From Candidatus Wallbacteria bacterium (GTDB taxonomy: Bacteria; Muiribacteriota; JAQTZZ01), in the NCBI GenBank assembly GCA_028687545.1, contig JAQTZZ010000008.1, positions 1-64,000 on the forward strand: a DNA stretch of 64,000 bases. Reading direction: 5' to 3'. Positions 1-64,000 of this stretch are shown here, piece after piece (position 1 is the stretch's first letter; each line of letters starts with the position of its first letter). The notes beneath the pieces are model-generated. The model was not told the DNA's origin. It did no database searches and worked only from the letters and a program-made list of their open reading frames with translations. Position numbers and translations under genes: made by a program.

Positions 1-1077
1 GATTACGGCAAGAGCGGCAAACTCATGGGTAAGAACATTGAAACCGATGCCTTTCAGGAAAACTCCCCTGATGATCACAACGAAATAGCGCAGAGGATTG
101 ACAACAGTCAGATACTGGGCGAACTCCGGCATGTTCTCGATCGGAAAAGCGAATCCTGAGAGCAGAATTGTGGGGAAAATCAGGAAAAAACAGCTCATCA
201 TGGCCTGCTGCTGCGTGCTGCTGACAGTAGAAATCAGAAGCCCGACACCGAGAGAACTCATCAGGAACAGGCCTGTAGCCGAATACAGCAAAATCAGGCT
301 GCCCATGAATGGTATGTGAAACCATTTTACAGCTAGCAGCAGAATCAGCGTTACATCCAGAAATCCAACCAGCGCATAGGGAATCGTTTTCCCCAGAATC
401 AGCTCGCTTTTTCTGATCGGTGTGACGATCAGCTGCTCGATAGTACCGACTTCCTTTTCCCGCACGATCGACATGGAAGAAAGCAGAAGTGTAATCACAG
501 TCAGCATCAGCCCCAGTACACCAGGAATATAAAAGTTACGGCTCTCCAGAGTCTGATTGAACCAGACGCGTGACTGAACCTGAATCGACGGTATTTCCTT
601 GTCGATGCCTGCGGATTTAACCCGTTCAGCCAGAAGTTCGTGATTCAGTTGAGCTATCACCTGCTGCGAATAGTTCAGGATCAGCGCAGCGGAATTGGAG
701 TCAGTCCCGTCAATCAGAAGCTGCAGGTCCGCACTTTTTCCTGTTCCTGCCATTTCCGCGAATCCCTTGCGGATACGAATCGCCAGCCTGATTTTGCCTT
801 CATCAAGCAATCTGGTTGTTTCCAGAGGATTCCGGGTAAAATAGTCCAGCGAAAAATAACTGGAGCCCTGAAATCCGGCTAAAACCGCGCGAGAAGCGGA
901 ACTGTTATCCTGATCTTCAAAAGCAGTCACTATGTGCCTGACATCCGTGTTCACGGCATAGCCGAAAATCATGGTCTGCAGCACAGGAACAAAAATCGCT
1001 ACAGCCCGCATCCTGGGGTCTCTGAAGAGCTGCAGGAACTCTTTTTTCAGCATTGCCAGCAGTCGTTCAAACATCAT
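1..1077 (-). CDS. ABC-2 type exporter permease, YbhR-like (3' end cut by window edge)
   Basis: The minus-strand frame is open from an ATG ATG pair at 1077 to base 1, giving 359 residues; the last few codons lie outside the window. The protein starts with a short cytoplasmic helix, a membrane segment ending FGYAVNTDV, a long extracytoplasmic domain with the motif DGTDSNSA, then a block of membrane helices containing SLGVGLLIS and NPLRYFVVIIRG. This layout is that of ABC-2 permeases of the YhhJ/YbhR/YbhS family, which pair with a paralogous permease and an ATPase to export drugs. It begins two bases after the stop of the preceding permease gene, so the two are probably co-translated and form the heterodimeric pore. 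The specific substrate cannot be read from the sequence. Confidence 0.9.
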   Translation of the reverse strand, partial: MMFERLLAMLKKEFLQLFRDPRMRAVAIFVPVLQTMIFGYAVNTDVRHIVTAFEDQDNSSASRAVLAGFQGSSYFSLDYFTRNPLETTRLLDEGKIRLAIRIRKGFAEMAGTGKSADLQLLIDGTDSNSAALILNYSQQVIAQLNHELLAERVKSAGIDKEIPSIQVQSRVWFNQTLESRNFYIPGVLGLMLTVITLLLSSMSIVREKEVGTIEQLIVTPIRKSELILGKTIPYALVGFLDVTLILLLAVKWFHIPFMGSLILLYSATGLFLMSSLGVGLLISTVSSTQQQAMMSCFFLIFPTILLSGFAFPIENMPEFAQYLTVVNPLRYFVVIIRGVFLKGIGFNVLTHEFAALAVI

Positions 1078-1078
1078 T

Positions 1079-2215
1079 TCACCTGAAAATATTTTTCAGC
1101 TTACGCTCAGCCACGATCAGCATCACAATCGCGAACACAAAAAGAGAAATCACTTCAGCCGCAAAGAAAGAAAAGCCGTTGCCTTTCAGATAAATCGCTT
1201 TGATGATGGTCACGAAATAGCGGGCAGGCACCGCAATTCTTGACAGAAGTCTTACCACTGCGGGCATGTTATTGATGTCAAAGATAAAACCAGACAGCAG
1301 GAAAGCAGGAAGAAATGTGGTAACCAGGGCAAACTGAGCTGAAACGAGCTGGCTTTTAGCAGCCACTGAAATAAAAATTCCCATGCTGAGCGCAGAGAGC
1401 AGAAAAAGCGATGATAAAGCGAAAAGCAGTGTCAGGCTGCCCCTGAAAGGAACATCAAAGACTTCAATCCCGATGAAAATTGAGATTGCCACGTCAGTCA
1501 TGCCGATCACAAAATAGGGAATCAGCTTTCCCAGGATCATCTCAGACGGCAGGAGCGGAGAAGGCTTCAGAAGCTCCAGATTTCCGTTTTCCCATTCCCT
1601 GGAAACGGTCTGGGATGTCAGAAGCGCAGCGATCACCATCATGATCAGCGCGATCAGACCAGGCACGATGAAATTCCTGGATTTGAGTTCAGGATTGTAG
1701 AGAACCCTGGGCCGCATGTCAACAGGCAGAACGAACCTTGCTGATATCGCAGTTTCCATTCTGCTCTTAAGCACTTCGGCATTGTACTGCATGGATATTG
1801 CGTTAAAGTAACCCATTGCGATTCCGGCGGTCGTGGAATCGCTGCCGTCAAGCAGCACTTGTATTTCCGGGTTTTTTCCGCAAAAGATTTTTCTGGAAAA
1901 TTCCGGGGGTATCACTATCCCGGCCAGAGCCTTGCGGGCATCGATCAGCTCTTCGACTTCCCGATAATTGCTGCAATAATAATTCAGGGAAAAATACCTG
2001 GAACCCTGAAAAGAAGACAGAAATTCACGGCTTTGAAAGCTTGCGTCTCTGTCGATCACAGCCAGCGGAATCCTGTCCACATCAAGCGATAAAGCGTATC
2101 CAAAAAGAAACAGAAGCATCACAGGAATCAGGATTGACAGACCCAGGGAACGTTTGTCCCGCAGCACATGGATAAACTCCTTCCTGGCCACAGCCCTGAG
2201 GCGCCTGATTTTCAT
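1079..2215 (-). CDS. ABC-2 type exporter permease, YbhS-like
   Basis: This 378-residue protein has the same architecture as its neighbour: an N-terminal membrane segment (LFLFGYALSLDVDRIP), an extracytoplasmic domain with DGSDSTTAGIA, and about five C-terminal helices including FLPAFLLSGFIFDI and ARYFVTIIKAIYLKG. These motifs are typical of the YhhJ/YbhS permeases. The ATG overlaps the end of the upstream ATPase gene by 4 bases, indicating translational coupling. With the other permease it would make the membrane channel of a heterodimeric exporter in the inner membrane. Confidence in the family is high; the exported compound is unknown. Confidence 0.92.
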   Translation of the reverse strand: MKIRRLRAVARKEFIHVLRDKRSLGLSILIPVMLLFLFGYALSLDVDRIPLAVIDRDASFQSREFLSSFQGSRYFSLNYYCSNYREVEELIDARKALAGIVIPPEFSRKIFCGKNPEIQVLLDGSDSTTAGIAMGYFNAISMQYNAEVLKSRMETAISARFVLPVDMRPRVLYNPELKSRNFIVPGLIALIMMVIAALLTSQTVSREWENGNLELLKPSPLLPSEMILGKLIPYFVIGMTDVAISIFIGIEVFDVPFRGSLTLLFALSSLFLLSALSMGIFISVAAKSQLVSAQFALVTTFLPAFLLSGFIFDINNMPAVVRLLSRIAVPARYFVTIIKAIYLKGNGFSFFAAEVISLFVFAIVMLIVAERKLKNIFR

Positions 2216-2991
2216 GATGCAGCCTTTCTGTTTTCCTCATCGATCAGCGTTACAAACACATCCTCAAGCGTGGGATTAGTAATTTTCAAGGTGCTGGAAG
2301 CGGAAAGCACTTTTTTCAGTTCCTGAGGACTGCCTTCAGCGATCATCCTGCCTCTGTAAATCAGGCAGAGCCTGGCGCAGAATTCCGCCTCATCCATGTA
2401 ATGAGTAGTCACGAAAACAGTAGCTCCCGAATCTGCGAAGGAATAGATCAGATCCCAGAATTTTCTGCGCGTAAGCGGATCAACGCCTGAGGTAGGTTCG
2501 TCCAGGAAGATTATTTCAGGTTGATGCAGCACAGCGCAGCCTAATGCCAGTCGCTGTTTCCAGCCTGCCGGCAGGATCGAGGCCGGCTGATTGTGCTGCT
2601 CGGTCAATCCAGCCATTTCCAGCACGAATTCCCGCCTTTTTTTTCGGATTTCCCTGGGCACATTGTAAATCCCGGAATAAAAATCGATGTTTTCATCTAC
2701 TGTCAGGTCGCCGTACAGCGAAAATTTCTGGCTCATGTAGCCGATGCGCTCCTTGATCTTCTCTGATTCACTGATTATGTCGAATCCGGCCACTGTTCCC
2801 TCTCCGGATGTCGGCACCAGAAGTCCGCAGAGCATCCTGATGGTGGTAGATTTTCCAGCACCATTGGGACCAAGAAAGCCGAAAACTTCTCCTCTGCCGA
2901 TTTTCAACGAAATCCTGTCCACTGCGATGAAATCATCGAATTTCCGAGTCAGGTCAGTTACTTCCACAATCGTTTCAGTTTTAGTTACCAT
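2212..2991 (-). CDS. ABC exporter ATPase subunit (second half of a split YbhF)
   Basis: The protein is a 259-residue nucleotide-binding domain. It has Walker A GPNGAGKST, a Walker B/D-loop FLDEPTSGVDP and an H-loop histidine in FVTTHYMDEAE. The signature region reads LPAGWKQRL instead of LSGGQ. That substitution is characteristic of the second ATPase domain of fused YbhF-type transporters, so the two ATPase genes here correspond to the two halves of E. coli YbhF. An ATG lies at 3012 as well, but 2991 is preferred because a GGGGA ribosome-binding site stands just upstream and the family alignment starts near there. It is separated by 65 bases from the upstream ATPase, a gap that holds a short tandem repeat. 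Confidence 0.9.
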   Translation of the reverse strand: MVTKTETIVEVTDLTRKFDDFIAVDRISLKIGRGEVFGFLGPNGAGKSTTIRMLCGLLVPTSGEGTVAGFDIISESEKIKERIGYMSQKFSLYGDLTVDENIDFYSGIYNVPREIRKKRREFVLEMAGLTEQHNQPASILPAGWKQRLALGCAVLHQPEIIFLDEPTSGVDPLTRRKFWDLIYSFADSGATVFVTTHYMDEAEFCARLCLIYRGRMIAEGSPQELKKVLSASSTLKITNPTLEDVFVTLIDEENRKAAS

Positions 2992-3002
2992 TTTTCCCCA
3001 AC

Positions 3003-3034
3003 TTACTAACATACTAACTTACAAACTTACCAAC
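3003..3034. repeat. Four-copy 8-bp tandem repeat, consensus TTACTAAC
   Basis: Four contiguous 8-mers (TTACTAAC, ATACTAAC, TTACAAAC, TTACCAAC) fill most of the spacer between the two ATPase genes. Each differs from the consensus by at most one base. The tract lies just upstream of the preferred start of the downstream ATPase. It resembles in style the 7-mer arrays elsewhere in this window. Confidence 0.8.
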
Positions 3035-3056
3035 CTCTTGCAGTGCACAAACGATG

Positions 3057-3992
3057 TTATGAAACTTTTCGTTCTGCAACCTGTTTTTCCATGAAATCAA
3101 TGAAAACATTTTCCAGGTTCGGGATTACCTGACGACTCCCGCTGACAGCGATTTGATTCATTTCTGCAATTTCAGCGATTATTTTTCCAGTCTGTTCAAG
3201 ATTCCCTGCTACCACATATAGTCTGTCACCCCTTAATTGAAGGCTTCCCGAATCCAGTTCAGTCAGAAGCAAAGATCGTAATCTGCGTGTTTCCGGTGAA
3301 ATCACTTCCAGGATCAAGTTCATCCTGGACCTGATTTCTGCCACGCTGCCTGAGACCATCAGTCTGCCCTCATGCATCAGGCCAATCCTGTCGCAGCGTT
3401 CTGCCTCGTCCAGGTAAACTGTTGACACAAGTACTGTGGTACCTTCCTGTTTTAACCTGACAATGATATTCCAGAAATCCCGGCGTGAAACAGGATCGAC
3501 TCCATTGGTCGGTTCATCCAGCAAAAGCAGGCGTGGCGCATGGATCAGGGCGCAGCAGAGGGACAGCTTCTGCTTCATGCCTCCAGACAGATTCCGCGCC
3601 AGGCGGTCCCTGAAGCGATACAGGTCCGTCAGTTCCAGCAGTTCCCTGACTTTGCCGCTCTGTTCCGATCCGGGAATCGAGAAAATATCGGCAAAAAAGC
3701 CGATATTTTCTGCTACGCTCAGATCAGGGTAAAGTCCGAATCTCTGGCTGACATATCCCACCAGTTCCTGGATTTTTTCCCATTCGCTGGAAAGTTTGAA
3801 TCCGCTGATACAGGCTTCGCCGCTGTCGGGCGTCAGCACTCCGGCAAGCATCCTGATCAGTGTGGTCTTCCCTGCTCCGTCCGGGCCGAGCAACCCGAAA
3901 ACTTCCCCAGTCCCGCATTCCAGACAGAAATCCTCGACTGCCCTGGTCGCATCAAAGCGCTTGCACAAAGATTCTATCTTAAGAACATTCAT
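3057..3992 (-). CDS. ABC exporter ATPase subunit (first half of a split YbhF)
   Basis: This 311-residue nucleotide-binding protein has Walker A GPDGAGKTT, a canonical signature NLSGGMKQKL, Walker B LLLLDEPTNGVDP and a C-terminal extension of about 85 residues after the core domain. The GPDGAGKTT variant and intact LSGG match the first ATPase domain of YbhF. The extension is of the kind that links the two halves in fused proteins. The start overlaps the stop of the HlyD-like gene by 4 bases. It would energise the exporter together with the divergent second ATPase. The N-terminal position in a split pair is an inference from the motif pattern. Confidence 0.92.
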   Translation of the reverse strand: MNVLKIESLCKRFDATRAVEDFCLECGTGEVFGLLGPDGAGKTTLIRMLAGVLTPDSGEACISGFKLSSEWEKIQELVGYVSQRFGLYPDLSVAENIGFFADIFSIPGSEQSGKVRELLELTDLYRFRDRLARNLSGGMKQKLSLCCALIHAPRLLLLDEPTNGVDPVSRRDFWNIIVRLKQEGTTVLVSTVYLDEAERCDRIGLMHEGRLMVSGSVAEIRSRMNLILEVISPETRRLRSLLLTELDSGSLQLRGDRLYVVAGNLEQTGKIIAEIAEMNQIAVSGSRQVIPNLENVFIDFMEKQVAERKVS

Positions 3993-4963
3993 CTTCTATC
4001 AGGAGAAAATTCCACATCAACCGGCATGCCTGGTTTCAATTCCTGGCCCTGATTCGGTATCTTCACCTTGATCCTGAACACAAGCTTGACCCGCTCTTCC
4101 TGGGTCTGGATGCTCTTTGGCGTGAATTCGGCTGAAGGTGAAATGTAGGCAACTGTTCCCTGAAAAACTTTCCCTGGATATGAGTCGCATCTAATGAGCA
4201 TTTCCTGACCAAGCCTGACTTTCCCGAGCATTGTTTCCGGTATGTATACTCTGGCCCAGGTGTCGCTGAAATCAAGCAGGGAAACCACAGGCGATCCGGT
4301 ATTGACATTCTCGCCTGTTTCCACGAATTTTCTCTCCACAATTCCCGAGATTGGAGCTGCCAGCTTCGTGAATGACAGCTTCAATTCAGTCTGTTCCAGC
4401 GCTTTCTGTGCCTTTTCACAGGCAGCCCTGGCCTGTTCGATCTGCTCTGCCCGCGGTCCGTTTTTCATGGTCTGCAGTCTGGAAACAGCATCCGCTTTCT
4501 GGGCTGTCAGCACTTTATAAGCTGTAGCGGCATTTTCATATTCACGTTCAGCCACACCCTGTTTGGCATATAATTTCTTCATGCGCGAGAGATCCTGGGA
4601 AGCCTGATTCAGCTTGAATTCCAAAGCTTTCACAGTTTCTTCGGCCGATGTGATCTCACCGGTCAGGAAGCCGTTGGACAGCTCCAGAAGCCTGCCCTGA
4701 GCCTGCCTGATGTCAGCATTTCTGACTGCGATCTCTTTTGAGATTTCAGAGTCATCAAGTCTGGCAATGGTCTGCCCGATTTCAATGCTGTTGCCTTCCT
4801 CCACAGACAGCGAAACGATCTGGCCTGGAATCCTGAAGCTCACATCAACTTCAGTCACTTCGATGTTGCCTGAAAAAACAGGCCTGAGGTCTTTTTTCTC
4901 CTGTATCAGGAAATAAAACAGGGCTGCCAGGCCGATGATCGCTATGGGGATGATTTTTTTCAT
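3989..4963 (-). CDS. Membrane fusion protein of an ABC exporter, HlyD/YbhG family
   Basis: This 324-residue protein has one N-terminal membrane anchor (about residues 3-21). A lipoyl/barrel-sandwich half follows (SFRIPGQIVSLSVEEGNSI), then a long coiled-coil hairpin (about 75-190), the second lipoyl half (LAAPISGIVERKFVETGEN) and a beta-barrel region ending KPGMPVDVEFSPDRR. This is the domain order of periplasmic adaptors such as YbhG and MacA. It would bridge the ABC permeases to an outer-membrane channel; no such channel lies in this cluster. Its ATG overlaps the regulator stop codon by 4 bases, consistent with one operon under TetR control. Confidence 0.93.
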   Translation of the reverse strand: MKKIIPIAIIGLAALFYFLIQEKKDLRPVFSGNIEVTEVDVSFRIPGQIVSLSVEEGNSIEIGQTIARLDDSEISKEIAVRNADIRQAQGRLLELSNGFLTGEITSAEETVKALEFKLNQASQDLSRMKKLYAKQGVAEREYENAATAYKVLTAQKADAVSRLQTMKNGPRAEQIEQARAACEKAQKALEQTELKLSFTKLAAPISGIVERKFVETGENVNTGSPVVSLLDFSDTWARVYIPETMLGKVRLGQEMLIRCDSYPGKVFQGTVAYISPSAEFTPKSIQTQEERVKLVFRIKVKIPNQGQELKPGMPVDVEFSPDRR

Positions 4964-5580
4964 GATGATTTCCCTTTCAATATTGAATTCACGATGAATT
5001 CGCTGGTCCTGCGTATATCCTGAGATATCTTTTTCACATTTTCGGAATTACTGCCACTGAAAATTCTTTTCCTCACCTGTTCTGTCACCTGCAGCATGAT
5101 GATGCTGCCCAGCATCATGAAATGGAAATTGAGAGGATTGATCTCCATGAAAACCCCTTTTTTAAATCCATCCCTGATGATCCTGCCTTCCAGCTCCACA
5201 AGCCTGGTCACATCCTGCTTCATCTGAACCGGCAGCCGTTCACCGCCGTCAGCCAGTTCCCTCATCATGATCCTGGGCATCAGCGGGTTTTTCCTGAAAT
5301 GCTCTTCCAGGACATTGGCCAGTGTGGTCAGGGCTTTCACAGGATCATTGAGGTCAGGTACTGCTTCGATGATCGACTCCAGCGCAGTCCCGATGAAGGT
5401 CGAAAGCACCCTCGCATACAGGGCTTCCTTGTCGCCCACATGATAATAGATGCTCGCCTTGTTCACTTTGGCGTTCTCAGCTATCTCGTCCATGCGGGCT
5501 CCGGCAAAGCCTTTCCTGGAAAACTCCAGTGCCGCTGTCTTGAGAATTTTCTCAAGTGATTTTTCCGACGAAGTCTTCAT
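4960..5580 (-). CDS. TetR-family repressor of the adjacent exporter (CecR-like)
   Basis: This is a 206-residue regulator. The N-terminal helix-turn-helix is typical of TetR proteins (KILKTAALEFSRKGFAGARM, then NKASIYYHVGDKEALY). The all-helical C-terminal ligand/dimer domain runs to the end and resembles the DUF1956/CecR type. Two in-frame GTG codons precede the ATG at 5580; the ATG is preferred because GGAG sits five bases upstream. It is the first gene of a six-gene operon (regulator, adaptor, two ATPases, two permeases). It probably represses its own operon through the tandem palindromes at 5611-5639. The inducing ligand is unknown. Confidence 0.92.
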   Translation of the reverse strand: MKTSSEKSLEKILKTAALEFSRKGFAGARMDEIAENAKVNKASIYYHVGDKEALYARVLSTFIGTALESIIEAVPDLNDPVKALTTLANVLEEHFRKNPLMPRIMMRELADGGERLPVQMKQDVTRLVELEGRIIRDGFKKGVFMEINPLNFHFMMLGSIIMLQVTEQVRKRIFSGSNSENVKKISQDIRRTSEFIVNSILKGKSS

Positions 5581-5610
5581 CACCACTCCAGTTTTAACCG
5601 TCTCGTTTTT

Positions 5611-5639
5611 AACTAACCATTTAGTTTAACTATCTAGTT
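5611..5639. promoter_or_regulatory. Tandem palindromic operator candidate for the TetR-family regulator
   Basis: Two adjacent inverted repeats occur: AACTAACCATTTAGTT (5611-5626, 6-bp arms) and AACTATCTAGTT (5628-5639, 5-bp arms), with centres 15 bp apart. Both carry the same AACTA/TAGTT half-sites. They lie directly downstream of a possible -10 box and upstream of the regulator's start codon. That is the usual place for a TetR-type autorepression site. Confidence 0.6.
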
Positions 5640-5670
5640 ATATTATTCGTCAAAAATTTGAGGAAGTCAA
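5640..5670 (-). promoter_or_regulatory. Possible promoter of the exporter operon
   Basis: On the minus strand TTGACT (5665-5670) and TAATAT (5640-5645) are separated by 19 bp, longer than the ideal 17. The tandem palindromes begin immediately after the -10 box, so a bound repressor would block transcription. Support is limited to hexamer matches. Confidence 0.4.
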
Positions 5671-5700
5671 GATAAAAATCGCCTGACTTTTGAAACCGAC

Positions 5701-5728
5701 TTCAAACGGTGCGTTTTTTTGATATGCT
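5701..5728 (+). promoter_or_regulatory. Possible leaderless promoter of the methyltransferase gene
   Basis: TTCAAA (5701-5706) and TATGCT (5723-5728) are 16 bp apart. The -10 box is followed by exactly six bases and then the ATG at 5735. A start site at the usual distance would fall on the A of the ATG. No Shine-Dalgarno sequence precedes this ATG, which fits a leaderless transcript. Confidence 0.4.
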
Positions 5729-5734
5729 GTAATC

Positions 5735-6217
5735 ATGGATAAAAATGTTCCTTGCCGCAAGATGTCCATTTTCGGAATCGGCCCGCTTCTGCTGGCCACA
5801 GGTGCTGCTGTAATCATCGCCGGGCTCTGGCTCACAAACTGGCACATGCGGTCTTACAATTTCCTGCCTGACAGCCAGTTATTTACTATAATCGGGATTA
5901 TCTGGCTGATCATCGGATTATACTTCTGGCTGGCTTCAGTGTTCAAAATCATGGGTTTCGTGTCCCAGGGAATGCTTATAACCACTGGTGTTTTCAGCCT
6001 GACCAGAAATCCGATGTACTGCGCCTTTTTGATCTTCATCGTGCCTTCCCTGTCCCTGCTCCTGAATGCCTGGATTTTTCTGCTGTCTTCAGCAGTCATG
6101 ATTCTGGTATTTCATTTTGCGATCGCAAAAGAAGAGCGGATGCTTGAGGGACTGTTCGGGGATGAATACAGAAAGTACAAAGCAGCTACCCCACGACTTT
6201 TTCCGAAATTCAGGTGA
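5735..6217 (+). CDS. Isoprenylcysteine carboxyl methyltransferase-like membrane methyltransferase
   Basis: This 160-residue protein has about four membrane segments. The C-terminal block is characteristic of the ICMT/phospholipid N-methyltransferase superfamily: TRNPMYCAFL followed near the end by AKEERMLEGLFGDEYRKY. In this superfamily these motifs bind S-adenosylmethionine and the lipid-exposed substrate at the membrane face. No partner gene is adjacent, and bacterial members are often of unknown substrate. No ribosome-binding site is visible. An internal ATG at 5762 (MSIFGIGPLL) is an alternative start, but the position of the -10 box favours 5735. Confidence 0.8.
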   Translation: MDKNVPCRKMSIFGIGPLLLATGAAVIIAGLWLTNWHMRSYNFLPDSQLFTIIGIIWLIIGLYFWLASVFKIMGFVSQGMLITTGVFSLTRNPMYCAFLIFIVPSLSLLLNAWIFLLSSAVMILVFHFAIAKEERMLEGLFGDEYRKYKAATPRLFPKFR

Positions 6218-6226
6218 ACTATAACG

Positions 6227-6859
6227 CTATATGCACGGCATCAGAGAACCACAAAACAATAAGAACAAAACGATCAAAAGTATAACTTTGCAGATTCGGA
6301 AATCTGCTGTTTCAAAACGCCAGAGACTCTTCAATTCCTCTTTTGACAATTTGCTGTAGCAAATCGGGCATTCATCATTTGATACAGAAAAATACTTCAG
6401 ACAGTTTCTGCAGAAGTAATGATCAGGGATCACAGGTTCAATTCTTGGAAGAGTAAAAGTCATCAGCCTGAAAATCCAGGCAAAAATCGATAAAAAGAAA
6501 ATATTCGCGTATATCAATGTAAAAACTATTTCACTATCAACATTGGCGTACATACAAAGCAAGCCTGAGAAGATGCCTGTTAGAATCGCAAAAAACAAAG
6601 TCAGGTATTCAAGTTTCCTATAGGCTCTGTAGTGATTTGTAAGCTCAAGCCTCAAACCTACATTCGCATAGATGGAACCAATCACTGTGAAAAAAATCAT
6701 CCAAGAAAATGTGACGATCTTCGGGTCAATCAGAAATCCAGCATAACCCGAACGATACCCATGTATGCGTGAGCCAATCTGTAAATCAAGATATCCCATC
6801 ATGGCAAACACCAGCATGGTGAAGATGCGAGGGAACGAGTGTGTTGAATCAAATTTCAT
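6227..6859 (-). CDS. Membrane protein with a C-terminal zinc-ribbon-like motif
   Basis: No family was recognised for this 210-residue protein. It has four predicted membrane helices in its first two thirds (for example TMLVFAMMGYLDLQIGS, TFSWMIFFTVIGSIY and LFFAILTGIFSGLLCMY). A Cys-rich segment then reads CRNCLKYFSVSNDECPIC, with two CxxC pairs spaced like a zinc ribbon. A final hydrophobic helix ends close to the C-terminus. A weak ribosome-binding site (AGGAAA) precedes the ATG. The gene lies between the methyltransferase, which is convergent, and a toxin-antitoxin pair. The cytoplasmic side of the ribbon is inferred only. Confidence 0.7.
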   Translation of the reverse strand: MKFDSTHSFPRIFTMLVFAMMGYLDLQIGSRIHGYRSGYAGFLIDPKIVTFSWMIFFTVIGSIYANVGLRLELTNHYRAYRKLEYLTLFFAILTGIFSGLLCMYANVDSEIVFTLIYANIFFLSIFAWIFRLMTFTLPRIEPVIPDHYFCRNCLKYFSVSNDECPICYSKLSKEELKSLWRFETADFRICKVILLIVLFLLFCGSLMPCI

Positions 6860-6918
6860 CAGAATTTTCCTGGAGCCAGGAGATTGATTTGGAAAATATG
6901 CTTCTCTGCAAAAGCCTC

Positions 6919-7158
6919 TCAGGCCACCTGCTGCATGGCATTCACGAATTCCCGGCCTGATAATGGAGTGGGAAGCGGTTTGCCGTCTTTCTGATAGATT
7001 TCCACCATTTCATCCACGATCCGGCAGAGTTCGTCGAAGACAATGCGCGGGTCATCTCCATGGCATCCCGCATAAAAAAGCTCAGGGCAGCTGCCGATGA
7101 AGCATTTGTCATCTTCCGACCATTCGATCAGTTTCACATATCTCAATCCGTCACTCAT
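6919..7158 (-). CDS. hicB: HicB-like antitoxin
   Basis: This is a 79-residue protein. It has the partially degraded RNase-H-like fold sequence of HicB antitoxins: a first strand KLIEWSEDDKCFIGSCPEL, the typical AGCHGDD turn and a helix with EMVEIYQKDGKPLP. A short C-terminal tail follows. HicB neutralises the HicA mRNA interferase and, in many cases, represses the operon. Its start overlaps the toxin stop by 4 bases, so toxin and antitoxin are co-translated with the toxin first. A separate ribbon-helix-helix domain is not evident, so DNA binding is uncertain. Confidence 0.85.
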   Translation of the reverse strand: MSDGLRYVKLIEWSEDDKCFIGSCPELFYAGCHGDDPRIVFDELCRIVDEMVEIYQKDGKPLPTPLSGREFVNAMQQVA

Positions 7159-7352
7159 TTTGATGCCTCCTCCAGAGCCAGTCTGACAGCTTTTTCCTGA
7201 TACTGCTTCGCATCATCCCCATCTGAACCTGAGATTGTGATGGGTTTGATGATTTTCTGATGCACGAAGTTCCTATGGCTGCCTTTCCCGCCACGTTCAG
7301 CAAAACCAGCCTTCAGAAGATCCCTGACAAGTTCTCTTATCTTGCGCGGCAC
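7155..7352 (-). CDS. hicA: HicA-like mRNA interferase toxin
   Basis: The protein has 65 residues. It contains the hallmark double-stranded-RNA-binding-like core of HicA, with GKGSHRNFVH carrying the catalytic histidine, and a following strand pair KPITISG. HicA cleaves mRNA independently of the ribosome under stress. The start is taken as GTG at 7352 because a GAGGG ribosome-binding site lies seven bases upstream. The length fits the family. It is the first gene of the pair and has its own promoter candidate immediately upstream. Confidence 0.87.
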   Translation of the reverse strand: MPRKIRELVRDLLKAGFAERGGKGSHRNFVHQKIIKPITISGSDGDDAKQYQEKAVRLALEEASK

Positions 7353-7380
7353 AGAAAACCCTCAAAACAGATATGTTCAA

Positions 7381-7408
7381 ATATCACATAATTAGTTAAT
7401 TGAGTCAA
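7381..7408 (-). promoter_or_regulatory. Promoter of hicAB with an inverted repeat in the spacer
   Basis: TTGACT (7403-7408) and TGATAT (7381-7386) on the minus strand are 16 bp apart. Between them AATTA-GT-TAATT (7390-7401) forms an inverted repeat. A bound antitoxin or toxin-antitoxin complex there would cover the spacer, as expected for autoregulated modules. Confidence 0.5.
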
Positions 7409-7430
7409 ATCGAAATTCCTGATCATACTC

Positions 7431-8420
7431 TCAAGGACAAATCCGCTTTTTATTTTCTGCAGCAGAAACAGGGGTCTGATGAGTTGCTGTTCTGTTGCCC
7501 AGGACAATCGCCCCCAGGATCAGCACTGCTCCGATGAAAAAAGTTCCGGTCAGTTTCTCGCCCAGCAGCCAGACCGAAAATCCTGCGCCTGCCAGAGGCT
7601 GCAGGTATAGATAAAAGGAAAGCTCGCCTGCTGACATGAATTTCAGCAGCCAGTTCCAGGCCAGATAACCGATGCCTGTCACAATCACTGACAGAAAGAT
7701 CACGCCCAGCCATTCCCGGCCGTTCAGGCAAAGCCCCCTGTGCCAGGCTACCGGATCATACCAGGCAAAGGCCGGAACAAAAGTGAGGGCAGCAACCAGG
7801 AAGGGCAGGGCTGTCGAGGCGGTTGCTCCCCAGCGTCCCACCAGCAGTTTGCCTGTGATTGTGTATGAGGAGACGCAGAATATCGAAGCCAGCACCATCA
7901 GATTGCCTGCCAGATTCCGGCTGCCCAACAGGTCGAGGGTCGCAGGGTCGACTGTAAGCAGCACTACGCCGAGGAATGCGAGCACCAGGCTCAGGACACT
8001 TCTTATGGAAAGCCGTTCGGCCAGAAAGACTGCTGAAAGCAGAACCACCATTGGGGTTTCCAGCCCGACCAGCATCGAGACATTGGAGGCTGTGGTCCTC
8101 TCTGTCCCGGCATACTGCAGCATGATCGCGGCTCCGCAGCCAAGCAGGCCCATGATCAGCATCAGATAGACATCCCTGCTCGTGATCCTGTCAGGGATTT
8201 CCTGCCTGCGGATGAACGGCAGTAGTACGGCGGCAGCCAGCACTATCCTCCAGCAGGACAGGGCCAGAGGATTGAGGCTGGCGATCATGTCCTTGGAAAT
8301 CGGATATGACAGGGCCCAGATCATGTTTATCAGAACTGCAATGCCGATCAGCAGCCAGCGTGGAGGAACTGACCGGGACCTGACCGGAACGGTCTGCATG
8401 ATTTCAATCGGTTCAATCAT
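7431..8420 (-). CDS. EamA-family (drug/metabolite transporter superfamily) permease
   Basis: This 329-residue protein has ten predicted membrane helices arranged as two EamA repeats. The first repeat contains LNPLALSCWRIVLAA and the second contains SAGELSFYLYLQPLAGAGF and LLGEKLTGTFFIGAVLILGA, both diagnostic. Members move small metabolites or amino acids across the inner membrane, most often outward. The start overlaps the stop of the racemase gene by 8 bases. It is therefore the last gene of the hydrogenase operon, and an amino-acid substrate linked to the racemase is a reasonable guess but not shown. Confidence 0.9.
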   Translation of the reverse strand: MIEPIEIMQTVPVRSRSVPPRWLLIGIAVLINMIWALSYPISKDMIASLNPLALSCWRIVLAAAVLLPFIRRQEIPDRITSRDVYLMLIMGLLGCGAAIMLQYAGTERTTASNVSMLVGLETPMVVLLSAVFLAERLSIRSVLSLVLAFLGVVLLTVDPATLDLLGSRNLAGNLMVLASIFCVSSYTITGKLLVGRWGATASTALPFLVAALTFVPAFAWYDPVAWHRGLCLNGREWLGVIFLSVIVTGIGYLAWNWLLKFMSAGELSFYLYLQPLAGAGFSVWLLGEKLTGTFFIGAVLILGAIVLGNRTATHQTPVSAAENKKRICP

Positions 8421-9519
8421 AGACTGCCATCTTTTCGATTCCCGGAGTGGAGCAGGCTTGGAGCAGTGCCGTGTAATCCACCTGGAAGGTGATGATGTCC
8501 CCGACTTTCAGCCTGACAGACGAATCTTCAATATCGATAATCGTATGATCGCTGGTCTGGCCAAGAATCTCCATCTTCTGGTCTACAGGCCAGATATTCT
8601 CGAACGGCATGTCCTGCCTGCCAAATGCCATGATGGCCCGTTTCCTGATCCCGCGGTCCACAAAGGTCTTGGGCTTGAGAAAGGCGTCCAGGCCCAGGGG
8701 CCCGACCGGTTTCGTGGGTTTTGAACTCAGCTCGAGTATCTCGGCCTGCAGAAGGTAAAGATCAGAGCAGGTTCTGTTCACGTCCTGGTCTGAATGGTGA
8801 AATCCCTCAAGATATCTGAAATTGACATACTCGATCCCGAACTGATGGGTTCCTCCAATGCGGAGATGATTGATTCCGGGAGGCCAGGTGCCGTGGGTGA
8901 GCAGGTAATGACTGGTGCAGTTGCCGCCAGACAGGTGCGGGAAACGGATGCCGAACTTTTCTTCCAGCCTCCTGGCAATCCCCACGAACTGCATCCCGTT
9001 TTCATAGGTCGGGAGCAGGGTGCCGTAACAGTTGAAATTCGTGCCCAGACCATAGATTTTCAAGCCCGGCAGAGTCAGGATCAGCTCCAAAGCTCTGCAC
9101 AGGGCCGGGAAGTCCTCGTGCCAGATTCCCTCCCTGAGATCGCCCATGTCCACCATCAGGAGCACTTCATGGGTGCGGCCCTGCCTGACCGCTTCGGCGG
9201 ACAGGGACTTGATGGTCTCTTCCTCTGACTCGATGGAAATGTCGGCATAGCTGACAGTGGCGCTGATGTCACTCGGGGCCGGGCTGCGCAGCAGGCATTT
9301 TTTGCACTTCAGATTTCTGATCTTCTTCAGGTTCTCGACCCTGGATTCGGCTACGGTTTCGATCCCGCCCCTGATGATGGCGTCGGCAGTTTCCGGCATG
9401 CCGTTGAACACCTTGTTCACGCCCATGATCGTGATGCCAGCGGCGTTGAACTCCTTTAGCATCACCCGGACATTATGCTCGAGCTTGCGGACATTGATCA
9501 GAAGTCTTGGATAGCTCAT
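8413..9519 (-). CDS. orr: PLP-dependent amino-acid racemase, ornithine racemase-like
   Basis: This protein has 368 residues and the alanine-racemase-type barrel fold. The PLP-binding lysine is probably K36 in GVNKVFNG. Motifs ESRVENLKK, LLMVDMGDLREGIW and LSGGNCTSHYLL match the clostridial ornithine racemase/COG3457 group, which interconverts L- and D-ornithine in ornithine fermentation. An upstream ATG at 9549 would overlap the hydrogenase gene by 25 bases; 9519 is preferred because the family begins MSYPRL and the gap is then five bases. No ornithine aminomutase genes are in view, so the exact substrate is inferred from similarity. Confidence 0.8.
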   Translation of the reverse strand: MSYPRLLINVRKLEHNVRVMLKEFNAAGITIMGVNKVFNGMPETADAIIRGGIETVAESRVENLKKIRNLKCKKCLLRSPAPSDISATVSYADISIESEEETIKSLSAEAVRQGRTHEVLLMVDMGDLREGIWHEDFPALCRALELILTLPGLKIYGLGTNFNCYGTLLPTYENGMQFVGIARRLEEKFGIRFPHLSGGNCTSHYLLTHGTWPPGINHLRIGGTHQFGIEYVNFRYLEGFHHSDQDVNRTCSDLYLLQAEILELSSKPTKPVGPLGLDAFLKPKTFVDRGIRKRAIMAFGRQDMPFENIWPVDQKMEILGQTSDHTIIDIEDSSVRLKVGDIITFQVDYTALLQACSTPGIEKMAVYD

Positions 9520-9524
9520 GACAG

Positions 9525-10778
9525 CTAATGCACCGAGCAGGAAAAGCACGGATCATAAGCCCTCACAAGCTCTTCGCAGAGGAGCCTGATCTGATCCCTG
9601 GTCCTGCCCTTATTCTCCAGGACAAGCTTGTTCAGGGAACGCTCTATATCCACAAAATTATGGGCTGTCGGCGTGACGATATTGGCTTTCTCCACCACTC
9701 CCCTTCCATCGATCCTGTACCAGTGATAAAGCAGGCCTCGAGGAGCTTCGGTGATGGCTCCGCCTTCTCCAGCTTTGATTTTGAGATTGATATCTTCATC
9801 CTTGAAAGTAGTATTTTCGATCAGATCAATGCAGCGCATGATCGCGTCATAGGTTTCCAGGGCCTGGGCCAGGTTGTTATGAAACGGATTGAAATCAGGA
9901 ATTGAGAATCCGACAGATTTCGCGAGCTTTTTTGTCTCAGGCTTGAGTTTTTCAAATTTCAGATTCATCCTGGGCAGAGCTCCGGTAGTGACAGAGCCCT
10001 TCCCCACCCTGGTCTTCTTAGCATTGGCGTAATCCACCTGTGTTTCCTGGAAATGCTTCAGATAATCGGAAACCGGGATGTTGAGCCCGTCGCTTGTAAT
10101 GATTCTTCCGTCATTGATCGCATAGCCCTTTTTTCCGGAGATTGCCGCATAAACGACTTTGCTCTCAAATTCCGGAGGGTTGAATTTCGCGACCAGTTTC
10201 ACTACCTGCACGGCCTGGGCAGCTGTTTCCTTCAATTTCGGGAGCATTTCATGGAGCGCTGAATTATCCGGGATCTTTGTGAATCCGCCAGGCAGGCTGG
10301 TGACTGCATGCAGCGCCCTGCCGCCGATCAAAGCAGTCAGGCCGTTCAGCACTTCTTTCATGGCGAGCAGCATGGTGACTTCGGACTTGAATTCAGGGAT
10401 AAGCCCGGTAATGCTGTCTTTGCCGTAATAGTCGGGCATGGCCAGCATGAAGAGATGGATCAGATGGCTGGCTGCGATCTGGCTCAGGCTCATCAGTTCG
10501 CGCAGAATCTTTGTCTGGGCGCTGACTTCCACAGCCATGGCATTCTCAATGGCCAGGATCGCGGTGGTCATGTGCGAAACAGGGCAGATGCCGCAGATCC
10601 TGGAGACAATGTCGCCGACTTCGTCATATTTCCGGCCAGCCAGGAATCCTTCGAAAAATCTGGGCGGTTCGAAAATCTTCAGAAGCAGCGGCTGCTCATT
10701 TTCAAGATCGATCCTGATCGCTGTTTCGCCTTCCACTCTGGCGAGATAGTCAACTTCTATCCGTTCGTTCCGCTTCAT
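9525..10778 (-). CDS. hydA: [NiFe] hydrogenase large subunit, group 3b type (HydA)
   Basis: This 417-residue subunit carries the nickel-iron active site, ligated by cysteines in RICGICPVSH (about residue 60) and DPCFSCSVH at the very C-terminus. The flanking sequence (EVDYLARVEGE, EPPRFFEGFLAGRKY) places it among cytosolic group 3 enzymes. With the three genes upstream it forms an NAD(P)-coupled bidirectional hydrogenase. The stop codon TAG directly follows the last histidine. The short C-terminal tail normally removed by a maturation protease is therefore absent. The start overlaps the small-subunit stop by 4 bases. No hyp maturation genes lie in the window. Confidence 0.95.
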   Translation of the reverse strand: MKRNERIEVDYLARVEGETAIRIDLENEQPLLLKIFEPPRFFEGFLAGRKYDEVGDIVSRICGICPVSHMTTAILAIENAMAVEVSAQTKILRELMSLSQIAASHLIHLFMLAMPDYYGKDSITGLIPEFKSEVTMLLAMKEVLNGLTALIGGRALHAVTSLPGGFTKIPDNSALHEMLPKLKETAAQAVQVVKLVAKFNPPEFESKVVYAAISGKKGYAINDGRIITSDGLNIPVSDYLKHFQETQVDYANAKKTRVGKGSVTTGALPRMNLKFEKLKPETKKLAKSVGFSIPDFNPFHNNLAQALETYDAIMRCIDLIENTTFKDEDINLKIKAGEGGAITEAPRGLLYHWYRIDGRGVVEKANIVTPTAHNFVDIERSLNKLVLENKGRTRDQIRLLCEELVRAYDPCFSCSVH

Positions 10779-11548
10779 TTTTTGACATTCGCTCCTGTCT
10801 GGAATTCAATAGTGGGTTGCCCGAATTCAGTGAATCTGCGGAAAATATCTTCAGGGCTCTGCCCCATTTTCAGAAGCTGCGCCGCCAGTGCGGCTGAATT
10901 GGCATCTTTCAGCGGGCCGAAACAGGAGAAACAGGCCCGGTTGTAGGACGGGCAGAGAGCATCGCAGCCCGCATTCGTGACAGGTCCCATGCAGGGCTCG
11001 TTGTATGCCACCAGCAAACAGATGTTGCCTTTGAGCTTGCATTCCACGCAGACGCTGGATTCGAGGAAATCAGGGTTTTTCTTCAAAAGCAGGGAAAGAA
11101 CCAGTTCGGTCAGGTCGCGCTCGCCCATCGGGCAGCCTTTCACGCTGCCGTCCACCTTGACATAATGCTCTACAGGATGGGCTTTGATCGAGTGGAGAGC
11201 AGAAGTATCAGGGTAAACCCTTGTTTCCACTTCCAACTCGTTCTGATTATTCTTGATCGCAGGGATCCCGCCGCAGACAGCGCAGGTACCGATAGCGATC
11301 AGGTGAGTGCTGGCTTTTCTGACCTTTTTCAGCTGATCAGCCTGCCAGGTTTCTGTGATCGCGCCTTCGATCAGGGCTATATCAAAAGGTCCTTCTTCAA
11401 TACCGTCTGACTGCAGCATCTGGCAGTAGATGATATCTGCGGCTCCCAGCGTTTCCAGTATGTATTTCTGGAAATAGATCAGCTGGAATTCGCAGCCTGC
11501 GCAGCAGCTGTATTTGAAAACTCCGATTCTCGGTTTCTTTAAAATCAT
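10775..11548 (-). CDS. hydD: [NiFe] hydrogenase small subunit, group 3b type (HydD)
   Basis: This 257-residue subunit holds iron-sulfur clusters that carry electrons from the active site. Cysteine motifs in order are SCCAGCEFQL near the N-terminus, GTCAVCGG (about 95), KGCPMGE (about 140) and a C-terminal array with VCVECKLKGNIC, CMGPVTNAGCDALC and ACFSCFGP. This is the pattern of cytosolic sulfhydrogenase-type small subunits. There is no twin-arginine signal, so the enzyme stays in the cytoplasm. It lies ten bases after the FAD-subunit gene and overlaps the large-subunit gene by 4 bases. Confidence 0.94.
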   Translation of the reverse strand: MILKKPRIGVFKYSCCAGCEFQLIYFQKYILETLGAADIIYCQMLQSDGIEEGPFDIALIEGAITETWQADQLKKVRKASTHLIAIGTCAVCGGIPAIKNNQNELEVETRVYPDTSALHSIKAHPVEHYVKVDGSVKGCPMGERDLTELVLSLLLKKNPDFLESSVCVECKLKGNICLLVAYNEPCMGPVTNAGCDALCPSYNRACFSCFGPLKDANSAALAAQLLKMGQSPEDIFRRFTEFGQPTIEFQTGANVKK

Positions 11549-11558
11549 GTCTCTCCCG

Positions 11559-12395
11559 TCAGATCTGCCCGTGCATCATGTGCCGGACCTCGCTGTAAGC
11601 AAAAACTGGGCCGTCTTTACAAATAAATTTCGCTCCCATCTGGCAGTGGCCGCAATGGCCAAACCCGCATTTCATCCTGCGTTCCATGGAGACGAATATA
11701 TTTCTGCTCTTGTGTCCGATTCTGATCAGGTCTTCTGCCACGAAATGCATCATGATATCCGGGCCGCAGGTGAAAGTGACAGCATCTTTCAGCGGAACAT
11801 CAATGTTGCGTAACAGCGAGGTGACAAGGCCTTCGGATAATGGGAACGGCATTTTTTTCGATTTCCGCTCCAGGCAGAAAAACGAAGTGATCTGGTCAGA
11901 GCTGCACCATTCTTCAACTTCCTTGGTGAAAAGCATGTCTTCGCTGCGTTTTGAGCCATAAATCAGAAACACTCGTCCGAATTTTTTCCGATTCTGCTGC
12001 ACGAAATGCACTACAGGCCGCAGCGGAGCCATGCCGATCCCGCCTGCGACAATGATCAGGTTTTTATGCAGAGCCAGTTCAAGCGGCCAGCTGTTCCCGA
12101 AAGGTCCACGCAATTGAAGGCTGTCACCAGCTTTCAAAGAGCAGAGAGCCTGGGTCACGTTCCCCACCACCCTGATGGTATGGATGAAGTTTTTTTTCAG
12201 AGGCAGGGAGCTGAAGGAGATCGGAGCTTCGCCAAAGCCGGGCAGGCCCAGCATATTGAACTGGCCGGGCTCAAACAAAAAATCCTCATCTGTGGTCATT
12301 TTCAGCGAAAACACATCTGATGTCTCAGCACTGATTTCTTTAAGGACAGCTGTGCCAGGCAAGAGAGGGTTGATCGAGTGTTTAATCCTGTTCAT
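11559..12395 (-). CDS. hydG: Hydrogenase FAD/NAD(P)-binding subunit (HydG)
   Basis: This 278-residue protein is a ferredoxin-reductase-type electron transfer subunit. It has an FAD-binding barrel with EPGQFNMLGLPG, an NAD(P)-binding domain beginning IIVAGGIGMAPLRPVV, and a C-terminal [2Fe-2S] motif in CGFGHCGHCQMG. It matches the gamma subunit of archaeal sulfhydrogenase and AsrB/PyrK-type proteins. It would pass electrons between NAD(P)H and the iron-sulfur chain. The start overlaps the upstream beta-subunit gene by 4 bases. Confidence 0.94.
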   Translation of the reverse strand: MNRIKHSINPLLPGTAVLKEISAETSDVFSLKMTTDEDFLFEPGQFNMLGLPGFGEAPISFSSLPLKKNFIHTIRVVGNVTQALCSLKAGDSLQLRGPFGNSWPLELALHKNLIIVAGGIGMAPLRPVVHFVQQNRKKFGRVFLIYGSKRSEDMLFTKEVEEWCSSDQITSFFCLERKSKKMPFPLSEGLVTSLLRNIDVPLKDAVTFTCGPDIMMHFVAEDLIRIGHKSRNIFVSMERRMKCGFGHCGHCQMGAKFICKDGPVFAYSEVRHMMHGQI

Positions 12396-13483
12396 TCATC
12401 GTCTCTCCTGATTTCAGCAACGATTTCTGTCAGATCAATATGTGTAGGGCACCAGGTCATGCAGCGGCCGCAGCCCACGCAGCCGAAACAACCGAACTGC
12501 TCAACCCAGCTGCTCAGTTTGTGTGTGACGAACTGGCGTAAACGGGCTGAGCGGGAATCGCGGAAATTAAAACCGTGTACTTTCGCAAAATTCAGCTCCA
12601 GGCATGAGTCCCAGTGGCGTATGCGCGTGGTTTTTTTCAGATCCATACCGGTGCATTCCTCGATGTTATAGCAGAAGCAGGTCGGGCAGACCATGGTGCA
12701 GTTAGTGCAGGAGAGGCATCTCGCGTCAGCGGTATTCTTGTAAACTTTGTGATCAAGATAATTCTTCAGCAGTTCTGCAAGTCCATCAATATCAAGTTTT
12801 TTGCTGAAAGTGGAAAGAGCTTTTTTTTCAAGTCTGAGTTTGGCTTTCTGATCGGCTGCTCCTGCTTTTTCAGCCCTTCTGATCCCTGAGGCGAGTTCCA
12901 GGCCTGTTTCTGAACGGAATTCCATCAGATAAAGTGACTCACTTTCCTCTGAACCGCTCAGAAGAGTAAGTTCGATGTCGGATCCGGCTTTCTTTTTCAA
13001 AAAAGGGCCTGTCCCCATTGAAGAGCAGAAACCCTGATGCGTGAAAGCCGGGTATTTTTTTTTGCAGGCAAGGTTACAGTTCAGCACGACAGTAATCGTG
13101 TTTTCACGGGTCTGTTTATAATAAAAATCCTGGGTTTCCCAGCTCAAAGTCCTGTCCAGGATAGAGATGGCGTGCATATCACAGGGATGCAGTCCGAAAA
13201 TGATCCTTTTCCTCCTGTCATCCGCAGCCGTTGTCTGCAGGCTTTTCCTGTCTATCTCACAGATAGTCTGCCTGGATGGATAGATTATCCTTGCCGGGCT
13301 CTGCATTGTGCTCTGATAATCAAGCCGGATACTGAAAGCGTCACTGACCGGCTTAAAAATGGTTTCTCCCTTTTTATCCGGCACAGGCCCCAGGATAATG
13401 AAGCGATCACGCAGACCGTCCAGCCAGTTGAACAGGTTTTTCTCCAGGATAATCATTCCGGTTGAGTTTTTCTTCATTTCCAA
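12392..13483 (-). CDS. hydB: Hydrogenase iron-sulfur subunit (HydB, sulfhydrogenase beta type)
   Basis: The protein has 363 residues. The C-terminal third carries two [4Fe-4S] motifs, CLSCTNCTMVCP and CFGCVGCGRCMTWCP, separated by about 85 residues. The N-terminal part matches the AsrA/HydB family, including FGLHPCDMHAISILDRTL. In this family the protein links the flavin subunit to the hydrogenase core. The gene starts at TTG (13483), five bases after a GAGGT ribosome-binding site; an ATG two codons later is an alternative. It heads a six-gene operon running to the EamA gene. Confidence 0.93.
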   Translation of the reverse strand: MEMKKNSTGMIILEKNLFNWLDGLRDRFIILGPVPDKKGETIFKPVSDAFSIRLDYQSTMQSPARIIYPSRQTICEIDRKSLQTTAADDRRKRIIFGLHPCDMHAISILDRTLSWETQDFYYKQTRENTITVVLNCNLACKKKYPAFTHQGFCSSMGTGPFLKKKAGSDIELTLLSGSEESESLYLMEFRSETGLELASGIRRAEKAGAADQKAKLRLEKKALSTFSKKLDIDGLAELLKNYLDHKVYKNTADARCLSCTNCTMVCPTCFCYNIEECTGMDLKKTTRIRHWDSCLELNFAKVHGFNFRDSRSARLRQFVTHKLSSWVEQFGCFGCVGCGRCMTWCPTHIDLTEIVAEIRRDDE

Positions 13484-13703
13484 TCAAAACCTCATCTATT
13501 CATGGTAATGAACCTGACGGCTAATTGCAAAGCATTATCTTTTCCACAGGTTCTGAAGATGCAGCAAGCATTTTGCAGTAATAAATTGAGAATTTACATT
13601 TTTTTTACAGGTTTCTGACTGGTTCTTGAAGGTTTTGAATTATAAATAGGATAGAAGCGTATAAAGTATCAAGTATGAAGGGTTTAAAACCCGAGGGGGG
13701 CGT

Positions 13704-14903
13704 ATGAAGTATTTTGCTGTATCCGTGATGATCGTGCTGATGGCACATGCAGCAGTTGCCGAAGACAGAAGTTATTATGGCGTGAACGGAGTATTCGTGA
13801 AGGCTGAATCCTGCGGCCAGGTATTGACTGCCTCTTTCAGCGAATCTACCTTCTGCGGATTTACTGGAGCGGGCCAGGCTCTGATGGCAGCAAAGACAGG
13901 GGCAGCAGATCTGGTGAAAGAGTCAATGAATCAAGCCAGCCTCAGTTTTCGAGTGCCTGTGGCAGAAATGAGATACTCTCTGGTCTGCTTCACAATGTCC
14001 AGATATCATGGAACCGGAAGTATCCAGAGTCTTGATAAATACCGCAATTATGAAACCCAGTGCAGCGTGCTGATGGCCGGCGTGGAAAGAGGCATCATTC
14101 TGGGCTGGTCTGAGAAGGAAGTTCTGACCTGCATCAGATCTGCGGTAAAATCATGGAAATGGAATCAAGAGATGACCAGAAACTTCGGTATCGCTGCAGC
14201 AGCCTGCCAGGCAGGCAGCAATCCGTCGATTTTAAAACTTTTCAGGATCATGCAGGTCAATGCCGGAAAGCTGCTCGCCATCAGAAATGATGACGATAAT
14301 GACGAAGTGACTCCAGAAGAACCCGTTGACCCGGAAGAACCGCCCGTTGACCCGGAAGTCCCGCCCGTTGACCCGGAAGTTCCCCCCGTTGACCCGGAAG
14401 TTCCGCCCGTTGACCCGGAAGTTCCGCCCGTTGACCCGGAAGTCCCGCCTGTTGACCCGACAGTCCCACCCACAACTGAAGATCTCTCCCAGCCCTGGTG
14501 GAATGGTGATAATCCTGACGGCATGAGTACAGGCGTTAATGGTACTTACTGGACACCCCAGGATCCGATCCCTGCCGCTCAGATTGTTGATGCTCTTGAA
14601 AAGACTGCAGATACATTCCTGGAAAAACTGGACCAGAATGACGGCAAGGTTGCAGCAGCTATAATTGCCACTGCGCATCAGCTGCTGGGTACTGACCAGG
14701 ACCTGGCAGACTATGGGATCCAGGCCGGAAAAACCATTGATTATGCACTGGCCAAGGTTTTCAAGCCTTATCAGGCTTTCCAGTCAGGCTACTCTGTCGG
14801 GCAATCCTTTTCCCAGGGCGATTATGCCGGCGTGCTGAAAAACAGCGACAGCCTGCTGAAGCTTCTGTATAAATCCATGAAAACTGGCAAGGCTGTTCAA
14901 TAA
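13704..14903 (+). CDS. Secreted protein with a Val-Asp-Pro-Glu heptapeptide repeat linker
   Basis: No family was recognised for this 399-residue protein. A Sec signal peptide (about 1-19, ending AHAAVA) is followed by an N-terminal domain of about 185 residues with several cysteines. A low-complexity linker of seven VDPExPP units (about 208-256) comes next, then a C-terminal helical domain of about 140 residues. The linker is acidic and proline-rich, like extended spacers in cell-surface proteins. A strong ribosome-binding site (GAGGGG) precedes the ATG. A hairpin terminator follows within 25 bases of the stop, so it is a single-gene transcript. Confidence 0.8.
   Translation: MKYFAVSVMIVLMAHAAVAEDRSYYGVNGVFVKAESCGQVLTASFSESTFCGFTGAGQALMAAKTGAADLVKESMNQASLSFRVPVAEMRYSLVCFTMSRYHGTGSIQSLDKYRNYETQCSVLMAGVERGIILGWSEKEVLTCIRSAVKSWKWNQEMTRNFGIAAAACQAGSNPSILKLFRIMQVNAGKLLAIRNDDDNDEVTPEEPVDPEEPPVDPEVPPVDPEVPPVDPEVPPVDPEVPPVDPEVPPVDPTVPPTTEDLSQPWWNGDNPDGMSTGVNGTYWTPQDPIPAAQIVDALEKTADTFLEKLDQNDGKVAAAIIATAHQLLGTDQDLADYGIQAGKTIDYALAKVFKPYQAFQSGYSVGQSFSQGDYAGVLKNSDSLLKLLYKSMKTGKAVQ
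14325..14471. repeat. Seven 21-bp in-frame tandem repeats (VDPExPP linker)
   Basis: Seven consecutive 21-bp units each begin GTTGACCCG and encode VDPEEPP, five times VDPEVPP, and VDPTVPP. The DNA units are nearly identical, which points to recent expansion. Opposite-strand frames also stay open here, but only because of the repeat. Confidence 0.95.
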
Positions 14904-14924
14904 TGTTCTTTTCGTTGTCCCTCC

Positions 14925-14955
14925 CAGGGGAGAGCTCCTGCTCTCCCCTTTTTCT
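14925..14955 (+). terminator. Rho-independent terminator
   Basis: A perfect 10-bp stem, AGGGGAGAGC (14925-14934) with GCTCTCCCCT (14939-14948), has a four-base loop. It is followed by TTTTTCT. It lies 21 bases after the secreted-protein stop codon. Confidence 0.93.
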
Positions 14956-15029
14956 AATCAGTTCATTTGACTCTTTAAGCTCCAGATATTAATCTTGATT
15001 GACGATTTCAGCCGTTTCAGGAGATGACA

Positions 15030-16397
15030 GTGAAAAAATACGATGTGATCATCATCGGCGGTGGCCCGGCCGGACTTTTTGCAGCTTATACGCTGATCGG
15101 GAAAAAAGTGCTGCTGATTGATATGGGCCAGAGCCCTAAAGAAAGGGACTGCCCGCTGAAGCGCAAGCAGGTCTGCCAGAAGTGCAACCCCTGCAATATC
15201 ATGTCCGGAATCGGAGGGGCCGGCCTCTTTTCAGACGGTAAACTCAACTTCATCCCCAAACATGGGAAAACCGACCTCTACCAGTTTCTGGACCCTGAAG
15301 CTGCCCAGCAGCTGATCGACGAGACAGAGGAGATCTTCAACCGCTTCAACATGGACGGCAAGGTCTATCCAATTGACATGGCAAAAGCCAAAAAAATCCG
15401 GGATTCAGCAATGAAGGAAGGGATTGAGCTGCTGCTGATCAAGCAGAAGCATCTCGGTTCAGACATGCTGCCTCTTCATATCCAGGGAATGATGGACTTT
15501 TTAGTAGAAAATGGCATCGAATTCGCCCTTTCCGAAGAAGTGGTCAATTTCAAAGTCGGGAAAAGCGGCATCACTGGAGTTAAAACAAACAAAAGAGAAA
15601 TCTCGGCAGATTCTGTGATCGCTGCTCCCGGCAGGGTCGGTTCGCGCTGGCTCTATTGTGAATGCACCAGACTCGGTCTCGGAGTGACTTACAGAGGCGT
15701 TGAAATCGGGGTCAGGGTGGAAGTCCCTAATGAGATCATGGATGAGATCACAAGCATTATTTATGATCCTGCATTTTTCATCTTTTCTGATACCTATGAT
15801 GATCTTCTCCGCACTTTCTGCACCAACCGGGGAGGCTTTGTCACCAAGGAAGATTACCAGGACTTCGTCTGTGTGAACGGACATGCTGAAAGAAACAATA
15901 AATCGGCCAACACAAATTTTGCCTTTCTCAGCAAAGTCACTCTCACTGAACCGATCAATGATACTTATAAATACGGCAGTTCGATTGGAAAACTTGCCAC
16001 TGTCATCGGGGGAGGCAAACCTATTTTACAGCGCTTCGTTGATCTCAAAAAAGGGCGCCGCAGCACCCTCCAGCGCATCGACAACTGCCATATGCGGCCC
16101 ACCTTCACTGATGTCACGCCAGGGGATATCAGCATGGCACTCCCTAAGCGCATTGTCACCAACCTGATCGAAGGGCTGGAAAAACTGAATCGGGTGATTC
16201 CTGGCATTGACTCGAATTTCACCCTGCTCTATGCCCCTGAAATCAAATTTTTCAGCACTGAAATCAGGAACGACTGCCTGAAGACAAAGCTGGAAGGACT
16301 ATACATAGCCGGAGATGGGGCGGGTGTAGCCGGAAACATAGTAGGTGCGGCAGCAACTGGAGTACTGGCAGCCAAGCGGATTTTAAAAGCCACTTAG
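15030..16397 (+). CDS. FAD-dependent dehydrogenase of the COG2509 type
   Basis: This 455-residue protein has an N-terminal Rossmann FAD-binding motif (VIIIGGGPAGLFAAY), a four-cysteine stretch CPLKRKQVCQKCNPC, then SGIGGAGLFSDGKLN. The C-terminal FAD motif is GLYIAGDGAGVAGNIVGAA. These match a widespread, poorly characterised group of FAD dehydrogenases. The cysteine cluster may bind metal or an iron-sulfur cluster, which is inference. GTG at 15030 is preferred over ATG at 15024 because GGAG directly abuts the ATG, leaving six bases to the GTG. It stands alone between a terminator and a long hairpin repeat. Confidence 0.85.
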   Translation: MKKYDVIIIGGGPAGLFAAYTLIGKKVLLIDMGQSPKERDCPLKRKQVCQKCNPCNIMSGIGGAGLFSDGKLNFIPKHGKTDLYQFLDPEAAQQLIDETEEIFNRFNMDGKVYPIDMAKAKKIRDSAMKEGIELLLIKQKHLGSDMLPLHIQGMMDFLVENGIEFALSEEVVNFKVGKSGITGVKTNKREISADSVIAAPGRVGSRWLYCECTRLGLGVTYRGVEIGVRVEVPNEIMDEITSIIYDPAFFIFSDTYDDLLRTFCTNRGGFVTKEDYQDFVCVNGHAERNNKSANTNFAFLSKVTLTEPINDTYKYGSSIGKLATVIGGGKPILQRFVDLKKGRRSTLQRIDNCHMRPTFTDVTPGDISMALPKRIVTNLIEGLEKLNRVIPGIDSNFTLLYAPEIKFFSTEIRNDCLKTKLEGLYIAGDGAGVAGNIVGAAATGVLAAKRILKAT

Positions 16398-16408
16398 ACA
16401 AATCAAAT

Positions 16409-16532
16409 AAGGCTGTTCAAAAATGTCCAGATGCTAGGCCCACGAATCCGCGCAAAGCGAGACATACTTAATCGTATGTTGAGCTGCGCAGGATGAGTGG
16501 AACAACGCAGATGGACTTTTTTCAACAGCCTT
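16409..16532. repeat. 124-bp imperfect palindromic repeat element (MITE-like long hairpin)
   Basis: The ends are inverted copies: AAGGCTGTTCAAAAATGTCCA on the left (first 20 bases shown by position 16409-16428) and its near-complement at 16512-16532, ending CAACAGCCTT. The centre holds a second palindrome ACATAC-TTAATC-GTATGT (16472-16489 region). It sits between two convergent genes and includes the stop codon of the minus-strand gene. It could act as a bidirectional terminator. From memory, similar hairpins are dispersed in Desulfo-/Geobacter-like genomes. Confidence 0.75.
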
Positions 16533-18180
16533 AATATCTTCTCTGTGATTCAGGCACATACCACTTAGTCAGATTGTAAAAAATCTCTGATCCGTTTTCA
16601 TGGATCCCGTGGATGCGCTTGTTGACAACAGTAATGTCTTCAGTGAAAAACAGGAATGTCACAGGCTGATCAGCATACAGCAGTCTCTGGAATTTGTGGT
16701 AAATTTCCGCCCGCTCTGAAGGATCAATGGTCCGGCGGGCAAGTTCAAGCAGTTTATCTGTCTCAGGGTTATTATATGAAAAAAAGTTGTAGCCCACTTT
16801 TTTCTTCCCGGTATCCGGTATCTGTGAAGAATGCCACAACATAAAGGGATCAGGGTCGATCGAAAGGTCCCAGCCAAGGATTATTGCATCGAATTTTTTT
16901 GAAAGTCCTTTGTCCAGCAGTACACTCCATTCATCGAACTGAAGATTCACCTTGACTCCGACCGCTTCCCAGGCATCCTTCAGCACTTTAGCCACCAGCT
17001 GCCTGATCGCATTGCCGTGGGTCGCCACCAGATCGAATTCAAATTTCTTCCCTCCGTTTTCCAGCACTCCGTCCTTGTCGGTATCGACCCATCCGGCCGC
17101 TTTCAGAAGTTTCCTGGCTTCATCCTGAGAAAATGCCATCACCTCCATGCTTTTGTCATAATCATCTGAGGTGATCAGGAAAGATCCGTTGCACTCTTTA
17201 CCGTAACCCTGAAGAACATCGCTGATAATTCCCTGACGGTTGACGGCCATGGTCAAGGCTCGTCTGACGTTCCTGTCTGCAAAGAGCGGGTTAAGCAGGT
17301 TGTATTCCACGAAAAGGAACATCCGATTCAGGGATTTGTAGACATTGAAATTTTCTTTGAACGCAGGAGTGTCCCCCTGCTTTACCAGTTGATCCGGATT
17401 TAACCGCAAAAGATCCACTTCGCCTTTTAAAAGGGAGAGAAAAGACATCGAAGCATCTGGGATAATCCGGTATGTATAACCATCGAGACAGGGACGTCCG
17501 TTGAAATATTTTCTGTTGCTTTCCAGAACGATCTGCTCATGCTGATCCCATTTGACAAACTTAAAAGGTCCGGTACCCACTAAAGGAGGTTCTTTTTTCA
17601 TGTCAGAGATTCCGTCCTCCTGGAAGATCTTTCTGGGGACTATGAAGCATCTCCAGGCAGAAAGAGCATAGGCAAACGGTTCCCTGTAAGTCACTTTCAC
17701 TCTATACTTATCCAGGATTTCAACAGACTGCACCGGCTCAAAATACGGTTTGAAAAAAGATTCGGAACTGTCTTTCATGATCATCTGATAAGTGAATAAA
17801 ACATCGTCTGCTGTGAATTCCGAGTTGTCGTGCCACAAAACATTCTTGCGCAGGTAAAACAGGATGGTCTGTCCGTCAGGGGAGAACTCCCAGCGTTCGG
17901 CTAGATCAGGCAGCAGTTCAAAATTTTCATTTTCTCTGACCAGTCCATTGAAAATCTTGCTCAGGATTCCGATGGAATAACCTTCGTTATAGGCCAGTGG
18001 ATTCAGCAATGGCGGGTTCACACCCATGGTTTCCACCAACATATCCCCATAAACCTGCCCGTTGTCCACGCGCTGGTTTGCAACATTGGAAGAAGTAGCG
18101 GTTCCGACATTCTTCGGGCCGGGCTGGCCGCAGCCACAGAGTAAGATGTTGATTAAAAATACTGAAATCAGGCTCTTCAA
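16531..18180 (-). CDS. Solute-binding lipoprotein, ABC family 5 (peptide/nickel type), orphan
   Basis: This 549-residue protein has a short lipoprotein signal with lipobox LCGC at about residues 15-18. The family 5 pattern follows: NPLAYNEGYSIGILSKIFNG, LAERWEFSPDGQTI, WHDNSEFTADDV and, late in the protein, DAIILGWDLSIDPDPFMLWHSS. Such proteins bind oligopeptides or metal complexes and deliver them to an ABC importer. No permease or ATPase gene is nearby. The gene starts at TTG with GGGGA four bases upstream. Two paralogs occur in this window, at 32398 and 62580. Ligand unknown. Confidence 0.93.
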   Translation of the reverse strand: MKSLISVFLINILLCGCGQPGPKNVGTATSSNVANQRVDNGQVYGDMLVETMGVNPPLLNPLAYNEGYSIGILSKIFNGLVRENENFELLPDLAERWEFSPDGQTILFYLRKNVLWHDNSEFTADDVLFTYQMIMKDSSESFFKPYFEPVQSVEILDKYRVKVTYREPFAYALSAWRCFIVPRKIFQEDGISDMKKEPPLVGTGPFKFVKWDQHEQIVLESNRKYFNGRPCLDGYTYRIIPDASMSFLSLLKGEVDLLRLNPDQLVKQGDTPAFKENFNVYKSLNRMFLFVEYNLLNPLFADRNVRRALTMAVNRQGIISDVLQGYGKECNGSFLITSDDYDKSMEVMAFSQDEARKLLKAAGWVDTDKDGVLENGGKKFEFDLVATHGNAIRQLVAKVLKDAWEAVGVKVNLQFDEWSVLLDKGLSKKFDAIILGWDLSIDPDPFMLWHSSQIPDTGKKKVGYNFFSYNNPETDKLLELARRTIDPSERAEIYHKFQRLLYADQPVTFLFFTEDITVVNKRIHGIHENGSEIFYNLTKWYVPESQRRY

Positions 18181-18383
18181 GTCTTCCCCATTGTTCGATA
18201 TCTGATTCTATCACAAAACTGCCGGGGATTAAAATGAGTTTTCCGATTCAGGTGTACCGGTATCAGAAGTGCAAAACTTCCTTTTTTCCCAGCTGATCAA
18301 AAAAGAATCTGATTCAGTTTGATTCAAAAAGTAATTATAGTTAATATGAATGGTAAGGAATAAATTCTTCAAACGGAGGAAAA

Positions 18384-18566
18384 ATGAAAAATGTTGAGAT
18401 GAAAGTGGATGGCGAGACCCTGACCATCACCATTGACCTGTCTAAAGATTTCGGTGCTTCCTCTTCAGGCAAAACCATAATAGTCGCCAGCTCTGAAGGG
18501 AATGTCACTGTTCCGGGCAGAGCCGAAAAAGTCGGTATCAATGTATACCGCTATCCGACGAGATAA
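18384..18566 (+). CDS. Conserved-looking small protein of 60 residues
   Basis: The reading frame starts at an ATG with a strong GGAGG ribosome-binding site. The product is a compact acidic protein with beta-strand character (MKVDGETLTITIDLSKDFG, then GKTIIVASSEGNV). There is no signal peptide or membrane helix. It resembles small uncharacterised proteins I recall with a similar DLSKxFGxSSSGKT core, but no function is known. The stop codon lies in the first copy of a 16-bp tandem duplication and a hairpin terminator follows 34 bases on. It is a single-gene transcript. Confidence 0.8.
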   Translation: MKNVEMKVDGETLTITIDLSKDFGASSSGKTIIVASSEGNVTVPGRAEKVGINVYRYPTR

Positions 18567-18587
18567 ATACTCGACGAGATAGATACT
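18556..18587. repeat. 16-bp tandem duplication at the small-gene stop codon
   Basis: CGACGAGATAAATACT (18556-18571) is followed at once by CGACGAGATAGATACT (18572-18587). One base differs. The first copy contains the stop codon TAA of the 60-residue gene, so the duplication extends the 3' untranslated region. Confidence 0.9.
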
Positions 18588-18599
18588 GGAAGTTTTAAA

Positions 18600-18628
18600 A
18601 TGGCGGTTTATACCGTCATTTTTTTTAT
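18600..18628 (+). terminator. Terminator between convergent small genes
   Basis: ATGGCGGT (18600-18607) pairs with ACCGTCAT (18612-18619) around the loop TTAT, with one G-T pair. A run of eight T follows. It ends the 60-residue gene, and the far end overlaps the stop of the small minus-strand reading frame. Confidence 0.88.
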
Positions 18629-18783
18629 TTAAGATAGGTTTCAAGAAGTTCGGTACTGAGGCTTGCAATCCAGTTTGAATCTGGATGAGGAATGGTTTCA
18701 GCCTTAAACCACTGCTGACTGTTTTTATCAAGCAGGTAATTGTTGATTATAACAGGTTCCGTGACTTTTTCTGCCCTTTCCAT
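18625..18783 (-). CDS. Possible small protein of 52 residues
   Basis: A short minus-strand frame begins at ATG 18783, eight bases after a GGAG ribosome-binding site, and ends with TAA overlapping the T-run of the terminator. The product is hydrophilic, with PVIINNYLLDKNSQQWFKAE and a C-terminal helix ending ELLETYLK. An in-frame upstream ATG at 18804 would add seven residues. No family was recognised. Support is the ribosome-binding site, the sensible composition and the convergent terminator; it may still be spurious. Confidence 0.5.
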   Translation of the reverse strand: MERAEKVTEPVIINNYLLDKNSQQWFKAETIPHPDSNWIASLSTELLETYLK

Positions 18784-18864
18784 GGCAATTTCTCCTTCGA
18801 TCATGTTTACTCACAAATTTAATACTACCCGATTTTTCCACTGATGCAAGAATAATTTTTCGGA

Positions 18865-18899
18865 TTGAAAAACTCACTCAAAAGGTGTATTGATATAAT
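18865..18899 (+). promoter_or_regulatory. Promoter of the first helix-hairpin-helix gene
   Basis: TTGAAA (18865-18870) is 17 bp from TATTGA (18888-18893), which runs directly into a perfect TATAAT (18894-18899). Either may serve as the -10 element. The start codon lies 28 bases beyond. Confidence 0.45.
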
Positions 18900-18927
18900 T
18901 AAAATCATTTAACCACTGGAGGCAGGC

Positions 18928-19629
18928 ATGAATATAAGAAAATTCCTTGCAGTGATGGCGATTATTTTTATCAGCGATAACCTTTCCGCAACCGGTCCTT
19001 CTAATCAGGAGGACACTGCTGAGGCACCGATTACAATCATCGAATCCGAGTCTCAGCCTGTCACTGTAGAATCCATCTTATCCAGTACTGTCTCTAGTGC
19101 TTTAATTACCGATACCTCTTCAGTGAGCGCTCCGGAACAGACTGTTTCCGCCACAATTCTGAGCAGTTCTGAAATCCAGCCGGTTCCTTCCACTGCAGAA
19201 GTTACATGCGCATCTACAGTCGAGGCTTTGACCAATAGAACAGTCAAAGTCAACATCAATACCGCTCAACTCACTGATCTCTGCCGACTGCCGGGTGTTG
19301 ATCCTGTTCTAGCCGCGGCGATCATCGATTACCGCACCGGTAACGGTAACTTTCTCACCCTGGATGACCTGCTCAGCGTGAAAAGAATCAATAAAGACAA
19401 TTTTCTCAAATTCCGCAAGTTAATCACGCTCAGCGACCTGGACCTGGAAATCAAAATAAAAGTCGTGTCTCTCACCATTGAAGAGATGATTTTCCTGGGT
19501 GTAAATCCTGATGAAGCCAAAAGAGTGGTCTCTCATTTCAGGAAAGCAAGGAGAGACATCAGCAATTCAGAACTGGGAAGAAAATTCCCGTCAGTGCTGG
19601 AAAAACTCAGTCCGTATTTAGTGCCCTGA
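18928..19629 (+). CDS. Secreted protein with ComEA-type helix-hairpin-helix domain, paralog A
   Basis: This 233-residue protein has a Sec-type signal (about 1-22), a Ser/Thr/Val-rich linker of about 85 residues, and then a helix-hairpin-helix domain starting VKVNINTAQLTDLCRLPGVD. In ComEA that domain binds DNA. A further region of about 70 residues ends GRKFPSVLEKLSPYLVP. The same C-terminal region, including the terminal LVP, occurs in the protein at 22959-23633. The pair therefore define an architecture beyond ComEA. A GGAGG site precedes the ATG. A periplasmic or surface role in DNA binding is inferred from the domain only. Confidence 0.82.
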   Translation: MNIRKFLAVMAIIFISDNLSATGPSNQEDTAEAPITIIESESQPVTVESILSSTVSSALITDTSSVSAPEQTVSATILSSSEIQPVPSTAEVTCASTVEALTNRTVKVNINTAQLTDLCRLPGVDPVLAAAIIDYRTGNGNFLTLDDLLSVKRINKDNFLKFRKLITLSDLDLEIKIKVVSLTIEEMIFLGVNPDEAKRVVSHFRKARRDISNSELGRKFPSVLEKLSPYLVP

Positions 19630-19996
19630 TCAGATTCACAAAAGGCAGATCCGCAGGAGTGAAGTCATAGTCTTTCATTTCCTGTGGAAGCACCCAGCGC
19701 AGATCATTATGGACGACCGGTACAAATTCACCGATGAACGAAATTACTCTGTAAGCAAGCAGCCTGATGTCGCCGTATCCATATCTGTAAACGCTTTCGC
19801 CGAAGAAATCCCCGATCACCGACCTGATCCCGAATTCCTCGAATAATTCTCTTGCAAGACATTCCTGATGGCTCTCCCCTGTCTCAAGTTTGCCTCCAGG
19901 GAATTCCCACTTGCCTGACATGTTTTCTCCGGGAGCTCTTCGCGCTATCAGATATTTTCCATCTTTTTCAATGATCGCAGCCAGCACTGTTTTCAT
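19607..19996 (-). CDS. NUDIX hydrolase, MutT-like (8-oxo-dGTP or related)
   Basis: This is a 129-residue single-domain protein. The NUDIX box is intact: G-KLETG-E, then REL-FEEFGI (about residues 36-58), which coordinates the catalytic metal. The opening VLAAIIEKDGKYLIARRAPG and the mid-protein KWEFPGGK are typical of MutT/NUDT1-like enzymes that sanitise oxidised nucleotides. The 3' end overlaps the convergent helix-hairpin-helix gene by 23 bases. The exact substrate cannot be told from sequence. Confidence 0.9.
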   Translation of the reverse strand: MKTVLAAIIEKDGKYLIARRAPGENMSGKWEFPGGKLETGESHQECLARELFEEFGIRSVIGDFFGESVYRYGYGDIRLLAYRVISFIGEFVPVVHNDLRWVLPQEMKDYDFTPADLPFVNLIRALNTD

Positions 19997-20065
19997 CTGC
20001 TTCCTCCCGCACTTTCCGGCTTTTACCGGTCAGAAAAAACTTAATTTAATATACCATAGGGATAC

Positions 20066-20093
20066 TTGCAAAACACAAATTTCAGTATAAAAT
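20066..20093 (+). promoter_or_regulatory. Possible promoter of the STAS-domain gene
   Basis: TTGCAA (20066-20071) and TAAAAT (20088-20093) are 16 bp apart. The start codon follows 30 bases later, with no clear ribosome-binding site. Confidence 0.4.
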
Positions 20094-20123
20094 GAAATAA
20101 GAGTTTTACAACAGGCGCTTCTA

Positions 20124-20489
20124 ATGAACATTGAAACCAAAATTCTGAACGAAGTTACTGTGATCAAGCTGATCGCGGATGAGATCACCCCTGGCGATGA
20201 AAAAACACTCCGCCAGAGTTTTGATCATTTCGCTGAACAGGGCCTGAAAAAGCTGGTCCTGAATCTGGAAAATCTCAGTTACCTGAACAGCTCAATTCTA
20301 GGATTGATTATTGGATTTTCCAAGAAAATAGTCGAGAACGGCGGAGAGCTGATCATCTGCAACCCAACCAACTTCGTAAAGAGAATACTGCACATCACTC
20401 AAATCGAAGATTTCATCGGCATTTATGGAAACGAGAGCGACGCGGTCAAAAACTGCCTGTTGTATGACATACCTGTCAAATTGAAATAA
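20124..20489 (+). CDS. STAS-domain protein, anti-sigma factor antagonist type
   Basis: This 121-residue protein is a single STAS domain. It opens NIETKILNEVTVIKLIADEI, has the conserved strand KKLVLNLENLSYLNSSILGL and a C-terminal helix. In SpoIIAA-type proteins a serine in the DS(S/T)G loop is phosphorylated by an anti-sigma kinase; here the loop reads LNSSILGL, so phosphorylatable serines are present. No partner kinase or sigma factor lies nearby. It could equally be part of another partner-switching module. It converges on the MBL RNase gene with only one base between stops. Confidence 0.87.
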   Translation: MNIETKILNEVTVIKLIADEITPGDEKTLRQSFDHFAEQGLKKLVLNLENLSYLNSSILGLIIGFSKKIVENGGELIICNPTNFVKRILHITQIEDFIGIYGNESDAVKNCLLYDIPVKLK

Positions 20490-20490
20490 C

Positions 20491-21885
20491 CTACAGAAGC
20501 CTCATGATTTCCCTGTGAGCAGGAATCAGGCAATTCCACCCGAACTTGTTTTTCACAGCCTCTGAAAGACCGGCCAGGCCGTCCTGTTCACCGTGAACCA
20601 GAATCAGCTGGGGTTGATTCCTGAAATTAGATAGCCACTGAATTATCTCAATCTGATCTGCATGGGCGGACAGAGTAGGAAGAAAATGTACCTGCGCGTT
20701 TACAACCACTTCTTCACGCATGATTTTGACTGTTTTTGCGCCGCCCTGAAGGCTGCGTCCCAGGGTTCCTTCTGCTTGATATCCTGTTAACAGGATATGG
20801 GCATTCTTCCGCCAGAGATTGTGTTTGAGATGATGCAGCACCCTGCCTGCTTCGCACATGCCGCTTGCGGACATCACCACATTCCCGGCCTGGATTTCAT
20901 TGAGTTTTTTTGACTCTTCAACTGAGTCCACCAGGTGCAACCCTGGAAAGTCCAGCGGATCTTCGAATTTCAACCTTCTCAGATATTCTTCATCATAACA
21001 TTCGGAAAGCGCACGGCGGTATACCTCTGTCACTTTTTTAGCCATCGGCGAGTCGATGAAGAAATTCAGATCCCCGATTTCATGCCTCTCGATCAGGTCG
21101 CGGAAACAGTAAAGCAGTTCCTGTGTCCTGCCGATGGCAAAGGCCGGGATGATCAGGTTGCCTTTCTGGAGATTCACATCTCTGAATATCTCCAGCAGCT
21201 TTTTCTCGGTATCGTCTATACTTTCATGCACCCTGTTCCCGTATGTAGCTTCGCAGAAAACATAATCCGCTTGAGGAACGATTTCAGGGTCGCGGATGAT
21301 CGGCTGGTTTTTCCGGCCCAGATCGCCTGAAAACAGGATTGAAGTTGTTTTGCCGGCATGTTTGACTGTCAGGCAGATCATTGCAGAACCAAGAATATGC
21401 CCTGCATCCAGAAGCTGAAAGCTGAAAACTTTGTTCAGGAAAGTTTCCTGATGATACTTTACAGGTACAAAATATGAAAGCGCTTTATCAGCATCTTCCA
21501 GGGTGTAAAGTGGTTCGACAGGACCCAGACCTTTCCGTTCGTTCTTCTTGGTCCTCCAGGCTGCTTCCTGTTCCTGGATCTGCCCGGAATCCCGGAGAGT
21601 GATCTCTGCCAGCTGAGCTGTAGCCTGGTGGCAATAGATTTTTCCCTGGAAACCGCTTTTCACGATCAGGGGGATCCTTCCGCAGTGGTCGATGTGCGTA
21701 TGGGTTAAGATCAGACCATCCACTGAAGAAAGTTCGACCCCCAGCGGTTCCATGTTGCGGTAGAAAAGTTCTTTTTTTCCCTGGAACATTCCGCAGTCCA
21801 CCAGCAATTTCAGTCCCTCAGCCTCGACCAGATAGCACGATCCGGTTACAGTGCCCGCACCACCGAGAAAGGTAATATTGATCAT
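20491..21885 (-). CDS. Metallo-beta-lactamase/beta-CASP ribonuclease
   Basis: This 464-residue protein has the metallo-beta-lactamase metal-binding motif LTHTHIDHCG (about 55), a second histidine in LDAGHILGSA, an aspartate in ILFSGDLG, and beta-CASP motifs SASGMCEAG, LSAHADQ and LVHGEQDG. This is the set found in the YSH1/CPSF73-like RNases of bacteria and archaea, which cut or trim RNA. The ATG at 21885 is chosen over 21897 because GAGGTG stands five bases upstream and the family starts MINITFLGGAGTVTGS. It is a lone gene. RNA rather than DNA as substrate is inferred from the family. Confidence 0.92.
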   Translation of the reverse strand: MINITFLGGAGTVTGSCYLVEAEGLKLLVDCGMFQGKKELFYRNMEPLGVELSSVDGLILTHTHIDHCGRIPLIVKSGFQGKIYCHQATAQLAEITLRDSGQIQEQEAAWRTKKNERKGLGPVEPLYTLEDADKALSYFVPVKYHQETFLNKVFSFQLLDAGHILGSAMICLTVKHAGKTTSILFSGDLGRKNQPIIRDPEIVPQADYVFCEATYGNRVHESIDDTEKKLLEIFRDVNLQKGNLIIPAFAIGRTQELLYCFRDLIERHEIGDLNFFIDSPMAKKVTEVYRRALSECYDEEYLRRLKFEDPLDFPGLHLVDSVEESKKLNEIQAGNVVMSASGMCEAGRVLHHLKHNLWRKNAHILLTGYQAEGTLGRSLQGGAKTVKIMREEVVVNAQVHFLPTLSAHADQIEIIQWLSNFRNQPQLILVHGEQDGLAGLSEAVKNKFGWNCLIPAHREIMRLL

Positions 21886-21953
21886 TCTGCACCTCATGAT
21901 TCTGGATATATTTCATGATAACACAGGATTCCAGAAATGCCGCAAATTGTCTC

Positions 21954-21981
21954 TTGCATTGCAGGCGAATCCAAATATAAT
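21954..21981 (+). promoter_or_regulatory. Promoter of the papain-like secreted protein gene
   Basis: TTGCAT (21954-21959) and a perfect TATAAT (21976-21981) are 16 bp apart. The gene starts 64 bases downstream. Confidence 0.55.
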
Positions 21982-22044
21982 TGGCCTATAGAAACCGGTA
22001 AGAAGAATCAATCTCTATTGAGTTTCAATTATCAGGAGGAGTAA

Positions 22045-22887
22045 ATGTCGAGACTGCTGTGCGCGCTGATTCTTGTTTTAATGGTCTGTCTTCAGGCTGG
22101 TGAAGTCCCTGGATTCAATATTTTAAGGGATACGCCTTCTTTTCCCAATTTCACTCTTTCAGAGATGAAAATCTGGAGCATAGCGGAAAAAATTGCGAAA
22201 ACAGGCCCGACTGATGTCAGATACTTTGAATCCGAACTTAAGAACATGTTCAAGAATTTTCCCGCAACCTATTTCAAAACAAACTGCCCGGATAAATTCA
22301 ACCTTCCAGGAGCCGGAAATTCCATCTCAGATCCACAGAAAAGCGCTATCCTCGAATCAATGGGCTACGCACATTGCTGGGGAATGGCCTATGTCACGAA
22401 AATGTTCTTCGAACACGCCACTTTCAGCGGCCGCAGGATCCCGCGAGAACAGGATCTCCAGAGCATCATCGACGATGTAACAGACGGATATGATAAAAAC
22501 GTTCCGGCAGCCTCTTTGCACGCTCTTTCCCTGTCCAATGAAGGTGAACTTAAAAAGTCAGTCGCTTACTGGCAGTCCAGACTGCTCTTCAATCCCCTCA
22601 ACCTGCCGATGCTTTTCAATGGTAATCCGGAACGCGAATTTGGAAAAATTGAATCCAGCGTCAACAGTCAACGGCTTACTCTGATCCAGATCCGTAAATC
22701 GATCAAATGGATGCATGTGATTCTGGCATACAAAACAGAACAGATCGAAAATGGTGATACCTTGATCCATGTTTATGATTCCAATTATCCGAATTCTGAT
22801 CAGAACATTCTCACATACTGTCGTGGAGAGCAGAAATTCGTATCAGCCCAATACGGAGATGTGAACGCCAATTTTCTGGATAACTGA
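22045..22887 (+). CDS. Secreted protein, possible papain-fold cysteine hydrolase
   Basis: This 280-residue protein has a Sec signal (about 1-19) and no named domain I can assign with certainty. It contains GYAHCWGMAYV (Cys111), WMHVILAYKT (His224) and IHVYDSNYP (Asp245/Asn247). This order and spacing, with Cys at the start of a helix, then His before a strand, then Asp/Asn after a strand, is that of papain-like enzymes. In several uncharacterised bacterial proteins the C-x-GM, HxV and YDxNxP motifs recur. Enzyme activity is an inference. A GGAGG site precedes the ATG. Confidence 0.7.
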   Translation: MSRLLCALILVLMVCLQAGEVPGFNILRDTPSFPNFTLSEMKIWSIAEKIAKTGPTDVRYFESELKNMFKNFPATYFKTNCPDKFNLPGAGNSISDPQKSAILESMGYAHCWGMAYVTKMFFEHATFSGRRIPREQDLQSIIDDVTDGYDKNVPAASLHALSLSNEGELKKSVAYWQSRLLFNPLNLPMLFNGNPEREFGKIESSVNSQRLTLIQIRKSIKWMHVILAYKTEQIENGDTLIHVYDSNYPNSDQNILTYCRGEQKFVSAQYGDVNANFLDN

Positions 22888-22905
22888 AGCACAAACAGAA
22901 TCAAC

Positions 22906-22937
22906 AAAAAAGGGGTTGTCTAAAAAGACAGCCCCTT
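22906..22937 (-). terminator. Rho-independent terminator for the second helix-hairpin-helix gene
   Basis: AAGGGGTTGTCT (22910-22921) pairs with AGACAGCCCCTT (22926-22937), with one G-T pair and a loop of four A. Read on the minus strand, the stem is followed by six T. It is 22 bases past the minus-strand stop and may also slow the convergent plus-strand transcript. Confidence 0.88.
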
Positions 22938-22958
22938 CAAAAAGGTTTAAAGTTCAAG

Positions 22959-23633
22959 TTAAGGGACGAGATATCCCTTGATTTTCTCGGCCACTGCCGG
23001 AAAATCCTTTTCGAGCATCTCAATGCTGAACTCCTTCTTATCTTTCTGGGTCTTCTTGATTTCTTTCACGACTTTAACAGCGTCCGCATCGGCAACGCCG
23101 AGGGTGGAAAGGTCAAACTTGGTAAGTCTGCTGGCTTTAATTCTGATCTCTTTATCATTGTCATCAATGGCGAGATAATTCACCAGAGAGTCGTATTTTC
23201 TCACTCCAACCAGAGGCTTCAGGTCTTCGAGTTTGGCGAAATTTCCCTTCTTTACCCTGTAAGCCACAATCTTCTTGGCAGCTGTTTTGGAAAGAATTTT
23301 GGCCAGTTGCTCTTCAGTGGCTGTGTTAACATTGACTTTGCACAGCTTGTCTGAAGCCGGGGCTACTGGAGCCACTGGAATTGCAGGGATCTGCAGGGTT
23401 GGAGCCGCTGGGGTTTCGGCGGGCTGGGCAACCGGTGTCGCCGCAGGAGTCACGGGGGCAGCAGGAGTTTCTACGGCCGGGGTTGCAGGAGCAGCAGGTG
23501 TGGCCGGGGCCGGGACAGCCGGAGTAACAGCTTCAGCAGTGGCAGTCGGGGTAGCAGGGGCTGCGGTTTCTTCTGTGGCCAGAAGCGGCAGGGAAATTAC
23601 GAACAGCATCAGCATCATTGCGAAAAGTTTCAT
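22959..23633 (-). CDS. Secreted protein with ComEA-type helix-hairpin-helix domain, paralog B
   Basis: This 224-residue protein has a signal peptide (about 1-19, ending PLLA) followed by about 75 residues of almost pure Ala/Pro/Thr/Val. The helix-hairpin-helix domain starts CKVNVNTATEEQLAKIL (about 97). A C-terminal region ends EKDFPAVAEKIKGYLVP. Sequence and order match the protein at 18928-19629, including the EI(R/K)IK strand after the domain and the terminal LVP. The low-complexity linker probably spans the periplasm or envelope. It has its own terminator. A DNA-binding envelope role is inferred. Confidence 0.85.
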   Translation of the reverse strand: MKLFAMMLMLFVISLPLLATEETAAPATPTATAEAVTPAVPAPATPAAPATPAVETPAAPVTPAATPVAQPAETPAAPTLQIPAIPVAPVAPASDKLCKVNVNTATEEQLAKILSKTAAKKIVAYRVKKGNFAKLEDLKPLVGVRKYDSLVNYLAIDDNDKEIRIKASRLTKFDLSTLGVADADAVKVVKEIKKTQKDKKEFSIEMLEKDFPAVAEKIKGYLVP

Positions 23634-23762
23634 GTTTTTCCTCCTGGAATTTTATGTACCGAATTCTTGTTTGTTTCCTAAATTCCGCAATCCCACCTTC
23701 CTTCAACACAATGTTCAAGAATCATTCCATATTTAACACCTGAGAAAATTAAAAAGCAAGTT

Positions 23763-23791
23763 TTGGAATCATGGTGTACTTCTGATACACT
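23763..23791 (+). promoter_or_regulatory. Promoter of the TPR-ygiQ pair
   Basis: TTGGAA (23763-23768) and TACACT (23786-23791) are 17 bp apart. The TPR gene starts 27 bases further on, with GGAG seven bases before its ATG. Confidence 0.45.
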
Positions 23792-23818
23792 GATCACAAA
23801 TCATATTCGGAGCTGCAA

Positions 23819-24424
23819 ATGGACTTCAAAGCTTATCTTCCGCTGGTCATCTTTTTATTTGTTGTCACTGCTTTTAACCTCTCGGCAGTGGAAAAATTCA
23901 AACAGATGGATGCCCTGTCCTACTATGATACTGCCATGGCTTATCAGGAAAAAAACAAACTGGACAAGGCAATGGCAAACCTGGACCGGGCCATCGAAAT
24001 CGACCCTGGACTTACCAAAGCCTGGTTCGCCCGCGGCAGCGTGCAGTTCAAACGCTGCGAGTATGAAAAGGCCTGCCAGGATTTCAGCAAAGCCATTCAG
24101 CTTGATCCGAAATTGATCGAAGCTTATTACAACAGAGGCATGATTTACGATGAACTGAAAAAGTACGATCTGGCGATCAAGGACTATACTGTAGCCATCG
24201 GCCTTGACTCGAAATACCCGGAACTCTGGAATAACCGCGGGGTGGCCTATTTCTGCAGCCAGCAATACGAGAAAGCAGCCGAGGATTACAGCATGGCCAT
24301 CCATCTCAATCCAGGCTACACTTCTGCTTACAAGAATCGAGCACTGGCTTATCTCAGGCTGGGTATGAAGGAAATGGCAGTCAAGGATTACAGGAAATAC
24401 AAAGCCCTGATCGGTATTAAATAG
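23819..24424 (+). CDS. Tetratricopeptide-repeat protein with N-terminal membrane anchor or signal
   Basis: This 201-residue protein begins with a hydrophobic segment (about 5-22, LPLVIFLFVVTAFNLSA). It then carries about five tetratricopeptide repeats; the units include AMANLDRAIEIDPGLTKAWF, YEKACQDFSKAIQLDPKLIE and YEKAAEDYSMAIHLNPGYTS. These repeats form a superhelical scaffold for protein binding. The protein is therefore probably periplasmic or membrane-tethered. It is three bases upstream of the radical SAM gene and likely co-transcribed with it, though no functional link is evident. Confidence 0.87.
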   Translation: MDFKAYLPLVIFLFVVTAFNLSAVEKFKQMDALSYYDTAMAYQEKNKLDKAMANLDRAIEIDPGLTKAWFARGSVQFKRCEYEKACQDFSKAIQLDPKLIEAYYNRGMIYDELKKYDLAIKDYTVAIGLDSKYPELWNNRGVAYFCSQQYEKAAEDYSMAIHLNPGYTSAYKNRALAYLRLGMKEMAVKDYRKYKALIGIK

Positions 24425-24427
24425 TCG

Positions 24428-25987
24428 ATGCCAGACATCATACTTATCACAGGGGATTATCACATCGACCATCCCCTGAATGCCACTGGAATTCTCAAAC
24501 GAGTGCTGGAAGGCCGTGGCTTTTCTGTCGATATCATCTCCAAACCTGACTGGAAATCAGACCGCGATTTTCAAAAGCACGGAAAACCGGGACTTTTTTT
24601 CGGGATCACCAGCGGTTCCATGGATAGTTTACTGCAGAACTATACTCCGCTTAAAAAGCTGCGGGCTGAAGACCCTCACCACCCTTACAATTCCAACGTG
24701 CCTGACAGGGCAGTGATCGTCTATGCCAACAAGATCCGCGAACTCTACAAAGGCGTGCCAATAGTAATCGGCGGAGTGGAAGCTTCCCTGCGCAGATTTA
24801 CGCATTACGATTACCTGGACAATAAAGCCAGACGCAGCATTCTGCTGGATTCCAGGGCCGACATCCTGGTTTACGGGGCAGGCGAGTATGCCATCTTGGA
24901 AATCGCGGAAAGGCTGAAACGCGGTGCCGACCTGCCAGGTATCGAATCCACCTGCATTGTCTCAAATAATGTTCCGCAAGGTTTCACACTGCTGCCCTCG
25001 CATGAAGAGGCTGTGGCAGACAAGGAAGCTTTCTGCAGGATGCAGCTTTTATTCACAAATGCCAAACTGGCCCAGCCTGTGCAGAACCGCTTCATTCTTC
25101 AGAATAAAATGCACGACCAGACAACAGCTGAGCTGGACCAGATTTTCGATCTCCCCTATTCCAGGAAAATTCCTAAAGAAGCGCATGATTTCCAAGCTGT
25201 GCAGTTTTCCGTGATCTCTCATCGCGGCTGTTTCGGCCGCTGCAATTTCTGCTCGATAGCCCTGCATTTTGGAGACAGAATCATTTCCAGGAGCGAGAAA
25301 TCGATTTTGAGTGAAATTGAGAAAATTGCTGCACATCCTGATTTCAAGGGATACATCGATGATCTGGGCGGTCCGTCAGCCAACATGTATGGAATGGATT
25401 GCGTTAAACATATTAAATGTAAAAGCCATTGCCTGGCCTGTAAAAACCTGAATCGTGATCATAAAAAGCTGATCCATCTGCTCAATGAATCCCGCAAGAT
25501 CCAGGGTATCAAAAAAGTCTTTGTCAGAAGCGGTATCCGCTATGACCTGGCCCTGGAGTCGCCCGAGTACATAGAAGTACTGTCTAAAAATCACATCTCC
25601 GGCTGCCTGAAGATCGCACCAGAGCATTTTTCTACGCGCGTGCTCAAGCTGATGAATAAGGACAACAGCAGATTCCCGGAATTCCTGAAGATCTTCGCGC
25701 GCCTCAATCAGCCGCTGAAACAGGCTCTGCGCTATTATTTCATCACAGCGCATCCGGGCTCAGAACCAAAAGATGTGGAACTCCTGATCCGCGAACTGAA
25801 AAAACTCTGGAATGTGGAAAGCATCCAGGTCTTCACCCCAACCCCGATGTCTGTTTCCACCTGCATGTATTACACTGAACTCAATCCATTCACCCTGGAA
25901 CCGGTCTATGTACCCAAATCCTTCACAGACAAGAAATGGCAGAAGAAAAGGATTTTCGAAGTGCTGGGGCTGAAATCATCAGTCTGA
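24428..25987 (+). CDS. ygiQ: YgiQ-type radical SAM protein
   Basis: This 519-residue protein has an N-terminal domain of about 250 residues with VVIGGVEASLRRFTHYDY, a typical YgiQ signature. The radical SAM cluster motif GCFGRCNFC (about 270) binds the [4Fe-4S] cluster that cleaves S-adenosylmethionine. The rest, including FVRSGIRYDLAL and YFITAHPGSEPKDVELL, follows the family. E. coli YgiQ-like proteins are widespread in anaerobes; the reaction is unknown. It starts three bases after the TPR gene with no ribosome-binding site of its own, so translation is probably coupled. It is slightly shorter than many homologs. Confidence 0.93.
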   Translation: MPDIILITGDYHIDHPLNATGILKRVLEGRGFSVDIISKPDWKSDRDFQKHGKPGLFFGITSGSMDSLLQNYTPLKKLRAEDPHHPYNSNVPDRAVIVYANKIRELYKGVPIVIGGVEASLRRFTHYDYLDNKARRSILLDSRADILVYGAGEYAILEIAERLKRGADLPGIESTCIVSNNVPQGFTLLPSHEEAVADKEAFCRMQLLFTNAKLAQPVQNRFILQNKMHDQTTAELDQIFDLPYSRKIPKEAHDFQAVQFSVISHRGCFGRCNFCSIALHFGDRIISRSEKSILSEIEKIAAHPDFKGYIDDLGGPSANMYGMDCVKHIKCKSHCLACKNLNRDHKKLIHLLNESRKIQGIKKVFVRSGIRYDLALESPEYIEVLSKNHISGCLKIAPEHFSTRVLKLMNKDNSRFPEFLKIFARLNQPLKQALRYYFITAHPGSEPKDVELLIRELKKLWNVESIQVFTPTPMSVSTCMYYTELNPFTLEPVYVPKSFTDKKWQKKRIFEVLGLKSSV

Positions 25988-25993
25988 ATCAGG

Positions 25994-26578
25994 CTATCCA
26001 CCAGATTCAGGCTTAGGCTGTTCCAGACGATATCCGTCTATGCAGGGGGAGGCTTTCAGCCCGAAGCAGCGGGCGATTGCCTCAATTGCAGGAGCAGCCT
26101 CCCACCGCGTGGCAACGAATTTGATCCTGCGGTCAGTCAGACCCGCAGCACAGGTCACTTTGATCCCGGTCAGATGAGTGAAGATCTTCAATGCAGTGTC
26201 CAGGTCGCAGTCATTGAAAGTAAGCGTAATTATGCAATTTTCCCCAGCCGGATGCTGTACTCCGGAATCCGGCACATCTTTGCTCACCATGACAAAAGCG
26301 CCATTCAAATCGATCAGTTTGGCATCCACCTGCTGAGAGAAAATTTTCGGCAGATCACACGGCCTGGTTTCTTTCACCTGAAACGTGATCTCCCTGCTGT
26401 CCAGAATATCCATGCACCCGGCGCTCATTCCTGCTAGTCGCGCTACATTCTTGAAAACATCCATCAGGCTGATTTTATTAAACTCCAGGGTCAGGAGTTT
26501 GTCCTCACCTGAGGCCAGTGCAGGCAGGAAGCATAGAATTCCAACGCAGACTATTGCCAAAGCATGGGGTCTGTTCAT
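25994..26578 (-). CDS. Secreted STN/secretin N-domain-like protein
   Basis: This 194-residue protein has a Sec signal (about 1-23) and two similar beta-alpha-beta modules. The first is LLTLEFNKISLMDVFKNVA and the second is IITLTFNDCDLDTALKIFT. These match the STN (secretin and TonB N-terminus short) domain found in secretins, PilQ and TonB receptors. Here they stand without the membrane pore. It may be an accessory to a secretin encoded elsewhere. ATG 26578 is preferred because AAGGAGGT lies four bases upstream; an ATG at 26593 lies before that site. Confidence 0.75.
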   Translation of the reverse strand: MNRPHALAIVCVGILCFLPALASGEDKLLTLEFNKISLMDVFKNVARLAGMSAGCMDILDSREITFQVKETRPCDLPKIFSQQVDAKLIDLNGAFVMVSKDVPDSGVQHPAGENCIITLTFNDCDLDTALKIFTHLTGIKVTCAAGLTDRRIKFVATRWEAAPAIEAIARCFGLKASPCIDGYRLEQPKPESGG

Positions 26579-26689
26579 TTTTACCTCCTTCATCGTATTT
26601 TCCTGATTCCATTATAAACAGATCCTGTAAACATCCTTTCATAATCTTGTAAAAATCATGTAACTTTTTTACTTGTGCCTTTTCCCTCA

Positions 26690-26901
26690 TTCCAGCGCAG
26701 CTGAAGCTTCGGGGACTATAGTCGCAGGTATGACGGAAGGGAGAGTATGCCGGGGACTTGTTCCTGCGGAGGAGTTCAAAGGCGCTGCACTCAGCCTTGT
26801 CAATGGCAGAATCCTGTCTAAGCCTGCAGATAAGTGAAGTCCTGCTGACCGAAGATTCGGCAAGCAGGACGAAACGACCGGAGCAGGAATAAGTCCCCGG
26901 C
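26690..26901. repeat. Compound structured element (two nested palindromic units), possible ncRNA
   Basis: Most of the 386-base gap before the Fic gene is highly structured. The first part (26690-26742) has near-complementary ends around the palindrome GACTATAGTC (26714-26723). The second part (26749-26901) is closed by a 19-bp stem, GCCGGGGACTTGTTCCTGC with 26883-26901, containing one G-U pair. Inside are a hairpin GTCCTGCT...AGCAGGAC (26839-26870) capped by CCGAA-GA-TTCGG, and a small stem at 26779-26798. No T-run or protein frame accompanies it. It could be a mobile palindromic repeat or a folded RNA; neither can be decided here. Confidence 0.7.
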
Positions 26902-26964
26902 CTGCTGATTCATGTAACTACTGTTATGATATGATAAAATTGAAAGCTACATCACGATGAAGAT

Positions 26965-28095
26965 TTATCTATTTCCTTCACTCGGCCAGACCAGGTCATA
27001 GCTGACGCTGCGGCCCCTGCCAGGCAGTTGTTTAAGTATTCCCTTTTCGAGCAGGTCTGAGATCTCCCTGAATGCCGTGGCTCTGCTGACTTTAGCAATG
27101 CCCGTATACTTTCGGGTGGTCAGGCCGCCCTCGAAATTGCCTGGCCCTGCTTCCAGCATGCGGTTCAGCACTTTTTTCTGGCGCACGCTGAGTTCTGCCT
27201 GAACGTGCAGCTGCCAGAAATCAGCCCTGGCCAGCACATTTCCGATGATCCTGTCGGATCTCTCGATTGAGCGTTTGAAGCATCCCAGAAACCAGGAAAG
27301 CCAGCTGGTTACATCCGGGCTTTTTCCGGTCGAGCATTTCTCAATGGCAGCATAGTATTCTTCCCTTTCTTCCATGATCTGCGATGAAAGGCTGTAATAC
27401 CTGGACGCGCTCTTTTCATCCTGGGCCAGAGCCATGTCGGTCAGGGCTCTGGCGATGCGTCCGTTCCCGTCTTCAAACGGGTGGATGACGACAAAATAGA
27501 AATGTGCCAGGCCAGCTCGCAGAAGTCCGTCCATGGTATTGCGGCCTTCTTCCCACCACTGCAGAAATTTCCTCATTTCAGCTTCAACCACTTCACCCGG
27601 AGGGGCTTCAAAATGGATTTTTTCCCGCCCAACTTTCCCTGACACTATCCGCATCGGATCGTTTCCACGCCATTGTCCTGTCCGGATCTTATGCAGCCCG
27701 GAATGGCCTGCCGGAAAAAGCGCTGCCTGCCAGACTTTCAGCCTCAGATCTGTAAGAGGCTCCTCAGATTTCTGAGTGGCGTCCAAGATCACTTCCACCA
27801 GTCCGTCAATCGATCTGGTTGACTGGACCAGGCCTCCGGCAGGAAGCCCGAGATGCCTCGCGACAGAAGATCTCACCATCTGCCGGTTCAAGCGCTCTCC
27901 TTCAATCTCTGCGGTTTTTATAGCCTCTTCAACCAGAAGGTCAGACTGCGCATCTTCTCCGAGGTTCAATCCAAGATGCCTGACTCGGCCGAAAAAGGTC
28001 CCCTGGGCAAGCCTTGCCTGTCCGGAAAGCTTAAGCAGAGCATCGCTGTCCCAGGTCAATTCAGGCCAGAATTCGCATTGCCAGATGTACTTCAT
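26965..28095 (-). CDS. Fic-family protein (AMPylase) with inhibitory motif and C-terminal winged helix
   Basis: This 376-residue protein has an N-terminal domain of the DUF4172 type with the inhibitory motif TAEIEG (61-66), matching (S/T)xxxE(G/N). The Fic core HPFEDGNGRIAR (205-216) includes the catalytic histidine, and a C-terminal helix-turn-helix (about 315-370, ATAFREISDLLEKGILKQLP) follows. Fic enzymes transfer AMP to target proteins, and the inhibitory glutamate keeps this one off. The DNA-binding tail suggests autoregulation at the inverted repeat upstream. No separate antitoxin is needed for this class. No linked defence genes are proven. Confidence 0.93.
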   Translation of the reverse strand: MKYIWQCEFWPELTWDSDALLKLSGQARLAQGTFFGRVRHLGLNLGEDAQSDLLVEEAIKTAEIEGERLNRQMVRSSVARHLGLPAGGLVQSTRSIDGLVEVILDATQKSEEPLTDLRLKVWQAALFPAGHSGLHKIRTGQWRGNDPMRIVSGKVGREKIHFEAPPGEVVEAEMRKFLQWWEEGRNTMDGLLRAGLAHFYFVVIHPFEDGNGRIARALTDMALAQDEKSASRYYSLSSQIMEEREEYYAAIEKCSTGKSPDVTSWLSWFLGCFKRSIERSDRIIGNVLARADFWQLHVQAELSVRQKKVLNRMLEAGPGNFEGGLTTRKYTGIAKVSRATAFREISDLLEKGILKQLPGRGRSVSYDLVWPSEGNR

Positions 28096-28116
28096 GTTAA
28101 TTTTTCACTCCAGGAT

Positions 28117-28143
28117 GAAGCGATTAATCCGTATAATCGCTTC
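28117..28143. promoter_or_regulatory. Inverted repeat, operator candidate for the Fic protein
   Basis: A perfect 9-bp inverted repeat, GAAGCGATT (28117-28125) with AATCGCTTC (28135-28143), lies between the Fic promoter and start codon. A further GCGATTA half-site occurs in the promoter spacer. The Fic protein has a winged-helix tail that could bind here. Confidence 0.55.
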
Positions 28144-28156
28144 ATATTATGATACA

Positions 28157-28184
28157 ATTATACCACTTAATCGCCTCAAATCAA
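28157..28184 (-). promoter_or_regulatory. Promoter of the Fic gene
   Basis: On the minus strand TTGATT (28179-28184) and a perfect TATAAT (28157-28162) are 16 bp apart. The inverted repeat lies just downstream of the expected start site. Confidence 0.6.
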
Positions 28185-28280
28185 GAAAGAAAAGTTCGGT
28201 GTCAGGGTAAAAATGATCTTCAGCTTGACTTTATCATGTGACAAAAAGTTGTACAGTATGAGAACCAGCTGTCGAAAGTC

Positions 28281-31200
28281 TCAAGAGTAAACTTTCTCCA
28301 GTTCAGCGATCAGTTCAGCTGCGCTCTGGTAACGCTCGCCAGGATTCTTGGAGAGGCATTTCATGATGATCCGGTCGAAATCCTGGGGCAGGCTTTTCTC
28401 ATGCTCTGACGGGGGGAGCGGGACAGTATTCTGGATCTCGTGCAGCACTCCCTGAGGGGCTTCGTCGTCATAGGGCAGCTTGCCTGTCAGAAATTCATAC
28501 ATGCAGACTCCGAGCGAATAGAGGTCGGCCGAGTCTGTGAGCTTGTCGCCTTTATGCTGCTCAGGCGGCTGATACTGGAAATTGTTGTATGAATCGCCGT
28601 CCTTTGGTTTCAGCTCTTCCACCAGCACGCGCTCAAGACCGAAATCTGTGACTTTCACTGTACGGTTCTGATGCAGGAGTATATTCTCGGGCCGCAGGTC
28701 ACGATGGATGACATGCTTCTCATGTGCATGTCCAAGGGCTTCGGCAGTCTGGATGCCGATCAGGCGTACGAATTCAGGCTTGATCTTCTTCTTTCTGTCC
28801 AGAACAACCCGCAAGCTCTCTCCGTCCACCCATTCCATCACGACGAACGGAGTCTCAGCGCCGACCAGTTCCAGGATCTTCGCGATATTGGGGTGTTCGA
28901 GCTTCTGCATGGAACTCCCGAATCCCAGAATAAAAGATTGCACAAGCTTCTTATCGATCAGTTTTTTTTCACTAAGCATCTTGATCGCGAACTGCTCCTT
29001 GCGGTAGACATTGGTGACCTTGTAAGTGATGCCCATCCTGCCGATTCCGATGCGGGTATGGTCAGTATACCGTTTAGCCTTGTCCATCGCGAAATAGCCG
29101 CTCGTATCCTCACGGTAGCGCTGCTCGATGTTCTTGTCGTACCAGTCGAATTCTCGCTTGAGCCTGTTCTGCGCCGGGTCAGGCAGTTTCTCCAGAAAAT
29201 GATGCTGAACTGCGTAATAATCCTTCTGCTTCGCCGGATTGTTCTTCAATTCCATGGCCTTGGCCATGAAAAAGGATGCCTTGGCCCAGATTTCCGGATT
29301 CTTGCTGTTGGCAGTGAGTTTCATCACCTTGCCGAAACAGTTGAGAGCAGGCACGATCTGCAGGTCAAAGAGCAGAAACTGACCGTAACTTTGAAGCACA
29401 CCTGCCGTCTGCACAGGGTTGCCTAGTTGTTCGAAGAGTTCCAGGGATTTTCTGAAATTGGATCCGGCATCCGAATGCTTCTTGATGCGGGTGTTGATCT
29501 CGCCGATATCGCGCAGGATGTATGCTTCCAGCTGAGTCCAGTTGAATTTTTTTGCCAGTTCCAGGGCATTGTATTTTTCAGTGAGAGCCTGCATGTATTT
29601 CTGAGCCTGAAAATAGATCTCGCCCTGCATGGAATAAGTGTAGACCAGGCCATGATGGTCCTTGATCCGCCGCTTGATCTCAGTGGATTCCTTCAGACAT
29701 TCCACTGCTTCCTCGAGCTCTGAGAGTTCGAACAGAATAGCAGCCTTGTTATAGATGGTAGTGGCTAGCAGGCCAGGCAGGTTATACTTTCTGTAATAAT
29801 CCTCTGTGGTTTTCAGGTGCTTGAGAGCTTCATAGAGCTTGCCGCGTTCGGACAGGAACACCGCGTAATTCAGAAGGCATCTCGCCCGCACCAGCGGAGC
29901 CTTGACTTTCTGGCAGTTTTCCAGGGCTTTTTCAAAGCAGGCCTTGGCTTTCTCCTTGTTGTCCAGGTAATTGTAGCTGACAGCCAGGCTTACAAAAATA
30001 TCGGCAGCCACTTTCCTGGGAATATCTTCTTTCAGCACAAATTCGAAATTCTTTACAGCATCGGTATATTTACCTGCAGCATAGGCGATCTTGCCGGCTA
30101 AAATCTTTGAATCAACCTTACCTTTTATCTGTTCGAGGAATTGCTCAGCTTCCTGGATCTGCCGCCATTGGATCAGCATCTCGATCCTGGATTTGATCAG
30201 GTCCTGCTCCCTGTATTCGTTGCAATTTTCAATAGCGTCGACGAGCAGATAGTAGAAATTCTCGGTCTGCCGGCCTAGAGTCAGCATCTCTTTACTGAGC
30301 CTGTGGATCAGGTCCACAGCTTTCTTCGTGTCTCCGCCTTTCTGGAAATGGTAGTAAGCTTCCTTCAGATCCGCAATCCTGGCTTTCTCATGCTTTGCGA
30401 AATGCTCGGCATAATCCAGGTGCATGTTTTTGAGATCTTCCTGTTTCATGCTCTGCAGCAAGTGATTGCGCACTACGCTGTGCAGATAAATCTTGTGTTC
30501 CTGATCATATTCCAGCATGAAGCCGCTGATCAGCCTGCGCCGGGCTGACTTGTGAGCATCATCGTCATTCCGGAAAAATTCTTCGGCCCTGATCGGAATC
30601 CGCAAAACAGCGAGTGATTTAAGAATGGATATTTCGATCTGGGAAATGGTATTTACTACAGTACGCAATATATGATTATTCTTTTCCTCTTCAGCGGTAG
30701 GGAAAGACTCCAGAAATTCGTCGATTTTGAGGCCAAAGGCAGTGTGCAGTCCCACGATCATCTTCACAAAAAACGGGTTCCCCTTGAACTTGGAAAAAAG
30801 CTTCCAGTTGATCTCATCTGGAAATCTCTCGAACAGGTTGAGTTTGAGCAGATTCTCCACCATCTGGGTGCATTCTTCGTATTGAAGACCTTCCAGAACC
30901 TGATCGTACACTTCGAGAGTTTTCATGTTCAGTCCGGCGAAGTCGGTCCGTGAAGAGATCAGCAGGCGTCCCATTTTCAGGTTTTTCCTGGCCGCAGTGA
31001 TCAGCTCCACGAAAATCTCTTTCCCGATCTGATAGAGGTCGTCAATGAAGAGGATCAGAAGATTGTCCTCGATCATACGGGTGACAGTCTCTGCTGAATA
31101 TCCGATCGATGGTGAATACTGATCCTTGTTGCCTGTGACGCGGAAAACATTTTTTGCGATCTCTGCCATCAGGTCTTCCCTGTTCCAGCCCGGCCTGCAG

Positions 31201-31403
31201 ATGATGAATGCCACCAGGTTCTGATAGGCCTCCATGGCGTTGAGCTGATTGGCCAGAGTCATGGCAAGTGCGGATTTTCCGATGCCGGAGTTCCCGGAAA
31301 TCACAAGCACGCGGTGATCGGAAAACGCAGTCACAAGTTCGTCCAGTTCCTTCTTTCTTCCACAAAATCCGATAGGGGTTGATGGTATGTTATGCATGAA
31401 CAT
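28281..31403 (-). CDS. STAND-type ATPase/TPR protein with C-terminal Ser/Thr protein kinase
   Basis: This 1040-residue protein has an N-terminal NTPase module (about 12-330) with Walker A GNSGIGKS (37-44), Walker B LLILFIDDL and a winged-helix-like stretch. About ten tetratricopeptide-like repeats (about 350-750) follow, then a eukaryotic-type protein kinase (about 779-1040). The kinase has the glycine loop GIGRMG, FAIKML lysine (about 808), HRDLRPEN (catalytic Asp about 902) and DFG (about 920). All catalytic motifs are present. In the usual bacterial STAND-kinases the kinase is N-terminal, so the order here is reversed. It is presumably a sensor whose TPR half controls kinase output. Confidence 0.92.
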   Translation of the reverse strand: MFMHNIPSTPIGFCGRKKELDELVTAFSDHRVLVISGNSGIGKSALAMTLANQLNAMEAYQNLVAFIICRPGWNREDLMAEIAKNVFRVTGNKDQYSPSIGYSAETVTRMIEDNLLILFIDDLYQIGKEIFVELITAARKNLKMGRLLISSRTDFAGLNMKTLEVYDQVLEGLQYEECTQMVENLLKLNLFERFPDEINWKLFSKFKGNPFFVKMIVGLHTAFGLKIDEFLESFPTAEEEKNNHILRTVVNTISQIEISILKSLAVLRIPIRAEEFFRNDDDAHKSARRRLISGFMLEYDQEHKIYLHSVVRNHLLQSMKQEDLKNMHLDYAEHFAKHEKARIADLKEAYYHFQKGGDTKKAVDLIHRLSKEMLTLGRQTENFYYLLVDAIENCNEYREQDLIKSRIEMLIQWRQIQEAEQFLEQIKGKVDSKILAGKIAYAAGKYTDAVKNFEFVLKEDIPRKVAADIFVSLAVSYNYLDNKEKAKACFEKALENCQKVKAPLVRARCLLNYAVFLSERGKLYEALKHLKTTEDYYRKYNLPGLLATTIYNKAAILFELSELEEAVECLKESTEIKRRIKDHHGLVYTYSMQGEIYFQAQKYMQALTEKYNALELAKKFNWTQLEAYILRDIGEINTRIKKHSDAGSNFRKSLELFEQLGNPVQTAGVLQSYGQFLLFDLQIVPALNCFGKVMKLTANSKNPEIWAKASFFMAKAMELKNNPAKQKDYYAVQHHFLEKLPDPAQNRLKREFDWYDKNIEQRYREDTSGYFAMDKAKRYTDHTRIGIGRMGITYKVTNVYRKEQFAIKMLSEKKLIDKKLVQSFILGFGSSMQKLEHPNIAKILELVGAETPFVVMEWVDGESLRVVLDRKKKIKPEFVRLIGIQTAEALGHAHEKHVIHRDLRPENILLHQNRTVKVTDFGLERVLVEELKPKDGDSYNNFQYQPPEQHKGDKLTDSADLYSLGVCMYEFLTGKLPYDDEAPQGVLHEIQNTVPLPPSEHEKSLPQDFDRIIMKCLSKNPGERYQSAAELIAELEKVYS

Positions 31404-31421
31404 ATTTTAACTGTTTTTATC

Positions 31422-31443
31422 TCTTCCGGCAACCACCGGAAGA
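31422..31443. promoter_or_regulatory. 8-bp hairpin in the kinase gene leader
   Basis: TCTTCCGG (31422-31429) pairs perfectly with CCGGAAGA (31436-31443) around a six-base loop. It lies 18 bases upstream of the start codon of the STAND-kinase gene. It may be an operator or a leader RNA hairpin; no evidence favours either. Confidence 0.4.
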
Positions 31444-31547
31444 CCTTAAATGCCAAAACCTCTGACCGGTAATAACTCAACATTTTGAAAAGATCTTTTC
31501 TTGGAGTATGATAGACATAAAGAACACTATCTTGATAAGGAGCTGAC

Positions 31548-32390
31548 ATGAAAATCGCGATCTTCTACTTCAGCGGCACGGGAAACACCTGGTGGGCGGC
31601 AGGGCAACTCGCCACCAGGCTGCACGACCGGGACTGCGAAGTCACAGTCCAGTCTGTGGAAAACCCGCTCATCAGCGACGAGCAGCTTCTGTCCAGAACA
31701 TTGAGCGAAGCGGATCAGATCGTTCTTGGATATCCAATTTACTGTTCAGATGCTCCAGCACCTGTGAAAGACTTTGTAAAAAAACTGCCCAGATTCGCTA
31801 AACGGAAAAACATCTCCATCTTCTGCACCCAGAATTCCTTTTCAGGAGACGGAGATTCTTTTCTCAGAAAAACACTGCGCCACAAAGGTCTGACACTGCG
31901 CCAGTCCATCCAGATAAACATGCCCACAAATTTCCAGGTCCCGATTCCTCCTTTTTCCTTCTTTCCCCCTGAATCCGGAGAAAAGCTGGAAAAAATGAAA
32001 GAAAGGGCAAACTGGGCTCTGAGCAGATTTGCAGACCTGATCGTGGCTGATGAAAAATACATTCAGGGAAAAAATCCGGGTTACCGTCTGTTCGGCTCTC
32101 TCATGCGCTGGATCTGGAAGTTCGGTATCAAAGGCCTGCCCAGACATCTGTGGGCGGATAAATCCCGCTGCACACGCTGCGGGCTTTGCGTGGAGTCCTG
32201 CCCTGTCCATAACATCCTGCTTGAAAATGAACTGCCGGTTTTCGGAAAAAAATGCATATCTTGTTTTCGCTGTTATAATTTCTGCCCAGCATGCGCAGTT
32301 AACTATTTAAAAGGGACACTTGATACAGGGAAATTCCTGCGCTATCACGGACCGGTCAAGGAACTGACACCTGACAAATTCAAGGATTGA
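31548..32390 (+). CDS. EFR1-type flavodoxin/ferredoxin fusion protein
   Basis: This 280-residue protein has an N-terminal flavodoxin-like domain (AIFYFSGTGNTWWAA binds FMN phosphate) of about 170 residues. The C-terminal two-cluster ferredoxin domain carries CTRCGLCVESCP and CISCFRCYNFCP. This is the EFR1 architecture (flavodoxin joined to 2[4Fe-4S] ferredoxin) common in anaerobes. It would shuttle low-potential electrons in the cytoplasm. The partner is unknown; the group 3b hydrogenase is a candidate only by shared chemistry. AAGGAG stands five bases before the ATG. The next gene starts seven bases after its stop. Confidence 0.92.
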   Translation: MKIAIFYFSGTGNTWWAAGQLATRLHDRDCEVTVQSVENPLISDEQLLSRTLSEADQIVLGYPIYCSDAPAPVKDFVKKLPRFAKRKNISIFCTQNSFSGDGDSFLRKTLRHKGLTLRQSIQINMPTNFQVPIPPFSFFPPESGEKLEKMKERANWALSRFADLIVADEKYIQGKNPGYRLFGSLMRWIWKFGIKGLPRHLWADKSRCTRCGLCVESCPVHNILLENELPVFGKKCISCFRCYNFCPACAVNYLKGTLDTGKFLRYHGPVKELTPDKFKD

Positions 32391-32397
32391 GTTGTGA

Positions 32398-34050
32398 ATG
32401 GTGATGATATTTGCGCCATTTTTGGTTGTCATGTTTATTTTCCTCCCAGGTTGTGGCGTAGAAACTCCCAGCAATCGCGTGTCGGAAACTACGATGGAAA
32501 TCTCGCTGTCCCCGGCATATGGGGACAGTATCGTGGAAACTTCCAATGCCGGCCCTGTAATCCTTAACCCGATCCTCTGCCCTGATTCAGTCACCCGCAG
32601 AACCTGCGGACTGATTTTTTCCGGGCTGGTCAAGGAAGGGCCGGAACTGAATATGCTGGGCGATCTGGCAGATACCTGGGAAATCTCGCTGGAGAGCCGG
32701 GAGATCACCTTTCATCTGAAAAAAAACGTCAGATGGCACGATGCTGCGCCGTTCAATGCCTGGGACGTGCTTTTCACATATCAGAAAATCGCTGACCCCA
32801 AAACCCAGACCTATGACAGGGAAAATTTCTCACAGGTCAAAACTGTGGAAGTGATTGACCCTGATACAGTCAGAGTCAGATACGACAATCTGACTCCAGC
32901 AGCCCTGGAAGCCTGGTCGATTGGCATAATTCCCAGGCACCTTTTCCTCAATGAAGATATCAATACATCCAAATATAATCAGCAGGCGATAGGTACCGGC
33001 CCCTTCAGGCTGAAGAACTGGGAACCTCAGACCAGAGTAGTTTTAGAAGCCAACCTGGATTATTTCAATGGACGTCCCTATGCTGACCGCTACATTCTGA
33101 AAATCATTCCGGATCCGTCCATGCAGTTTCTGGAACTTCTGAAGGAAAATGTGGACATCTTCGCGATCACGACAGACCAGTTCATCAAGCAGGCCGATAC
33201 CCCTGAATTCACTTCAAAATTCAATGTCTTCCGTTATCCGCAGAGGGTTTACAACTTTCTCTCATTCAATCTGTTGAATCCTTTTTTCCAGGACAGAAAA
33301 GTTCGTCAGGCACTGTGCCTGGCCACTGACCGGCAGAAGATCATTGACAACGCTCTCTATGGCATGGGCACACTCATAACCGGCCCGTTCCCTCCATTTT
33401 TCTGGGCATACGACAAGTCCGTCAAGCCCTGGCCCTATGACCCTGAAAAAGCCAGGCAGATGTTGAATGAATCAGGGTGGAAAGATACGGACAGCGACGG
33501 GATCCTGGAGCGGGACGGAAAGAAATTCCAGGTGGAGATAGTCACCAACAACGGAAATGACACCCGCAAACTGGCCGCCTGTATGATCCGGGACTACTGG
33601 AAGGACGTAGGCGTTTCAGCCAGCGTCAGATTTGTGGACTGGAACGCCTTGATGGATATCTGTGATTACAAAAGTTACGATACAATGATCCTGGGCTGGT
33701 CCCACAATGTTGATCCGGACCCATACCGGCGCTGGCATTCATCACAGATGCCTGACAAGGAAAAAGGCAAGATGGGTGATAATTTCATGTCATACAGTAA
33801 TCCTGAGGTGGACAGACTGCTGGAAGAAGCCCGTAAAATTACGGACCAGGCAGAACGGGAAAAAATGTATCACCGTTTCCATCAGATACTGGCTGACGAG
33901 CAGCCCTACATCTTCATCTATGCGACAGACATGATCTACGCTGTTCACAAACGCATTCACGGCATCAAGCTTGAGCCGGCAGGCATCCGCTACAATTTTG
34001 AGAACTGGTATGTGCCTAAGCAATATCAGAAATACGGGGAGTTGGAATGA
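32398..34050 (+). CDS. Solute-binding lipoprotein, ABC family 5, second paralog
   Basis: This 550-residue protein has a lipoprotein signal with LPGC at about 16-19. The family 5 body includes SPAYGDSIVETSNAGPVILN, LADTWEISLESREITF, WHDAAPFNAWDVLF and GWSHNVDPDPYRRWHSSQMP. It is clearly related to the proteins at 16531-18180 and 62580. No ABC permease or ATPase genes flank it. The start is ATG 32398, seven bases after the EFR1 stop with no ribosome-binding site, so translation may be coupled. A short open frame with a signal-peptide-like start follows at 34073. Confidence 0.92.
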   Translation: MVMIFAPFLVVMFIFLPGCGVETPSNRVSETTMEISLSPAYGDSIVETSNAGPVILNPILCPDSVTRRTCGLIFSGLVKEGPELNMLGDLADTWEISLESREITFHLKKNVRWHDAAPFNAWDVLFTYQKIADPKTQTYDRENFSQVKTVEVIDPDTVRVRYDNLTPAALEAWSIGIIPRHLFLNEDINTSKYNQQAIGTGPFRLKNWEPQTRVVLEANLDYFNGRPYADRYILKIIPDPSMQFLELLKENVDIFAITTDQFIKQADTPEFTSKFNVFRYPQRVYNFLSFNLLNPFFQDRKVRQALCLATDRQKIIDNALYGMGTLITGPFPPFFWAYDKSVKPWPYDPEKARQMLNESGWKDTDSDGILERDGKKFQVEIVTNNGNDTRKLAACMIRDYWKDVGVSASVRFVDWNALMDICDYKSYDTMILGWSHNVDPDPYRRWHSSQMPDKEKGKMGDNFMSYSNPEVDRLLEEARKITDQAEREKMYHRFHQILADEQPYIFIYATDMIYAVHKRIHGIKLEPAGIRYNFENWYVPKQYQKYGELE

Positions 34051-34072
34051 TCGGAAAAGGGGAAGATGCCGT

Positions 34073-34159
34073 ATGAAAAAGATCGCGTTTTATTCCCTGA
34101 TTCTACTGTTCTGGAAGTCATCATTTAACGGCTTGATTTCAAGGAGCATGTTCAGATAG
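34073..34159 (+). pseudogene. Possible remnant of a secreted-protein gene (signal peptide only)
   Basis: A frame of 28 residues starts at an ATG with a GGGGAAG ribosome-binding site. It begins MKKIAFYSLILLF, a good signal-peptide start, then loses any such character and stops at TAG. It runs into the 3' end of the convergent cyanophycinase gene. It looks like the 5' remainder of a gene whose body was lost, possibly when the neighbouring gene arrived. Confidence 0.35.
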
Positions 34160-35388
34160 GAAATCACTGATTCTTTCTTCCTGATGCCCTCATAACCAGC
34201 TGATCCATATTTTCCACTTTTTTCCATTTTGACCTGAAATCTGGGATTCTTCTCCCAGGTAGTGCCGTATACAACATGGTTGGCAGACTTGAACAGCCCT
34301 GTGGTGACGCGCATGAATTCCTTCTCACAGATCCTGGTCTCACTGGTGCCGACGACATGTTCCGGACAGCTGAAAATGTCAGGGGATGGCTTTACAGAAA
34401 GTATTTCCTCCCTGCCTGCCAGCGGCTTTTTATAGTCGGCAATCTGAAATTCCTTTTTCCCGATTTTCATCCTGTCGCCGTGCGTCAGATAATGCACCAG
34501 CACGTTGGAAATGGAAAATTCCTTGCCTGCTCCGGCCCGGGCACGCGAGAGGTCGATCACTGTCACGCCAAGGTCGCTCAGCACTGTCATTTCAGCGTCA
34601 GGAGTGTTGGCATTCCTGATCACCATGGTGGCACCGGCATCGACGCCGAAGATCAGCCTGACTCCCCTCTCCCATGCCAGCCTGATGGAACGGCCCTGTC
34701 TGCCGCGCTGCACATAATGAGTGTCTAGAAGACCCTGATTGAAAAAAGCAAAACCTCCCTGCGGAGAATATGTCAGATCATCATCGCCGTGAGGATGTGG
34801 AGCTCCATCTTTGTAGATCCCGTCACGCAGGCCGTAATATGAAACTCCGCCTGAGATCATCGGAATCCCTGACTGGATCGCGGTTCCGGCACTGGTGCCT
34901 GAAACCACTGCTCCGTTTTCGAATCTGCGTCTGATGGCTGAGAGCAGTGGCGTATCAGAAGCATCGTCATTCATCAGGCATTGCACCAGCCTGGTCTGAT
35001 CACCACCTCCAAAAAAGAAGCCGGTCATTTTCCCCACTCTGGCAATCAGTTTCTCATCTTTATTGTTCGAGATCGTGTCAATATCGATCGGGATCCATTC
35101 TGCGGCTTTAGCACCGTGCTGTGTAAAAAGCTTCAGATAGAATTCACCGTTTTCCCGCGAATTACTGGCAGCAGGAGTTCCCCGGTCCGGGTCATCCCGC
35201 TCAGGCACGGATGCTGCGGTGATGATCCCGATCCGGCTGTGATTCCCGCCGGCAAGCTTGATGATAGTCCCGTAATATTCCTTGTCGCTGTCGTCAATTC
35301 CTCCGCCTGCAAGCACGAGATTCATAACTCCTCCCTCACAAATTGCAGTCACTGCAATGACCAGGAGAAAAATAGTCGATTTTATCAT
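34090..35388 (-). CDS. Cyanophycinase-like peptidase, S51 family, secreted
   Basis: This 432-residue protein has a signal peptide (about 1-19). The peptidase domain contains LVLAGGGIDDSDKEYY, IGIITAASVPERDDPD, the GGGDQ motif FFFGGGDQTRLVQ, and the nucleophile elbow VVSGTSAGTAIQSG with the catalytic serine. Homologs hydrolyse cyanophycin (Asp-Arg polymer) or other beta-aspartyl peptides. The signal makes it an exported enzyme, like extracellular CphE. A C-terminal extension of about 120 residues follows the core. GAGAGGTAAG precedes the ATG. Its end overlaps the short plus-strand frame at 34073. Confidence 0.85.
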   Translation of the reverse strand: MIKSTIFLLVIAVTAICEGGVMNLVLAGGGIDDSDKEYYGTIIKLAGGNHSRIGIITAASVPERDDPDRGTPAASNSRENGEFYLKLFTQHGAKAAEWIPIDIDTISNNKDEKLIARVGKMTGFFFGGGDQTRLVQCLMNDDASDTPLLSAIRRRFENGAVVSGTSAGTAIQSGIPMISGGVSYYGLRDGIYKDGAPHPHGDDDLTYSPQGGFAFFNQGLLDTHYVQRGRQGRSIRLAWERGVRLIFGVDAGATMVIRNANTPDAEMTVLSDLGVTVIDLSRARAGAGKEFSISNVLVHYLTHGDRMKIGKKEFQIADYKKPLAGREEILSVKPSPDIFSCPEHVVGTSETRICEKEFMRVTTGLFKSANHVVYGTTWEKNPRFQVKMEKSGKYGSAGYEGIRKKESVISYLNMLLEIKPLNDDFQNSRIRE

Positions 35389-35409
35389 TCTTACCTCTCA
35401 ATGAATTGA

Positions 35410-35498
35410 TGGTGATTAGTGAATGATGAAATAGAGAATTTCCACTCTTTCCACCAGGAATCAATATTATCAATTCACTATTCACTAATCACCAGTCA
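35410..35498. repeat. Inverted heptad-repeat array (GTGATTA/CTAATCA type)
   Basis: The gap between the cyanophycinase and MFS genes holds two arrays in opposite orientation. On the right CAATTCA, CTATTCA, CTAATCA and CCAGTCA (35471-35498) run as four 7-mers. On the left GTGATTA, GTGAATG and ATGAAAT are the matching inverted units. As a result TGGTGATTAGTGAAT (35410-35424) is perfectly complementary to 35480-35494. No gene is visible here. Confidence 0.7.
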
Positions 35499-35501
35499 CT
35501 T

Positions 35502-36905
35502 TTATCGAAATATGCCCACAATTTTCATCAGATTCAGATGTGAAATCATCTCTATCGCATCCCTGAGCCTGAACTTCTTCACGATCCGCACTTCCCTGAT
35601 CCTCCCGATCATCAGGAGATATGTAGCCAGCCTGGCGAATCCGCTGATCAGGAATACAAAGAGAAGGCCTGAACCGGAAAGCCTGATCCCCATATTCCCA
35701 AGATAACCTCCCAGCATTCCTCCTGCAAAAACCCCTATGCTGTATATGATGTTGAAGTAAGCCACGCAGATCGCCAGTTTCTGCCTGGTGACAGCCTCGA
35801 AAATGTAATTGCCGTTAGCCAGGGAAAAACCGGCCCAGGCAATCCCTGAAAAACCCTCTATCAATACCAGCACAGGTACAACCAGAGAAGGAAGAATTGA
35901 ATGCACTTGCGGTGATACCAGCCAGAGCAGGGGGACAATGGCAACCAGTATACCGCAGATACGCATCACCATGAAATTGCCGTAACGGTCCGCGAACTTG
36001 CCCCAGGCAGGCATGAAGATCATGTTGGTGAGGGACGAAGCAAGGACTACTGCGGTATAACCTGTATAGCTCATCTGCAGCTCGTTGAGCATATATACTG
36101 AGAAAAAAGGGGCAGAGATCATGGTGGAAAAACCGATCAGGGAAACGAACACCACAAATCTTCCGAAATTATTCTCATAAATCCGGAGCAGAAAGTCCCT
36201 GAAACTGAAAAAACTCCCTTTTTCCTGCCTGAATGGCGGTTCATACTGAATCAGGAAAAGGAGGGCAGAGACTGTTCTCGCCAGAAAAGAGACGGCAAAC
36301 AGCCCTGCAAAACCCCAGAAAAGGTGGTTTTTTTTGAAAACATCCATGAAAAGTCCAGCAAACAGCATGCTCACCATCGCAACCAGGCCCACTATCTGAT
36401 TGCGTTTGCCGAAATAACGGCCCCTGTTTTTCGGGACAATGTCGTTCATCCAGGAGTTCCAGGCAGGAGTAAGCATTGACCCGAAAAGAGCCAGCAGAGT
36501 GTAGATCACGGTCAGCAGATTTATTATCTCCATTGAGCCATGCGGGCAGTAATAATACCTGTAACCTGCGAAAATCATCATAAGCCACATCAGAGCCTGG
36601 GAAAAAACAGAGAAGAAAAGCAGCTTTCTCCGAGAAAATTTTCCCAGCATCCTGATTGTGATCAGCTGGGAAACCGCACCCAGAATAGAGGGAAAGCTGC
36701 TCAGAAATCCTATTTCCCTGTTCTGCGCTCCCAGCGCTAGAGCGTAAGGTATCATGTAACGCTGACCGCAGCCGTCCATTATGCTGCAAGCTGATCCTTC
36801 GACCACACTGATCCTGCGGGCGCGGGCTTTCAGCCTCTTCTCAGTCCTCATTTTCAGGAAGGCTTCGTGAGTCTGACTCTGCCCGTTATCGATCTTTTCA
36901 TCCAT
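35502..36905 (-). CDS. Major facilitator superfamily transporter
   Basis: This 467-residue protein has twelve predicted membrane helices. The first loop reads FLSSFPSILGAVSQLITIRM and the N-terminal half contains WNSWMNDIVPKNRGRYFGKR, a motif of the MFS group that includes uncharacterised permeases of gammaproteobacteria. The C-terminal half has NMIFMPAWGKFADRYGN. The first 45 residues are hydrophilic and cytoplasmic. AGAGGA stands a few bases before the ATG. It is a lone gene; the substrate is unknown. Confidence 0.9.
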   Translation of the reverse strand: MDEKIDNGQSQTHEAFLKMRTEKRLKARARRISVVEGSACSIMDGCGQRYMIPYALALGAQNREIGFLSSFPSILGAVSQLITIRMLGKFSRRKLLFFSVFSQALMWLMMIFAGYRYYYCPHGSMEIINLLTVIYTLLALFGSMLTPAWNSWMNDIVPKNRGRYFGKRNQIVGLVAMVSMLFAGLFMDVFKKNHLFWGFAGLFAVSFLARTVSALLFLIQYEPPFRQEKGSFFSFRDFLLRIYENNFGRFVVFVSLIGFSTMISAPFFSVYMLNELQMSYTGYTAVVLASSLTNMIFMPAWGKFADRYGNFMVMRICGILVAIVPLLWLVSPQVHSILPSLVVPVLVLIEGFSGIAWAGFSLANGNYIFEAVTRQKLAICVAYFNIIYSIGVFAGGMLGGYLGNMGIRLSGSGLLFVFLISGFARLATYLLMIGRIREVRIVKKFRLRDAIEMISHLNLMKIVGIFR

Positions 36906-36939
36906 TTTTTCAATCCTCTAACAGCACACTTACTTTTTG

Positions 36940-37060
36940 GGTACGAGGCTCGGGGTGCGAGGTCCGGAATCGGATTCTCTGTTGATACATGCCATGATCC
37001 GTGCCTCGAACCGCAAGCCTCTTGTTCCATACCCGAACCGCGAACATCGTACCCCGAGCC
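36940..37060. repeat. Heptad-repeat arrays in inverted orientation (GGTNCGR type)
   Basis: Upstream of nifS, GGTACGA, GGCTCGG, GGTGCGA and GGTCCGG (36940-36967) form four contiguous 7-mers. The inverse strand of 37026-37060 reads as related 7-mers (GGCTCGG, GGTACGA, TGTTCGC, GGTTCGG). The stretch between has weaker 7-nt periodicity. It has no protein-coding character. Confidence 0.65.
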
Positions 37061-37089
37061 TTCAAACTGATCCTGAATCATGATATAAT
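37061..37089 (+). promoter_or_regulatory. Promoter of nifS
   Basis: TTCAAA (37061-37066) and a perfect TATAAT (37084-37089) are 17 bp apart. The start codon lies 34 bases after the -10 box. Confidence 0.55.
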
Positions 37090-37123
37090 GCTGACAATTT
37101 ATCAAATCCGGCCGGAGGGAGCA

Positions 37124-38308
37124 ATGAGCCACAAAATAATCTATCTGGACAACAACGCCACCACTCCGATCCACCCTGAGGTGAAGAAGGCCATTATCAA
37201 GGCCATGAGCCTTTACGGCAATGCCTCCAGCCTGCACGAACTGGGACGCACATCACGTGCAGCGATCGAGGCCTCACGTGCCAATATCTCCGGATTTCTC
37301 GGAGCCAGCCCTGAAGAACTTATCTTTGTAGGCACCGGCTCTGAAGCTAATAACGGAGTTCTGAACAATATCACCTGCCACGGATCCTGCTGCAGCGCCA
37401 AACAGGGCAAACGGGACGAGATCATCACTACAGTGATTGAGCACCCCTGCGTGTTGGAGGCCTCCAAGTGCCTTGCCAGTAAAGGTCTCAAAGTGCACTT
37501 TCTAAAAGTAGACGACCGGGGTAAGATCGATCTGAACCAACTGCAGAAACTCCTGTCAGAGCATACTGCCCTGGTCTCTGTGATGTCTGCCAACAATGAA
37601 ATCGGCACCATCCAGGAAATAGGAGAAATTGCCAGGCTGGCACATAAGTATGGCGCTTACTTCCATACCGATGCTGTGCAGGCTGTAGGAAAAATTCCGC
37701 TGGACGTAAGAAAACTGGAGATAGATTTCCTCTCCTTTTCAGCGCATAAAATTTACGGACCCAAAGGTGTAGGATCTCTCTACATCCGGAAAGGCATCCC
37801 TTACTGCCCATTCATCCGAGGCGGGCATCAAGAGATGGGACGAAGGGCCGGTACAGAGAATACGATCGGAATTCTGGCACTTTCCAGAGCTATAGACATG
37901 CGCAGAGAGGAGATGGATGAAGAAGCAATTCGACTGCTGAGCCTGAAGAAGGCACTGAAATACGGACTCGCTGAAAAAATACCTGACATCCGCTTCAACG
38001 GAGACCAGGATGACACCCTGCCCGGAACTCTGAATGTTTCTTTCATGGGTGCTGAAGGGGAATCAATTCTGCTCTACCTTGACCTGGAAGGCATCTGCGT
38101 TTCCACTGGCTCAGCCTGCGCGTCCGGATCACTCGACCCGTCGCATGTCCTGCTTGCGCTGGGTTTGACTCACGAATGGGCTCACGGCTCAGTCCGGATC
38201 AGCCTGGGCAGGCAGACGACAGAATCAGAAATCCACCGAGTGCTGAAAGTGTTTCCTGGCATCATCGAGAAGATCCGCAGGATGTCTACAACGTATAAGA
38301 AAAAATGA
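37124..38308 (+). CDS. nifS: Cysteine desulfurase, NifS/IscS family
   Basis: This 394-residue PLP enzyme takes sulfur from cysteine for iron-sulfur clusters. Motifs in order are IYLDNNATTPIHPEV, a substrate-binding NNEIGTIQEI, the PLP lysine in SFSAHKIYGPKG (about residue 208) and the active-site cysteine in STGSACASG (about 330). The ATG at 37124 is chosen over an upstream in-frame ATG at 37001 because GGAGGGA is placed four bases away and the family starts there. The scaffold gene nifU follows 81 bases later, so both form an iron-sulfur assembly operon, perhaps serving the hydrogenase. Confidence 0.94.
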   Translation: MSHKIIYLDNNATTPIHPEVKKAIIKAMSLYGNASSLHELGRTSRAAIEASRANISGFLGASPEELIFVGTGSEANNGVLNNITCHGSCCSAKQGKRDEIITTVIEHPCVLEASKCLASKGLKVHFLKVDDRGKIDLNQLQKLLSEHTALVSVMSANNEIGTIQEIGEIARLAHKYGAYFHTDAVQAVGKIPLDVRKLEIDFLSFSAHKIYGPKGVGSLYIRKGIPYCPFIRGGHQEMGRRAGTENTIGILALSRAIDMRREEMDEEAIRLLSLKKALKYGLAEKIPDIRFNGDQDDTLPGTLNVSFMGAEGESILLYLDLEGICVSTGSACASGSLDPSHVLLALGLTHEWAHGSVRISLGRQTTESEIHRVLKVFPGIIEKIRRMSTTYKKK

Positions 38309-38322
38309 ATGTACTTTCGTAA

Positions 38323-38342
38323 GGGCGCAGCATGCTGCGCCC
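38323..38342. repeat. 20-bp perfect palindrome, REP-like hairpin
   Basis: GGGCGCAGCATGCTGCGCCC lies 14 bases after the nifS stop codon. As RNA it would fold into a stable hairpin. There is no T-run, so it is unlikely to be a full terminator but may protect the nifS 3' end. It resembles the hairpin in the znuC gene at 52128-52147. Confidence 0.9.
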
Positions 38343-38389
38343 CCACAAATATGATGAAAAATCAACTGGTAATATAGACCGGAGGACAG

Positions 38390-38998
38390 ATGGCCAAAAC
38401 CGAATGGGCATACACCGACCTGGTACGCGAGCATTTCACAAATCCCAGAAACATCCTGGATGACGAAGAAGCCTTCAATCCCGATGGCCGGGGGATGGTC
38501 GGCAATCCGCAGTGCGGAGACGAGATGCTGATGGTGATCAAAGTGGATAAAGTTAAAAACATCATCAGCGAATGCCGCTGGAAAACATACGGGTGCGCGA
38601 GCGCAATTGCCAGTACCTCAATGCTCTCGGAAGTCGTGACAGGCATGAAGCTGGAAGAAGCTTTCAAAATCACGCCCAAAGACATAGTGAAGAAGCTGGG
38701 CGGCCTGCCTGACCGCAAAATCCACTGCTCGGTGCTCGGCGATAAGGCGTTGAGGGCTGCAATCAACGATTACTACAAAAAAAACGGCATGCTGGACAAG
38801 ATCAGAGAGGAAAACAGAACACTCATCTGCCAGTGTATGACCATCTATGATTCGGAAATTGAAGATGCTGTATTGGAAGGTGCCCGCACTTTCATCGAAC
38901 TGCAGGAAAAGACCAAGATCAGTACAGTCTGCGGTCAGTGCCGTGACAGGGCGGATGAACTGATGTTGAAATACATTGAAAAACATTTCGCCAGGTAG
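38390..38998 (+). CDS. nifU: Iron-sulfur scaffold protein NifU (IscU plus BFD-type domain)
   Basis: This 202-residue protein has an N-terminal IscU-like scaffold (about 1-125) with the three cluster cysteines in GNPQCGDEM, TYGCASAIAS and DRKIHCSVLG. The C-terminal bacterioferritin-associated-ferredoxin domain (about 140-195) has CQC and CGQC motifs that bind a [2Fe-2S] cluster. The NifU-type C-terminal Nfu domain is absent, so the protein is shorter than classical NifU. It works with the cysteine desulfurase encoded just upstream. GGAGGA precedes the ATG. Confidence 0.93.
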   Translation: MAKTEWAYTDLVREHFTNPRNILDDEEAFNPDGRGMVGNPQCGDEMLMVIKVDKVKNIISECRWKTYGCASAIASTSMLSEVVTGMKLEEAFKITPKDIVKKLGGLPDRKIHCSVLGDKALRAAINDYYKKNGMLDKIREENRTLICQCMTIYDSEIEDAVLEGARTFIELQEKTKISTVCGQCRDRADELMLKYIEKHFAR

Positions 38999-39022
38999 CG
39001 GACATTACTGACTGCATTATTA

Positions 39023-39050
39023 ATCTTGAATCTTGAATCTTGAATCTTGA
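39023..39050. repeat. Four-copy 7-bp tandem repeat ATCTTGA
   Basis: ATCTTGA is repeated exactly four times between the convergent nifU and GH13 genes. It is a perfect heptad array, similar in style but not in sequence to the ones at 35410 and 36940. Confidence 0.95.
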
Positions 39051-39074
39051 ATTTCCTGTTACCATCAATAACAA

Positions 39075-40841
39075 TCATCTCTGCATGATAATCCTTCCCC
39101 CGCAAGCCGGGATTTCCAGCAGAATTTCACCATTCACAACCTGAAACAGGCCTTTTTCGTCCAGCAAATCGATAAATGGCCCTTTACTAAGTGTTTTAAC
39201 TCTAATAATCTGAGAATCAAGGCTTTTATTTAAAAAAATCAGCAGTTCTTCCCTGCCCAGGTTCCTTGAAAATCCGAAAATCTCATGTTCATCATCAATC
39301 ACAATAGTTTCATATTTTCCAATCTGCAGCGCTGGATGGGAATTCCTGATCCCAATCAGTTTTTTGTAACAACTGAACAACTCACGGTTGAATTTCACTG
39401 GATCAGGTTTAGCCCGTTTTGTATCATCAGGCAGGAATACTTCATCGAAATACTCTATGTCATCCCAGAGCATCGGCTTCCTGCAGCAGGGGTCATTGGC
39501 TCCCCACATTCCTGCCTCGTCGCCATAAAAAATCATGGGCGCGCCAACATAAGTCATCTGCATTATCAGAAACAATTCCTGCAATCTGATCTCATCTGCA
39601 TTCGGTTTCCGCACATTGTAATTCCGATTCCTTCCAAGGGATTCGTCGAAATACTTAGACCAGTCTCGGTAATCTGGAAATCCGTTGACAATGTGCGAAG
39701 CCAGTCGGTTCGTATCATGGCTTCCGAACAAATTCATCATGGCATATGCCGTTTCAGGATGATAGGCGTCGCGAAGTTTTCTGAGCAATTCATCAAAACA
39801 TGTTGCTGATATTCCTTTTTTATCAAAGAAAAAATCCGAACAGGCAAAGGCAAAATTGTAGTTCATCACTGCGTGGAATTCATCGCCTTCCAGATAGGGT
39901 TTATTAGCTTCCACAGTGTCGATGATTTCTGCTGTCAGGTATGCCAGAGAATTGATCTCTCGCACAAGTGCCGCCCATTCTTTCCAGAACTGATGCCTGA
40001 TCAGGAAAGCCACGTCCAGCCGCCAGCCGTCGATACCTTTTGAGCTGTCACCATTTCCGTCAGGATCCATCCAGCGCCTGGTGCAATCGAAGATGTATTT
40101 TTTCGGCCCTTCCACAAGCCCGTTTTCATCCTGTTTCCATTCAGGCAGTTCTCTCACGCCATACCAGCATTTATAATCGAAACTGCTTCCTGAAGCCGTA
40201 TCATCCCAAGCGTTGACAGAGAACCAGTCCCCGTATTTCGAATTTTTCTGACTCTTTCTCAGATCCTTGAAAGCCCAGTGATTGTAGCCCACATGATTGA
40301 ACACTCCATCAAAAATAATCCGCATTTTACGCCTGTGCAGTTCTGAGATCAGAGATCTCATCAACCTGTCAGCAGAAGTCCAGACCCAGCTGGACGGATC
40401 ATCCGGGATTTCAGATTGGATCAGCTTGCGGTCCCCGTCAGGATCAGGACCGAAATTAGGGTCAATGTGATGATAGGATGCGCTGTCGTATTTATGCGCA
40501 GAAGGGGAATCGAAAACTGGATTCAGATAGATGGCGTTTACACCGAGATCCTGTAGATAATCGAGCTTATCCAGGATACCCTGCAGATCGCCTCCATAGC
40601 GGCGGCGGTGGATGTTGTACCAGATGTCACGCTGATTCCGCTCCCAGGGCTGACGCTGATACCAGTCCGAGTTCCAGGGGTGCAGCTGCCAGGCCAGGTC
40701 GTTATTTCCAGGATAAGCGCCACTCAGGTCTCCGATCCTGGGATCATTCGCTGGGTCTCCATTCCTGAATCGTTCAGGAAAAATCTGGTACCAGACAGCT
40801 TTCTTGCTCCATTCAGGCGGAAGCCAGAGCGAACTTTTCAT
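39075..40841 (-). CDS. GH13 alpha-glucanase, cyclomaltodextrinase/neopullulanase-like
   Basis: This 588-residue protein has the GH13 barrel motifs DGVFNHVG (region I), GWRLDVAF with the nucleophile Asp (region II), TAEIID with the acid/base Glu (region III) and LFGSHDTNR (region IV). The start WYQIFPERFRNGDP is that of the maltogenic amylase/neopullulanase subfamily. It hydrolyses alpha-1,4-glucans or cyclodextrins. There is no signal peptide, so it acts in the cytoplasm on imported or stored glucan. No ribosome-binding site is seen. The -10 box lies six bases before the ATG, suggesting a leaderless message. Confidence 0.93.
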   Translation of the reverse strand: MKSSLWLPPEWSKKAVWYQIFPERFRNGDPANDPRIGDLSGAYPGNNDLAWQLHPWNSDWYQRQPWERNQRDIWYNIHRRRYGGDLQGILDKLDYLQDLGVNAIYLNPVFDSPSAHKYDSASYHHIDPNFGPDPDGDRKLIQSEIPDDPSSWVWTSADRLMRSLISELHRRKMRIIFDGVFNHVGYNHWAFKDLRKSQKNSKYGDWFSVNAWDDTASGSSFDYKCWYGVRELPEWKQDENGLVEGPKKYIFDCTRRWMDPDGNGDSSKGIDGWRLDVAFLIRHQFWKEWAALVREINSLAYLTAEIIDTVEANKPYLEGDEFHAVMNYNFAFACSDFFFDKKGISATCFDELLRKLRDAYHPETAYAMMNLFGSHDTNRLASHIVNGFPDYRDWSKYFDESLGRNRNYNVRKPNADEIRLQELFLIMQMTYVGAPMIFYGDEAGMWGANDPCCRKPMLWDDIEYFDEVFLPDDTKRAKPDPVKFNRELFSCYKKLIGIRNSHPALQIGKYETIVIDDEHEIFGFSRNLGREELLIFLNKSLDSQIIRVKTLSKGPFIDLLDEKGLFQVVNGEILLEIPACGGRIIMQR

Positions 40842-40847
40842 GCACGA

Positions 40848-40877
40848 ATTATATTGATTCTACTGGTAAAATTCAAG
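40848..40877 (-). promoter_or_regulatory. Leaderless promoter candidate of the GH13 gene
   Basis: On the minus strand TTGAAT (40872-40877) and a perfect TATAAT (40848-40853) are 18 bp apart. Only six bases separate the -10 box from the ATG. A start site seven bases past the box would be the A of the start codon. Confidence 0.55.
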
Positions 40878-40907
40878 GTGATTCACAGCCTGACGGATTA
40901 TGTATCT

Positions 40908-40936
40908 TCCAAATTCTTTTCAGGTATACTATAATG
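40908..40936 (+). promoter_or_regulatory. Promoter of the Asp-rich secreted protein gene
   Basis: TTCCAA (40908-40913) and a perfect TATAAT (40931-40936) are 17 bp apart. The -35 match is weak. The gene begins 63 bases later. The promoter diverges from that of the GH13 gene. Confidence 0.4.
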
Positions 40937-40999
40937 GTGAGCAAGATTTGTATGCCGCCGCTTGCTGCGCCCATAACAATGAAAGGAGCACTGCGAAAC

Positions 41000-41638
41000 A
41001 TGTATAAGCTTTATTTCAGCTTTCTTTTTTTTATTTTTATCTCCCTGCCGCTTTTCGCGGCAGACGATGACGAGGACATCCCAAACACTGATGAATTGAA
41101 TAAAAGCCTGCAGAACATCACTGCAGGCACCAGCCTGGACCCTGACGACGTGGACCCGACGAAGCTGTCCGAAGCTGCCAAGGACTCCGCGAATCTGCCT
41201 GATTTCAGCCCTGAAGGCCTGGTCAGCCCTGACCTGATGGAAGGCCTGCTCTCCAGGCTGAACGGCAGCATGGCGGAATTCGGAGGCCAGGTGAAGACCG
41301 GAGACTCGGATTTCCTGAAAAAGCTGATGTCATCGATGGGCGCATATCTGAAAAGCAGCGACGGCCAGGAAATGTTCCAGTCCTGCAATACGAGCGAAGT
41401 CTCCCAGCTGATCGAAAAACTCAATTCAGGCGACTCCACCGAGGTGCAGAAGCTTCTTTCCTCGATCAACGTGAATGCCCTGAAAGACCTGTCTTCCGGT
41501 GATCTGGAATCGCAGAAAAATACTTCTGAAACCAGTGAAACCAAGCTCGATAATGTCACAGTGAATCAGACCAATATCAGGCAGATCCTGGAAGAGCTTT
41601 ATAAACCCGGTTCTGTACATAAGAAGGCCGGAAACTGA
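41000..41638 (+). CDS. Secreted acidic protein of unknown function
   Basis: This 212-residue protein has a clear signal peptide (about 1-20, ending LPLFA). The mature protein is acidic and Ser/Asp/Leu-rich, predicted helical, with local repeats of the form LNSGDSTEVQKLLSSIN and FLKKLMSSMG. No family was recognised. An in-frame frame extends back to 40934, but ATG 41000 is preferred because it starts the signal peptide and a GGAG lies 12 bases upstream. It converges on the TolB-like gene with only two bases between stops. Confidence 0.7.
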   Translation: MYKLYFSFLFFIFISLPLFAADDDEDIPNTDELNKSLQNITAGTSLDPDDVDPTKLSEAAKDSANLPDFSPEGLVSPDLMEGLLSRLNGSMAEFGGQVKTGDSDFLKKLMSSMGAYLKSSDGQEMFQSCNTSEVSQLIEKLNSGDSTEVQKLLSSINVNALKDLSSGDLESQKNTSETSETKLDNVTVNQTNIRQILEELYKPGSVHKKAGN

Positions 41639-41640
41639 CA

Positions 41641-43005
41641 TTATTTCCAGCCCACAATCCAGTCCACATCCCCTTTGAACAGCCGCTTAAGTTCAAGGCT
41701 GTCCAGTCTGATTTCATTAAGCCAGCTGTCCCAGCCATGGCAGGCATATTGTAAAAATGCCAGTTTCTCACCGTCAACTGAAAGGTGCAATGAAGAGATC
41801 CCCATCTCCTCAACACAGTAAAACCTGTTGATTTTGCCGCCATGGATCTCCTTGGTGCAGAGATAACTTGTTCTCCTGTCTTCATAACATCTGGATTCCG
41901 CAAACACAAGTTCACTGCCGTCCGGAGTCACGCAAGGGTAACTATAGCTGGTTTTCTGGTCAGTGTTGTCTGTCAGCATGTATACTTCCCTGCTGATCAG
42001 ATCCACCTGATAAAGGTTGCTGATCCCTTCTATCGAGGCTGAATATACAATGGTCTTCCCGTCAGGTGTGAACTCAGGATCATTAATCACACCCCATTGG
42101 ATAAAATCACTGTCATAATCTCCCTTGTAGCCGGTCTTGTAAGTGACCCAGTCCTGCAGTCCGCTGCCGTCCAGATTGCAGGTGCGGAGGATTGTGGTAT
42201 CCTTGAGGCCTGTTACAAAGGCTACCTGCCTATAGTCAGGGGAATATTTCGCGGTATATCCCCCGACTCCTTTGACTTCATTCAGGCTCTGATTTCTGAG
42301 GTTGTACTCGATAAGACTGTATCCAGTACATTTAAACTTTCCTTCCAGGAATTTATATCCGCAAGGCGCGATATCAGTAAAATAATGACAATCCGGGCTT
42401 TCGAACTGGGATTCGCTTTTTCGATAGGTACTGTCCGGTTCAATCGATCCCAGCGTGACCCGGGTGCTGGATGCTCCATGACTGTAATAGGAAAACCTGG
42501 AGGAGATGTAAAAAATCTGATCGTGTTCTCTGGTGAGTTCCTTAAGGCATTTGTCAAGAGAAGGAACCAGGAGAGAATTAATCACATATGGTGAGCCGTT
42601 GCCTGAGATCACCAGAACTGAAGGAGAGCCACCAGCTCCATAAAGCTTGGCGAGTTCTCCGCAGCTGTCAGACAGGCAGCGCATCTCGATCGTATTCCGG
42701 TTCACAAAATCCGCTCCGAATCTGGAAGGTTCATTCTCATCTACTGCATAAAAAAAGGTGTGGCTGTATTTATCCCTCATGGCGTCCAGCTTTCTGATTT
42801 CAATGGCAGCATCTCCGAGCCGGTTGTTAAAAAAGCAGAATACATAATTCCGTCCTGCAACCGGCTTGGAAAAAGTAAAAGAGTTTCCTCTGCCGAACAA
42901 GAATGGCAGGGAAAAGGGTTTGAATGCCGGAGAAACCGGCTCAGAAGCAGTCAATGTCATGAAAATCCCTAAGATAAAATAACAGATGTAAAATTTTGTG
43001 TTCAT
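41641..43005 (-). CDS. TolB-like beta-propeller protein, periplasmic
   Basis: This 454-residue protein has a signal peptide (about 1-20). After an N-terminal region of about 140 residues, a propeller contains recurring motifs of the PD40/WD40-like type: YTAKYSPDYRQVAFVTG, DPEFTPDGKTIVYSAS and PCVTPDGSELVFAESR. These resemble the TolB propeller and the periplasmic sensors derived from it. The N-terminal region reads like a thioredoxin-fold segment (NRLGDAAIEIRKLDAMRDKY), which is only a suggestion. ATG 43005 is chosen because AAGGGGGT precedes it closely. No Tol-Pal genes are nearby. Confidence 0.75.
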   Translation of the reverse strand: MNTKFYICYFILGIFMTLTASEPVSPAFKPFSLPFLFGRGNSFTFSKPVAGRNYVFCFFNNRLGDAAIEIRKLDAMRDKYSHTFFYAVDENEPSRFGADFVNRNTIEMRCLSDSCGELAKLYGAGGSPSVLVISGNGSPYVINSLLVPSLDKCLKELTREHDQIFYISSRFSYYSHGASSTRVTLGSIEPDSTYRKSESQFESPDCHYFTDIAPCGYKFLEGKFKCTGYSLIEYNLRNQSLNEVKGVGGYTAKYSPDYRQVAFVTGLKDTTILRTCNLDGSGLQDWVTYKTGYKGDYDSDFIQWGVINDPEFTPDGKTIVYSASIEGISNLYQVDLISREVYMLTDNTDQKTSYSYPCVTPDGSELVFAESRCYEDRRTSYLCTKEIHGGKINRFYCVEEMGISSLHLSVDGEKLAFLQYACHGWDSWLNEIRLDSLELKRLFKGDVDWIVGWK

Positions 43006-43112
43006 AGTACCCCCTTGAATTACTTTCTTGTACTTGTAATTCAATTATTAATCAAATTCGTCTGATGTACAGTAAAATTAAAGTTACAATTGATGTTTGA
43101 GAAATTACGGGT

Positions 43113-43751
43113 TTATGCCAGTTCTTCAAAAATCAGTCTGAAACCTGTATCCCTGGTCATGAATTCCGGATTTGCCCTGCCCCGGCTTCCGCAGCGGCAA
43201 CGATCTGCAGGTTCCTGCCAGGAACCACCGCGTTTCACCTTCATGCCGAGCCTGATTTTGTCCCTCAGGCAGACAGGGTCTGTCTCAGGAGACTCCATGT
43301 AATAATCCTCGCTGTAAAAATCCTTGCACCATTCCCAGACATTGCCAAGCATGTCATGGATCCCCCAGGCGTTGGGCTTTTTCAGGCCGACCTCTTGTGT
43401 TTCACCAGAGCTGTTGTAGGAATACCAGAAGTAATCTCCATTCAGTGAATCCCCCCAGAAAAACTCGGAAGAATTTCCTGAACGGCAGGCGAATTCCCAC
43501 TCGGCTTCCGTTGGTACCCTGAACCAGCCAGCATTTCTCGAACTGAGTTCCCGGCAGAATTCCTGGCATAGATTCCAGGAAATATTGTCTACAGGCAATT
43601 TCCCGCCTTTGAAGAAGCTGGGATTTTTTCCGCTGACTGCTTCAAACTGCTCCTGGGTGACAGGAAATTTCCCGATCCAGAAAGCCTTTCTGATGGTCAC
43701 TGAGTGGACAGGTCGTTCATCCCTGACTGAGAAGGGTCCATCCGAACCCAT
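43113..43751 (-). CDS. Formylglycine-generating-enzyme-like (SUMF1) protein, possibly 5'-truncated
   Basis: This 212-residue protein contains the sulfatase-modifying factor fold: PVTQEQFEAVSG, RVPTEAEWEFACRSG, GIHDMLGNVWEWCKDFY and RGGSWQEPADRCRCGSR. Such proteins oxidise cysteine to formylglycine or act as non-enzymatic domains in signalling. Homology (FIRIEPGEFEMGS) continues about 32 codons upstream of the ATG to 43847, but that extension has no ATG, GTG or TTG and no signal peptide. The gene may therefore start at a rare codon or be damaged at its 5' end. A ribosome-binding site is not evident. Confidence 0.75.
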   Translation of the reverse strand: MGSDGPFSVRDERPVHSVTIRKAFWIGKFPVTQEQFEAVSGKNPSFFKGGKLPVDNISWNLCQEFCRELSSRNAGWFRVPTEAEWEFACRSGNSSEFFWGDSLNGDYFWYSYNSSGETQEVGLKKPNAWGIHDMLGNVWEWCKDFYSEDYYMESPETDPVCLRDKIRLGMKVKRGGSWQEPADRCRCGSRGRANPEFMTRDTGFRLIFEELA

Positions 43752-43975
43752 TTCGAATTCTCCAGGTTCGATCCTGATGAATTCGAAAGCCGCGGGTCCG
43801 ATGACAATCTTCTTTTCCCTGATAATGGCAGGACTCCAGTTGAAAACTTAACTCATTATAATTCCGGATAGGCTTTTTTTCAATGCTGAATTCCCGCCTT
43901 TCTTCTTGGAACGACTTGTGTGTCCGCCAAAATTAAGTTAAAATTGCTCTGCCCTCATTATAGGAAGGAGTTAAG

Positions 43976-45418
43976 ATGGAATTCTTCGAAAGGATTAACA
44001 TTTTTGCGAAAGAAATAGAAAAGAGGAAAGAATTCCTTGACCGCAACAGATTAGAGAGCTGTTGCGGCAAGGATATCGATGACCAGAAAGAACAGCAGGA
44101 ATATCATTCTTTCATTGCCGACAGCAGGCTTTTAGCAGATGTGAACAGGGAATTGAAAGAAAATCATCCGTCGGAGAAGAGAAATATTCTTCTGGCGGCG
44201 AGGGAGTCGATCACTGACTCCATGTTCTACAAGAACGGAGAACTCCTGAAACTTACAAACGAATACCAAGAGAACCTGGGAGGGAAAAAGTATAATTACA
44301 ATAACGAAGAACTGAGTTTCAACCAATTGTTCGGTAAAATTTATACCACAGAAGACCCTGAACAAAGAAATGGCATTTATCATGCCCTTTACGGGAATGA
44401 TGACAGAATTCTCACCCCGGCTCTGGGGATGATTAAAAAAAGGACTGAACTTGCCCGGAAATTCGGGTTCATTGATTACAGCGAAATTTTCAGGGCTGGC
44501 ATAGAGGAAAATGAAATCCATCGTTTGCTTGATTCCAAGACTAGAAAACTGGCAGAACGTCTTATACCTGTAAAAAACAATCTGGGACTTCAGTCTCGCG
44601 GCAGCCTCTCATTCTGTGACTGGGAATTCACCAAAAACAGAAAAGCAATCAAACTCGATAAATTCAGAGAGAAAATTGATGATCCGGTGAAACTGGTATT
44701 GGAATTTTATGCATCTATAGGTTACGGCGACTGCCTTGACAGAGTCAGGGTTCAAGTGGAAGACATTCCCACCTGTGGCATGTTCTTCACACTTGATCCG
44801 CCTGTGATATTGATCGGGAAAAAAGCTCAAAATATGATGCAGCTAAGTGCGCTTGTGCATGAATTCGGGCATGCCGTAGAATATCTTCACCGAACAGGAG
44901 ATAACCTTCTTGTTTCCACTGATCCTTTTTTTGGAATCAAGGAGGGACTTGCCATTTTTTTTGAGAGACTGTTCTATAGCAAAGAGAACCTTTTGAAACT
45001 CGGATTTTCCGAAGATGATATCAGCTGCTATCATCTGTTTAAAGACAGTTTTATTGTCAATTTTGATGCCTTTGTGCTGAACAACGCCAGAACGGAATTG
45101 AAGATTTACGCCGACGGCGTCATTGCTCCTGATGAAATATCGAAATATCATGCGAAAAATTTCGAGAATATTACAGGGGTAAAGATTTCCGAAAACACCT
45201 GGCTTTATGATTTCGTGCTGAACACTCAACCCGGATACGGCTATTGGTACACAATAGGTTCCCTGTTTTCGGACAACTTGTTTGATTATCTTCAAAATAA
45301 TAATGAATCACTGATATCTCCTGAAACAGGAAGAATAATTAGCGAAAAAATTCTTAAGCACGGGGGCTTGAAAAACTGGAAGGAAAAATTTTGGTGCTCT
45401 GGTCCAGTGCCTATTTGA
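43976..45418 (+). CDS. M3-like zinc metallopeptidase (oligoendopeptidase F type)
   Basis: This 480-residue protein has the zinc motif HEFGH (about 298-302) in LSALVHEFGHAVEYLH, and a downstream glutamate in GIKEGLAIFFER, as in the M3/M32-type gluzincins. The N-terminal 280 residues are helical. Oligoendopeptidases cleave short peptides in the cytoplasm; no signal peptide is present. Codon use is more A/T-rich than in neighbouring genes, which may mean transfer. AAGGAG is placed five bases before the ATG. The promoter of the infC operon overlaps its stop codon. Confidence 0.8.
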   Translation: MEFFERINIFAKEIEKRKEFLDRNRLESCCGKDIDDQKEQQEYHSFIADSRLLADVNRELKENHPSEKRNILLAARESITDSMFYKNGELLKLTNEYQENLGGKKYNYNNEELSFNQLFGKIYTTEDPEQRNGIYHALYGNDDRILTPALGMIKKRTELARKFGFIDYSEIFRAGIEENEIHRLLDSKTRKLAERLIPVKNNLGLQSRGSLSFCDWEFTKNRKAIKLDKFREKIDDPVKLVLEFYASIGYGDCLDRVRVQVEDIPTCGMFFTLDPPVILIGKKAQNMMQLSALVHEFGHAVEYLHRTGDNLLVSTDPFFGIKEGLAIFFERLFYSKENLLKLGFSEDDISCYHLFKDSFIVNFDAFVLNNARTELKIYADGVIAPDEISKYHAKNFENITGVKISENTWLYDFVLNTQPGYGYWYTIGSLFSDNLFDYLQNNNESLISPETGRIISEKILKHGGLKNWKEKFWCSGPVPI

Positions 45419-45443
45419 CAAGGTAAAGTCCGGATATTAATAT
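45415..45443 (+). promoter_or_regulatory. Consensus promoter of the infC-rpmI-rplT operon
   Basis: A perfect TTGACA (45415-45420) is 17 bp from TAATAT (45438-45443). The -35 box overlaps the stop codon of the peptidase gene. The expected start is near 45450, giving a leader of about 140 bases. Confidence 0.85.
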
Positions 45444-45461
45444 AAGCGCATTAATCTAAGC

Positions 45462-45582
45462 AGAAGCTGCCGCTTCTCACCCTCAGCCTCAGGCTTAGAG
45501 GGTAATATCGGTCCGGGAACAACATGTTCAACATGTTTTATTTCAAAATGGCAGCTTCCAGGGCTGCCTATTTTATTTTGGA
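45462..45582 (+). promoter_or_regulatory. infC leader with terminator/antiterminator pair (L20-leader-like)
   Basis: GAAGCTGCC (45463-45471) is perfectly complementary to GGCAGCTTC (45550-45558). The latter also pairs as GGCAGC with GCTGCC (45563-45568), followed by TATTTTATTTT, forming a terminator that abuts the ribosome-binding site. A second early hairpin (45462-45477) and a stem ACCCTC...GAGGGT (45479-45503) complete the fold. Mutually exclusive pairing of this kind is how L20-regulated infC leaders work in other bacteria. Binding of L20 here is inferred. Confidence 0.75.
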
Positions 45583-45591
45583 GGTGTAACT

Positions 45592-46167
45592 ATTAAAGGA
45601 AAAGTCGGAAATCCTAAGCTCCCGAAAGTCAACTTCGAGATCAGGGTGAAAGAGGTTCGCCTGGTTGGTCCCGAAGCTGAGCAGCTTGGAATTGTGAGCT
45701 TTCAAGATGCCATGGCCAAAGCCAGGGAATTTGAGCTGGACCTGGTGGAAATTGCTCCCCAGGCGGTTCCTCCGGTCTGCAAAATCATGGATTTCGGGAA
45801 GTACAAGTATGAATTGCGCCGCAAAGAGCGCGATGCCAGAAAAAAGCAGAAGGTCGTCGAGATCAAGCAGCTCACGATGAGGCTGAACATAGAGGATCAC
45901 GACCTGGGGATCAAGGTCAAGCATGCCCTTGAATTTCTGGCTCATGAGCACAAAGTCAAATTTATCCTGCAGCTTCGCGGCAGGGAGATCGGGAACAAGG
46001 AAAAGCCAAAGGTGCTTTTTGAAAAAATAGTCGGGCTGATCGGCGATGCCGGCAAGGTGGAAAAAGAACCGGATTTCAGAGAACGTCAGATCATAATGCT
46101 TATAGCACCGAAGAAAATTGAAAAAGCTCTCAAGAAGGAGGACAGCAATGCCCAAGATGAAAACTAA
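45592..46167 (+). CDS. infC: Translation initiation factor IF-3, starting at AUU
   Basis: This 191-residue factor binds the 30S subunit and checks the start codon. Motifs [33 protein letters not shown] and [12 protein letters not shown] are diagnostic. The conserved N-terminus ([17 protein letters not shown]) extends 18 codons before the first GTG (45646). The only start that covers it is ATT at 45592, five bases after GGAGGTG. AUU starts are known for infC in other bacteria, where they allow IF-3 to repress itself. The stop overlaps rpmI by 20 bases. Confidence 0.95.
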
Positions 46168-46342
46168 AAGAGCGGCCTGCAAGAGGTTTTCCCTCACTAA
46201 AAGCGGCAAGGTCAAGCGAAGCAAAGCCTTCAAAAGCCACATTCTGACTAAAAAATCAAGGAAACGCAAGAGAAACCTGCGCAAAGCGACACTGATCCAC
46301 GAATCGCAGCAGAAGAGCGCAGCAAGGATGATTACCGCGTGA
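46148..46342 (+). CDS. rpmI: 50S ribosomal protein L35
   Basis: This 64-residue protein is short and highly basic ([20 protein letters not shown], then [16 protein letters not shown]), which is typical of L35. The start ATG at 46148 has AAGGAGG ten bases upstream and overlaps the 3' end of infC by 20 bases. It belongs to the large subunit. It is encoded between infC and rplT as in most bacteria. Confidence 0.97.
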
Positions 46343-46370
46343 ATTAAATTCATTATTTAAGGAGGTTCTC

Positions 46371-46718
46371 ATGGCTAGGGTCAAAGGCGGTGTCATGACC
46401 AAGAAAAGACACCGGAAAGTATTGAATCGCGCAAAGGGTTTTAAAAATTCGAGAAATGTGCTTTACAGGACCGCTCTCAACGCCATCATGAAGGCGATGT
46501 ACTATTCCTTCAGGGACAGGAAACAAAAGAAACGCCAGATGCGCAGGCTCTGGATCACCAGGATCAACCTGGGCTGCAGGAAGCTCGGCACCAGTTACAG
46601 TGTTTTCATGAACAGGCTGAGCAAAGCCAATGTAGGGTTAAATCGCAAGATCCTCGCCGACATGGCAGTCCGGGACTGGGATTCTTTCGAAAAACTTGTC
46701 AAGCAGTATGGAGCTTAG
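46371..46718 (+). CDS. rplT: 50S ribosomal protein L20
   Basis: This 115-residue basic protein has RVKGGVMTKKRHRKVLNRAK and YSFRDRKQKKRQMRRLWITR, both diagnostic of L20. It is needed for early assembly of the large subunit and, in many bacteria, binds the infC leader to repress its own operon. AAGGAGG precedes the ATG. The stop is TAG, which shows that TAG is an ordinary stop codon in this organism. Confidence 0.98.
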   Translation: MARVKGGVMTKKRHRKVLNRAKGFKNSRNVLYRTALNAIMKAMYYSFRDRKQKKRQMRRLWITRINLGCRKLGTSYSVFMNRLSKANVGLNRKILADMAVRDWDSFEKLVKQYGA

Positions 46719-46728
46719 AGAATCAAAC

Positions 46729-46746
46729 AGCGAACCATGGTTCGCT
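46729..46746. promoter_or_regulatory. 18-bp perfect palindrome before ppdK
   Basis: AGCGAACCATGGTTCGCT lies 10 bases after the rplT stop codon and just before the ribosome-binding site of ppdK. It could be an operator or an intercistronic RNA hairpin that affects ppdK translation. No T-run follows. Confidence 0.6.
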
Positions 46747-46756
46747 TGGAGGATGA

Positions 46757-49486
46757 ATGACCGTTAAGAAAACAACTGCAAAAAAAAATGATAAATATCT
46801 TTACTATTTCTGGGGCGGCAAGTCCGAAGGCGATGGAAAAATGAAGGAGATTCTCGGCGGAAAAGGTGCTGGTTTAGCCGAAATGACTAAGATCGGACTT
46901 CCTGTACCTGCCGGTTTCACCATTTCCATCGACGCCTGCGCGGAATACTTCAGACTCGGCCGGAAATTCCCCGAAGGCCTGCAGGACAATGTCAGGGAAT
47001 ACCTGATTAAAATGGAAAAGGCTACAGGCAAAAAGCTTGGTGATCCCCATGACCCGCTGCTGGTTTCAGTGCGCTCCGGCGCAGCCCGTTCCATGCCAGG
47101 CATGATGGAAACCATCCTCAATCTCGGCCTCAACGACAAATCAGTGGAAGGCCTGGCAGCCAAAACAAACAATCCCCGTTTTGCTTACGACGCGTATCGC
47201 CGTTTCATCCAGATGTACAGCACTACAGCCATGGGACTTTCCAAAGAACCCATGGAAGAAATGCTGAACGAAATGAAACATCATCTCGGAGTCAAGACTG
47301 ATCCCGAGATTCCAGCTGATCAGCTGAAAAAACTCTGCGGTCAGTTCAAGGATTTCTACCGCCAGAAGAAAGGCAGCGACTTCCCTCAGGAACCGATGGA
47401 ACAGCTCTGGGGCGCGGTCATGGCTGTCTTCAATTCCTGGGAAGCTGATAAAGCCGTAACATATCGCCGCGTGGAAAAGATCCTGGAACTCAAAGGCACT
47501 GCCGTCAACATCGTGCAGATGGTCTTCGGCAACAAAGGCGATAACTCAGGCACAGGCGTCTGTTTCACCCGCGACCCGAATTCCGGCGAAAACGAATTTT
47601 ACGGAGACACGCTGATCAACGCCCAGGGCGAAGACGTGGTCGCAGGCATCCGGACTCCGCTGAAACTGATCGAGCTTGAGAGCAAACTGCCCAAGGCATA
47701 TAAGCAGCTCTGCAATGTCCGCCAGATCCTTGAAAAGCATTACAAGGAAATGCAGGACATAGAATTCACCATCGAAGACGAGAAGCTGTACATACTTCAG
47801 TGCCGCACCGGCAAGCGCTCACCGGCAGCAACATTCCGCATCGCCGTTGACATGGTCGAAGAAGGCCTGATCACGAAGGAAGAAGCCGTCAAGCGCATCA
47901 CTCCTGAAGACATCGAACGGCTTTTCTACCCGGTCATTGACCCGAGAACAGACAAGAAGATACTCTCCCAGTCCAGGCTTGCATCAGGCATCAACGCGGT
48001 TCCAGGAGCAGCTACCGGTGAAGTGGTTTTCACTGCAGCCGAAGCTGAGGCATTCGCAGCCAAGGGGCATAAAGTAATCCTGGTCCGCAAGGAGACAAGC
48101 CCTGAAGATGTCGGCGGCATGCACTCATCCCAGGGCATTCTTACAGCCACCGGCGGAAAGACTTCACACGCTGCAGTCGTAGCCCGCGGCTGGGGAAAAT
48201 GCTGCATCGTGGGTTGCGACTCACTGGATATTAATTATGACCAGAAATTAATGAAAGTCGGCGGCAGAACTATCAAGCAGGGAGAATACATTACACTCGA
48301 CGGTTCACAAGGCGACATCTATGCCGGCAAACTTGAACTGATCAAACCGGAGCTCACTCCAAGCTTTAAAACCCTGATGAGCTGGGCAGATCAGATTCGC
48401 ACTCTCAAGGTCAGAACAAATGCCGACACCCCTTACGATGCTGAAAATGCTATTCGATTGGGCGCTGAAGGCATTGGCCTCACGAGGACCGAGCACATGT
48501 TCTTCGACACTGAAGAACGCCGCCTTGCCATGCAGGAAATGATCGTCGCCGGCACTCCCTCCGAGCGCAAGAAAGCCCTGGCCAAACTGCTTCCTTTCCA
48601 GAGGGACGACTTCTACGGTATTTTCAAGGCCATGGCAGGATACCCTGTGACAATCAGGCTGATCGATCCTCCGCTGCATGAATTCACACCAAAGGATGAC
48701 GCTGGAGTGAACAAACTGTCTAAAATCACAGGTTTTACCCCTGAAGCCATCCGCCATCGCTGCGAGCAGTTGCATGAAGCCAACCCGATGCTCGGACACC
48801 GCGGCTGCAGGCTCTGCATCACCTATCCTGAAATTCTGGAAATGCAGGTAACAGCCATTGTTGAAGCTGCCGTACACCTCACCAAAGAAAACGTGAAAGT
48901 ATATCCGGAGATCATGATCCCGCTGACTCTGGATGCCCATGAATTCAAGATCCAGGAAATCCAGGTCCGGGAAATTGCGGACAGAATTATCCATAAATCC
49001 GGAGTAAAGCTTGAATACATGGTGGGAACCATGATCGAGATCCCGCGGGCTGCATTAATGGCAGACCAGATCGCCGAACACGCTGAATTCTTCAGCTTTG
49101 GCACCAATGATCTGACCCAGACCACGATGGGCATCTCCCGCGATGACGGGGGCAGCTTCCTTCCGGCCTATGTAAAAGCTGGAATCTTCAAGGACGATCC
49201 CTTCCAGGTGCTGGACTTTGACGGTGTCGGTCAGCTTGTCCGCATGGCCATCGAACGCGGCCGCTCCATCCGCAAACACCTCAAAGTAGGGATCTGCGGC
49301 GAACACGGCGGCGAAGCTAAAAGTGTCAAGTTCTGCCATCTTGTAGGAATGAATTATGTTTCCTGCTCTCCCTACAGAGTGCCGATCGCCAGACTGGCAG
49401 CGGCACAGGCTGCTCTTGACTACGGAGATAAGCAGAAAACCGATGCTCCGAAAAAGACTTCCAAAAAGGAAAAATCGCATTCCTGA
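46757..49486 (+). CDS. ppdK: Pyruvate phosphate dikinase
   Basis: This 909-residue enzyme interconverts pyruvate, ATP and phosphate with phosphoenolpyruvate, AMP and pyrophosphate. It has the N-terminal ATP-grasp region (GGKGAGLAEMTKIGLPVPAG), the swivelling phosphohistidine loop GGKTSHAAVVARGWGK (His about 475) and the C-terminal PEP/pyruvate domain with CGEHGGEAKSVKF. The catalytic cysteine is in SCSPYRVP. GGAGGA precedes the ATG. In anaerobes it serves glycolysis or gluconeogenesis. It follows rplT by 38 bases and may be read from the infC promoter; a terminator follows. Confidence 0.97.
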   Translation: MTVKKTTAKKNDKYLYYFWGGKSEGDGKMKEILGGKGAGLAEMTKIGLPVPAGFTISIDACAEYFRLGRKFPEGLQDNVREYLIKMEKATGKKLGDPHDPLLVSVRSGAARSMPGMMETILNLGLNDKSVEGLAAKTNNPRFAYDAYRRFIQMYSTTAMGLSKEPMEEMLNEMKHHLGVKTDPEIPADQLKKLCGQFKDFYRQKKGSDFPQEPMEQLWGAVMAVFNSWEADKAVTYRRVEKILELKGTAVNIVQMVFGNKGDNSGTGVCFTRDPNSGENEFYGDTLINAQGEDVVAGIRTPLKLIELESKLPKAYKQLCNVRQILEKHYKEMQDIEFTIEDEKLYILQCRTGKRSPAATFRIAVDMVEEGLITKEEAVKRITPEDIERLFYPVIDPRTDKKILSQSRLASGINAVPGAATGEVVFTAAEAEAFAAKGHKVILVRKETSPEDVGGMHSSQGILTATGGKTSHAAVVARGWGKCCIVGCDSLDINYDQKLMKVGGRTIKQGEYITLDGSQGDIYAGKLELIKPELTPSFKTLMSWADQIRTLKVRTNADTPYDAENAIRLGAEGIGLTRTEHMFFDTEERRLAMQEMIVAGTPSERKKALAKLLPFQRDDFYGIFKAMAGYPVTIRLIDPPLHEFTPKDDAGVNKLSKITGFTPEAIRHRCEQLHEANPMLGHRGCRLCITYPEILEMQVTAIVEAAVHLTKENVKVYPEIMIPLTLDAHEFKIQEIQVREIADRIIHKSGVKLEYMVGTMIEIPRAALMADQIAEHAEFFSFGTNDLTQTTMGISRDDGGSFLPAYVKAGIFKDDPFQVLDFDGVGQLVRMAIERGRSIRKHLKVGICGEHGGEAKSVKFCHLVGMNYVSCSPYRVPIARLAAAQAALDYGDKQKTDAPKKTSKKEKSHS

Positions 49487-49506
49487 TCCGAACCGACTGA
49501 ATTCAA

Positions 49507-49544
49507 AAAATGGGACTGTCCAAAAAGGCAGCCCCATTTTTTTC
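49507..49544 (+). terminator. Rho-independent terminator after ppdK
   Basis: A stem of AAATGGG-A-CTG with CAG-C-CCCATTT (about 49508-49538) is capped by TCCAAAAAGG and followed by seven T. The A-run on the other side would let it work on the minus strand too. It resembles the terminator at 22906-22937 in loop and stem sequence. Confidence 0.9.
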
Positions 49545-49579
49545 TTGAGCAATTTTAGTGAAGAAAGTATGATGATAGA

Positions 49580-51241
49580 ATGAGCAGAAAAAAGTTTTTA
49601 TTCAGCTTCCAGTTCAGCATCAGCAGCGCATTCATTTCAGTCGTGCTGTTCACAGCCTGTCTGCTTGGAGTGAGCACATACTTCATGGTCAGCTCGTTTA
49701 TCAGAGAGCAGATCCGCGAGCGCCTGCATGACTCGGTCTCCATTGCGGCTCAGCAGATTGACACTGAGAAGCACAGGACATTATTGACACGGAGCGACGA
49801 AATTTCCGCAGCATACCAGGAGATCAAGGAATCGCTCAGGAAAGTAAAGGCAAACTGCAAAGATTTCAAGTATATCTATACCATGCGCCGGAGTAGCGGA
49901 GACGTCTATTTTGTAGTGGATGCTGAAGACGACCCGACAAAAGTCAGTCACATCGGTGACCTGTATGATGAACCCACAGAACCGATGCTGGCAGCTTTCA
50001 ATCCTCCCTATGAAACCCAGGTGGAAAAAGAGTTCAACACTGACAAGTGGGGCACTTTCCTCTCCAGTTATGCTCCGCTTTTCGATAAGGAGGGGAAATT
50101 CGAAGGAATTCTGGGGATCGACATTTCAGCCGACAAAATTATCAGATATGAACGGCTCCAGGTCAGCATGCAGTTCTTCATTTCACTGCTCGTTCTAGTC
50201 CTGGTGATCGTGATCGCGATTGAACTGTCCAGAAAAATCAGCCAGCCGCTGCTCGCCATCTCCAGAGACATGCAGAAAGTTCAGAAATTTGAAATCGAGG
50301 ATGAGATCCAGATCAATTCCCGGATCATGGAAATGAATCACATGAAGGACGCGATCGAGAATATGAAGAAAGGGCTGAGGTCCTTTAAGAAATATGTCCC
50401 TGCGGAAATAGTGAGCGAGTTGATCAGCTTGAAAAAAGAAGCTGTGCTGAGCGCGGAGCGAAGGGAACTGAGCATCTTTTTTTCCGACATCGAGAGCTTT
50501 TCCAGGATCGCTGAAAAGTACGCCCCTGAAAAGCTGGCGGAAGACCTGGATCTGTATTTCCGCGTAATGACCAGTATCATCCTGGAGAATCACGGCACCC
50601 TGGATAAATACATAGGAGATGCGATCATGGCCTTCTGGGGAGCTCCGCGGCAGATCGAAAATCACGCTGTCCTTGCTTGTCTCACGGCACTCAAGTGCTG
50701 CAGGGATCTCTCACTCCATGAAAAAGAATGGATGGAAAAAGGGCTGCCGCTTTTCAAAACCCGCTTCGGCATTAACACCGGCCCGGTTGTGGTCGGAAAC
50801 ATCGGCTATTCTGAGAGGCTGAATTACACCATTCTGGGCGACAATGTGAATCTGGCCAATCGTCTGGAAGGACTTAACAAGTATTACGGCACGCAGATCA
50901 TGATCAGCGAATTCACCTACCAGAGATCCAAAACCGAGGTCGAAGCCAGGCTGCTGGACATAGTCGCGGTCAAGGGTAAATCTCAGGGTATCGGAGTGTA
51001 TGAACTTGTTTCTGAGCGGGGGAGTCTCAGCTCTGAATTCAAACGATTCATCGATTTGTTTAATGAAGGCATGGAAATTTACATGGCGCAGAAATGGGCC
51101 GAAGCCAGAAAGCTGTTCGAAGAACTGAAAAAAAGTAAACCCGACGACAAACCAGCGCAGATCATTCTTGCCCGCTGTGTCCAGTACGAAGCCGATCCGC
51201 CACATGACTGGACCGGCGTGACTCACATGCATGAAAAGTAA
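49580..51241 (+). CDS. Membrane-bound class III adenylate cyclase with extracytoplasmic sensor and HAMP
   Basis: This 553-residue protein has a transmembrane helix (about 11-36), a sensor domain of about 150 residues of the Cache type, a second helix (about 192-212) and a HAMP linker. The class III cyclase domain is at about 285-470. Metal aspartates are in IFFSDIESF and YIGDAIMAFWG; the transition-state Asn/Arg in NVNLANRLEG; and a Lys in TLDKYIGD together with a Thr in NYTILGD favour ATP over GTP. It would make cyclic AMP when the sensor is triggered. A C-terminal helical tail of about 80 residues follows. Weak ribosome-binding site. Confidence 0.9.
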   Translation: MSRKKFLFSFQFSISSAFISVVLFTACLLGVSTYFMVSSFIREQIRERLHDSVSIAAQQIDTEKHRTLLTRSDEISAAYQEIKESLRKVKANCKDFKYIYTMRRSSGDVYFVVDAEDDPTKVSHIGDLYDEPTEPMLAAFNPPYETQVEKEFNTDKWGTFLSSYAPLFDKEGKFEGILGIDISADKIIRYERLQVSMQFFISLLVLVLVIVIAIELSRKISQPLLAISRDMQKVQKFEIEDEIQINSRIMEMNHMKDAIENMKKGLRSFKKYVPAEIVSELISLKKEAVLSAERRELSIFFSDIESFSRIAEKYAPEKLAEDLDLYFRVMTSIILENHGTLDKYIGDAIMAFWGAPRQIENHAVLACLTALKCCRDLSLHEKEWMEKGLPLFKTRFGINTGPVVVGNIGYSERLNYTILGDNVNLANRLEGLNKYYGTQIMISEFTYQRSKTEVEARLLDIVAVKGKSQGIGVYELVSERGSLSSEFKRFIDLFNEGMEIYMAQKWAEARKLFEELKKSKPDDKPAQIILARCVQYEADPPHDWTGVTHMHEK

Positions 51242-51247
51242 ATCAAA

Positions 51248-52090
51248 TCAATTCTTTCGAAACTGCGGGCGCAGAACAGCTGTGACCGCATACAGGAATG
51301 CCGCAAAAAGCACGATCGTCGGTCCTGAGGCAGTGCCCCAGTAATAAGATGCGATCAAACCGGAAACTCCGGAAATCAGGCTCAGCAGAAGGGCCCAGGC
51401 AGTATATGCGCGGGTGTCACGCGCCAGGTTGCGCGCTGCAGCGGCAGGCAGCACCAGCAAAGAATTGATGATCAGGATTCCCACCAGCCGGATCGAGATG
51501 GTGACCACTACCGCGAGCAGCATGGAAAAAATTGTTTCGATCAGGAATACATTCCTGCCCCTGCTCCTGGCAAGCGAAGGACTGACACTGACAAGCAGCA
51601 GCGCGTTTCCCCCGATGTACCAGAGCAGGAGCACCAGGAGAAGGGCAAAACACAGACGAACGATCTCTACAGGGCCTACAGCCAGAATATCCCCGATCAG
51701 AAAAGATGTGTACTTCGCAAATCCACCGCCCCGGGATAAAATTACAATGCCGAGCGCTGTAATGGCAGAGAAAAACACTCCCAGCACTGTATCCGGAGCA
51801 GCAGAGGTGTATTTTTTCACCGCATTCACGCCTATGGCCAGCATGATTGCGAATCCCACCATTGCCCATTGAGGATCTCCCAGCCCCATCAGCACTCCAA
51901 TCGCAATGCCGGTAAGGGCTGAATGTCCCAGCACATCAGAAAAGAAAACCAGGTGATTGCTGACAACCATAGTCCCGATCAGGGAAAACAGCGGGCAACA
52001 GATCAGCACCGCCAGCAGCGCATCTGCCATGAAGCGGTAATGAGCCCATTCAAACGGCAGTTTCGCGATCAGAGCATGCCAGGATTCCAT
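51248..52090 (-). CDS. znuB: Metal ABC importer permease, ZnuB/MntB family
   Basis: This 280-residue protein has eight or nine predicted membrane helices. Motifs SNHLVFFSDVLGHSALTGIA and RLVGILIINSLLVLPAAAAR are characteristic of ABC-3 permeases for zinc or manganese. It forms the inner-membrane channel of the importer encoded by this three-gene set. ATG 52090 is chosen over 52096 because GGAG is seven bases upstream of the former and one base from the latter. It ends seven bases before the convergent cyclase stop. Confidence 0.92.
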   Translation of the reverse strand: MESWHALIAKLPFEWAHYRFMADALLAVLICCPLFSLIGTMVVSNHLVFFSDVLGHSALTGIAIGVLMGLGDPQWAMVGFAIMLAIGVNAVKKYTSAAPDTVLGVFFSAITALGIVILSRGGGFAKYTSFLIGDILAVGPVEIVRLCFALLLVLLLWYIGGNALLLVSVSPSLARSRGRNVFLIETIFSMLLAVVVTISIRLVGILIINSLLVLPAAAARNLARDTRAYTAWALLLSLISGVSGLIASYYWGTASGPTIVLFAAFLYAVTAVLRPQFRKN

Positions 52091-52108
52091 AAACATTCTC
52101 CAGAAAAT

Positions 52109-52900
52109 TCAATCAATTTCTTTGTACGGGCGAACGGCAGTTCGCCCCTGCCCTCCAGGAATCTTCGAGATGTTCCATAATGCCGGGCCGAAACTTTGCA
52201 GCAGGCGTTCATCCGAGAGGATCTCAGCCGGATCGCCATCTGCCACTACTTTGCGATCTAAAAGTACCATTCTGTCCGCGTACTGAGCTACGCCTGCGAT
52301 ATCGTGAGTCACCAGAATAATCGAGATGTCATGGATTTTCTTAAGCCGGTTGATCACATCGTAAAACAGCGAGATCCCGCCGACATCAACCGCTGCCATG
52401 GCTTCATCCAGCAGGAGCAGATTCGGAACAGGTGAGATGGCTAAAGCGAGCAGCACACGCTGCAGTTCTCCTCCGGAAAGATCGCAGAGACGGCGACGGA
52501 TCAAATTTCCGGCTGTCACCATTTCCAGTGCCTCGGCTGCGGTTTTTCTGATCCTCTTCCCAATTGAAAGCCAGCATGGCCTGCCGGCCACAGCGGCAGC
52601 AAACAAATCCAGCACACTGACTGGAGTCTCCGGATCAAGCACTACTTTCTGGGGTACATATCCGATGGTAGGTCTGGCTGGTTTTCCCATCAAACGGAAT
52701 TCCTGTTTTCCCTCGTACTTGATCTCTCCCAGCAGAGCTTTCAGGAGTGTAGTTTTTCCAGCCCCGTTCGGCCCTACGATTGCCAGCAGTTCCCTGCAGT
52801 TGATGTGCAGATTCACATTGTCCAGAACCGTTTTGCTGCCATAGCGGACTGTGATCCCTTCGATGCGGGTGCAGCAGTGGTCGCAGGATTGATATTTCAT
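52109..52900 (-). CDS. znuC: Metal ABC importer ATPase, ZnuC/MntA family
   Basis: This 263-residue ATPase has Walker A GPNGAGKTT (about residue 42), signature LCDLSGGELQRV, Walker B LLLLDEAMAAVD and H-loop VTHD. It powers the znuB permease. The last 12 residues (GRTAVRPYKEID region) are encoded by a hairpin-forming sequence at 52128-52147, so the natural C-terminus may have been replaced by a repeat insertion. The start overlaps the upstream binding-protein gene by 4 bases. The N-terminal DHCC sequence is unusual and could bind metal; this is a guess. Confidence 0.92.
   Translation of the reverse strand: MKYQSCDHCCTRIEGITVRYGSKTVLDNVNLHINCRELLAIVGPNGAGKTTLLKALLGEIKYEGKQEFRLMGKPARPTIGYVPQKVVLDPETPVSVLDLFAAAVAGRPCWLSIGKRIRKTAAEALEMVTAGNLIRRRLCDLSGGELQRVLLALAISPVPNLLLLDEAMAAVDVGGISLFYDVINRLKKIHDISIILVTHDIAGVAQYADRMVLLDRKVVADGDPAEILSDERLLQSFGPALWNISKIPGGQGRTAVRPYKEID
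52128..52147. repeat. REP-like hairpin inside the 3' end of znuC
   Basis: GGGCGAAC (52128-52135) and GTTCGCCC (52140-52147) form a perfect 8-bp stem around GGCA. It encodes part of the last residues of znuC. It belongs to the same GGGCG...CGCCC hairpin class as the palindrome at 38323. Confidence 0.75.
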
Positions 52901-53781
52901 GAACCACCCAGAGCTTCTTTTAATGTTTCCAGATTCTTTTCCATGATCTGCAGATATGAGTCCAGCCCGTCCGGCCCTGTGACGGCCGGGTCAAGTGTAA
53001 AAGCCCTGAGACTGGTTTCCCGGCTGATGATCTGAGCAGCAGCAGGAGAATACTGGGGTTCAATGAACAGAGCTTTGATCCTGTATTTTCTGATCAGCGC
53101 AATTGTCGCAGCCAGTTCCCTGGCACCGGGTGTCGAGCCGGGCTCGCGCTCTACTACTGCTGCGATTTTCAGACCGAAATCCCTGGCGAAATATGGAAAG
53201 GCTTCATGGAAGGTGATGATCAGACTCCCCTTGTAAGGAGCAAGTTCCTGCACCATGCGGGATTTCAAGGTTTGAAGCTTTGCGAGATAATTCGCAGCAT
53301 TCGTTTTATACTGATCCGCATGTTCCTGGTCAAGGCTTGCGAGGCCTGCGGCAAGGTTAGCCACTTCAGCGCTCGCTCCGTCCAGGCTCAGCCAGACATG
53401 AGGATTTAAACCGTTTCCGGATTTGATCAGCTCTGCTCCTTTGGAAGCTTCTATTACTGTAAGCGAAGGGAATTGCCGCAGGACATTGTCAAGGAAAGAT
53501 TCCATTCCAGCACCGTTCACCAGCAGTACCCGGGCACCGGAGATTTTTTTCATGTCATTGGTGGAAAGCGCATAATCGTGGAGGCAGCCAGTGACAGGCT
53601 GAGTCAGATTGGAAAGTTTCACGCCAGGCACTCCGTCAGTAATGTTCCGAGCCATGATGTAGATCGGGTAGAAACTGGCCAGGATGGAAATCTCGCCTGT
53701 GGCTCCAACCGGTCTACAGCTGTTGAACAGCCAGAACAGTGCCAGAGATATCCAGAATTTCAATTTACTGTCCTCAAGCAT
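52897..53781 (-). CDS. znuA: Metal-binding periplasmic protein, ZnuA/TroA family
   Basis: This 294-residue protein has an N-terminal signal; LFNSC resembles a lipobox but is imperfect. Family motifs are ILASFYPIYIMARNIT, PHVWLSLDGASAEV, FHEAFPYFARDFGLKIAAVV and FIEPQYSPAAA. The metal-ligand histidines sit in LHDYAL, NPHVW and TFHEAF. It captures zinc or manganese for ZnuBC. Unlike many ZnuA proteins there is no His-rich loop. TTG at 53763 with GAGG eight bases upstream is an alternative start. No Zur or MntR site was identified with confidence. Confidence 0.9.
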   Translation of the reverse strand: MLEDSKLKFWISLALFWLFNSCRPVGATGEISILASFYPIYIMARNITDGVPGVKLSNLTQPVTGCLHDYALSTNDMKKISGARVLLVNGAGMESFLDNVLRQFPSLTVIEASKGAELIKSGNGLNPHVWLSLDGASAEVANLAAGLASLDQEHADQYKTNAANYLAKLQTLKSRMVQELAPYKGSLIITFHEAFPYFARDFGLKIAAVVEREPGSTPGARELAATIALIRKYRIKALFIEPQYSPAAAQIISRETSLRAFTLDPAVTGPDGLDSYLQIMEKNLETLKEALGGS

Positions 53782-53910
53782 ATTTTCAACTTCGAATCCA
53801 CTTTATTATCTTAATTTTATCATACCCATTTTTATTTGGTTACATCTATCCCAAATCAATAAATTCTATTGTAAGCTTCTTTTTGATATCATTCCAGCTG
53901 GGAGATGATC

Positions 53911-54540
53911 ATGGCCAGATTATTAATGATTTCGCTGCTGTTTGTCTGTATTTCTGCAAATTCTGCCCAGGAGAAAAATATTTTCACGAGGATTTTCGAT
54001 CCTTACAAACAGGCAGGACTCAATTCCCTGACCTGCGAAATCTCCATCAGCTTCGACGACTCCAACATGAGCGCTCTTAACCCGTATATTCCGAACCTGA
54101 TCCTGAAATTCAAGAAGCCCGAATCATTCAAACTCTCCTATACCCTGCTTCCCCAGACACCTGAAGACGTGAAAACCGTTGTTGAACAGATGATGGAGCA
54201 GTCATTCTGCAAAAAGGATTTCATCGAATTCGGCAGCGGCCTGGTCGCGCTGCAGAAGGACTTCAAAATCGCTTCCACAAAAAACACTACAACTGAAATC
54301 AGGATTAACCTGACTGCTGCCACAAAAAACGCCATAGCGCAGAAAATGACGGTCAGACTGGATAAAAATTACAGGATGACCGGATTTGAGGCCGACAAAG
54401 ACAGAGTCAGGCAGGAATCGGCATTCACCTATATCACAGTCGGAAAATTCCAGATGGTGGACAGGATCGTGAACACCACTTCGGAAGCCGGTAAAAAGGT
54501 CAATATCATTGTCAAATACAGCAAATACAAGATCAATTAG
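53911..54540 (+). CDS. Secreted protein of LolA-like character
   Basis: This 209-residue protein has a signal peptide (about 1-17). The mature part reads as alternating amphipathic strands, with LNSLTCEISISFDDSN, LILKFKKPESFKLSYTLLP and KMTVRLDKNYRMTGFE. That pattern is typical of LolA/outer-membrane-lipoprotein-sorting folds, but the sequence match is weak. The ATG at 53911 is preferred to 53905 because GGAG would abut the latter directly. It is 58 bases upstream of the tolC-like gene and might belong to that operon. Function unknown. Confidence 0.65.
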   Translation: MARLLMISLLFVCISANSAQEKNIFTRIFDPYKQAGLNSLTCEISISFDDSNMSALNPYIPNLILKFKKPESFKLSYTLLPQTPEDVKTVVEQMMEQSFCKKDFIEFGSGLVALQKDFKIASTKNTTTEIRINLTAATKNAIAQKMTVRLDKNYRMTGFEADKDRVRQESAFTYITVGKFQMVDRIVNTTSEAGKKVNIIVKYSKYKIN

Positions 54541-54598
54541 CAATCCGTTTTCTTGCCTTTAGCCTGGAAAATTGATAACTTTAACTGTGAGGTACTCT

Positions 54599-55852
54599 TT
54601 GATAAAATCTGTTCTGCATCTGCTTTTTCTTTTGCTGTTACTGTTTCCGTTACAGGCCGAAAACCTATCATTTCAGGATCTCCTGAAACTTGCCTCTGAT
54701 CGCAACCCTAAAATCAAAGCCATGTCTGAGGAAGTTGCTGCCTATCAGGAGCGGATCGCACCTTCCACAGCCAGGCCTGACCCGATGCTGGAACTGGGCA
54801 TCAAGAACATGGGATTGAAAGACTATAATGTCGGGGACGAACCTAACAGCGGACTTCCAGTTTACATCTCGCAGACCATACCCAGACCGCACAAGCTGGC
54901 TCTGCAGGGCGAGATTTCTGAATTCCAGTATCAGCAGAAGCTGCAGGAAGCGAAGGCATTGAGTCTGTCGATTGAGCGACAGGTCAAATCACTGATTTTT
55001 AACCTTAAGTATCTGCATGATTCAGAAGAAATCCTCAAGCGTCAGAAATCCCAGATGGAAAAGATCCTGAAAATCACCAAGTCCAGATATGGCGTGGGCG
55101 ACATCCTGCAGTCAGATATAACTAAAGCCCAGCTTGAAGTATCTAAAATGGACGAACTGATACTTCCCCTGAAAGAGATGATCAGGTCCGCTGAAATAAG
55201 GCTGAATCTGCTGCTGGATTATCCTGCGGATCGTAAGCTCGATGTTCCAAAATTCAGCCGGATCAAGTCATTCCCCTGGGAGCTGGAAAAGCTCAGAAGC
55301 CTGGCTCTAGCAAGTTCCCCGCTCACTGCGGAGATCAACCTGCAGATACTGGAAAATGAAAGCCGTGTGGAACTGTCCCGCAGGAATTTCGCATCAGACA
55401 TCAATCTGCGCCTGGGTTATGAATACAAAGAATCACTTACGCCAATGTACGAATTGATGGCAGGATTCGAACTGCCTGTGCACAAATCCAGAAAACAGGA
55501 ACCGCTGCTGAGAGAATCCGAGACCATGCTGAAAAAATCCAGGAAAGAGCTTGACGCAGCCACAAATGAAATCGAAGCCGGGCTGACCGAAAATTTCTAT
55601 AAGCTGCAGTCCGGCCTTTCAATCTTCCGCCTGTATAAGGAGAAACTCCTGCCCCAGGCCAGACTTGCAGCAGAGTCATCATCCTCAAACTACACACTCG
55701 GCAGAATCGATTATACAGCCCTGCTTGACGATATCCATGAAGTCTATGCCTTTGAGCTTTCCCTGATCAGGGAACAGAATCAATTCTGGAACATGATCGC
55801 TGCTCTGGAAGAAATCACTGCCGCAAGTCTGGTGAAATGGAATGATAATTAA
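54599..55852 (+). CDS. cusC: TolC-family outer-membrane channel of a heavy-metal efflux system (CusC-like)
   Basis: This 417-residue protein has a signal peptide (about 1-22, ending PLQA). The body is long amphipathic helices and two strand regions, the trimeric outer-membrane factor pattern. LSFQDLLKLASDRNPKIKAM and TKSRYGVGDILQSDITKAQLEV are typical repeats. The gene starts at TTG 54599, five bases after GAGG; upstream ATG-less frame back to 54572 is not used. It would connect the CusB adaptor and CusA pump across the outer membrane. The next genes encode these parts. Confidence 0.88.
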   Translation: MIKSVLHLLFLLLLLFPLQAENLSFQDLLKLASDRNPKIKAMSEEVAAYQERIAPSTARPDPMLELGIKNMGLKDYNVGDEPNSGLPVYISQTIPRPHKLALQGEISEFQYQQKLQEAKALSLSIERQVKSLIFNLKYLHDSEEILKRQKSQMEKILKITKSRYGVGDILQSDITKAQLEVSKMDELILPLKEMIRSAEIRLNLLLDYPADRKLDVPKFSRIKSFPWELEKLRSLALASSPLTAEINLQILENESRVELSRRNFASDINLRLGYEYKESLTPMYELMAGFELPVHKSRKQEPLLRESETMLKKSRKELDAATNEIEAGLTENFYKLQSGLSIFRLYKEKLLPQARLAAESSSSNYTLGRIDYTALLDDIHEVYAFELSLIREQNQFWNMIAALEEITAASLVKWNDN

Positions 55853-55863
55853 TAGTAAGTTAA

Positions 55864-56020
55864 CGGCAAATTTTTGTGGTGTGCAGCCAGATCCTTTTAG
55901 TTTATCAGGGATTTGTGGCGGGTCCTGTCCTTCCATGGCTGTAACAAATCCGAAGGATTTTCAACAGCCATGGATGGCCACCCCACAAAGTCATGTGCGT
56001 TTAACAGGGAAAATTTGCCG
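55864..56020. repeat. Nested inverted-repeat element (157 bp) upstream of cusB
   Basis: The outer arms are CGGCAAATTTT (55864-55874) and AAAATTTGCCG (56010-56020). An inner hairpin has an 11-bp stem TCCATGGCTGT (55932-55942) with 55964-55974, then AAATCC with GGATTT. A middle stretch, TTTGTGGTGTG and CACCCCACAAA, is also nearly complementary. The whole gap between cusC and cusB is therefore one structured element. It has no coding frame. Confidence 0.75.
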
Positions 56021-56063
56021 AATCTCCTGCCACTGTTTACCTTGCACTGATTGAGAGGATAAA

Positions 56064-56252
56064 ATGAAAAAAGCTTTCCTGGCAATTCTATGCTTGATCT
56101 TCCTCAGCGGATGCGGAGCTCCTGATGCAGGTATGGCCGGAAAAACTGAATACTACTGCCCGATGCATCCCACTGTTGTTTCGGATAAACCTGGCTCATG
56201 CCCGATCTGCGGGATGGATCTGGTGCTGAGTAAAAGTAAAGCTGCTGAATAG
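56064..56252 (+). CDS. Lipoprotein with heavy-metal-binding (HMBD) motif; 5' part of a TAG-split cusB
   Basis: This 62-residue product has a lipoprotein signal with LSGC at about 12-15, then YYCPMHPTV and [11 protein letters not shown], the heavy-metal-binding motif of CusB-type adaptors. It ends with TAG. The next frame is in phase and continues the protein without a gap. In normal CusB proteins the signal and this domain are the N-terminal part of one long chain. As it stands it would make a small metal-binding lipoprotein on its own. Confidence 0.85.
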
Positions 56253-57359
56253 GTGCAGGCAAAAAAAGTCAGATACCGTTCCACCATGAATCCCAAAGAG
56301 ACTTCAGATCAGCCTGGAAAAGATTCAATGGGTATGGAAATGGTTACCTTTGAAGTGACGGGAAACGAAACTCAATCAGACCGGGTTACAGTGATTGTTT
56401 CACCTGAACAGAGCAGGCTGATCGGCGTCAAAACCGTTAAAGTTGAATCAATGCCAATCAGGAAAACCATCCACGCTGCCGGCAGAGTGGATTACGCTGA
56501 ACCAAATCTGTACATAGTCAACACCAAGTTCGGGGGATTCATTGAGACCCTGCAGGCTGATTACACAGGCAAACAGGTGGAAAAAGGCGATCCGCTCTTC
56601 TCCATCTACAGCCCGGAGCTGATCGCGGCAGAGCAGGAGTACTTACTGGTCAGGAGATCCATGGGCTCAGGCGATGCGGAGATTGTGAAAAGCCCCAGGC
56701 AGAAGCTCCTATACTGGGACATTACTTCTGAACAGATCGCCAGACTGGAAAAAAACGGCATTCCGGATAAGACAATCACGATTTCCTCGCCTGCCAGAGG
56801 CATAATCGTGGAAAAATCAGTTTCAGCAGGCCAGAAAATCATGGCAGGAGAAATGCTTTTCAAAATCGCGGATCTTTCCAAAGTCTGGATCTATGGCGAA
56901 ATTTATGAATATGAACTGGGTTTCGTTCAGAACTCCCAGGAAGTGAAATTCAGCCTCAAGGCTTATCCTGGTGAAGAATTCAGCGGTAGAATCGATTACA
57001 TCTACCCCACTGTTGACCCTGAGACACACACTATCAAAATCCGTATCGTTGCTGAAAACCTGGACCTGAAGCTGAAACCCGAAATGTTCACGAATCTGGA
57101 ACTGTTATCGGATCTTGGCAGCCGCCTCGCCATCCCAACCAGTGCAGTCCTTGATGCAGGCAACCGCAAGATCGCTTTTGTGGATCTGGGCGGAGGCATG
57201 TTAGAGCCGCGCGATCTGAAACTTGGTGTTCAGGGAAATGATTATTACGAAGTCTTGAGTGGTGTGGCATCAGGCGAAACAGTCGTTGTTTCAGCCAATT
57301 TCCTGATCGACTCGGAGTCAAGTCTGAAAGCGGCATTGCAACAGTTTGAAAAAAAATAA
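56253..57359 (+). CDS. cusB: CusB-like membrane fusion protein, 3' part of a TAG-split gene
   Basis: This 368-codon frame starts directly after the TAG at 56250-56252, with GTG. It begins with a second metal-binding-type segment (YRSTMNPKETSDQPGKDSMGMEM), then lipoyl halves with IETLQADYTGKQVEKGDP and ISSPARGIIVEKSVSAGQ, a coiled coil and a beta-barrel ending FEKK. CusB adaptors work in the periplasm, but this frame lacks a signal peptide. It also has no ribosome-binding site, so it would depend on read-through or coupling. The simplest reading is a single cusB gene interrupted by one nonsense codon. Confidence 0.88.
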   Translation: MQAKKVRYRSTMNPKETSDQPGKDSMGMEMVTFEVTGNETQSDRVTVIVSPEQSRLIGVKTVKVESMPIRKTIHAAGRVDYAEPNLYIVNTKFGGFIETLQADYTGKQVEKGDPLFSIYSPELIAAEQEYLLVRRSMGSGDAEIVKSPRQKLLYWDITSEQIARLEKNGIPDKTITISSPARGIIVEKSVSAGQKIMAGEMLFKIADLSKVWIYGEIYEYELGFVQNSQEVKFSLKAYPGEEFSGRIDYIYPTVDPETHTIKIRIVAENLDLKLKPEMFTNLELLSDLGSRLAIPTSAVLDAGNRKIAFVDLGGGMLEPRDLKLGVQGNDYYEVLSGVASGETVVVSANFLIDSESSLKAALQQFEKK

Positions 57360-57466
57360 GCGTGAATCAATCCCTTACTTACCGGAAAATCGATTTTTCT
57401 TGAAAAACCTCACTACAATTCGCCTTTCTTCTTGTCAAAGTCCGATAATCGCAATATCATTGAAAT

Positions 57467-57895
57467 ATGAGAAAACATCAGAAAATGAAGCAGGATTCCG
57501 GAACAGGACTGGGAGCTGGACTGGACCGGAACCGAATTAACCGCATCCTGAAACCGATTCTCTGGGATTATGATATTGATCCGGAAGTTTTTTTCAGGGT
57601 CGCTACAGGGGAAATCGCCTCAATCGGCTGGTTCAACCGCGTACGGGCTCTGCTGAGGATCTTCGAGCGGCTAGGCTGGTACGATCTTCTGGACCTTTTC
57701 GGAATTTCGGAAATTTCCAAATATCTTGACCCTGGAATCATTTCCAAAATCAGATTTCCTGAGCTGAAGGAGAAATATGAGTTTGCCGGCAAAGTTTTAC
57801 GAGGAGAGCCTGTACCCTTTGCAGGATGGAGTCCTGGATATCGTGAAAAAATCAGGAGCACCGTTCTATCTGACAGGTGGTACCGCTCTTTCTAG
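57467..57895 (+). CDS. Possible AbiEi/DUF6922-like antitoxin of the AbiEii-type toxin
   Basis: This 142-residue protein is hydrophilic and helical. The motif RILKPILWDYDID followed by WFNRVRALLRIFERLGW is like the antitoxin proteins (DUF6922 type) found next to AbiEii nucleotidyltransferases. The last 39 codons overlap the start of the toxin gene in another frame. No ribosome-binding site was clear at ATG 57467; an internal ATG at 57485 is an alternative. The call rests on position and motif similarity. Confidence 0.6.
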   Translation: MRKHQKMKQDSGTGLGAGLDRNRINRILKPILWDYDIDPEVFFRVATGEIASIGWFNRVRALLRIFERLGWYDLLDLFGISEISKYLDPGIISKIRFPELKEKYEFAGKVLRGEPVPFAGWSPGYREKIRSTVLSDRWYRSF

Positions 57896-58487
57896 GCATT
57901 ATTTCGGTCACAGATATTCCGATGACCTGGATCTTTTCTTAGATAACCGGATTGATTTTGCGGTTCTTGTGGAACACCTGATTCAGGATTTAGATACTAA
58001 AATCAAGGGTTTCAGGGTCGACCGTGAGCGGACTCGGAAAGCGGAAAATTTTCTTCAGACATTTATCATACCCCGGGCTGACCTGAATTTTTCGCTCAAA
58101 ATTGATCTGGTGAACGATACAGTACCGCATTACGGTGATTTCGAAAATTCTCCTGTGCTCGGTCAGATCGATTCCTGGCGGAATATTCTCTCAAATAAGG
58201 TCTGCGCTCTTTTCCGCTTTGAAGCCAAGGATATCGCGGATATCTGGACCTTGTCCAAAAACAGGGCTTTCGACTGGAGAGCGATAATAAAGGAAGCTAA
58301 AAACAAGGAAATCGGGATTGATCCTGTCGCATTTTTCGAGATCATCAATTCAGTCCCTGTGGAAGCTTTGCAAACAGTCAAATGGACTTCCAGTGTGGAC
58401 TTCAATATTTTGAAAACCGAGCTGTCCACAATCGCAGACGATGTTTTCAGAGGCCGGGAAAATACTTTGTTTCGCCTTCAAAGATAA
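57777..58487 (+). CDS. AbiEii/MenT-type nucleotidyltransferase toxin
   Basis: This 236-residue protein has the nucleotidyltransferase core GGTALSRHYFGHRYSDDLDLF, in which the GGT helix and the D-x-D aspartates bind NTP and metal. It matches the AbiEii family of type IV toxins. Some relatives add nucleotides to tRNA and arrest growth. GGAG is five bases before the ATG, inside the antitoxin gene, so translation is probably coupled through the 119-base overlap. The gene lies inside the cus cluster. Confidence 0.88.
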   Translation: MSLPAKFYEESLYPLQDGVLDIVKKSGAPFYLTGGTALSRHYFGHRYSDDLDLFLDNRIDFAVLVEHLIQDLDTKIKGFRVDRERTRKAENFLQTFIIPRADLNFSLKIDLVNDTVPHYGDFENSPVLGQIDSWRNILSNKVCALFRFEAKDIADIWTLSKNRAFDWRAIIKEAKNKEIGIDPVAFFEIINSVPVEALQTVKWTSSVDFNILKTELSTIADDVFRGRENTLFRLQR

Positions 58488-58496
58488 GACGGCCTG

Positions 58497-58646
58497 ATGG
58501 TCATTGCGCTGGCCTGTGGACAGGGCTCGGAGTCAGCTCTGCCTGCTCCTGAAATCTCTGGGACAGCTCAGTACGGACATGACTATGCCGGCTTCAAGCG
58601 CATCCAGGCCAAGCTGATCAAGTGCAGGACCATGATTTACGTGTAA
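58497..58646 (+). other. Short open frame of 49 residues, uncertain
   Basis: A frame from ATG 58497 to TAA 58646 lies between the AbiEii gene and the RelE-like gene and overlaps the latter's 3' end on the other strand. The C-terminal half (GHDYAGFKRIQAKLIKC) looks like real protein sequence, but there is no ribosome-binding site and no family match. It may be the remnant of a gene lost when the toxin modules came in. Confidence 0.25.
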
Positions 58647-58929
58647 AAGTTAGGATCTTCCCGGACATATTTTGAAAGAAAGTGGCAGTCAGCTCTCTAA
58701 TCGGTAGAATGATTTTGACTGCCTTTTCCCGGTCTTCGATTTCATAGATTATCCTGTATTCGCCTACTCTGATCCGCCAGTCGTTCTTGGAATTCGTAAT
58801 TTTCCTGCATCCAGTCGGACGGGGTTCTTCTGCCAATGATTTTATATGCGGAATTATCCTGTGGAAATCAGATGGAGAAAGCTTTTTGAGATCATGTTCA
58901 GCAGTACGTTCCAGCAGAATCCTATACAC
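58618..58929 (-). CDS. RelE/ParE-family toxin, C-terminus atypical
   Basis: This 103-residue protein has the family core: YRILLERTAEHDLKKLSPSD, GCRKITNSKNDWRIRVGEYR and IIYEIEDREKAVKII. In RelE-type toxins this fold cleaves mRNA on the ribosome. After VKII, where family members carry RHRxxxY, the chain reads LPIRELTATFFQ and runs on for about 25 residues, so a late frameshift or decay is possible. The start overlaps the antitoxin stop by 8 bases, with the antitoxin first. Confidence 0.8.
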   Translation of the reverse strand: MYRILLERTAEHDLKKLSPSDFHRIIPHIKSLAEEPRPTGCRKITNSKNDWRIRVGEYRIIYEIEDREKAVKIILPIRELTATFFQNMSGKILTFTRKSWSCT

Positions 58930-59131
58930 CTGGATTGTATTCCTTCAGGAAATCGCCGAGGTCTTTGAATTTAAGAGGCTTTTTTCTCATTTCTTCCAGC
59001 AGCTTCAGATCATCCTGATCATCAAGCCGTTCCAGCATCTCCCTGTAGGTTTCAATATCCAGAATTACTGCAGTTGGTTCCCCTTTGTGGAAAACAATTT
59101 CTGGTGGCTTGTGCCGCAATTTCTGCTTCAT
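58922..59131 (-). CDS. Phd/YefM-type antitoxin
   Basis: This 69-residue protein has PEIVFHKGEPTAVILDIETY, the dimer-forming segment of Phd/YefM antitoxins, and a charged C-terminal tail (RKKPLKFKDLGDFLKEY) that would wrap the toxin. It is the first gene of the pair. It overlaps the RelE-like toxin by 8 bases. The pair runs opposite to the flanking cus genes. Autoregulation is expected but no operator was identified. Confidence 0.8.
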   Translation of the reverse strand: MKQKLRHKPPEIVFHKGEPTAVILDIETYREMLERLDDQDDLKLLEEMRKKPLKFKDLGDFLKEYNPGV

Positions 59132-59233
59132 GTTTTTTCCGTTCCTGATTATTTATCTGAATTATAACCGAAAACCCGGTTCCGGTAAAGACGGAAGGGA
59201 AAGACGTTGCCGTCAACCCCTTTTTTAGTGCTG

Positions 59234-59263
59234 TTGCAGGCACTGCTGTTCACCGTATATAAT
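59234..59263 (+). promoter_or_regulatory. Promoter of the cusA gene
   Basis: TTGCAG (59234-59239) and a perfect TATAAT (59258-59263) are 18 bp apart. It lies between the toxin-antitoxin pair and cusA, so cusA may have its own promoter, independent of cusCB. Confidence 0.55.
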
Positions 59264-59333
59264 GTTAACTAATCTTCCGGCCTGATTCCAATGATTACCG
59301 GATGGTTTCATGTTTTGATAAAAGGATTTCTAT

Positions 59334-62300
59334 TTGATCAACCGCATCATAGATTTCTGCGCTGAGAACAAGTTCCTGGTGATTCTACTCACTGCCTTTG
59401 CAGTCATCACCGGCTGGTGGTGCATGCTGCACCTGCCGCTGGACGCCATTCCCGATCTGTCGGATACTCAGGTGATTGTTTATTCCCGCTGGGACAGAAG
59501 CCCTGACATACTCGAAGATCAAGTCACCTATCCGATTGTCAGCGGACTGCTGAGTACTCCAGGAGTCAAGGCTGTCAGGGGATTCTCGGACTTCGGCTAT
59601 TCATATGTGTATGTGATATTCGATGAAGGAACTGACATCTACTGGGCGCGTTCCAGGGTACTGGAATATCTGAGCAGGATCATTCCTCAGCTTCCGGCAG
59701 GAGTCAAAACCGAGCTGGGTCCTGACGCCACTGCCCTGGGCTGGGTGTTCCAGTATGCCCTGGTCGACACTTCCGGCAAAAATGATCTTTCACAGTTGCG
59801 CAGTTTCCAGGACTGGTACCTGCGCTATCAGCTGCAGGCTGTGAAGGGAGTGGCTGAAGTTGCACCTGTAGGCGGTTTCGTCCGTCAGTATCAGGTGAAT
59901 GTTGACCCGGTATCGCTGCAGGCATTCGGAATTCCGCTTCCAAAGCTGGTCGATGCGATCCGTTCAGGCAACAATGACGTGGGCGGACGGCTGGTGGAAT
60001 TCAATGGCCGCGAATACATGGTGCGTGGAAGAGGTTACGCCAAAACTACCGCAGACCTTGAATCGATCGTAATTGGTTTGAATCAGAAAAGCGGCACTCC
60101 CATATTGTTGAAAAGCGTTGCATCCGTCACCCTTGGCCCTGACATCAGGCGCGGAGTAGCTGAACTGGACGGGATCGGCCAGACAGCAGGCGGAATCGTG
60201 ATCATCAGGCAGGGTGAAAACGCCCTCACAGTGATCGAGCGGATCAAGCAGAAGCTCAAGGAAATCGAACCCTCGCTCCCCCAAGGGGTGAAAATCGTCA
60301 CTACTTATGACCGCTCTGACCTGATCCTGCGCGCCATTGACAATCTCAAGCATACTCTCAAGGAAGAATTATTCGTAGTCAGTCTTGCAATCCTGATCTT
60401 TCTTTTGCATTTCCCGAGCGCACTGATCCCGATCGTCACTATCCCAATCGCGGTAATGATCGCCTTCATACCCATGTATTTCACCAAAACCACAGCCAAT
60501 ATCATGTCGCTCGGCGGAATTGCCATTGCCATCGGCGCCATGGTGGATGCGGCGATCGTGGTTGTGGAGCAGACTCACAAGAAGCTGGAGCACTGGGAAA
60601 TCGAGGGCAGACCGGGAAAGTTCAAAGACGTGATCATCTCCGCAGTCAAGGAAGTGGGCGGCCCGAGCTTTTTCTCACTGCTGGTGATCGCAGTTTCATT
60701 CCTGCCGATCTTTGTGCTGGAAGCCCAGGAAGGCAGGCTGTTCAAGCCTCTTGCCTATACCAAAACATTCACGATGCTGGTGGCTGCTGTTCTTGCCATC
60801 ACGCTGGACCCGGTAATCAGACTTCTGTTCACCAGATTCAATGAATATAATTTCAAGCCCCGCTGGCTCTCTGCTCTTGCCAATGTACTGCTGGTAGGGA
60901 AAATCTACAGCGAGGAAAAACACCCGATCAGCAGGCCGCTGATGAAATTGTATAAACCGCTGGTAGGCTTTGTGCTGAAATTTCCATACACTGTAATTTG
61001 CATGGCTTTGATCGTGATTCTTTCCATCATTCCTCTTTTTGAACAGATCGGCTCTGAATTCATGCCGCCTCTTCACGAAGGTTCCATACTTTACATGCCT
61101 ACAACTCTTCCCGGAATTTCAGTGACGGAAGCTGAGAAACTGCTGCAGGTACAGGATAAAATCCTGAAATCATTCCCTGAAGTCGAGCGCGTTTTTGGGA
61201 AAATCGGCAGATCCGAGACTTCCACTGATCCGGCACCATTTTCCATGTCTGAAACCACAGTGATCCTGAAGCCGGAGATGGAATGGAGGAAGGTACACCG
61301 CTGGTATTCAAATCTGCCTGAATTCCTGCAGAATATTTTCAGGCATCTGAAATCAGATCAGATCAGCTATGAGGAACTGATCGCTGAAATGGACAAGGCC
61401 ATGCAGTTTCCCGGAGTCTCCAATGCCTGGACTATGCCGATCAAGGGCCGCATCGACATGCTTTCCACTGGAGTACGCACGCCGGTGGGCATCAAGGTAA
61501 TGGGATCTGACCTGAAAAAGATCGAGGAACTGGGCGTGCAGATCGAAGCGATCGTCAAGACAGTCAGGGGCACAAGAAGCGCTTTTGCCGAGCGCACTGC
61601 AGGCGGATATTTTCTGGATTTTGATTTGAAGAGAGAGGAACTGGCACGCTACGGTCTTTCCGTGGCTGATGCCCAGCTGATCATCATGTCAGCCATCGGT
61701 GGCGATAATATCTCTACTACCATCGAGGGTCTGGAACGCTATCCCATCAACCTCCGCTATGCCCGTGAATATCGTGATGACCTGGAAAGCCTCCAACGGG
61801 TGCTGGTTCCGACAGCCTATGGAAACGTTCCTCTGGCGCAGATCGCTGATCTCAGGCTTGTGAACGGGCCAGGCATGATCAGGAACGAAAACGGCATGCT
61901 GTCAGGATATGTGTATGTGGATGTGGAAAGCTCAGACCTGGGAGGATATGTAGAAGAATTGAAAGCTGTCGTAAGGGAAAAACTCTCTCTTCCACAAGGC
62001 TATACTTTGCTCTACAGCGGGCAGTATGAATCCATGACCCGCGTCCGCGAGCGGTTGAAATCTGTTTTGCCATTGACTCTCTTCATCGTATTCCTGCTGC
62101 TTTATTTCAATACAGGCTCGCTCCTCAAAACCATGATCGTGATGCTGGCAGTGCCTTTTTCGGCTGTCGGCGCATTCTGGCTGATCTACCTGCTCCATTA
62201 CAACCTGAGCATTGCGGTCTGGGTGGGCATCATCGCTTTGCTCGGGATTGACGCAGAAACAGGCGTGTTCATGCTGCTCTATCTTGATCTTGCACTTCAG

Positions 62301-62579
62301 GAGATGAAGAAGAAAGGTGCGCTGAAAACCGCATCTGACCTCAAGCTGGCGATTGAGCATGGCGCAGTGCTCAGGCTGCGTCCCAAAGTGATGACTGTGG
62401 GGGTGATGTTCCTGGCCCTCTTCCCCATCATGTGGTCTGACGGTGCAGGAGCCGACGTGATGAAGCGCATCGCTGCCCCAATGATCGGCGGAATCTTCAC
62501 CTCATTCATCATGGAACTTCTTGTCTATCCGGCGATTTACCTGGTGTGGAAGCGGAAAACTGAAGTCCAAGGAGACTGA
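59334..62579 (+). CDS. cusA: Heavy-metal RND efflux pump, CusA/CzcA family
   Basis: This 1081-residue inner-membrane pump has twelve predicted helices, two large periplasmic loops and the family motifs HLPLDAIPDLSDTQVIVYSR, QVTYPIVSGLLSTPGVKAVRG and GIAIAIGAMVDAAIVVVEQTHK. The GxxxDAA segment in helix 4 carries the proton-relay aspartate. It exports Cu(I)/Ag(I) or Co/Zn/Cd using proton motive force with the CusB adaptor and CusC channel. It starts at TTG 59334 with AGGA eight bases upstream. It is separated from cusB by two toxin-antitoxin modules. The stop is directly followed by the next ATG. Confidence 0.94.
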   Translation: MINRIIDFCAENKFLVILLTAFAVITGWWCMLHLPLDAIPDLSDTQVIVYSRWDRSPDILEDQVTYPIVSGLLSTPGVKAVRGFSDFGYSYVYVIFDEGTDIYWARSRVLEYLSRIIPQLPAGVKTELGPDATALGWVFQYALVDTSGKNDLSQLRSFQDWYLRYQLQAVKGVAEVAPVGGFVRQYQVNVDPVSLQAFGIPLPKLVDAIRSGNNDVGGRLVEFNGREYMVRGRGYAKTTADLESIVIGLNQKSGTPILLKSVASVTLGPDIRRGVAELDGIGQTAGGIVIIRQGENALTVIERIKQKLKEIEPSLPQGVKIVTTYDRSDLILRAIDNLKHTLKEELFVVSLAILIFLLHFPSALIPIVTIPIAVMIAFIPMYFTKTTANIMSLGGIAIAIGAMVDAAIVVVEQTHKKLEHWEIEGRPGKFKDVIISAVKEVGGPSFFSLLVIAVSFLPIFVLEAQEGRLFKPLAYTKTFTMLVAAVLAITLDPVIRLLFTRFNEYNFKPRWLSALANVLLVGKIYSEEKHPISRPLMKLYKPLVGFVLKFPYTVICMALIVILSIIPLFEQIGSEFMPPLHEGSILYMPTTLPGISVTEAEKLLQVQDKILKSFPEVERVFGKIGRSETSTDPAPFSMSETTVILKPEMEWRKVHRWYSNLPEFLQNIFRHLKSDQISYEELIAEMDKAMQFPGVSNAWTMPIKGRIDMLSTGVRTPVGIKVMGSDLKKIEELGVQIEAIVKTVRGTRSAFAERTAGGYFLDFDLKREELARYGLSVADAQLIIMSAIGGDNISTTIEGLERYPINLRYAREYRDDLESLQRVLVPTAYGNVPLAQIADLRLVNGPGMIRNENGMLSGYVYVDVESSDLGGYVEELKAVVREKLSLPQGYTLLYSGQYESMTRVRERLKSVLPLTLFIVFLLLYFNTGSLLKTMIVMLAVPFSAVGAFWLIYLLHYNLSIAVWVGIIALLGIDAETGVFMLLYLDLALQEMKKKGALKTASDLKLAIEHGAVLRLRPKVMTVGVMFLALFPIMWSDGAGADVMKRIAAPMIGGIFTSFIMELLVYPAIYLVWKRKTEVQGD

Positions 62580-64000
62580 ATGAAAACATTTGGAATTGAA
62601 TTGTGCATGATCATTTCCAGCATCATTGTATTGTCCGGATGCGGCGGAACAGTGACTGAGAGGGTTGAAACAGAATTAAAACCAGGAACCTCTGAAGTTG
62701 TATCCCCTTCTCCATCGTATGGCGATACTCTTATTGAATCCTACATCGGGGATCTCATAACTTTAAATCCCCTCATCAGCAATGAAGGAGTGTCTGAACT
62801 TTTCTACAGCAGGATTTTCAACGGCCTGGTGCGCTATGATGAAAATTTCAGGATCGTTCCCGACCTGGCAGACACCTGGGAAATTTCTCCTGACGGCCTG
62901 CTGCTCACCTTTGGACTGAAAAGGAATGTGCAGTGGCATGACGGGGTTTCATTCACTTCAGCTGACGTTAAATTTACTTTTGAAAAAATCATGGACCCTG
63001 CGACAGGATGTCCGGCACTGGAGTCTTTCGGTTCATTCGCAACAGTGGAAACCCCTGATGACTATACAGTACGGTTCAGGCTAAAAGAGCAGTTTGCTCC
63101 TGCTTTGATCTACTGCGGATTTTATGTGATCCCCAGACATATCTATCAGAATGAAGACATCAGAACATCAAAATACAACCGGAACCCGATCGGGACAGGC
63201 CAGTTCAGGTTTGTAGAATGGCGGTCCAACGAACAGATCGTGATGAAAGCCAATAACGGGAGCTTTGCCGGCCGGCCTTACATAAACCGCTATATCTGCA
63301 AGATCATCCCTGACAAAGGAATGGCATTTCTGGCTTTCAAACGGGGGGAAATTGACTGCTACTCCCTGACATGGGACCAGTATGCAAAACAGATGGATCC
63401 GCAGTTTCTGGAAAAGTACAACATTTACAAAGTCTCCATTTTTTTTTATTACATGCCTTACAACACACAGAAGCCCTTCCTTTCCGACAAAAATGTCCGT
63501 CGCGCACTCACCATGGCTATTGACCGTGAAAATCTGATCAAAGAAGTCCTGCGTGGTTTTGGAAAACCTGCCTCAGGTCCTTTTGTGCCCGGCTCATGGC
63601 CGTGCAATCAGGGCATTGTTCCTCTTCAGTATTCCCCGGAGAAAGCCCGGGAACTGCTGAGCGCGGCAGGCTTCTGCGACAGCAATGCAGACGGCTACCT
63701 GGACCGTGATGGAAAAACTCTCGAAATAGAAATCCTCAAGGTCGGTAAAAACCCTGAAGCCATGATCCTGCCTAAATTGATTGAGGAATACTGGCGGAAG
63801 ATCGGAGTCAAGGCAAAATTGAGCTTTGTGGACTGGAAAACCCAGATGAGCAGAGTGTCTGCCGGCGATTTTGATGCCGAGATTTCAGGGCGGGCTCTGG
63901 GTTCCTGGGATCCTGACATAGAATATTCGGCCTGGCACTCATCGCAGATTCCAGACTCATCCGGCAGGGCAGGATACAATTACCCCCGCTACAGCAACCC
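62580..64000 (+). CDS. Solute-binding lipoprotein, ABC family 5, third paralog (3' end cut by window edge)
   Basis: The frame starts at ATG 62580, directly after the cusA stop, with AAGGAG six bases upstream; 473 codons are visible and the 3' end is outside the window. The lipobox is LSGC at about 18-21. The body has SPSYGDTLIESYIGDLITLN, LADTWEISPDGLLLTF, WHDGVSFTSADVKF and WDPDIEYSAWHSSQIPD, as in the other two paralogs. Direct junction to cusA suggests co-transcription, but a link between metal efflux and this protein is unproven. Confidence 0.93.
   Translation, partial: MKTFGIELCMIISSIIVLSGCGGTVTERVETELKPGTSEVVSPSPSYGDTLIESYIGDLITLNPLISNEGVSELFYSRIFNGLVRYDENFRIVPDLADTWEISPDGLLLTFGLKRNVQWHDGVSFTSADVKFTFEKIMDPATGCPALESFGSFATVETPDDYTVRFRLKEQFAPALIYCGFYVIPRHIYQNEDIRTSKYNRNPIGTGQFRFVEWRSNEQIVMKANNGSFAGRPYINRYICKIIPDKGMAFLAFKRGEIDCYSLTWDQYAKQMDPQFLEKYNIYKVSIFFYYMPYNTQKPFLSDKNVRRALTMAIDRENLIKEVLRGFGKPASGPFVPGSWPCNQGIVPLQYSPEKARELLSAAGFCDSNADGYLDRDGKTLEIEILKVGKNPEAMILPKLIEEYWRKIGVKAKLSFVDWKTQMSRVSAGDFDAEISGRALGSWDPDIEYSAWHSSQIPDSSGRAGYNYPRYSN

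Follow-up and report, generated by a model that had tools for sequence, protein, structure and literature searches.

A dispersed family of palindromic repeats with a covarying closing stem in a Candidatus Wallbacteria genome

Dispersed palindromes are commonly regarded as DNA parasites whose ends are conserved. The family described here, which we encountered as a structured intergenic element next to a Fic gene, fits the broad class of scattered hairpin repeats known from earlier work.

The closest described systems resemble it in different respects. First, the SLS families and the bacterial MITEs (ERIC, NEMIS, RUP) are, like our family, small, non-coding, multi-copy and intergenic, with a robust hairpin (PMC2267715, PMC3733652), and probable transcription from neighbouring genes is a further likeness; our family differs from them in having neither conserved terminal inverted repeats nor target duplication, and in its multi-branched, modular arms. 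Second, the REP/BIME sequences associated with RAYT likewise have stems with complementary changes (PMC3733652, PMC2817692, PMC8266576), and the genome investigated here encodes one Y1 transposase. REPs also sit 3' of genes and in convergent gaps (PMC3733652), as our family does. However, REPs measure 20-40 bp, whereas the copies of our family are about 110-220 bp long, are closed by a stem of 18-24 bp, and number only 12. Third, the multicopy sequences of Geobacter are likewise lineage-specific, intergenic palindromic families, several per genome (PMC2996986), a likeness drawn by description only; as far as the excerpted account goes, covariation is not described for them (PMC2996986).

The window element and its copies

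Within the window, that is, the whole stretch of 64,000 nucleotides analysed, the 212-nt segment 26690-26901 has a folding energy of -87.6 kcal/mol (z -3.9; equalled by 0 of 200 shuffles), with a z of -2.4 for the minus strand, and the element by itself, as delimited in Table 1, reaches a z of about -8. The feature is real and goes beyond chance. The preliminary description of this locus had proposed a 19-bp closing stem and an internal, capped 8-bp hairpin, and both were recovered, the former with one G.U pair and the latter with its strands at 26839-26846 and 26863-26870. It had also reported the absence of a coding frame, a terminator or a known ncRNA signature, which agrees with our searches: coding use, a promoter and an intrinsic terminator were looked for in the element and none was found, and an Rfam scan returned no family at gathering score for the window copy or for the 11 other copies.

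Its structural intuition was, thus, largely correct, although not in every part. A second palindromic unit, placed at 26690-26747, folds worse than its own shuffles (z +1.25) and is missing from the other copies, whose homology begins at about 26748, and the CGGGGACT segment said to be common to both units is an 8-mer of chance length. Moreover, the element had been placed upstream of the Fic gene, which is wrong, as this gene lies on the minus strand and turns its stop codon, not its start codon, toward the element. The protein of one of the neighbour genes has its nearest match, at 31% identity, in a Ca. Wallbacteria record.

Table 1. Coordinates of the window element, its parts and its neighbour genes.
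Feature	Position in window	Strand	Basis or remark
Repeat element	26749..26901	+	Copy alignments and fold; stem possibly extends imperfectly to 26744-26906
Closing stem P1, 5' arm	26749..26767	+	Outer portion differs between copies
Conserved core, 5' side: GGA internal loop, GG of stem P1b, GTTCAAAGGCG	26768..26788	+	Alignment; pattern search
Optional side-arm hairpin, 8-bp stem GTCCTGCT/AGCAGGAC, cap CCGAAGATTCGG	26839..26870	+	Carried by 7/12 copies
Conserved core, 3' side: CC of stem P1b and GGA, facing the 5' GGA loop	26878..26882	+	
Closing stem P1, 3' arm	26883..26901	+	
Neighbour gene, DUF4172-Fic protein	26965..28095	-	3' end toward element
Neighbour gene, 199-aa protein without Pfam match	25994..26593	-	5' end toward element

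The searched genome is a 4.54-Mb draft in 108 contigs, and BLAST, a pattern search and a covariance model (R1) yielded 12 dispersed copies in it, distributed over contigs C8 (the window), C41, C66, C30, C9, C6 (three), C23, C7 (two) and C77. Since R1 copes badly with long middle inserts, this count rests mainly on BLAST and on the pattern search, where the core pattern was found at 10 places in the genome versus one in a reversed control. The flanks of the 12 copies are unrelated to one another, and every copy folds better than expected, with z from -3.5 to -10.8. The preliminary description had allowed that many copies would imply a mobile repeat, and had named many degenerate copies without covariation as the outcome speaking against a structured element; what we found is a dispersed repeat whose copies are structured and covary. 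As in SLS and other palindromic families, the dispersed copies have one predicted common secondary structure and are all intergenic (12/12).

A search of 39 genomes from the phylum and 17 more distant ones found no homologue; the single covariance-model match, in G023 (L047), lacks the element. An origin from phages or plasmids was rejected as well: the family was not found in phage records, plasmid records gave nothing but one 25-base chance match, and the exact pattern matches in viral contigs, whose number is near chance, are not accompanied by the remainder of the element. The copies themselves are old and diverged.

Anatomy and covariation of the copies

Common to the copies are the closing stem P1, a 3x3 internal loop of the GGA/GGA type, a 2-bp GG/CC helix, the GTTCAAAGGCG segment and the matching 3' core, with slight deviations in single copies. 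The side arm, bordered by the conserved AAGTGAAG and CGAAACG, is absent from five copies. The middle region is variable and modular: in some copies it holds a hairpin with tandem GA mismatches, for instance CACC-GA-AGC..GCT-GA-GGTG, and in four it is a double hairpin ending in AGAGGCTCTAACA...GAAGAGCCTCT.

To quantify covariation we used alignment A1, which has 12 rows and covers the core only, the middle having been cut from every copy and the side arm wherever present. In A1, 92.6% of the P1 cells are paired and 11 of 18 P1 pairs show double-sided changes, the outer stem having a different sequence in every copy with its pairing retained. The covariation score of the whole structure was 0.395, versus 0.181 +/- 0.022 when shuffled (0/500 on all five measures). 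Sliding the partners brought it down to 0.116 or less, a control that is partly favourable by construction because A1 had been trimmed as described and its sequences were in view when the structure was chosen. For the parsimony analysis the tree was built from columns outside P1 only, which limits the count of inherited changes; on this core tree, P1 underwent 56 pair changes, namely, about 26 double-compensatory, 12 one-sided but still paired, and 18 breaking or restoring. Identity between copies is 54% in the outer 7 bp, 78% in the inner 11 bp and 75% in the core.

That the closing stem changed repeatedly and yet remained paired suggests, on this comparison of sequences, that the folded shape matters. 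From the repeated compensatory change in a drifting stem we infer that the fold has remained under selection, the simplest case being an RNA within 3' untranslated regions; under such selection the sequence would drift and the pairing would stay. The covariation is unusually clear. With a conserved interior and ends that drift but stay paired, selection for the folded form would be readable within one genome. The family offers natural material for examining whether repeats of this type function as RNA.

Double changes can also arise without selection, through palindrome correction. According to this alternative, the copies would be palindromes at the DNA level only, their pairing maintained by template switching at cruciforms or fold-backs, or by single-strand recognition by a transposase, with no RNA function, and other near-perfect long inverted repeats are indeed present in the genome. 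We consider this unlikely: correction should perfect the stems, yet G.U pairs persist in most copies, with A.C being rarer, and the conserved internal loops are left unexplained.

The plus strand is favoured as the RNA, but not proven, by two traits of the alignment and folds. It gives the more stable fold in 10 of the 12 copies, and among the P1 mismatches G.U (18) exceeds A.C (4), as expected for an RNA of this strand. Both traits count in favour of a multi-copy structured ncRNA, that is, a set of RNA genes or of sRNAs derived from 3' untranslated regions, in which the core binds a protein or a ligand and the stem is a scaffold. Conserved loops together with a freely covarying stem are what a functional RNA usually shows, and GA-rich internal loops recur. 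However, once a single conserved wobble column is set aside, the G.U bias is only 11 versus 4 (p=0.12), and the window copy matches neither a promoter nor a terminator. Such a trans-acting RNA, binding through its conserved core, is the strongest competitor of the reading that we prefer, and a possible one, albeit of rather low probability.

The unlike outer stems of most copies may also be read as target sequence that does not belong to the element, the copies then being relics of insertion into pre-existing inverted repeats or terminators, and insertion of REPs into palindromes is known (PMC3733652). We regard this as highly improbable: the stem carries a weak common consensus (about GCTGARGACTTGTTCC) that fades gradually outwards, the sister copies L014 and L016 agree over much of the outer stem, and no copy is followed by a T-run.

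Placement and probable origin of the family

Placement was determined for the 12 copies from gene calls with Pfam support. Each copy lies 3' of at least one stop codon, with an edge within about 12 nt of the stop codon in L014, L016, L010, L007, L002 and L004; 5 of the 12 occupy convergent gaps (L003, L007, L014, L016, L022), and none a divergent gap. Eight copies have a gene reading into them in the sense direction; for the other four (window, L002, L004, L010), such reading is in antisense only. The neighbour genes are inconsistent, and both orientations relative to genes occur, which argues against the ncRNA reading, as does the absence of the family from the 39 genomes of the phylum.

Such a spread over unrelated sites in either orientation, together with a placement like that of REPs and MITEs (PMC3733652), points to a non-autonomous dispersed repeat. 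With moderate confidence, we interpret the copies as a 12-member family of non-autonomous palindromic repeats, MITE- or REP-like, that form RNA hairpins at 3' ends; on the best reading the family is new, old and still structured. The mobility, transcription and function that we infer for it would fit together as follows. The copies would have spread as non-autonomous elements, probably via a trans-acting enzyme or a replication-linked process requiring the hairpin. Copies that landed within genes or in the promoter gaps between divergent genes would have been lost, and the survivors, transcribed within 3' untranslated regions, may have been kept as rigid RNA rods protecting or delimiting mRNA 3' ends, a role like the one ascribed to REP/BIME and MITE hairpins.

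Several observations count against parts of this interpretation. The genome yielded neither an autonomous copy nor a transposase adjacent to one of the copies; its only Y1 transposase gene, RAYT-like and with an open frame of 326 aa (C73:9447-9782; L031, L034), is on a contig from which the family is absent. The terminal sequences are unconserved between copies, and target-site duplication is absent, the mean flank match being 4.67 versus 4.98 in shuffled pairs. Finally, there are the four copies that neighbour genes read only in antisense.

Regarding known identities, the following were considered and rejected. First, a classical MITE disagrees with the low identity of the outer 7 bp and with flank matches not above those of shuffled pairs. 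Second, the copies are not REPs in the strict sense: neither end has a common tag (GTAG/CGTC), their length is far from that of REPs, and the single Y1_Tnp gene is unaccompanied by the family. Third, the GGGGWSAS terminal inverted repeat of TIRYTs (motif from PMC3733652) does not correspond to the GGGGACTT of the window copy, and the other copies lack GGGG. Fourth, a hit to the type I hammerhead ribozyme (RF00163), obtained under lax settings, is a chance-level alignment of CUGCGGAG / GACGAAACG, with 14.2 bits versus a gathering score of 34; the catalytic core is unmatched, and the short copies entirely lack the GACGAAACG part. Fifth, a riboswitch or cis-regulator of Fic is contradicted by the element facing the Fic stop codon and by copies beside unrelated genes in both orientations; of the RNA-like element in the preliminary description, therefore, the structure stands, with strong covariation and 12 copies within the genome, but not a locus-specific ncRNA tied to Fic. 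Lastly, the missing T-runs argue against an intrinsic terminator, and a retron or group II intron RNA was dismissed as there is no RVT_1 match in the genome.

Other structured repeats in the genome

In this genome, from a phylum that has received very little study, several different repeat families have exchangeable hairpin arms, and some of these arms are in common with the window's family. The hairpin module AGAGGCTCTAACA...GAAGAGCCTCT, for instance, is found outside the family, in a family that we refer to as B and in other, larger structured intergenic repeats (C25:21728, C6:86785, C19:12611, C4:127491, C73:12490; L112-L115, L034). It is tempting to speculate, although we find it doubtful, that at least the window's family and family B belong to one modular class of rod-shaped RNAs with GA-rich loops that exchange side arms and spread, with the folded RNA as the unit recognised and maintained, in which case this would be an undescribed class of mobile or trans-acting RNA of a bacterial phylum.

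Family B is palindromic (GGCTGTTCAAAAA...TTTTTCAACAGCC), and its 22-base pattern occurs at 30 places in the genome, versus 2 in the reversed control. The one genome of the same taxonomic family, G001, has 6 matches to this pattern. The window contains a copy at 16408-16533, GGCTGTTCAAAAATG..CAGATGC ... GCAGATGG..TTTTTTCAACAGCC, between the end of a plus-strand gene (16397) and that of a minus-strand gene (16531).

The members of a third family measure about 283 bp and have 36-bp inverted repeats, CTAGTGGTNNGCCACRCTTAAATTT...AAATTTAAGYGTGGCNNACCACTAG (C1:1538-1819, C6:102334-102616, C8:112470-112752), and a dispersed repeat of about 126 bp contains AGGACAGGACCCGCCACAAA and GGCTGCACACCACAAAATT (C30:41744-41869, C6:17178-17304, C9:108269-108338). 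Long hairpins of further families are present in a 749-kb sample, and short near-perfect palindromes such as GTAGAGACGCGCC, similar to GTAG-tagged REPs, occur at C1:193718-193776, C1:72953-72990 and C7:149095-149148.
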